Part shown: positions 1 to 24,082 of the stretch, piece after piece
Numbering within the stretch: the first letter of the stretch is position 1
Layout of the letters: every line of letters starts with the position of its first letter
Source: a virus
DNA length: 24,082 nt
Reading direction: 5' to 3' (one strand)
IMG/VR virus record: IMGVR_UViG_3300038629_000383
Span: 1-24,082 of that record
Program-made: the position numbers and the translations under genes
Notes under the pieces: generated by a model
Database searches by the model: none
Told to the model about the DNA's origin: nothing
What the model saw: the letters and a program-made list of their open reading frames with translations, nothing else

Positions 1-184
1 GGCCAGGATCTTTCGCCCTGTCTAAAAGATTAACCGTAAAATATATTGCTCGATCTTTATTTTCTTTTCTTAATTTGATCCTATTATATCCATCGTGATG
101 ATGCCAAGGTGTGCCATCTACTTCCAAGTTTGTCATAAAGATTGTATGCCCAGGGAAGTAGCTAAGGAACTTCTTTGTTTCCAT
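1..184 (-). CDS. Partial leftward gene, possible primase-type (AEP/PrimPol-like) N-terminus
   Basis: A leftward reading frame starts with ATG at 184 and stays open to the window edge, giving 61 residues of an incomplete protein. AGGA lies about 10 bases upstream of the ATG, a reasonable ribosome binding site. The visible part begins METKKFLSYFPGHTIF, has a GTPWHHHDGYNRI stretch and ends with AIYFTVNLLDRAKDPG. The pattern of a hydrophobic strand followed by YFTVN resembles the N-terminal region of some phage archaeo-eukaryotic primase/PrimPol proteins, but no catalytic motif is inside the window. The gene diverges from the rightward early operon. That it is real is well supported by start, binding site and promoter; the function is a guess. 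Confidence 0.5.
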   Translation of the reverse strand, partial: METKKFLSYFPGHTIFMTNLEVDGTPWHHHDGYNRIKLRKENKDRAIYFTVNLLDRAKDPG

Positions 185-260
185 ATTCTGTAGTCCTATG
201 TTTAGGTTAAATGTCGAGGGACGTACTATTGTAACTCATCCAAATATAGATAGCTAATTA

Positions 261-288
261 ATTTTAACTATCGATTTTTACGTTTCAA
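261..288 (-). promoter_or_regulatory. Sigma70-like promoter for the leftward gene
   Basis: On the minus strand TTGAAA (283-288) is followed after 16 bases by TAAAAT (261-266). Each hexamer matches the sigma70 consensus at 5 of 6 positions. Transcription would begin near 254 and run into the gene starting at 184. It overlaps a 9-bp inverted repeat that could be an operator. Confidence 0.5.
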
Positions 289-296
289 TAGTTAAA
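263..296. repeat. Inverted repeat over the leftward promoter, candidate operator
   Basis: TTTAACTAT (263-271) and ATAGTTAAA (288-296) are perfect 9-bp inverted repeats separated by 16 bases. The left arm covers most of the -10 box and the right arm touches the -35 box of the minus-strand promoter. Arms spaced about 2.5 helical turns apart, centre to centre, could bind a dimeric regulator. In RNA it would form an AT-only stem. No bound protein can be named. Confidence 0.4.
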
Positions 297-302
297 TACT
301 AT

Positions 303-331
303 TAGACAGCCAAGCCTTAATAATATACAAT
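303..331 (+). promoter_or_regulatory. Sigma70-like promoter for the rightward early operon
   Basis: TAGACA (303-308) and TACAAT (326-331) are each 5/6 matches to the consensus boxes, with the ideal 17-base spacer. It points toward the operon that begins at 516 and leaves a leader of about 175 bases. A second candidate -10 (TATAAT, 443-448) lies downstream without a convincing -35. The rest of the 185-515 gap is AT-rich and holds a short hairpin at 467-485 (TAAGTT/AACTTA) just before the first gene. I see no other gene in it. Confidence 0.55.
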
Positions 332-442
332 AGACTGTACTTAAAACGAAAAAGGAAAAGCAACGAAGATTAACAATTTAGCCATTAAATTTACTTATAC
401 CCCTATAAAGACACTCTATTCGCTATTCGCGCAAGATAGGAG

Positions 443-448
443 TATAAT
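443..448 (+). promoter_or_regulatory. Possible second promoter -10 box
   Basis: A perfect TATAAT lies about 70 bases before the first rightward gene. No -35 box is recognisable at 16-18 bases upstream, where the sequence is a CTATTCG direct repeat, and there is no TGn extended -10. It could be an activated promoter or chance in AT-rich DNA. Confidence 0.25.
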
Positions 449-515
449 TGTAGTGTAGGTTAAGTTTAAGTTGCATTTTAACTTACATTAATTCTCTCAC
501 TAAGGAGTAAATGTT

Positions 516-659
516 ATGTACGAAGTCTGGAACAACGGAGTTTTGGAAGTAACTACTGATAGCTTAGAGATCGCAAAACGATTCCTCAGCTTTTATAAAG
601 GTCGCTCTTATATTCAATATACCGCAGAAGGAATAAGGGAGTATTGTCATGCCGCGTAA
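516..659 (+). CDS. Small early protein, 47 residues, unknown function
   Basis: The start ATG at 516 has a good TAAGGAG site 8 bases upstream. The nearer ATG at 511 is in another frame that stops after 13 codons, so 516 is preferred. The protein begins MYEVWNNGVLEVTTDSLE and is mixed polar/hydrophobic with several tyrosines; no domain is recognised. It is the first gene of the rightward operon and overlaps the next gene by 11 bases, which suggests translational coupling. It is probably an early host-interaction or regulatory protein only by position. Confidence 0.6.
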   Translation: MYEVWNNGVLEVTTDSLEIAKRFLSFYKGRSYIQYTAEGIREYCHAA

Positions 660-870
660 ACTCAGTAATAAGCTCAAAGTAAGTATCCATAAAGACGAGC
701 CGTCAGCGGCTAACTCTTATATGTTATCTAACGATAAAGGATATATTTGTGGTGGTAACGCTATGATCTTTATCCCTAATGCATTTATGACTAAGATCTG
801 TTATCCTACTCGCTTTAAATCTCGCCGCTCAGCAGAATCCATGATCTCACTACTACAAGGTAAAATATAA
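649..870 (+). CDS. Small basic early protein, 73 residues, unknown function
   Basis: The ATG at 649 lies inside the end of the previous gene, with an AGGGAG site about 8 bases upstream. The product is basic (many Lys and Arg) and has no recognised domain or membrane segment. The stop codon overlaps the next start as TAATG, so the two are probably translated together. A role in early takeover of the host is possible from position alone. Confidence 0.65.
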   Translation: MPRKLSNKLKVSIHKDEPSAANSYMLSNDKGYICGGNAMIFIPNAFMTKICYPTRFKSRRSAESMISLLQGKI

Positions 871-1040
871 TGAAAACTATTGAAATCAATATGACTCTTA
901 AAAAGTCAACTAAAGGAACCCATGTTTATGAATGTGAAGGTTCCGCTGTCCCTACTATCTATATTCGCAAGGAAGCCTTTGATGGAGAAACTCCTGAGAA
1001 GATTTTCCTAACCATCGAAGATAACTCGGAGAAAAGATAA
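870..1040 (+). CDS. Small conserved-type phage protein, 56 residues
   Basis: The ATG at 870 overlaps the previous stop (TAATG). The protein reads MKTIEINMTLKKSTKGTHVY followed by an ECEGSAVPTIYIRKEAF stretch and a short C-terminal strand, a pattern of five or so beta strands. From memory, KKSTKGTHVYE...PTLYIRK proteins of this size recur in phages of many hosts, always without known function, so I consider this a real gene. Its stop overlaps the next start (TAATG). Confidence 0.7.
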   Translation: MKTIEINMTLKKSTKGTHVYECEGSAVPTIYIRKEAFDGETPEKIFLTIEDNSEKR

Positions 1041-1240
1041 TGATTGCATCCTCTGATGGATATACGGCCTTCCTAAACGAAATAGACAGCTATCTGATGG
1101 CTAACTTCGGGATGACACATCGGGATTTTGAGGATTATAACTGGAAGGACGAGTTTGATTCCGAGGTTCCTGCTGAAGACGCTTTCGAGGAATGGAGAAT
1201 CCATACTGAAGAAGGTACTCGCTCTCCGGCTAATATGTAG
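1040..1240 (+). CDS. Small acidic protein, 66 residues, DUF5419-like
   Basis: The ATG overlaps the previous stop. The protein is acidic and reads as a short helical bundle: FLNEIDSYLMANFGMTHRDF, then an aspartate-rich turn, then EDAFEEW. Order and spacing (helix, Gly-hydrophobic turn, D-rich segment, short helix) resemble the DUF5419 group of small phage proteins, whose function is unknown. It ends the first gene cluster and is followed by a hairpin at 1253-1280. Confidence 0.65.
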   Translation: MIASSDGYTAFLNEIDSYLMANFGMTHRDFEDYNWKDEFDSEVPAEDAFEEWRIHTEEGTRSPANM

Positions 1241-1252
1241 TTTTGTTAACTT

Positions 1253-1280
1253 TAAGCCGCTTCGATGTTGAGGCGGTTTA
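1253..1280 (+). terminator. Hairpin between early genes, terminator-like without a U-run
   Basis: TAAGCCGCTTC (1253-1263) pairs with GAGGCGGTTTA (1270-1280) over 11 bp with two G-U wobbles and a 6-base loop. Only TTTA follows, so it is a weak intrinsic terminator at best. It could instead be an RNA processing or stability element. It is the first of six structured gaps in the rightward operon. Confidence 0.5.
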
Positions 1281-1293
1281 TGGGTAATAAAGC

Positions 1294-1306
1294 CAACTAC
1301 TAGGAG
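1294..1306 (+). promoter_or_regulatory. Repeated leader motif CAACTACTAGGAG, copy 1
   Basis: CAACTACTAGGAG stands directly before the ATG at 1314. The core CAACTACT plus GG recurs at 1587 and 7133, each time after a hairpin and just before a start codon. AGGAG serves as the ribosome binding site, but the conserved CAACTACT part extends beyond what ribosome binding needs. Confidence 0.5.
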
Positions 1307-1313
1307 CATAATA

Positions 1314-1502
1314 ATGCAAGTATATTACACTACAATTAACGGCGAACGCTCAGGTCGTGCAAGCCGTGCTTTTCGCGATCAAGCGAAAGCAGTTGAGTTA
1401 GCCCAGGTTCAAAACGGAAAGGCTGAAGCTATGGGTCTTGACGTTCGTTACACCTATGTTGATGGTGACGAAGCTGACTTTGATCGTAAAGATATTCGTT
1501 AG
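1314..1502 (+). CDS. Small protein, 62 residues, unknown function
   Basis: It starts at ATG 1314, with the AGGAG site of the repeated leader 7 bases upstream. The protein begins MQVYYTTINGERSGRAS and has a charged central helix and an acidic DGDEADFDRKDIR C-terminus. No domain is recognised. Structured gaps flank it on both sides, so it may be an independently processed or terminated transcript. Confidence 0.65.
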   Translation: MQVYYTTINGERSGRASRAFRDQAKAVELAQVQNGKAEAMGLDVRYTYVDGDEADFDRKDIR

Positions 1503-1538
1503 TAATTAACATGGAGCTTGGCCAGAACCAAGTGAAGT

Positions 1539-1586
1539 CCGGTCTGTCCCACTTAGCTTAACCCGCTTTGACGACCGGCATTTTTT
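1539..1586 (+). terminator. Putative intrinsic terminator or attenuator before 1606
   Basis: CCGGTC (1539-1544) pairs with GACCGG (1573-1578), followed by CA and six T (1581-1586). The stem is GC-rich but its 28-base loop is long for a standard terminator. The next gene starts 20 bases after the U-run, so if active it would act as an attenuator. Confidence 0.45.
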
Positions 1587-1597
1587 CAACTACTAGG
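1587..1597 (+). promoter_or_regulatory. Repeated leader motif CAACTACTAGG, copy 2
   Basis: It follows the six-T run directly and precedes the ATG at 1606. It is identical over 11 bases to the copy at 1294. Confidence 0.5.
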
Positions 1598-1605
1598 TAA
1601 CAATT

Positions 1606-1992
1606 ATGACTATTGAAATAGAACATGATCTGCTTGAAGAGCATAGGCTCATAGCTATTGAGCTTAAAGAGATCAAAGCTAGAGAACTTGACCTCCGGGC
1701 CAAGATTACCGATGTGCTTCTAGAAGGTTTAGATACAGGTACTCATAACTTCATCCTTCATGATCTTCATGTGAAGGCAGTTAAAGGCGTATCTCATTCT
1801 TTTGACCAGGAAACTATCAGCGAGTTAGTTGATAACGGTGATCTATCCAACTGGGAGCTTGGTCTCTTAAGGACAAAGTATGAGCTTAGGCTAGCTGACT
1901 ACAAGATAGCTAACTTTCCAGTAGATGTCCTGGAACAGGCTCTTATTGTTAAGCCCTCCCTTCCAACTCTTTTAATTACATTAGGAGAATAA
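1606..1992 (+). CDS. Phage protein of unknown function, 128 residues
   Basis: It starts at ATG 1606 after the repeated leader. The N-terminal half (about residues 5-45) is a charged helix, probably coiled coil: EHDLLEEHRLIAIELKEIK. The rest has KAVKGVSHSFDQE near residues 58-70 and ends with ALIVKPSLPTLLI. From memory, many phages carry a protein of this type in their early or recombination region, with the same coiled-coil start and a KP-x-LPTL ending, with no assigned function. It leads a tightly packed gene run up to 3526. Confidence 0.7.
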   Translation: MTIEIEHDLLEEHRLIAIELKEIKARELDLRAKITDVLLEGLDTGTHNFILHDLHVKAVKGVSHSFDQETISELVDNGDLSNWELGLLRTKYELRLADYKIANFPVDVLEQALIVKPSLPTLLITLGE

Positions 1993-1993
1993 T

Positions 1994-2299
1994 ATGAACT
2001 TCACATTTACAATTATGGCTCATGGCTTCGATAAAGCAGCCAAATTAGAAGCATCACTTAAAGAACTTGGCATACCTTATGATGTAAGTATGGCTAAACC
2101 AGTTAATGGCAAAAGAACCCGTAAGCCCAGAGCTGTTATTGATAAGCTCAAGCTTGGCGTTATCCTCTCCGCTATTGATAAGCACCCGACTTGGAACGCT
2201 ACGCATATAAGTAAAGATTGCGGTGTAGGAAGGAGTACAGTTGAGCGTATCATGGCTGGAAAGCATGTTCTTCAACAACCGGCAACGGAGATACGATAA
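1994..2299 (+). CDS. Putative helix-turn-helix DNA-binding protein, 101 residues
   Basis: ATG 1994 has an AGGAG site upstream. The N-terminal half looks like a small alpha/beta domain. A basic linker (GKRTRKPRAV, about residues 39-48) leads to a helical C-terminus with TWNATHISKDCGVGRSTVER (about residues 65-85), a plausible helix-turn-helix with GVGRSTV as the turn and recognition helix. It could be a transcription regulator of the phage or accessory to replication. Its stop overlaps the next start (TAATG). The fold call is inference from pattern only. Confidence 0.55.
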   Translation: MNFTFTIMAHGFDKAAKLEASLKELGIPYDVSMAKPVNGKRTRKPRAVIDKLKLGVILSAIDKHPTWNATHISKDCGVGRSTVERIMAGKHVLQQPATEIR

Positions 2300-2529
2300 T
2301 GAGACTTGTATACAAAGAAACGCAAGATGAAGTTCAGCTAGGTGATATGGTTACCTTATCAGATGGCCAAGAGGTTGAAGTAACATATTTCAGAAAGCCT
2401 CACAAGCCTGGCTCTAGCGGAAAGGTTTCAGTTAATTCAAAGTTTGATCGTATAGGCTGCGAGTTTTTCGTTGGTGTTATAGGTGCCGAATGGATTGACA
2501 GGGAAGATCTGCCGAAGGAAACTCTGTAA
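2299..2529 (+). CDS. Conserved-type phage protein, 76 residues
   Basis: It is coupled to both neighbours by TAATG overlaps. The protein is beta-rich: GDMVTLSDGQEVEVTYFRKP (residues 15-34), then HKPGSSGKVSV and GVIGAEWIDREDL near the end. From memory, small phage proteins with GD-V-L-DG and PHKP-SSGKV recur beside recombination genes, of unknown function, possibly an SH3-like barrel. It sits directly before the Sak4-like ATPase gene. Confidence 0.7.
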   Translation: MRLVYKETQDEVQLGDMVTLSDGQEVEVTYFRKPHKPGSSGKVSVNSKFDRIGCEFFVGVIGAEWIDREDLPKETL

Positions 2530-3209
2530 TGGCGATTAAGATACTCAGTACTAAGGACGTCCATACGAACGGGATCAAACTCGTTCTGTATGGAGCGTCC
2601 GGCACAGGTAAAACAAGGATGGGTGCTACGGCACCTAATCCTGTTTTTATATCTGCTGAGAAGGGGCTTCTGTCCCTTGCTCATCTGGATATACCATATC
2701 TTGAGGTAAAGACTCTGAAGTCACTAGATGAAGCCTACAATTATGTAGTTAAATCTGAGTTCGAAACTATAGTCATAGACTCACTCTCAGAAGTAACGCA
2801 GAATATCCTGGATCAGACTAAAAAGACTATGATATCTGAATCGAGTAGCGGAAAGATAGATGCTCGTCAGGCGTATGGTAAGATAGCTGAATCAGTAGGT
2901 AACATGATAAGGAACTTCCGCGATATCGATGGAAAGAATGTAGTGTTCATAGCAAAGGAACGTAAGGTAGAAGATGAGAGCAGCGGAGTTATTACATTCG
3001 AGGCATATTTGCCTGGCCGTGTATTACCTTTCGATTTGCCCTACTTAGTTGATGAGGTTCTCTGCTTACAGATAGATCGTAAAGGTGAAAGATTCTTACA
3101 AACTCAGCCAGATAGGAAGCGTGTTTGTAAAGATCGCTCTGATCAGCTAAGTGAGTTCGAACGTCCTGATTTAACCAAGATTTTTAACAAGATAAAAGGA
3201 GTAAAATAA
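2529..3209 (+). CDS. Sak4-like recombination ATPase (RecA-fold, AAA_24 type)
   Basis: This 226-residue P-loop ATPase has Walker A GASGTGKT at residues 22-29 and Walker B IVIDS at 81-85, as expected for the Sak4/AAA_24 group of short RecA-like phage proteins. Known members bind single-stranded DNA and promote strand annealing together with a phage SSB. The match in size and motif spacing is good, and there is a conserved-looking AKERK segment after the second half of the core. Its neighbours fit: an SSB-like DUF669 gene and a Cas4/RecB-type nuclease follow, a typical phage recombination set. Its start and stop overlap both neighbours, so expression is coupled. Confidence 0.85.
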   Translation: MAIKILSTKDVHTNGIKLVLYGASGTGKTRMGATAPNPVFISAEKGLLSLAHLDIPYLEVKTLKSLDEAYNYVVKSEFETIVIDSLSEVTQNILDQTKKTMISESSSGKIDARQAYGKIAESVGNMIRNFRDIDGKNVVFIAKERKVEDESSGVITFEAYLPGRVLPFDLPYLVDEVLCLQIDRKGERFLQTQPDRKRVCKDRSDQLSEFERPDLTKIFNKIKGVK

Positions 3210-3526
3210 TGGAACATCAATGGCCAGCAACAAATAGAACAATAACGATAGAAGAAGGAGATTATGTAGCAGAATTAAGGACTATTAATCCAGGTGGCGC
3301 TATGATATTTATGGTCCCAAATGTTGGGCTAATAAAAGGTGCTTCGAATACTGAGTTTTTTGAAAGAAAGAAACTTACTAAGCTAATAAATGAGTTTGGT
3401 GCTCATGCAGACACTAAGGAAGAAACATTGGAATTAGCAGAGCAGCTAATTGGTACATTAATGTGGGTTGAATGTAGAGACTATGGAAAGTTTGTAGACA
3501 TTCAGGATTTCAGAAGAATCTATTAG
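3209..3526 (+). CDS. Protein of unknown function in recombination block, 105 residues
   Basis: ATG 3209 overlaps the Sak4-like stop (TAATG) and has AAAGGAG upstream. The N-terminal half is beta-rich (TITIEEGDYVAELRTINPGG), followed by an amphipathic helix with many Glu. No family is recognised. The position between Sak4-like and SSB-like genes suggests an accessory role in recombination. A large structured gap follows directly. Confidence 0.65.
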   Translation: MEHQWPATNRTITIEEGDYVAELRTINPGGAMIFMVPNVGLIKGASNTEFFERKKLTKLINEFGAHADTKEETLELAEQLIGTLMWVECRDYGKFVDIQDFRRIY

Positions 3527-3549
3527 GAAAGGGGTCGTGTGCTCCACCA

Positions 3550-3626
3550 GTGTCCACCTCCCGTACGATCTCGAAATAGCTAGGGGATAGTATACCTTGA
3601 ATCGAGATCGTCGCTTAGGTGGACAC
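3550..3626 (+). promoter_or_regulatory. Two-tier RNA hairpin upstream of the SSB-like gene
   Basis: GTGTCCACCT (3550-3559) pairs perfectly with AGGTGGACAC (3617-3626). After a symmetric 5x5 internal loop, ACGATCTCGA (3565-3574) pairs perfectly with TCGAGATCGT (3602-3611). The apical loop is 27 bases and contains GGGGATAGTATACC. Twenty paired bases without a mismatch between two coupled genes are very unlikely by chance. The symmetric internal loop flanked by long helices could be an RNase III site or a protein-binding element. The gap 3527-3702 contains no gene. Confidence 0.75.
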
Positions 3627-3659
3627 CTACGAGGTCTCAAAAGCAAGCAATTAGGTGAA

Positions 3660-3690
3660 TAACGCTACCTTAAAGTGCGTTAAAATTTTT
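3660..3690 (+). terminator. Short hairpin with U-run before the SSB-like gene
   Basis: TAACGC (3660-3665) pairs with GCGTTA (3677-3682), then AAA and five T (3686-3690). GGAG follows immediately and serves the start at 3703. Like the element at 1539, it puts a terminator-like signal directly before a ribosome binding site, as an attenuator would. Confidence 0.45.
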
Positions 3691-3702
3691 GGAGAAAATA
3701 AA

Positions 3703-4155
3703 ATGGCAGAACTACCTGGCGTATTTAACGCAAAGGAAAATGAGAAGATGGGTGGGTTTGATCCCGTTCCAGCTGGTTGGTATATAGCAGAAGTAGTTAA
3801 ATCTGAGATGAAAAATACCGCTGCTAAGACTGGCAAATACCTGAACCTTCAGTGGAAGATTACTCAGGGTGAGTATAAAGGGCGTATGTTCTTTACTCTC
3901 ATGAACCTGGTCAACAAAAACCCGATAGCAGTAGAGATTGCTCAAAAGGAATTGGCATCAGTCTGTGAAGCAATGGAGATTGATGAGCTTGAGGATTCAG
4001 TGGAGCTTCATGATATTGAAATTGGCGTTCGCTTGTCAGTAAAGGCTGGTGATGCTAACTGGCCACCAAAGAATGAAGCTAAAGGATATAAGCCTGCTTC
4101 TGAGGTTGAAACTGAAGACGAGGAGGGTGACAAATTCCTGGATGAAGCTTCTTAG
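3703..4155 (+). CDS. DUF669 family single-strand DNA-binding-like protein
   Basis: I place the start at ATG 3703, with GGAG (3691-3694) 8 bases upstream. The in-frame extension to 3655 would run into the hairpin region and lacks a binding site. The 150-residue protein has the DUF669 layout: MAELPGVFNA, then P-AGWYIAEVVKSEMKNT, GKYLNLQWKI, YKGRMFFTLMNL (about residues 59-70), a helical AQKELASVCEAM, and a very acidic tail ending EDEEGDKFLDEAS. DUF669 proteins accompany Sak4-type recombinases in phages and are regarded as SSB-like OB-fold proteins; the acidic tail resembles SSB interaction tails. It should coat replication and recombination intermediates. The gene sits between two structured RNA gaps. 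Confidence 0.8.
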   Translation: MAELPGVFNAKENEKMGGFDPVPAGWYIAEVVKSEMKNTAAKTGKYLNLQWKITQGEYKGRMFFTLMNLVNKNPIAVEIAQKELASVCEAMEIDELEDSVELHDIEIGVRLSVKAGDANWPPKNEAKGYKPASEVETEDEEGDKFLDEAS

Positions 4156-4189
4156 GAATCTATTGCCATGGACGGCCTAATTGAATTCC

Positions 4190-4258
4190 CTGCTGTACAG
4201 GGGTTACACGGCGCCCTCTGGGCTGTACAGCAGATTACCTAGTGACTCAGAGGGCGCC
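4190..4258 (+). promoter_or_regulatory. Candidate H-type RNA pseudoknot between SSB-like and nuclease genes
   Basis: Two perfect 11-bp inverted repeats are interleaved. Stem A is CTGCTGTACAG (4190-4200) with CTGTACAGCAG (4223-4233). Stem B is GGCGCCCTCTG (4210-4220) with CAGAGGGCGCC (4248-4258), and it can gain a G-U and a G-C pair inward (4221-4222 with 4246-4247). The order A-B-A'-B' with a 9-base first loop, 0-2 bases at the junction and a 12-14 base last loop is the geometry of an H-type pseudoknot with coaxially stacked stems. It ends 18 bases before the nuclease ATG at 4277, so it could control that start or 3'-end stability of the upstream message. Both arms contain palindromes (CTGTACAG, GGCGCC), so a DNA operator or RNA kissing interaction is an alternative. 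Confidence 0.75.
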
Positions 4259-4276
4259 ACCAAATTAGAGGATGTT

Positions 4277-5104
4277 ATGGCTAAAATACCAAAACAAGAT
4301 ACGTTAAAAGAGTTCTTTGAAGAGGGGCTTGTATTACAAGACTTCCGGCCATACATAGGTATGTCCAGTTTAATGAGTGCATGCAAGAGACGCATCTGGT
4401 ATGACTTCCGCTGGTCATGCGACCGTTATATAGACAAGCGCATAGCTCGTATATTTGAGCGAGGCAACCTGGAAGAAGAAAGGGTTGTTCGTGATCTACA
4501 GGCAGCCGGCCTAAAGGTAACTGATGCCCTAGATGAACAAGTAGAACTAGTTGATGATACTGGTCATATCAAAGGTCACCCTGATGGTAAGGTATCTAAG
4601 CTGCCTAATGCTCCGGTCAAAATTCACTGTCTGGAGATAAAAACTAAAAAGGCCAGCCTTTATGCTAAGTACCTCAAAGAAGGTTTGGAGAAGAGTGATC
4701 CAGCTTACTGGGGTCAGATTCATACCTATATGGGAGAGCAGAAACTAACAAGAGCACTCTTCATAGTTACTAACAAAGACACAGAGGAGCGGGACTATAA
4801 GCGAATAGAGTATGATGCTACCGTCCATCGAGACTGTATGAGTATAGGGATGGATGTCCTGACCTCAGAAGCTCCACCAAAGAAGATTGGAACTCATACT
4901 TGGTTCGAATGTAAGATGTGCTCGAACATGGGTATCTGCCATAAGGATGAATCAATCAAACGTACCTGTCGTTCTTGTAAGCACGTTAATATTGAGATGG
5001 AAGGCAAGTGGTCTTGCGGATATCATGATGATTTAATCTTGATGCCGGCTAATCAAATGGCAGCTTGTCCTGATTATGAACTAGATGAGGTATTTTTACA
5101 ATGA
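4277..5104 (+). CDS. Cas4/RecB-type PD-(D/E)XK nuclease with Fe-S cysteines
   Basis: I place the start at ATG 4277 with AGAGGA just upstream. The frame stays open back to a TTG at 4181, but that would translate through the pseudoknot and has no binding site. The 275-residue protein has the nuclease core GHPDGK (100-105), E120-I-K122 and Q147, matching the H/G-D-(E)XK-Q order of RecB/Cas4 nucleases. C36 plus C212, C215 and C221 are spaced as in the iron-sulphur cluster of Cas4 and AddB. Four more cysteines near the end (C231, C234, C247, C264) could form a zinc ribbon. It should resect DNA ends for the Sak4/DUF669 annealing pathway. Its last bases overlap the next start (ATGA). Confidence 0.8.
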   Translation: MAKIPKQDTLKEFFEEGLVLQDFRPYIGMSSLMSACKRRIWYDFRWSCDRYIDKRIARIFERGNLEEERVVRDLQAAGLKVTDALDEQVELVDDTGHIKGHPDGKVSKLPNAPVKIHCLEIKTKKASLYAKYLKEGLEKSDPAYWGQIHTYMGEQKLTRALFIVTNKDTEERDYKRIEYDATVHRDCMSIGMDVLTSEAPPKKIGTHTWFECKMCSNMGICHKDESIKRTCRSCKHVNIEMEGKWSCGYHDDLILMPANQMAACPDYELDEVFLQ

Positions 5105-5190
5105 CTGCAGTATTATTGACATTAATAGGGGCTACAATCTTTTGGGTTGTATTTAAAATTATCTTATATATTTGGTGGAAATTATCATGA
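5101..5190 (+). CDS. 29-residue single-pass membrane peptide
   Basis: The frame starts with ATG overlapping the nuclease stop (ATGA) and ends overlapping the next start (ATGA), so it is coupled on both sides and fills the gap exactly. The product, MTAVLLTLIGATIFWVVFKI followed by ILYIWWKLS, is nearly all hydrophobic: one membrane helix rich in Trp and aromatic residues with Lys at the C-terminal end. Its size and placement argue for a real small membrane protein. A role at the inner membrane, such as anchoring replication or altering host physiology, is only a guess. Confidence 0.6.
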   Translation: MTAVLLTLIGATIFWVVFKIILYIWWKLS

Positions 5191-5435
5191 ATAACACCGA
5201 CGAGCTGATAAAACATTCTTACGGATGCGGGGCTATTGGATTCCAGAACGCGCCTAACAAGGATAACAGGTGCACATGTGGAGCAACAATTGAAGCCCTG
5301 CAAGCCAAGCTACGGGAGCAGCATCGGACTTGTGAAGAGGGTCGTCTTGCCCTCGAAGCACTGCAATCCAAGGTCGATAAACTGGAAAATGAGTTATCAG
5401 AAGTGAAACGGATTACGGGGTATTTTGCACCATAA
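5187..5435 (+). CDS. Coiled-coil protein with Cys pair, 82 residues
   Basis: The start is ATG 5187, overlapping the membrane peptide stop (ATGA). The N-terminal third contains Cys at GCGAIG and a CTCG pair (about residues 14-31), possibly a small metal site. The rest is a helical coiled coil (ATIEALQAKLREQH to KVDKLENELSEVKRI). The stop overlaps the helicase start (TAATG). Coupling with the helicase suggests a helper of replication. No family is recognised. Confidence 0.65.
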   Translation: MNNTDELIKHSYGCGAIGFQNAPNKDNRCTCGATIEALQAKLREQHRTCEEGRLALEALQSKVDKLENELSEVKRITGYFAP

Positions 5436-7006
5436 TGTTTAAACTCCGTCCTTATCAAGAGCCTGTTGCTGATCTAGTCTTCGCTTATATGAAGGAGAAG
5501 AAAGGGCATCCACTAGTTGCTATTCCTACGGGTGGTGGCAAGACAGTGATCCTGGCAGAGCTGATAAAAGAATCTATCAAAAGATGGCCTAGCACTAAGG
5601 TTTTGATCCTATCCCATGTTAAAGAGATACTATATCAAAATTATGATGCAATTGAGAAGCACACACAAATGTCAATTGGGATGTATTCGGCAGGAGTAGG
5701 CAAGCGAGAGATAGAGCAGGTAACTGTAGCTGGTATACAGTCTGTCTTTCGTAAGCCTGAGCTATTCGCAGACTTTGATTTAATTATCATAGACGAATGC
5801 CATCGTATACCTCTTGGTGATGATACTATGTATTTAAAGTTCTTTGCTGGTTTAAAGAATCCTAAATACTTCGGACTAACTGCAACTCCATATAGACTCG
5901 GAAGCGGCCTAATATACGGTGATGAAGAGAAGCATCTATTTTCTCATTTAATATACGACTTAACAAGTAAAGAAAAATTTAATAAGCTCATAGAAGATGG
6001 TTATCTCTGTGACCTTAAAGTACAAGCTACGAATATGGAACTTGATCCTGATGGTGTTAAGACGACTGCGGGAGACTACGACAACAAGGAGCTTTCTGAG
6101 AAGTTTGATGTCAAGATGATTACTAAGCTAGCAGTCAAAGAGATAATTAAATCAGGAGCTGCTTACAAGAAGTGGCTCGTATTTGCAATAGATATAGAAC
6201 ATGCTGAAAATATAGCAGAGGAGTTAGCAAAAAATGATATCCCGACTATGGTCATCCATTCTAAGATGGAGTTTGATCGTGATACTGTTATTAGGCATTA
6301 TAAGCTCGGTACTTTTAGAGCTATTGTTAATGTCAATGTCCTTACTACTGGATTTGACGATCCAGAAATTGATCTCATTGCTCTCCTCAGGCCTACTAAA
6401 AGCCCGGTTATTCATGTACAAACAATTGGACGAGGACTTCGGATCGCGGATGGCAAAGATCACTGCCTCATTCTTGACTTCGCGGGAAATACCGAAAGAC
6501 TAGGCCCAATAAACGACATACGCATTAAGAAGAAGGGCAAAGGTCAGAAAGGTGGCGAAGCAATAACAAAGAGATGCCCAGAGTGTAATACCATACACGC
6601 TCCCGCTGTCCGTATCTGCCCTCACTGTGGCTATAAGTTTGAGTTCAAAAGTAACCTTGCTGCTAAGTCTGGCAGTATAGAAGTCATAGCTAAGAAAACA
6701 AAACCCTGGGTTAAAGTAGATAAGGTAACATATGCTATTCATCAAAAGAGAAACTCCCCAGATATGATTAAAGTTAGTTATCACTGTGGATTAAGGATGT
6801 TTCAAGAATATATATGTATACAGCACAAGCAAGGATCTTGGGCACATCGAAGAGCTGTTAACTGGCTACAATATCGAGGACTGGAAGATGCGAGATATGC
6901 TGACGTTCATGCTGTCATGGATAAATCTCATATGATAAATACACCAAAACAAGTTAAGTTAGACAAGAATGGTAAATATACTAATATTGTTGATTATAGT
7001 TTTTGA
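5435..7006 (+). CDS. Superfamily 2 DNA helicase with C-terminal zinc finger
   Basis: The 523-residue protein has the full set of SF2 motifs: PTGGGKTV (Walker A, residues 31-38), DECH (120-123), LTATPYRLG (148-156), TTGFDDPEID in the second RecA-like domain and QTIGRGLR (about 329-336). A CPEC...CPHC zinc ribbon lies at about 381-402, then a C-terminal domain of about 120 residues with Trp and Lys. This is the layout of phage DEAD/DEAH-type helicases related to SSL2 and type III restriction helicase subunits. It probably unwinds replication or recombination intermediates; the C-terminal region may bind DNA. A long structured gap follows. Confidence 0.85.
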   Translation: MFKLRPYQEPVADLVFAYMKEKKGHPLVAIPTGGGKTVILAELIKESIKRWPSTKVLILSHVKEILYQNYDAIEKHTQMSIGMYSAGVGKREIEQVTVAGIQSVFRKPELFADFDLIIIDECHRIPLGDDTMYLKFFAGLKNPKYFGLTATPYRLGSGLIYGDEEKHLFSHLIYDLTSKEKFNKLIEDGYLCDLKVQATNMELDPDGVKTTAGDYDNKELSEKFDVKMITKLAVKEIIKSGAAYKKWLVFAIDIEHAENIAEELAKNDIPTMVIHSKMEFDRDTVIRHYKLGTFRAIVNVNVLTTGFDDPEIDLIALLRPTKSPVIHVQTIGRGLRIADGKDHCLILDFAGNTERLGPINDIRIKKKGKGQKGGEAITKRCPECNTIHAPAVRICPHCGYKFEFKSNLAAKSGSIEVIAKKTKPWVKVDKVTYAIHQKRNSPDMIKVSYHCGLRMFQEYICIQHKQGSWAHRRAVNWLQYRGLEDARYADVHAVMDKSHMINTPKQVKLDKNGKYTNIVDYSF

Positions 7007-7009
7007 AGT

Positions 7010-7132
7010 TGGCTATAAGTTTTACTTATATCGTTATAAGAAAACGCTATAGCCAGAACAAGATTTTACTTTACTTTTACACTAAAAAGAGTAAAATACA
7101 CGGGTATCTTAAATAAAGAGATACCAATTTTT
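7010..7132 (+). promoter_or_regulatory. Three consecutive RNA hairpins between helicase and unknown gene
   Basis: Hairpin 1 (7010-7055) is TGGCTATA, GTTTT and CTTATA paired with TATAAG, AAAAC and TATAGCCA: 19 bp with small bulges and a TCGT loop. Hairpin 2 (7063-7097) is ATTTTACT with AGTAAAAT plus an inner CTTTT/AAAAG. Hairpin 3 (7103-7125) is a terminator. The whole gap is therefore folded. A weak promoter (TTTACT 7070, TAAAAT 7092, 16-base spacer) overlaps hairpin 2 and could make a separate message for the gene at 7155. Confidence 0.65.
7103..7132 (+). terminator. Intrinsic terminator or attenuator before 7155
   Basis: GGTATCT (7103-7109) pairs with AGATACC (7119-7125) around a 9-base loop, followed by AA and five T (7128-7132). 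The next ribosome binding site starts within 10 bases, so partial termination would lower or regulate expression of the gene at 7155. Confidence 0.6.
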
Positions 7133-7144
7133 CAACTACTGGAG
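7133..7144 (+). promoter_or_regulatory. Repeated leader motif CAACTACTGGAG, copy 3
   Basis: It differs from copies 1 and 2 by loss of one A (CAACTACTGG versus CAACTACTAGG). As at 1587 it directly follows a run of T after a hairpin and precedes a start codon (7155). Confidence 0.5.
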
Positions 7145-7154
7145 CAGTAAAGAA

Positions 7155-7760
7155 ATGGCAAAAGCACAAGAAGCAACTGAAGTAACCGAATCAGCTGATG
7201 AGATCAGTGAAATTCTCAATTCATTTAATGCCGGTGTCGATTCTGACAAAGGTGAAGATGAAGTGAAGATGGATATGATCGGAGCTGGAGCTACGTTTAA
7301 GAACGTAACTCGTTTGTATAACCAGTACATGATTGACACTGGTCGCTCAATGTCCAAAGAAGCGAAAACCACTCTCCTGGATGACAACCTTAATGATGCT
7401 CCCCTGGATACAGAAGAAGGGTTTAAGGCAGCAGTAGCTGTTGTAGTCAAGAAAGGCAAGAACGTTACGGATGGTTCAGCAGCCTCATTGATTCGTGCCT
7501 GGGCGAAAAAGAATGAAACTGAGTGCTACAAAGCTCCGGCTTCTGAAGGTACTCGTAACCCATTCGTTCCGAACTATCACAAGGCACTTATTGCTAATCC
7601 TGCAATGACCGAGCAAGGATTGAAGGACGTGATTGAAGCCCTGGAAAAAGATGAGTGGAAAGTTAATCCTACTCGCTGGTTCAATCAGCAAAACGCTATC
7701 CGTAAGATGGTAAATGCGGTTAACGCCAAGCTGACTGGAGCAGAAGCAGAAGCAGCATAA
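7155..7760 (+). CDS. Protein of unknown function, 201 residues, between structured RNA elements
   Basis: It starts at ATG 7155 after a GGAG site. The first 45 residues are acidic and probably disordered. A helical region follows (about 50-130: FKNVTRLYNQYMIDTGRSMS, then KAAVAVVVKKGKNV), and the C-terminal third has a Trp-containing NPTRWFNQQNAIRKMV segment and ends in an Ala/Glu tail. I do not recognise a family. It is one of few genes here that is not overlapped by its neighbours: three hairpins lie upstream and a 200-base structured gap lies downstream. That arrangement, and more GC-rich codons by eye, suggests high or independent expression, for example an abundant DNA-binding or host takeover protein. 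Confidence 0.7.
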   Translation: MAKAQEATEVTESADEISEILNSFNAGVDSDKGEDEVKMDMIGAGATFKNVTRLYNQYMIDTGRSMSKEAKTTLLDDNLNDAPLDTEEGFKAAVAVVVKKGKNVTDGSAASLIRAWAKKNETECYKAPASEGTRNPFVPNYHKALIANPAMTEQGLKDVIEALEKDEWKVNPTRWFNQQNAIRKMVNAVNAKLTGAEAEAA

Positions 7761-7961
7761 CACCCGGTCAAGGTGAGTCCTTTAGAGGTGTGGACAAAAA
7801 TACAACCTCAGAATGGGTGGGAATCCCTACTGGGACACCGGTGTTTATGTGGAGTTTTCCCCGGTGCTCCCAGTTCATCTTCCGCCTAGGTAAGCTCACG
7901 GGAAACTGCCTTTGCACCTAAGCATGTGCAAGAGATAAACTGCTCTTTTACTGGAGGCATT
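7759..7961 (+). promoter_or_regulatory. Long structured leader of the DUF3310 gene with competing stems
   Basis: A strong hairpin pairs ACTGGGACACCGG (7829-7841) with CCGGTGCTCCCAGT (7861-7874): 13 bp and one bulged C. Its 5' arm can instead pair far upstream: AACACC-C-GGT (7759-7768) with ACCGGTGTT (7837-7845). Near the gene, TTGCAC/GTGCAA (7912-7917 with 7926-7931) competes with a stem joining TGCCTTT (7907-7913) to GGAGGCA (7953-7959), which would hide the ribosome binding site. Mutually exclusive stems of this kind occur in riboswitches and protein-sensing leaders, but no known class is recognised. The stretch holds no gene. Confidence 0.55.
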
Positions 7962-8180
7962 ATGCCCAATAAAACACCGATGGATACTCAAGTTGGAGGT
8001 GGTCACTATAAAGATATGGCCATACAGCCGTTTGAGTATTGTATGAAGAACAAAATGAATGCCGGACAATCATCCGCGATCAAGTATATCTCACGCTATC
8101 CTTTCAAGCACGGGAAGGAAGATTTAGAAAAAGCAATCCACATCCTTCAAATGACCATTCAACTGGAGTATCCTGAATGA
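7962..8180 (+). CDS. DUF3310 protein, 72 residues
   Basis: I chose ATG 7962, with GGAGG five bases upstream, over the in-frame ATG at 7926, which lies in a hairpin. The protein has the DUF3310 signature: VGGGHYKDMAIQPFEYC, then AIKYISRYPFKHGKEDLEKA, then a terminal helix. DUF3310 proteins are widespread in phages and often annotated as nucleotide kinases, a label with little experimental support. The stop overlaps the exonuclease start (ATGA), placing it in the replication set. Confidence 0.8.
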   Translation: MPNKTPMDTQVGGGHYKDMAIQPFEYCMKNKMNAGQSSAIKYISRYPFKHGKEDLEKAIHILQMTIQLEYPE

Positions 8181-8731
8181 ATATAATTGTATTTGATACA
8201 GAGACTACAGGCCTATTACAGCCTGAAAACTCTGATTTAATTATGCAACCTAAGATCACAGAGATCTATGCAGTTAAGATTAATGAAGAGTTCGAAATGT
8301 TAGATGAGTATAGTCAGCTGATTAATGTAGGTGAGCCGTTGACTAAGGAGATAATCAGAATAACTGGAATCACTGATGATATGCTAAAGAACGAACCTCC
8401 ATTTGTAGAAGTCGCAGATGATATTATGAACTTCTTTGAGGATTCAACTTTAGCAGTAGGCCATAATCTAGCGTTTGATAATGGAATGTTAGATGTAGAG
8501 TACAAGCGGATAGATAGAGCAAGGCCAATCCTTATGCATAACCTTTGTACAGTAGAGGCTACTATGGGTATGACTGGGCATCGCCTATCCTTGACCCGCT
8601 TGCACTGGATGCTAATGCAAGAACAGTTCAAGGCTCACAGAGCTAAGGATGATGTATTTGCCTTAGTCCGTTGCCTTCACCAACTTACTGAAAAGGGGAT
8701 TGTCAAGTTCAATGAATATAAAGAAAATTAA
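8177..8731 (+). CDS. DnaQ-type 3'-5' exonuclease (DEDDh)
   Basis: The 184-residue protein has all three exonuclease motifs: FDTETTGL (D7 and E9), GHNLAFDN (95-102, D101) and HRAKDD (H154, D159), the DEDDh arrangement of the Pol III epsilon subunit and related enzymes. It covers only the nuclease domain. It lies two genes before the DnaE-type polymerase, which lacks its own exonuclease domain, so it most likely supplies proofreading. A more general RNA or DNA trimming role is possible. Confidence 0.85.
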   Translation: MNIIVFDTETTGLLQPENSDLIMQPKITEIYAVKINEEFEMLDEYSQLINVGEPLTKEIIRITGITDDMLKNEPPFVEVADDIMNFFEDSTLAVGHNLAFDNGMLDVEYKRIDRARPILMHNLCTVEATMGMTGHRLSLTRLHWMLMQEQFKAHRAKDDVFALVRCLHQLTEKGIVKFNEYKEN

Positions 8732-8918
8732 TTTAAAAGGAGTTGGTGATAATGACGGATATTTCGAATATACATTTCCTATTATCAAAAGCGAGCTTCA
8801 GAAAAAATTAGAACGACAAGGCTGTGCTTTTAAAGGGCAAGAATTATTAGCTAATCATGAAGCTGATCCAGAAAAACCTTGTTATTGTGGAAGACCAAAT
8901 GAATATAATTCAGACTGA
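8712..8918 (+). CDS. Small protein with CYCG motif, 68 residues
   Basis: The frame runs from ATG 8712, 20 bases inside the exonuclease gene, to 8918, 20 bases inside the polymerase gene. The protein begins MNIKKINLKGVGDNDGYF, has a charged helix (SELQKKLERQ) and ends PEKPCYCGRPNEYNSD, where the two cysteines could bind a metal. The start lacks a clear ribosome binding site, so translation may depend on the upstream gene. The frame bridges two genes exactly, which supports it. Function unknown. Confidence 0.55.
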   Translation: MNIKKINLKGVGDNDGYFEYTFPIIKSELQKKLERQGCAFKGQELLANHEADPEKPCYCGRPNEYNSD

Positions 8919-11607
8919 GTATTCCTTTAAGCAAGTCTTTTATCACCTGGAGCAAGCCATTGATGATTCTATTAATTCTGGCCATGATAGCATTTGCATT
9001 ATGGATAACACGACCTTCGGTTATGTCAAATTCGAGAAGATCTGCCGGGAGAAGGGCATTCGACCCATATTTGGACTTAGAGCCATTATGTGCGATACCC
9101 AGCTTAAGACCCGCTCAAAATACGAAACGTGTAATGAATCGGAGGAAGTCTATTTAATAGCAACTTCTCAAAGAGGTATCTCTGAGCTTTATAAGATTTA
9201 TACAAAGAGTACAGAGCAGAAGTATTACTTCAATCGTATCTATCCAGAGAATCTGGAGGGGACTAATCTATATGTTATATCCAATAAGTTTCCAGCTAAT
9301 TGTAAGAGAGACGATATTTGTATTCCGTTCGCTAAGTATTCCAGCCCTGATCATATATCTACTTATCAGTGTATCTCTGGGTCACGTGGAGTTCCAACTC
9401 GCGAAGAACAATACCTTAGTGATCTGGGTTTACTCAGATATTGGACTCCCTCGCAGATAGACAAGAAGAATGCTATCCCTCATATTATTGATGATTACGA
9501 GCTTCCAAGAGCAGGGATGATCAAGTACAATGGAAAACGTAACTTTATGTTAGCTTGCTGGAGTGGCTTTACTGAATTAGGATTTGATGAAGATGGTGAA
9601 TATGGTGATCGCCTTAGTTATGAAATAGATATGATCATGAGCAAGAACTTTCAAGATTACTTCCTAATCGTATCAGATATGATAACAAAGGCCAGAGAAA
9701 CTATGATTACTGGCCCTGGCCGGGGCTCATCAGGAGGTTCTCTTGTATGCTATTGTTTGGGTATTACTAATATTGACCCGCTCAGGTTCGGTCTTATCTT
9801 CGAGAGATTCATTGATATTAACAGGAGTGATTTCCCTGATATTGATACCGATTATCCAGATACAACCCGGCCAGAGGTTCTAAAACAGGTAGCTAGGCAA
9901 TATAAATCAGCTGCTCAGCTTTGTACCATTACTACCTATCAGCCTAAGACTGTAATCAATGACTTTGCTAAAGAGTATCATATCCCGGCCTATGAACTGA
10001 ATGAGCTTAAAGACTCTATAATTGAACGTAGTTCAGGGGATGCTCGTGCTAAGGCTTGTCTAGCTGATACATTCGAAGGTACAGAGATAGGAAAGAAATT
10101 CCTGGAACAGCACCCATATATGATATCAACCACACCAGCGGAAGCCCACGCCAGGCACTCTGGAAAACATCCCGCTGGTATTATCGTTCTTGATGAGGAT
10201 ATTAATCACTATGCAGCCTATGATCATAATTCTAATAACATCTGTATGGAGTATGCTGATGCTGAATCCATAGGTCTTCTGAAGATAGATGTCTTAGGAT
10301 TGCGAACTCTATCAGTTATACAAAATTGCTTAGAACTATCTGGAGTAGATATAAATGAAATATATACTATTGATTTGGAAGATAGCAACGTACTCGATGT
10401 TTTTAATACTATGGACATGTCTGATATTTTCCAATTCGACGGTGACGCTATTCGAATGGTCAATAGCCGTATATGTGTCAGTAATTTTTCTGATTTGGCG
10501 GCTATCACCGCTTTGGGTAGACCAGGCGCACTTAACTCAGGAGGAACGAACCGATACATTAAGGTTGCTTCTGGTGAAGAAGAACCAATCTATTATGGAG
10601 AACTCTACGAAAGAGTAACTAAGCCAACCCACGGGATTGTAGTCTATCAAGAGCAGACCATGCTCTTACTTAAGGAATACGGTGATCTATCCTGGAATGA
10701 TGTTAATATCATGAGAAGGATTATATCCAAATCTAGAGGCAAGGAATTCTTCTCCAAGTATATGGACAAGTTTATAGCTGGAGCAATTAAGCTTGGTCAC
10801 GCTAAGGATGAAGATGAGGCAATGATAGTCTGGACTGCTGTATCAGAGATGGGGTCTTACGCTTTTAATAAATCCCACGCAGTAGGTTACGCTATGATCT
10901 CTTATTGGTGTGCTCACTGTAAGCTCGAATATCCGCTTAACTGGTTAGCATCTAATCTTAATAATGCTAAGGACTCCGGCCATGGGCTCAGAATGCTTCG
11001 TAAGTACGTCGAGATACATCCTGAGTTAGAGTATGTTCCGGTCGATCCAGATACTTCTGAGATAGGTTGGACAATCCAGGATGGAGTTCTAATAGGTGGC
11101 CTAACCAATATCCACGGGATAGCAGAGATAAAAGCCAAGGAGCTTATAAACAAGCGAGAGATGGGGATTATGCCAACTCCGGCTATGTTCGAGAAGCTAT
11201 GTAACCCGATTACAGATTATGATGAGCTTTACCCTATGGCTAAGAACTATAAGCATATCTATGACAAGTGGGATATAACAAAGATAGAAGATCTATCCCC
11301 AGGAGCATTAGCTGTTACTATAGGTCGGCTTACCATGAAGGATCTGCGTGACCGGAATGATGTTCAGTCTCTTATGAAGAGAGGAGGCAAGCGGGTAGAG
11401 GAAAATACACATTATCTTAACTTGATTATCGAAGATGATACAGGAGCAATTAAGTGTACATTAGCACCTTTCGATATGGATCAGCTAGAAGGATTAAGAC
11501 TCGCGGAAGAATTAGTTGTTGGGTCTGTTGTAGCTGTCCATGGTCAAATCCGGGAGGGTTGGCAAACTATATCAATTAAAGGGGTTAGCCCCATAGAGGA
11601 TTTATGA
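8899..11607 (+). CDS. Family C DNA polymerase (Pol III alpha / DnaE type)
   Basis: I set the start at ATG 8899 with GGAAG five bases upstream, giving 902 residues, shorter than typical bacterial DnaE (about 1,100-1,200). The N-terminal PHP-like domain retains FGYVKFEKICREKGIRPIFG but not the HxH metal motif, so it looks inactive. The catalytic palm has GPGRGSSGGSL (about 272-282), PDIDTD with two catalytic aspartates (about 313-318), HARHSGKHPAGIIV (about 417-430) and KIDVLGLRTL with the third aspartate near 464. Later FNKSHAVGYAMISY is the usual finger signature. A C-terminal OB-fold-like domain (about 830-902) ends the protein. It should be the phage replicative polymerase, with the separate DnaQ-type exonuclease as proofreader. 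No sliding clamp gene is visible. Confidence 0.9.
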   Translation: MNIIQTEYSFKQVFYHLEQAIDDSINSGHDSICIMDNTTFGYVKFEKICREKGIRPIFGLRAIMCDTQLKTRSKYETCNESEEVYLIATSQRGISELYKIYTKSTEQKYYFNRIYPENLEGTNLYVISNKFPANCKRDDICIPFAKYSSPDHISTYQCISGSRGVPTREEQYLSDLGLLRYWTPSQIDKKNAIPHIIDDYELPRAGMIKYNGKRNFMLACWSGFTELGFDEDGEYGDRLSYEIDMIMSKNFQDYFLIVSDMITKARETMITGPGRGSSGGSLVCYCLGITNIDPLRFGLIFERFIDINRSDFPDIDTDYPDTTRPEVLKQVARQYKSAAQLCTITTYQPKTVINDFAKEYHIPAYELNELKDSIIERSSGDARAKACLADTFEGTEIGKKFLEQHPYMISTTPAEAHARHSGKHPAGIIVLDEDINHYAAYDHNSNNICMEYADAESIGLLKIDVLGLRTLSVIQNCLELSGVDINEIYTIDLEDSNVLDVFNTMDMSDIFQFDGDAIRMVNSRICVSNFSDLAAITALGRPGALNSGGTNRYIKVASGEEEPIYYGELYERVTKPTHGIVVYQEQTMLLLKEYGDLSWNDVNIMRRIISKSRGKEFFSKYMDKFIAGAIKLGHAKDEDEAMIVWTAVSEMGSYAFNKSHAVGYAMISYWCAHCKLEYPLNWLASNLNNAKDSGHGLRMLRKYVEIHPELEYVPVDPDTSEIGWTIQDGVLIGGLTNIHGIAEIKAKELINKREMGIMPTPAMFEKLCNPITDYDELYPMAKNYKHIYDKWDITKIEDLSPGALAVTIGRLTMKDLRDRNDVQSLMKRGGKRVEENTHYLNLIIEDDTGAIKCTLAPFDMDQLEGLRLAEELVVGSVVAVHGQIREGWQTISIKGVSPIEDL

Positions 11608-11810
11608 TTGAGCTACGTTGGTTTAATAAAGAGCATTATCATGCTGTTAGTGATGGCCCTTATGATACTGCTAGAGCGGAGACGATTAGCAAAAGAGTTT
11701 TACAGATTAGACAAATCAAATGGAGAGTTGATGCGTCAGGAGCTGTAAATGTATTCCCTGCTCCAATAGAATGGACAGAGTGGGAAGATGTTCCTGAGGT
11801 ATTTATATGA
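11604..11810 (+). CDS. Small protein, 68 residues, unknown function
   Basis: ATG overlaps the polymerase stop (ATGA) and the end overlaps the next start (ATGA). The sequence is beta-rich with several Trp (ELRWFNKEHYHAV, then IEWTEWEDVPEVFI). No family is recognised. Tight coupling to polymerase and HD hydrolase genes suggests joint expression only. Confidence 0.65.
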   Translation: MIELRWFNKEHYHAVSDGPYDTARAETISKRVLQIRQIKWRVDASGAVNVFPAPIEWTEWEDVPEVFI

Positions 11811-12367
11811 AGATCTTTAAATTCATTAATGATATGTCCAACGTAAGACGTTGGTCTCACGCCTATTGCCATAAGGAGGAAAGTGTGCTAGAACATACAG
11901 CTGTAGTATCAATCCTAGCTTTAGCCATGGGATCAGAAGTAGGAGCGGATATGGCTACTTTACTGGAAAAGGCTTTGCTTCATGATATGGAGGAGGTTAT
12001 CACAGGAGATATACCAAATCCTACTAAGTATCATAATCCAAAAATAACTAAAAAAATAAAACAGTTTGAGGATATTGCTGCCTCTGAAGTTGCTGATAAA
12101 TATTTTGGAGAATGGGCTAAGGCAACTTGGGCTTGTTCTAAAGATGGTACATTAGAAGGTGAGATTATAAGAATAGCTGATATAGGTGCAGTAGCATATA
12201 AAATTCAGCAGGAGATTGCCCTTGGGAATAATTCATTTTCAAAATATGAAGAAAATGTTTGGAACTCTCTCCATGATATAAAGTATAATTTAAAGAATGA
12301 TTGTTTATTAATCTATATTCATGATATTATGGATATTGTAACAGGAGCAAAAAGTGAAAACAGCTAA
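11807..12367 (+). CDS. HD-domain phosphohydrolase, YfbR-like deoxynucleotidase
   Basis: The 186-residue protein carries the HD metal site: H30 in LEHTAVVS, H59-D60 in LLHDMEEV and D125 in IRIADIGA. RRWSH (14-18) and EVITGDIPNPTKY (63-75) match the YfbR family, whose E. coli member removes phosphate from dNMPs. Phage relatives of this fold include DatZ, which hydrolyses dATP. The neighbours (ThyX-like, deoxyribosyltransferase-like) support work on the deoxynucleotide pool. Which nucleotide it prefers cannot be read from the sequence. The end overlaps the next gene by 14 bases. Confidence 0.8.
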   Translation: MKIFKFINDMSNVRRWSHAYCHKEESVLEHTAVVSILALAMGSEVGADMATLLEKALLHDMEEVITGDIPNPTKYHNPKITKKIKQFEDIAASEVADKYFGEWAKATWACSKDGTLEGEIIRIADIGAVAYKIQQEIALGNNSFSKYEENVWNSLHDIKYNLKNDCLLIYIHDIMDIVTGAKSENS

Positions 12368-13508
12368 ACCACATGTTAAATTAATTACACTGATGGATGG
12401 AAGGGAATCCGCATGGATGGCAAGTAGACCAAAGTTCTCAAAGGAGAACCTACATCTAGGAGAAATTGGAAAGATGGATTTGAGCTTAAACTCAATGAAG
12501 GCTTATACCCTGGAGTTCCGCTCAAGTTCGTTCTTCCGTGATCTAGTCTTCTCTCTGCGTCCAATCTCTGGATGGGCTTTATCAATCCGATCTATGCCTA
12601 TTAGCAGAGATACCTTACGAACTAGTGAGGAGTTTAGACATCTACACGATGATGATAAGCAGATAGATGATATGCTAGTATATTTGGAGGAAGGAGGCGA
12701 GAGGGATAATGTACGTGGGATGCTACGTATGTCAATATCAACCGTCTATACAGTTACTCTAGATCACAGGGTTCTACTTGGATTCTGTAAGGCTATGGAT
12801 AGATTAAACCGTGATCTTTTTAATATATATGGAGTTCTTATTCTTAATGCAGTCAATGGATGGGATGATTACGATTCTTGTAATTACGCCGATGTAGGTA
12901 AGTACTATGAAATTAATGATGATGAGCGTCAAGGAGGTGAAAGAACAGAGAGAGTTGGAGGGATGATATTTGGTTATTATAATATGAAGGTCGCCTTAGC
13001 ATCTCAATTTTTACGTCAGCATTACTCTAAGATCAAGATTGGCTTTTGGAATAAGATACCAAACTATTTCAATGAGTCTATCTCTCAGTCTGATAATATA
13101 GAAGTTGCCTTCTATATAGATAAGCAATCATACGCAGGGTTGATGTCTCTCCGCTCGCATTGGGTCATAGATTGGTCTATGGATATGTGGGGAGGAATTG
13201 TATCTGATTATATAAAGGGTATGCCTACAGAAGATTTCTGGGAGTTTATCCCAAATGGAGCTGGCAAAGAAGACCCTTACTATGCCGATGTTTACAATAG
13301 AATACTAGGTGAAGATCCAGGGCTACCTTGCCCAATCATGTGTCAATGGCCGGAAATGCTTGATAGGAAGAAAAAGCAAGTTGGAGACTCTCCTCTTATA
13401 CAGAAGTATTACGATCTATTTGCAGAAGGATATGTATTAGATAATCCTGATAATGAAAACCGTGTGAAGTATCTTAAACTACAGGAGGAACAAATATGTA
13501 CTATATAG
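12354..13508 (+). CDS. Divergent ThyX-like protein with two motif copies
   Basis: The start is GTG 12354 with AGGAG about 6 bases upstream; no in-frame ATG is near. The 384-residue protein is about 1.5 times a normal ThyX. The ThyX motif RHRxxSxNxxSxR aligns with SLRPISGWALSIR at residues 67-79, keeping the third-position Arg, both Ser and the last Arg but losing RH and N. A second similar stretch, SLRSHWVIDWSMD, lies at 265-277. ThyX makes dTMP from dUMP with FAD and folate. Whether this one does, makes a modified pyrimidine, or is a structural relative is open. The neighbours favour a role in nucleotides. The family call is tentative. Confidence 0.5.
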   Translation: MKTAKPHVKLITLMDGRESAWMASRPKFSKENLHLGEIGKMDLSLNSMKAYTLEFRSSSFFRDLVFSLRPISGWALSIRSMPISRDTLRTSEEFRHLHDDDKQIDDMLVYLEEGGERDNVRGMLRMSISTVYTVTLDHRVLLGFCKAMDRLNRDLFNIYGVLILNAVNGWDDYDSCNYADVGKYYEINDDERQGGERTERVGGMIFGYYNMKVALASQFLRQHYSKIKIGFWNKIPNYFNESISQSDNIEVAFYIDKQSYAGLMSLRSHWVIDWSMDMWGGIVSDYIKGMPTEDFWEFIPNGAGKEDPYYADVYNRILGEDPGLPCPIMCQWPEMLDRKKKQVGDSPLIQKYYDLFAEGYVLDNPDNENRVKYLKLQEEQICTI

Positions 13509-13930
13509 CCGCACCAATATTTAAGCCCGAGCATATCACAACCGTTAAAGCAATAGAGGATCTTTTGGATCGTCTAGGCAAAAAGTACTTCAGTCCTAGA
13601 GAATATGGAGTTATTGCTAATGAAGCTATGACTCCTGAAAGAATGGAACGCATATATGATATGAATATTTTAATGCTAATCCAGTGTGATATAATGATAG
13701 CCGTAATAGATGACAAGGATGCTGGTACAGTATTTGAAATGGGATTTTTTGCTGCTAAACAAGTAGAATACTATCCTCAGGAACGACATCTTATTATAAC
13801 TTATTCTGCCAATGATCATGGAGTTAATGTAATGTTAAAGCATGCTACCGGAGCACATTGTAAGAACATGAAGCAGCTCAATCTAGCAATAGAAGGTGAA
13901 GGTCATGTTGATCTGGAGGTATTAGAATGA
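13496..13930 (+). CDS. Nucleoside 2-deoxyribosyltransferase-like protein
   Basis: ATG 13496 has AGGAGG upstream and overlaps the previous gene by 13 bases. The 144-residue protein begins MYYIAAPIF, contains MNILMLIQCDIMIAVIDDKD and DAGTVFEMGFFAAK with E81, the position of the catalytic glutamate in this family. Length and motif order fit. Known members swap bases between 2'-deoxynucleosides or hydrolyse deoxynucleoside monophosphates. Here it may recycle deoxyribose or remove an unwanted base from the pool, alongside the HD hydrolase and ThyX-like protein. Confidence 0.8.
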   Translation: MYYIAAPIFKPEHITTVKAIEDLLDRLGKKYFSPREYGVIANEAMTPERMERIYDMNILMLIQCDIMIAVIDDKDAGTVFEMGFFAAKQVEYYPQERHLIITYSANDHGVNVMLKHATGAHCKNMKQLNLAIEGEGHVDLEVLE

Positions 13931-14991
13931 ACGAAACAATTCTATATATGAAAGACAATAAGGGCACTATGCGCGAATGGGGAATCTCCGCTGATGGGGA
14001 TATGATCACTATGCGCTTCGGGCAAATGGGTGGATCAATGCAATATCGGACTGAGCAGGTAAATGAGGGTAAGCAGTCTAGAGATATCGAGGAGCAAGTA
14101 CAGTCACGCATCGATAGCCGGATCTCTAAACAAATGGATAGAGGATATATCTATAGCTTTGATGAAGCATTCCTCCGGCCTCATGCTCTAAATGCTTTAG
14201 GTCTTCGTAAGCCTATGTTAGCCCAGAAGATTGATAATGTCAAGAATATTGATTATACCGATGCAATTGCTCAGCCTAAGTTCGACGGCAATCGTTGTAT
14301 GATATATTGCGAGAACGGAATCAACAGAGCATACTCTCGGAATGGTAAACCGATAGAGGCAATAGATCATATTCTTGCTGACCTTCCGATACTAGGGAAT
14401 ACGGTTTTAGATGGTGAGCTCTATTGCCACGGTTACACTTTACAAAGCATAGTATCCTGGATTAAGCGTAAGCAAGAAGATACTCTCAAATTAAAGTATC
14501 ATCTATATGATATTGTAGCTCCTACGATCCCGTATAAGCGACGATCTATGATGATAAGGGGTCTACCTATAGGTCAATCGATATCGCCGGTCTACGGCGA
14601 TCCTATAGCCTCTGAGAGCGAGCTATATAGTCGTTTTAGGGAATATCGACAGGATGGCTACGAAGGTGCTATTCTGCGTTGGGGGAATTCAGGATACGAA
14701 GACGGCAAGCGGAGTAAATCATTAGTCAAAGTCAAGGAGTGGGAGTCAGAAGAATTTACAGTTGCTAGTGTAGTGCCATCATCGGACGGATGGGGTATAT
14801 TAATTTGTCATCTTCCGAATTTTGAAACATTTCGAGTCAGTGCTCCAGGATCAATTAATGAGAAAATTAAAATCTTAGAGAATAAATATCAATATATAGG
14901 AAAACAAGTAACAATAGAATTTGCCAACTATACTAAAGATGGCAAACCCTTTCACCCAGTAGCAATTAACTTCAGAGACGAAATACAATGA
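13927..14991 (+). CDS. ATP-dependent DNA ligase with N-terminal WGR-like domain
   Basis: The 354-residue protein has ligase motif I KFDG (K118 is the expected AMP-bound lysine), motif III LDGELY (161-166), motif IV GYEGAILR (244-251) and motif V SLVKVK (265-270), followed by a C-terminal OB-like region of about 80 residues. Ahead of these, residues 1-75 read as a WGR-like domain: ILYMKDNKGTMREWGI, FGQMGGSMQY, a Lys-rich helix and MDRGYI. WGR domains in PARP-type proteins bind nucleic acid and sit near DNA ends. The fused domain may bring the ligase to nicks. It starts with ATG overlapping the previous stop. Confidence 0.85.
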   Translation: MNETILYMKDNKGTMREWGISADGDMITMRFGQMGGSMQYRTEQVNEGKQSRDIEEQVQSRIDSRISKQMDRGYIYSFDEAFLRPHALNALGLRKPMLAQKIDNVKNIDYTDAIAQPKFDGNRCMIYCENGINRAYSRNGKPIEAIDHILADLPILGNTVLDGELYCHGYTLQSIVSWIKRKQEDTLKLKYHLYDIVAPTIPYKRRSMMIRGLPIGQSISPVYGDPIASESELYSRFREYRQDGYEGAILRWGNSGYEDGKRSKSLVKVKEWESEEFTVASVVPSSDGWGILICHLPNFETFRVSAPGSINEKIKILENKYQYIGKQVTIEFANYTKDGKPFHPVAINFRDEIQ

Positions 14992-15305
14992 TCCCAGATC
15001 AACCAAAATATGAAAGTTCAATAGGTGGTTCGGCACAGTTAGGGCCTGAACCAACTTCTTCCCGCTTAGATCGGCATGTAAATATGCTTCATGAAATATT
15101 AAACGGACTTGATAAAGCAAACCTACAAAGTGAAAATCTTTTGACTAAACTCCGAGGGAGTTTAGAATCAACTATAGACCCTACACCTAATAAAATAACA
15201 GAACAACAATCTGTGATGACTTCTCTAGAATCGCTTGGTGATGAAATTCTTGGTAAGATACATCGATACAATAATATGATCGATGAGATCAAGGAGCAAG
15301 TATAA
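14988..15305 (+). CDS. Helical protein, 105 residues, unknown function
   Basis: ATG 14988 overlaps the ligase stop (ATGA) and the stop overlaps the next start (TAATG). The first 30 residues are Pro/Ser/Gly-rich, the remainder helical with heptad-like leucines (LHEILNGLDKANLQSENLLT, then LESLGDEILGKIHRYNNMID), likely a coiled coil. No family is recognised. An oligomeric adaptor is plausible, nothing more. Confidence 0.65.
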   Translation: MIPDQPKYESSIGGSAQLGPEPTSSRLDRHVNMLHEILNGLDKANLQSENLLTKLRGSLESTIDPTPNKITEQQSVMTSLESLGDEILGKIHRYNNMIDEIKEQV

Positions 15306-15448
15306 TGAAGGATAAAATCAGAAAATTTACGTGTATGATATTAGGTCATACCTGGTTTATTATTTTTAGTGCGCCGTCTGATACGGGTTATGTAGCAGGA
15401 TATAACTGTTTTCGATGTGGTGAAGATAAAGCAATTGAATGGAGATAA
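15305..15448 (+). CDS. Small zinc-binding-type protein, DUF1660-like, 47 residues
   Basis: ATG 15305 overlaps the previous stop. The protein has C-x3-GHTW (FTCMILGHTW, residues 8-17) and a C-terminal CFRCGED, the spacing of the DUF1660 group of short phage proteins with four probable zinc ligands (C10, H15, C35, C38). Function of the group is unknown. The next gene looks like a paralogue. Confidence 0.65.
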   Translation: MKDKIRKFTCMILGHTWFIIFSAPSDTGYVAGYNCFRCGEDKAIEWR

Positions 15449-15449
15449 A

Positions 15450-15584
15450 ATGAAAAAATTATGGTATAAATTAATGGCTGTAATTTGCGCCCTTCAGGGA
15501 GGGTGCAATTTTGTTAACATTGGATCTCAGTTAAGGTGCAAAACTTGTAATAGATTATGGCTAACGAACAAAGGTGATCAATGA
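15450..15584 (+). CDS. Second small Cys-motif protein, 44 residues
   Basis: GGAGA stands just before ATG 15450. The protein keeps a related layout (CALQGGC near residues 13-19, then LRCKTCNRLW near 28-37) and is probably a diverged copy of the previous gene. It ends at 15584, directly against the last codon of the leftward gene set at 15585. A terminator-like hairpin lies within it, so it may not be made at high level. Confidence 0.5.
   Translation: MKKLWYKLMAVICALQGGCNFVNIGSQLRCKTCNRLWLTNKGDQ
15485..15515 (+). terminator. Hairpin with T-rich tail at the convergent junction
   Basis: TTGCGCCCT (15485-15493) pairs with AGGGTGCAA (15500-15508) over 9 bp with one G-U, followed by TTTTGTT. It is oriented to stop rightward transcription just before the leftward genes. 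It lies inside the 44-codon gene. On the minus strand the stem has a C-A mismatch and no T-run, so it would act in one direction only. Confidence 0.55.
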
Positions 15585-15854
15585 TTACTTAAGCTGACGT
15601 AACCTTTCTTCAAATACGGCTTTGTCAACCATATCATCTTGGGTGGCAGTGCCGTTTTTTATTTTGCGGTTTATCTTACGTAATCGATCTTCAATTTCAA
15701 ACATGAGCTTTTTGTTTTGGCTGGCAATAGTCACCCATCGTTCGTCACCTTGCTCAATTAAATAAGTAGTGGTAACTTCAAATACAGTATAGCCGCCACC
15801 ACCTGAAAATAGTGAAAATATTACTGCCCACATACCCATTTCTTTTTTCTCCAT
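15585..15854 (-). CDS. Membrane protein with coiled coil, possible lysis protein (holin/spanin-like)
   Basis: The 89-residue product has one hydrophobic segment near the N-terminus (about residues 8-30: MWAVIFSLFSGGGGYTVF onward) followed by a charged helical domain (IASQNKKLMFEIEDRLRKIN and more). One N-terminal membrane helix plus a periplasmic-type coiled coil is the layout of Rz-like spanins and some holins. The start overlaps the stop of the ejection-type gene (TAATG). It is last in the late operon. No endolysin is visible nearby, so the lysis role is a suggestion. Confidence 0.55.
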   Translation of the reverse strand: MEKKEMGMWAVIFSLFSGGGGYTVFEVTTTYLIEQGDERWVTIASQNKKLMFEIEDRLRKINRKIKNGTATQDDMVDKAVFEERLRQLK

Positions 15855-17527
15855 TAGTCTGCAACTGACGCGGAAACAGAAGCAGCAATACCACTAGTAA
15901 CAGGTTGATATTTAGTAACAAGTTTTGTTATTAATTGCTCTAATGATTCATCACCCTTATTTAAAATAGCATATTGTATTGCATCTATTTCTGCTTTAGT
16001 AATTTTATTTGCAATTTTCTTAGCAGACTTACCAAGTGCTGGAGGAATCTGTCCTAAAATTGCACCTAATATTGCTCCAATGCCGGCACCAGCTGGGCCA
16101 CCAGCTATAGCACCAGTAATAGCACCAGTGCCAGTAGTACCAGCAGCTAATGCACCACGAGCAGTTCTAGCACCTGGATCAATTTTACCAACATTTCTTG
16201 CCAATTGTTTTCCTTTAGATCCAACTATCATTTTTTCTAAATTAGTAACTGTTTCTGGCGTATGTCCTAATAGTTTTCTGTCTGAATTGAGAATATTATT
16301 TGCTCGTCCTCTCATTGCTTTATCAAAATCTCCTTCAATATTTGAAATATCTGATAGTCTTGCTGTTTTTTCAGCTTGTGTTAAGGCTTTACTTTGTTGA
16401 TGTCTAGAGTACAAATCCCTAGCTTTTCTTAAATTCTTTTGCATGCCTATTAAAGTGCCTTTGCCTCTATCAACCTGGCCTTTCTTTAATCCTTCTAAGA
16501 AATCATTAATTCCATTATATACAATATTAGCAGAAGCTCTTGGTCTACCTTTTCCGCTAGTTCTCAAGGCTTCAGTTTTTATAGTAACCCTTTGTAAATT
16601 CTTAACAGTAGGATTTTTAATATTAAGCAATCTATTTATTGCTGGTTTTATGGCTCCAATATCTTCAGGCCCATGACCTGTGCTATTAAGTTTTTGAATT
16701 AATTTATACCTAAATTCATCAAAGACTTCTGGCTTAACTCTAACCATGGATTTATCAACTACTCTATAAGCATCCTTATATCCCTGATGTAAATCCTTTA
16801 AGGTTGTTTTTACTCTTTTTCCAAATTCTTTTACAGCCTTGCTTTTAATGATAGGCTTTGCTATCTTATTAACAGCAAGACCAATGGCCGGAGTTAATAT
16901 CATAGAAGTTAAGCCAGTAGTTGCTGCTTTTTCTAAGCGATCTTTTCCACCTTCACCAGAGCCAGCTCCATATATCGCACCTTCTACTCCTGCTACTATA
17001 GCAGGAGCAACATACCTTTGTATTATTTTAGGAGCTTGCTTAATAGCTTGAGTTCCTAAAGCTTTAGCAGCACCTGTACCTCCAGTAACTAAACCTCCTG
17101 CAATTTCCAAAGCTATATTAGTTCCAGGATTGCGTGTAGCAAATGCTTCTTGATCATTACGAATTGATTCCCTAGCTTTTTCTACTGCCGCAGCTTTTTC
17201 TACTGAAAAATCATCATATTTTTTACCAGTAACTTCGCTTACATCATCACCGCTTAATTGGCTCATATACTTAGCAAAGGTAGCAGCAATTGGAGCCATA
17301 ATTTCATCAGCTGTATTAAAAGTTGCTCCGCTGAGAATGGGATTTAAGAAGTTACCTGCTTCTTTATCAGTCCAATCATAAGTTTCTGTTTGTTCAATCT
17401 TATCAGGTCTGCCATAATTAGGTTGAGATTTTTCCATATCAACATAAGACATAATCTCTTCTTCAGAGGCTCCACCAGATTCCATTTTCTGGATATTCCT
17501 AGCAATTCTGTCTGTGTTTTCACTCAT
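15854..17527 (-). CDS. Probable internal virion / DNA-ejection protein, 557 residues
   Basis: The start is ATG 17527 with GGAG 9 bases upstream. The N-terminal 130 residues are charged. Two Gly/Ala-rich hydrophobic stretches (about 137-159 and 190-215) and a third near 455-490 (GAIAGGPAGAGIGAILGAIL) could insert in membranes, separated by a long basic helical region (about 225-420). Such alternation is common in podovirus proteins that leave the capsid and form the conduit through the cell envelope. The neighbour upstream in the operon has a recognised ejection-type motif. No peptidoglycan hydrolase domain is seen. Confidence 0.6.
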   Translation of the reverse strand: MSENTDRIARNIQKMESGGASEEEIMSYVDMEKSQPNYGRPDKIEQTETYDWTDKEAGNFLNPILSGATFNTADEIMAPIAATFAKYMSQLSGDDVSEVTGKKYDDFSVEKAAAVEKARESIRNDQEAFATRNPGTNIALEIAGGLVTGGTGAAKALGTQAIKQAPKIIQRYVAPAIVAGVEGAIYGAGSGEGGKDRLEKAATTGLTSMILTPAIGLAVNKIAKPIIKSKAVKEFGKRVKTTLKDLHQGYKDAYRVVDKSMVRVKPEVFDEFRYKLIQKLNSTGHGPEDIGAIKPAINRLLNIKNPTVKNLQRVTIKTEALRTSGKGRPRASANIVYNGINDFLEGLKKGQVDRGKGTLIGMQKNLRKARDLYSRHQQSKALTQAEKTARLSDISNIEGDFDKAMRGRANNILNSDRKLLGHTPETVTNLEKMIVGSKGKQLARNVGKIDPGARTARGALAAGTTGTGAITGAIAGGPAGAGIGAILGAILGQIPPALGKSAKKIANKITKAEIDAIQYAILNKGDESLEQLITKLVTKYQPVTSGIAASVSASVAD

Positions 17528-17533
17528 GATTAA

Positions 17534-18673
17534 TTACTCCAAACCATATTTACTTTTTGTGGCATCTAATCCACCGCCTTCTACATCAGTATCCCCTGGT
17601 CTAACATTGCCTTCAGTAAGCGGAGCTGTTGGTGCCCTAGGCTGATTCTTTTCATACCATTGAGCTTCTTCCCTATAAGCTTTTTGTAAGGCATTCATTA
17701 TATTCAGCATAATTTCTTTTCTTACTTCAATGACTTCTTTGATCCGTTCATCACTACCGAACTGATCAATTTTGCCCCAACGATTCATCATAGCTTGTAA
17801 TTCTGCGATGTTGACAGCACCAAATCCAGTTGCTCCAGATGGAGATAATGATTTTAACTCTTTCATTGTATCAATAACAGTCTGAGCATTAACTGTATCC
17901 ATTTGATTTTCCCAATCCCTGGCATCTGATTCAGGCATCCAGGATGTAGCTGCTGCAGCAAGTCCAGTTGTCCAATAATCGCCAACTCCTTTTTCAAGTC
18001 TTATGAGCTCTTCCATAGAAGCATGTAATCCACGAAGGGTTGACTCGGCGGTTTGCTGAGTTGATCTATGTTCACCCAATCGTTTCATTTTAGTTTCGGC
18101 ACCTTTTCTTGCCTCTACTTCTCCAGTAATGTCTACATCATATGTAGTTTTTGGATCACGAAGATCTATAAGTGTAGTTTTTAGATCTCCAATCTGAATT
18201 CCTCTAGATGCTTGATCCATCCAAATTCTTCTTTGCTCATCAGAAGCAGTAGACCAATCTGGTTCTCCAATATATGCTTTAACATATTCTAATCTAGCAT
18301 TATTAGCTGGCTCAGGATGTTTAACCTTATAATCTTGAAGTTTCCTTTTGTTCTTTAAAGTCAAATCTTGTTTAAGCTGATCTGCTATAGTCATGCCTCG
18401 TTGACCGTAAGATGTAGCCATCATCTCCAAGCCTTTATCACCAGTTTCTCGGCCTCCAGCCATCATCTGATATAGATCCATTTGAGATTTTCGCTCTGGC
18501 GTCATCTCAGAATTGGCTCTAGCATAAGCAGGACTTTGCGAAGCAAGGTCTTCATTGCGACGCTTATACTCCTGGAGGTCTTCCCACTCCTTTAGTCTAG
18601 CTGCGTATTGTGTGTTAGCAGCAGAGCTATTACTAGCTCCACCACCAAACATTCCTGAAAATATATTAGCCAT
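17534..18673 (-). CDS. Probable internal virion / DNA-ejection protein, 379 residues
   Basis: ATG 18673 has AGGAG 6 bases upstream. The N-terminus is small-residue rich (MANIFSGMFGGGASNSSAAN); the middle is helical with many Gln, Lys and Glu. A segment near residues 275-290, LKSLSPSGATGFGAVNIAEL, matches the SPSGATGFGAL pattern, which from memory recurs in phage ejection-type proteins and is followed by a helix as here. The C-terminal 40 residues are acidic and probably disordered. It is co-transcribed with the 557-residue protein, from which it is separated by six bases. Confidence 0.65.
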   Translation of the reverse strand: MANIFSGMFGGGASNSSAANTQYAARLKEWEDLQEYKRRNEDLASQSPAYARANSEMTPERKSQMDLYQMMAGGRETGDKGLEMMATSYGQRGMTIADQLKQDLTLKNKRKLQDYKVKHPEPANNARLEYVKAYIGEPDWSTASDEQRRIWMDQASRGIQIGDLKTTLIDLRDPKTTYDVDITGEVEARKGAETKMKRLGEHRSTQQTAESTLRGLHASMEELIRLEKGVGDYWTTGLAAAATSWMPESDARDWENQMDTVNAQTVIDTMKELKSLSPSGATGFGAVNIAELQAMMNRWGKIDQFGSDERIKEVIEVRKEIMLNIMNALQKAYREEAQWYEKNQPRAPTAPLTEGNVRPGDTDVEGGGLDATKSKYGLE

Positions 18674-18674
18674 G

Positions 18675-19061
18675 TTATACTCCTAATTGACTAAGGTAGG
18701 CCATCAAGCCTCCTTGTGGCATTGGACTATTTGGTCTAGCGGCTCGCTGGGCTATATTAGTCATTGCCATGATTCCCGCTATCTCCTTCATCGGGTTGGG
18801 TAGAGCAGGAGCTTCCATTCCAGCACTAACAAGACCAGATGGATCACCTTGCCATTTATTCTCCCACGGAGGCTGAGGAGGCTCAAGATTTGCGTTAGGA
18901 AAATCCTGTGGTCTATCATTCATAGTTAAACCACCTCCATTCCAAATAGACTGCGGCGGCTGCTGTGTATAATTTAATTGATTAGGATTGTTAGGGTAGC
19001 CATCATATTTAAATGTTTGGCCAGGCCCCATTGCTTGTCCCCATATATCGTGAATATCCAT
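18675..19061 (-). CDS. Pro/Asn/Gln-rich virion-region protein, 128 residues
   Basis: The start ATG overlaps the stop of the Gln/Gly-rich protein (TAATG). The sequence is low in charge and rich in Pro, Asn, Gly and Gln (for example NPNQLNYTQQPPQSIWNGGG), with a short hydrophobic helix near 88-105 and little expected structure. It lies among ejection-type genes and may be a minor virion or scaffold component. No family is recognised. Confidence 0.6.
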   Translation of the reverse strand: MDIHDIWGQAMGPGQTFKYDGYPNNPNQLNYTQQPPQSIWNGGGLTMNDRPQDFPNANLEPPQPPWENKWQGDPSGLVSAGMEAPALPNPMKEIAGIMAMTNIAQRAARPNSPMPQGGLMAYLSQLGV

Positions 19062-19897
19062 TACTGTGGCCCCATCGATCCGCTGAGTCCAAATCCTTTA
19101 CTAGAAGAATCTCCAGACGATTGGCCTGATCCAAGAACAGTCGGAGCGCCAACTGTATTAGCATATTGACCCATAGCTTGCCAAGGAGCCATATAAGGAG
19201 CAAATTGCCCCATACCGAGATTCTGCATTTGGCCTCCGTAATTAAGGCCACCTTGCATAGCTTGATTCTGATTACCTAGCATTTGTCCAGAAAGGTTAAG
19301 ACGATCCATATCAAACTGATCAGCTCTTTGTGCTATACCTAGCTTACGATCCAGATCTTTATCAAATGTATCAAATCCGATATTGGTTTGTTGCCTAGAG
19401 AGATCACGATTAGAATCATCAAAAAGCTTAGATTGAGCTAAGCCATGCCTTGAACTCCCGCTCTGTCCGTATGCACCCGCTCTATTATCTAAAGTAGCTA
19501 AGCTTTGCCCTAACCTTTGAGTTGAGTCTTGCTGAAGTTGCCCTTTCATGGCATCAACATAATTATTACCAGCCCCGCCCATAATTGATTCATTTATAAA
19601 TTGCTCATTCCCACCTCCTTGTCGATCTCGATTATACTGACCTTGAAGATCCATTCCTTGATAAGCGCCACCTTGCATTTGATTTTGCCACGGCTGCATT
19701 GATTGATCAAATATGCCTTGCAGATTCCCTACTGCACCAGGAATTTGTTGCTGCATACTCTGATTGCCACCTCCAAACAAATTACCTGCTTGGCTATATA
19801 AAGCACCTAATGGTCCAGCTTGACCTTCCCAAACACCTTGGCTAAAATTACCTTGATTCTGCGAATCTGATTCGCTTTTACCTACGCTGCCGCCCAT
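19061..19897 (-). CDS. Gln/Gly-rich internal virion protein, 278 residues
   Basis: I place the start at ATG 19897 with GGAG about 7 bases upstream, just past the stop of the acetyltransferase-like gene, rather than at 19945 inside it. The protein is Gln, Gly, Ser and Asn rich (MGGSVGKSESDSQNQG, then QQQIPGAVGNLQGIFDQ and many GGN/QGG runs) with a central helical part around 155-205 (SKLFDDSNRDLSRQQTNIGF). Podovirus internal proteins of the gp14 type sit next to an acetyltransferase-like protein, as here. The low-complexity ends suggest a flexible ejected protein. Confidence 0.6.
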   Translation of the reverse strand: MGGSVGKSESDSQNQGNFSQGVWEGQAGPLGALYSQAGNLFGGGNQSMQQQIPGAVGNLQGIFDQSMQPWQNQMQGGAYQGMDLQGQYNRDRQGGGNEQFINESIMGGAGNNYVDAMKGQLQQDSTQRLGQSLATLDNRAGAYGQSGSSRHGLAQSKLFDDSNRDLSRQQTNIGFDTFDKDLDRKLGIAQRADQFDMDRLNLSGQMLGNQNQAMQGGLNYGGQMQNLGMGQFAPYMAPWQAMGQYANTVGAPTVLGSGQSSGDSSSKGFGLSGSMGPQ

Positions 19898-19899
19898 AA

Positions 19900-20355
19900 C
19901 TATTCTCCAATCTTGCGACGAATGGTGACGAAAGCTTCTTCCCATCCGTACTGTTTAAGTTTAGGTAACCATCCTTTCCGGACAGCCAACCCTCGTAATT
20001 CTAAGCAATTATAATCAATTGCTATTTTCTCTGCTACTTCTAAGAACTCTGCTAACCAGGAATCAATATCTGTTCCAGCAGTAATTGGAATATAAAGTAC
20101 CTTAGCTCCGCTATCCAAAGTTCTAACATCTAGTACGTTAATAGCTATAATCTCTTCTCCACGGGCTATAGTAACGAGCAGCTTATTCCCTAAGCGTAGT
20201 TCATCCCTAACCCTAGCCGTGGATATATCTATCGGTGCAAGAGCCTCTACGGAGCGTATAAGAGGTTCTACACGGCTCCAAACTAAGTCTATTACATTAG
20301 CGGGTACAGCAGCTATCGTAATAGGATCAAATATTTCTTCTGGTTGAGCACTCAT
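19900..20355 (-). CDS. GNAT-like (acetyltransferase-fold) virion-assembly protein
   Basis: The 151-residue protein has the layout of phage gp13-like or GNAT-fold proteins: LVTIARGEEIIAINVL as core strands, GTDIDSWLAEFLEVAEKIA as a helix and RGLAVRKGWLPKLKQYGWEE at about 120-142. In T7-like and other podoviruses a protein of this type is needed for assembly of internal virion proteins. The acyl-CoA loop is not clearly present, so enzyme activity is doubtful. No good ribosome binding site is seen upstream of ATG 20355. Confidence 0.65.
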   Translation of the reverse strand: MSAQPEEIFDPITIAAVPANVIDLVWSRVEPLIRSVEALAPIDISTARVRDELRLGNKLLVTIARGEEIIAINVLDVRTLDSGAKVLYIPITAGTDIDSWLAEFLEVAEKIAIDYNCLELRGLAVRKGWLPKLKQYGWEEAFVTIRRKIGE

Positions 20356-20364
20356 TTTAATTTA

Positions 20365-20976
20365 TCAAACATTATAAGACAACGCTGTTGTTAATTTATC
20401 ATTATTACCAGGGAAAACTCCATTCGCTCTTTCTGTAACAGGGATACGGAACCAATTCCCTTCATCAGTAATTGCACCACTTACAGTCCATACAGAGAAG
20501 ACACCAGCATCGCCAGTATTCTGAATATAAATTAAATCATCAGCAGCTAAAGCTGTTAAAAAGTTCGTCGCATCTCCACCATTAGAAGTTGTATCTGAGA
20601 TAAATAATTCAGTTACAGTACTATAAACACCAGTATCAAATCTAATCCTACCAGAACTAGGGCCAGTAGAAGTAGATGTATTAAATCGATATTCTCCAGT
20701 TATTAATCCACCTCCAATACTACCGCTTAACTTCACCCATCCATCAGAAGTCATTCCCCAGAATCCTTCTGCCGTAATAGCGGCGTCGTAATTATGATCC
20801 GCTGGATCACCGAAATAATGGATATCTCCAATTTGCGGCTTATATGGCATCTCTTTCCGTTTTGGAAATTTAGATGGTTGAGAAAAAGTTATACCTATAT
20901 TAGTAAACATCCTATTAAGATATTCACGAAGTGATTCCTCAGTATTTTCTGGAGCTTGTTCAGGAGTGAAGCTCAT
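20365..20976 (-). CDS. Tail or fibre-associated structural protein, 203 residues
   Basis: ATG 20976 overlaps the stop of the nozzle-like gene (ATGA). The first 50 residues are helical (APENTEESLREYLNRMFTNI); then beta-rich segments (DGWVKLSGSIGGGLITGEYR) and a C-terminal domain with LIYIQNTGDAGVFSVWTVSG at about 145-165. The C-terminal part resembles beta-structured domains in phage fibre and capsid decoration proteins. It may link tail nozzle and fibre. Family assignment is weak, structural role likely. Confidence 0.55.
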   Translation of the reverse strand: MSFTPEQAPENTEESLREYLNRMFTNIGITFSQPSKFPKRKEMPYKPQIGDIHYFGDPADHNYDAAITAEGFWGMTSDGWVKLSGSIGGGLITGEYRFNTSTSTGPSSGRIRFDTGVYSTVTELFISDTTSNGGDATNFLTALAADDLIYIQNTGDAGVFSVWTVSGAITDEGNWFRIPVTERANGVFPGNNDKLTTALSYNV

Positions 20977-22538
20977 CGTAGTCCGGCTCTTTCAAATTCT
21001 ATCGTCATACCTGACATAGTGAATGTAGATTTTCCTACTGAGTCAAACCGCCAAGCATGTAACTCACCAGTAGTTCGGATATCAACTTTCCGCTGGGTAT
21101 TAGGATCAAATCTAACTGCTGGCTTCCATCTTACTGGAGAGTCAGGATAATCATGAGAACCGAATTGAACATCAACTAATCCAGGTCCTTCAATATGAGG
21201 ATAAACTCTTGTTATTGTAGTTACTTGTCTATCACTAATAAGAGGAAAGGCAATTCGTTCTATTCTACAATTGAAATCTCCATCAGGAGTAGGTGGATCC
21301 ATAATATATACTTTTTCAGCTATGGTATCAATGCCCATCATAGCACTATCAATAGGAGATTGAGAAGAAGAACTCCAAACCTTATTTTCGTCATCCCAAT
21401 CAGTGCTAATAGTATCCCATGTATCTGCAGCTATACTTTCAATGCCATAATTAGAAAAAGATATGTCGCCAGGAATATCTTTAACAGCCCAAGAATTGTC
21501 TTTCCAATTATATATGTATGCTATATTCGGATACGTTTCGCCAACTTCTGGAATACAAAACCAAGCTTCTTTAGCAATATTATTTCGTACTGCATAGCAA
21601 TTATTGTAATTAGATGTATCAAGTCTGTTGAATAATTCTTTTCTTATTCTATTGTGAATTATTGAATCTATTCTATTGCCGTCATTCATTACTATGTCGC
21701 CATCACCTAGTAAAAAATGAGTACCTTTTACTTCAACTATACAATTAGGAGTTAATAGACCAACAGTTGCTGATAGCTCTCTCCGCCTCCAGACAAACTC
21801 ATCATTTGTATAATCAAGAATGTTTATACCACTTTCAGAATATAGAGCAAATGCATCTCTTAGTGATTTACCGTCAAGCAAATCTCCATAATTACCACCG
21901 AGAGCAGATTTACCAGCTAAGAACGCTTCATCAGTTTCGTCCCATGTAGCGGGCAATCCGTTAATATCCGCTGGATGAGACCAGCGATATGAATCTGGGA
22001 ATTCAGTAGCTGATTCAGTTAGATTCAAAGCAAACAAAAAGTTCTTATGTGATCTCATTATTTTTGCATTATAGCCTTTATCAAGCCAAGTATTCGAACC
22101 GTCGAAATCTAAAGGCTGTAATATTTGTGTAATCTCCTGAGGAGCCCAATATTCAGGATGAGCTTGCGGATTATTAATTATTGGTATTTCACCAAGCAGA
22201 CAAGAAGACCAAAGTAATTCATCATTAGCACTAAGTGAACCATAACCTGCTGCGCTAGTTATATCAGTCCATACTGCGCCTGATAAAGCGTAAACTTTAG
22301 TTCTACCCATAACTACCCAAAAGTTATCAGCTAAAGCTCCTGTATGGAAAAGATTAGCAGGGAACCAACTAGCGGGAGCAGTAGCAAATTCAGCAACGCC
22401 TCCTTTTGGAATAATTGAGCCAGATGATATACGAAAATTTATCCCGTATGTGATAAACTCTGGAGGCAACGTCCAAGGCATAGGATCTGATGCTAGACCA
22501 TTGTTTCCAATATTATTAAGAATTAGTTGTTCAGGCAT
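20973..22538 (-). CDS. Tail nozzle / stabilisation-like protein, 521 residues
   Basis: The N-terminus reads MPEQLILNNIGNNGLASDPM followed by WTLPPEFITYGINFRISSGS. Podovirus tail tubular or stabilisation proteins begin in this way, with a stretch stating which virion parts are observed. Repeated beta-blade patterns follow (WVVMGRTKVYALSGAVW, FWVV, YAVRNNIAKEAWFCIPEV, YIYNWKDNSWAVKDIP), consistent with the propeller domain of T7 gp12-like nozzles, and a final beta domain near 420-521. It should form the lower tail tube and is co-transcribed with the fibre genes. Confidence 0.6.
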   Translation of the reverse strand: MPEQLILNNIGNNGLASDPMPWTLPPEFITYGINFRISSGSIIPKGGVAEFATAPASWFPANLFHTGALADNFWVVMGRTKVYALSGAVWTDITSAAGYGSLSANDELLWSSCLLGEIPIINNPQAHPEYWAPQEITQILQPLDFDGSNTWLDKGYNAKIMRSHKNFLFALNLTESATEFPDSYRWSHPADINGLPATWDETDEAFLAGKSALGGNYGDLLDGKSLRDAFALYSESGINILDYTNDEFVWRRRELSATVGLLTPNCIVEVKGTHFLLGDGDIVMNDGNRIDSIIHNRIRKELFNRLDTSNYNNCYAVRNNIAKEAWFCIPEVGETYPNIAYIYNWKDNSWAVKDIPGDISFSNYGIESIAADTWDTISTDWDDENKVWSSSSQSPIDSAMMGIDTIAEKVYIMDPPTPDGDFNCRIERIAFPLISDRQVTTITRVYPHIEGPGLVDVQFGSHDYPDSPVRWKPAVRFDPNTQRKVDIRTTGELHAWRFDSVGKSTFTMSGMTIEFERAGLR

Positions 22539-22549
22539 TTTATATCATC

Positions 22550-22825
22550 CTAAAAACACTGTGCAATTTCGGCCGGTGTAAGAGTTCTAGCGAATCTTCC
22601 ACTACCAGAAGTAGTTCTGTAAATACGATTTTTAAATTCTATAAATCTACCGTATTCAGTAGAAGTTGCTAAAGATCTTTCCTGATTAGAAGTTACAATC
22701 ATTTGATCGTCTTGTGGAATCCAATCCCGCTGGTCTAGTTCAGCTTCAAGCTCAGGAATAGTGATCTCACTACCCAAAAGCCTTTCGACAGTACTATGAA
22801 TAATATCTATATCATATTTAGCCAT
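22550..22825 (-). CDS. Small virion-region protein, 91 residues, unknown function
   Basis: ATG 22825 follows the end of the collar-type gene directly, with AAGGA about 13 bases upstream. The protein has an N-terminal helical part (HSTVERLLGSEITIPELEAE) and a mixed C-terminus (RFIEFKNRIYRTTSGSGRFA). No family is recognised. Between a fibre and the nozzle gene it is likely a tail component. Confidence 0.6.
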   Translation of the reverse strand: MAKYDIDIIHSTVERLLGSEITIPELEAELDQRDWIPQDDQMIVTSNQERSLATSTEYGRFIEFKNRIYRTTSGSGRFARTLTPAEIAQCF

Positions 22826-22826
22826 T

Positions 22827-23585
22827 TTAACTCATCCTTTGAATAAATGCGACTTTAGCGTAAGGAGGATGGTTTCGATTGGTACCGGAAACGCCTCCAC
22901 TAGCGGCACCAGAATTAGCAGAACTAGAAGCGCCAGAACTACCAGCACTAGAACCGCCAGAATTACCAGAGAAATTGGGCAGATTAACTGAGTGAGTATG
23001 CGCACCAGCGCTACCAGTATTATAGCTACCTGTGCTAGTAGCATTATCATTAAAGCCAGTACTTCCTGCGCTAGTACTACCAGGAACAGTATGCGTATGT
23101 GCCCCTCCTGAACCAGATGTTACAGAGGCATGATTATGAGCAATGCTATGGGTATGCGCGATAGTATGCGTATGCGCAATTGTATGAGTATGAGATATTA
23201 CAAAGGAATCATCGTAACCACCTGTATCCCCTAGTTCTCCTTCAGTCTCAGTCCCTTGCGGGTATTTGCCATTTAGATCAGGGGTTCCATTTGTACCATC
23301 ACATAGTTGCCAATTTGCTGGAATATTAGCAAATACGGCATTAAACATTACGATAGTGCCTATTGGTGTATTGTTATCCAATTGATCTTGAATTGCGCTA
23401 GTTACCCCATCTACGTAACTTAGTTCTACGTCACTTGCTGAGACTGCACCAGATATATTTGGTAGCGAAGCCTGTAGAACGTCTTTAAGAAGACGAAGAT
23501 GATCATCGCCTTTATTTACAGGGTCGCCACCAGTCGGCCACGATCCGTCAAGTTCATCGATATATGTTGCTGATTCTAAACCCAT
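22827..23585 (-). CDS. Tail-collar/fibre tip protein with His-Thr-His repeats
   Basis: GGAG lies 8 bases before ATG 23585. The 252-residue protein has an N-terminal stretch (GDPVNKGDDHLRLLKDVLQA) typical of fibre attachment regions, then GTIVMFNAV and IPANWQLCDGTNGTPDLNGK (about 88-107), a tail-collar domain signature. Residues 132-152 repeat HTHTIA three times, and HTH recurs near 163 and 196. Such HxH motifs in phage fibre tips bind metal ions along the trimer axis. The Ser/Gly/Ala-rich 200-240 region and a terminal PPYAKVAFIQR end the protein. It is a likely receptor-contacting tip. Confidence 0.75.
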   Translation of the reverse strand: MGLESATYIDELDGSWPTGGDPVNKGDDHLRLLKDVLQASLPNISGAVSASDVELSYVDGVTSAIQDQLDNNTPIGTIVMFNAVFANIPANWQLCDGTNGTPDLNGKYPQGTETEGELGDTGGYDDSFVISHTHTIAHTHTIAHTHSIAHNHASVTSGSGGAHTHTVPGSTSAGSTGFNDNATSTGSYNTGSAGAHTHSVNLPNFSGNSGGSSAGSSGASSSANSGAASGGVSGTNRNHPPYAKVAFIQRMS

Positions 23586-23594
23586 TATATTCTC

Positions 23595-24082
23595 CTAAGT
23601 ATCACATTTTATAGATTGGATGGAGGATGGGCTTTCGTCATTCCATTCATCCGTAGATTTGTTAACATTAGACCAGTTTCCGCTTGCAACGTTCTGGCCA
23701 CTCCAATTTGGATCATTACCACAATCATCTTCCCAGGATAATACCCGAAGCTGTATTGTTGGGATTTGTCCTATCCCAAGACCGGCACCGGCACCCGCAG
23801 TAAAGATATGTCCATTAGTTAGAACTCCTACTTGGCCAACGCCTAGTCCAGTACCGGCTGATGCAATAGCAGTAATTCCAGATCCTATATTCAATACTGG
23901 AACCTGACCTACTCCAGTTCCTGCTCCCGCTAAGGCAGTAGCAGTAAAATCTACTACAGAGGTTATATTCAAAGTAGGTACTTGTCCTACTCCAGAGCCA
24001 ATTCCTGCATTAGCAGTAAATTTATGACCGTGCGTTATAACTGGAGTTTGACCCACTCCAGAGCCAGCACCGGCTTGAGCTA
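23595..24082 (-). CDS. Repeat-containing fibre-type protein, 5' end outside window
   Basis: The frame is open to the right edge. GTG 24056 is only an internal codon, because upstream codons (AQAGAGSG) continue the repeat. Repeats of about 23-26 residues end in GVGQ(V/T)P (GSGVGQVPTLNI, GTGVGQVPVLNI, GLGVGQVGVL, GLGIGQIPTI), four or five copies, followed by a C-terminal cap with two Cys and SGQNVASGNWSNV. Regular Gly/Ala/Val repeats suggest a beta-structured shaft or head decoration. The gene is first of the visible late operon and much of it may lie outside. Confidence 0.6.
   Translation of the reverse strand, partial: AQAGAGSGVGQTPVITHGHKFTANAGIGSGVGQVPTLNITSVVDFTATALAGAGTGVGQVPVLNIGSGITAIASAGTGLGVGQVGVLTNGHIFTAGAGAGLGIGQIPTIQLRVLSWEDDCGNDPNWSGQNVASGNWSNVNKSTDEWNDESPSSIQSIKCDT

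Follow-up and report, generated by a model that had tools for sequence, protein, structure and literature searches.

A pseudoknot beside a phage gene for a single-stranded-DNA-binding protein (SSB) is known from the gene 32 operator of phages T4, T2 and RB69. The T4 pseudoknot is found 67 nt ahead of the gene 32 start codon; behind it, an unstructured tract with UUAAA/UAAA repeats extends over the ribosome-binding site (PMC535899; PMC3014915). Two other described RNAs are comparable in part: the STAXI motif, which has at least two and usually three tandem pseudoknots and occurs near genes of single-stranded-DNA-binding proteins, and the L17 downstream element, a structured RNA behind the gene that it may control, for which feedback has been proposed (PMC2864571). 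DUF669 proteins belong to a different SSB family from gp32, and the homologue in HK620 is an SSB working with Sak4 (PMC5928155).

The element described here lies at 4190-4258 of the window, the whole stretch of 24,082 nt that was analysed (IMGVR_UViG_3300038629_000383, positions 1 to 24,082), and the features are collected in Table 1. Like the gene 32 operator it is predicted to be an H-type pseudoknot with stackable stems beside a phage SSB gene (PMC535899, PMC3014915), but it lies behind that gene and is about twice as large. It shares with STAXI the vicinity of an SSB gene, but consists of one pseudoknot only, and it shares with the L17 downstream element the place behind a gene, although hosts and genes are different. 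Neither likeness extends to an Rfam family: no match was obtained at the gathering score in the window and its relatives, none at E<=5 in the region 3400-4400, and permissive thresholds returned only weak matches far under the gathering scores.

Table 1. Features of the window and their positions.
Feature	Position	Strand	Basis or detail
Long imperfect hairpin between the 105-aa gene and DUF669	3550..3626	+	25-nt arms, 80% complementary; partly inverted in L002
Small DUF669 leader pseudoknot, AGGT-GAA-TAACGC-T-ACCT-TAAAGT-GCGTTA	3653..3682	+	shuffles, same-position pseudoknots in relatives
DUF669 single-stranded-DNA-binding protein gene	3703..4155	+	Pfam PF05037 E=3.9e-11; PHROG SSB families
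24-codon ORF	4168-4242		ATG, weak Shine-Dalgarno
Possible outer stem CTAATT/AATTAG, 6 bp	4177-4182/4263-4268 (4177..4268)	+	minimum-energy fold
Core H-type pseudoknot	4190..4258	+	repeat search, pseudoknot energy scan
Stem A, 11 bp, CTGCTGTACAG/CTGTACAGCAG	4190-4200/4223-4233		exact, 100% complementary
Stem B, 11 bp, GGCGCCCTCTG/CAGAGGGCGCC	4210-4220/4248-4258		exact, 100% complementary
Cas4-domain exonuclease gene, downstream	4277..5104	+	phrog_1990 E=3e-64
201-aa protein gene	7155-7760		no Pfam/PHROG match
60-bp intergenic element	7770-7827		88% identical in L002
DNA polymerase III alpha subunit gene, bacterial-type, with PHP domain	8857-11607		Pfam

The location between an SSB-like DUF669 gene and a nuclease gene, as given in the preliminary description, was borne out by the Pfam and PHROG searches, which also placed a Sak4-like gene upstream of DUF669 and a helicase gene (Pfam) after the Cas4-like exonuclease. 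Between the DUF669 stop and the pseudoknot are 34 nt, and between the pseudoknot and the nuclease ATG 18 nt (ACCAAATTAGAGGATGTT). Neither a sigma-70-like promoter (+ strand of this gap) nor an intrinsic terminator (at the pseudoknot itself) was listed.

The two mismatch-free 11-bp inverted repeats reported earlier were recovered at exactly the same coordinates, interleaved in the order A-B-A'-B'. Stem B extends inward to 13 bp (4210-4222/4246-4258), as had been claimed, through the wobble pair G4221-T4247 and the pair G4222-C4246. With this 13-bp stem the loops are L1 = 9 nt (4201-4209), L2 = 0 and L3 = 12 nt (4234-4245), no unpaired base separates the two stems, and straight-line phosphate distances show both loops to be long enough to bridge them, which agrees with the earlier proposal that both stems could form at once and stack end to end. 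By sequence and geometry, the two interleaved helices and adequate spanning loops that make an H-type pseudoknot are present. Arm A holds an 8-bp palindrome (CTGTACAG) and arm B a 6-bp palindrome (GGCGCC), because of which the arms are partly direct repeats too; the exact complementarity of the arms reaches 3-5 bp past the palindromes. The possible outer stem encloses the pseudoknot and touches the first base of the nuclease Shine-Dalgarno sequence (GAGG 4268-4271), and it is not conserved in the closest relative (L002). The 24-codon ORF begins right behind the DUF669 stop and crosses arms A, B and A'; ORFs of this length are frequent by chance, and it is absent in L002.

Per 24 kb of Markov sequence, the number of perfect interleaved stem pairs is 178 at a minimum length of 6 bp, 11.0 at 7 bp and 0.63 at 8 bp, a drop of about 17-fold with each added base pair, and extrapolation from these 6-8 bp counts gives an expectation of about 1e-4 per window for an 11+11 bp pair. 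The element is the sole H-type candidate of the window with a stacking energy at or below -19 kcal/mol. Its stacking sum is -49.4 kcal/mol, whereas these 69 nt give -28.4 kcal/mol at best when the fold is nested, and a scan for H-type pseudoknots across 563 kb of loci from related phages found no candidate near -49.4 kcal/mol. The minimum-energy fold free of pseudoknots consists of stem B and a local hairpin in arm A. The usual pseudoknot penalty is about 10 kcal/mol, and after its subtraction the pseudoknot is still predicted to be favoured over the nested fold. Judged from its sequence, a large H-type pseudoknot is the best reading of the repeats.

DNA searches gave no homologue of the element in phages or plasmids and, among viral contigs, returned the same contig only; no second copy was found. 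There being no independent homologue, its own pairing could therefore not be put to a covariation test. A widespread family of the GTCCTTTAGA element was also considered and rejected, the two further contigs that match doing so within a large coding gene.

A second, smaller pseudoknot was found in the DUF669 leader, starting 50 nt before the DUF669 ATG, and was equalled by 0 of 300 shuffles. Leader pseudoknots at corresponding positions are present in L002 (TAAGGC-TTA-GGATCGGT-GCCTTA-GA-ACCGATCC), L095 (AAGGT-AATT-GTCTA-ACCTT-TAA-TAGAC) and L172 (GGGC-TAA-GTAGCTT-GCCC-ATTGA-AAGCTAC); including that of the window, they begin at -48 to -63 and differ in their pairing sequences. An energy of -16.5 kcal/mol is reached by 5 of 19 leaders (leaving out L009, whose candidate is better read as one hairpin) versus about 1.5% of random 75-nt windows from the same loci, a rate that is a guide rather than a clean test since the loop limits were chosen with the first examples already known.

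Compensatory changes were seen in a group of phages around Salmonella phage SE4, whose leaders read CGGC-CG-AACGCT-GCCG-GTAA-AGCGTT in SE4, ZCSE2 and four Rosemountviruses, GAGC-CG-AACG[CT]A-GCTC-CGA-TGCGTT in SE1_KM and fHy-Eco03, and ATGC-CG-AACGCA-GCAT-CAA-TGCGTT in Erwinia phage SOI901. Stem 1 occurs in three variants, each of them complementary, and in stem 2 the last pair changes from T-A to A-T. In the aligned columns all cells pair, versus 17-33% with the partner slid (four distinct rows, the outermost stem-1 pair being uncounted owing to a gap). Besides that of the window, the DUF669 leader pseudoknots with compensatory changes lie at 540-565 in L148, from 151 in L181 and L180 and from 199 in L182, and they are absent from other DUF669 leaders, among them those of L161, L166, L167 and L170. 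Stem 2 of the window leader has AACGC...GCGTTAAA in common with the SE4 group. The SE4-group pseudoknots are followed by A-rich repeats with TTAAAC; the tract 3' of the pseudoknot is GTTAAACATAAACTTAAAC in SE4 and GCGTTAAAATTTTTGGAG in the window, where one TTAAA overlaps the stem end.

The analogy with gp32 drawn in the preliminary description holds in one part and shifts in another: a pseudoknot does adjoin the SSB gene, but 4190-4258 lies behind that gene instead of 5' of its ribosome-binding site, and the 18 nt between it and the nuclease ATG contain no A+U-rich UUAAA/UAAA tract. The leader pseudoknot and its relatives, in contrast, are of H type, lie ahead of the SSB start codon and 5' of the ribosome-binding site as in T4, and show compensatory changes. 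By analogy, a gp32-like operator would fit the DUF669 leader better than 4190-4258, and the idea of an SSB operator seems plausible for the former and weaker for the latter. The phages with leader pseudoknots include culturable Salmonella, E. coli and Erwinia phages, and as the pseudoknots stand before a different SSB family, a repeated evolution of the same control would be directly testable in the Salmonella and E. coli phages.

The sequences 3' of the DUF669 stop were compared in 145 loci (54 clusters, some of the trailers being coding). A hairpin was found near the stop in 50 of the 54 clusters, some of them coding sequence, and where an intergenic gap exists it is often an intrinsic terminator, as in Vibrio phage VA-RY-3, Cronobacter phage Ss1, Salmonella phage SE4, Erwinia phage RF1 and several metagenome contigs. 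In a related clade (L095, L161, L166, L167, L170/171), with DUF669 proteins 44-51% identical to that of the window, the large loop of the hairpin pairs with bases just upstream, forming an H-type pseudoknot. The stem-1 pairings are TGGG/CCCA, GGT/ACC, CGGT/ACCG, CAGGT/ACCTG and ACCAGT/ACTGGT (only 3 bp in L161), and several positions covary with more than one complementary pair type; the clade loci are related to each other and not fully independent, and pairs were counted on a hand-made structural alignment since MAFFT failed to align these pseudoknots by structure. The trailer pseudoknots of L095, L166 and L167 were matched by 0 of 200 shuffles each, and of 848 U-tract hairpins taken from these loci as controls, 16 have such a second helix (at least 4 bp). 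Similar candidates in the Pseudoalteromonas phages L152 and L156 are better explained by a single 11-bp hairpin.

The search for compensatory changes, which had been suggested as a check, was answered at the same place by stem 1 of the clade, with no homologue of 4190-4258 itself contributing; the sequence of 4190-4258 cannot be aligned with those of the clade pseudoknots, and the element has no counterpart of their U-tract. The same gene pair with no covarying stems, which had been named as evidence against the pseudoknot, was encountered in many distant relatives with plain terminators. Tuning of the nuclease by the SSB, also suggested earlier, is not indicated: many relatives have an intrinsic terminator instead, and in L166 and L171 an extra ORF intervenes between the trailer pseudoknot and the nuclease gene, which ties the structure to the 3' end of the SSB gene. 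At the corresponding junction of L002 the pseudoknot is a different and weak one.

With a probability of about 0.5, 4190-4258 is an oversized H-type pseudoknot at the 3' boundary of the SSB message, serving as punctuation rather than as an intrinsic terminator. It resembles such a terminator in having a strong G+C-rich hairpin (stem B) soon after the stop, where relatives have theirs, but it has a second, interleaved helix, and stem B is followed directly by ACCAAATTAGAGG, with no U-tract, because of which intrinsic termination is probably not its function. The 11-bp and 13-bp stems would fold as one pseudoknot able to stack end to end, and we infer that both form together in the phage of the window. 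The element occupies the spot of the relatives' intrinsic terminator or pseudoknotted terminator hairpin, where a stable 3' structure could block 3'-to-5' decay of the SSB message or set a processing point, and the SSB level might thereby be uncoupled from that of the downstream nuclease. The dissimilar junction pseudoknot of L002 speaks against this reading, as do the failure to find a homologue of the element, its sequence and missing U-tract when set beside the clade pseudoknots, and the palindromes in both arms, which are unexpected for an element acting as RNA only. A wider scheme is put forward tentatively and is rather doubtful: by analogy, DUF669 SSBs may autoregulate through conserved leader pseudoknots, convergently with gene 32, and the same protein may read a second site in the 3' pseudoknots that are present in place of, or added to, the terminator, with 4190-4258 as the largest example. 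Literature searches found no description of DUF669 leader or trailer pseudoknots, which does not prove their absence, and 3' pseudoknots behind DUF669 genes would add a type of message end for which the literature searched gave no description.

A translational operator at 4190-4258, to which the DUF669 SSB would bind as gp32 does in T4, spreading over the nuclease ribosome-binding site or acting on its own gene, is unlikely. The adjoining SSB gene, the outer stem reaching the nuclease Shine-Dalgarno sequence and the precedent of a phage SSB (PMC535899) are in its favour, but the T4 operator lies ahead of the SSB gene, where the present leader has a candidate of its own, most relatives have a terminator at the DUF669-nuclease junction, and the A+U-rich repeat tract is missing from the pseudoknot to the nuclease start.

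The palindrome in each arm (8 bp and 6 bp), with the partial direct repeats it brings, would also suit a DNA element in which dimeric proteins occupy both copies of CTGTACAG and both of GGCGCC, the inverted repeats arising as a by-product. This is very unlikely, since CTGTACAG does not recur in the window, its one-mismatch matches occur at chance frequency, the gap has no listed + strand promoter of sigma-70 type, and the arms are complementary beyond the palindromes. It is equally hard to credit a switch in which stems A and B alternate, by co-transcriptional folding or by translation of the 24-codon ORF, and so expose or hide the nuclease ribosome-binding site. Stem A could form ahead of the synthesis of B', and both the nested fold (stem B with the arm-A hairpin) and the outer stem at the Shine-Dalgarno sequence are compatible with it; however, the loops are long enough for both stems to be present at once, the outer stem is the only competing pairing of the ribosome-binding site, and the small ORF, missing from L002, has a length often reached by chance.

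Small intergenic cassettes moving or flipping between positions offer another explanation, under which 4190-4258 would have no fixed role at the junction. The junction element of L002 corresponds to the window's 60-bp intergenic element (88% over 60 bp), and a stretch of 55 bp ahead of DUF669 has opposite orientations in the window and L002 (78%, E=3e-10). The near-universal junction hairpins of the relatives, however, point to a role at this position, and the lack of a second copy of 4190-4258 likewise makes the explanation improbable. Frameshift or read-through stimulators need a spacer shorter than 34 nt, and such a function was rejected for a pseudoknot this far past the stop, as were an HDV-like ribozyme (no hairpin between B and A') and a LexA-like or other operator (CTGTACAG unrepeated elsewhere in the window).

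Other intergenic regions of the window are structured as well. The inverted 55-bp stretch is hairpin-forming and runs from about 3564 to 3618 in the window and, in opposite orientation, from 2367 to 2421 in L002. The 60-bp element follows the 201-aa gene in the window and DUF669 in L002, and contains a small pseudoknot with an A-rich loop (7777-7809 in the window, 3051-3083 in L002), in which one stem-2 pair is changed on both sides. Structured intergenic regions flank the gene of the 201-aa protein on both sides.
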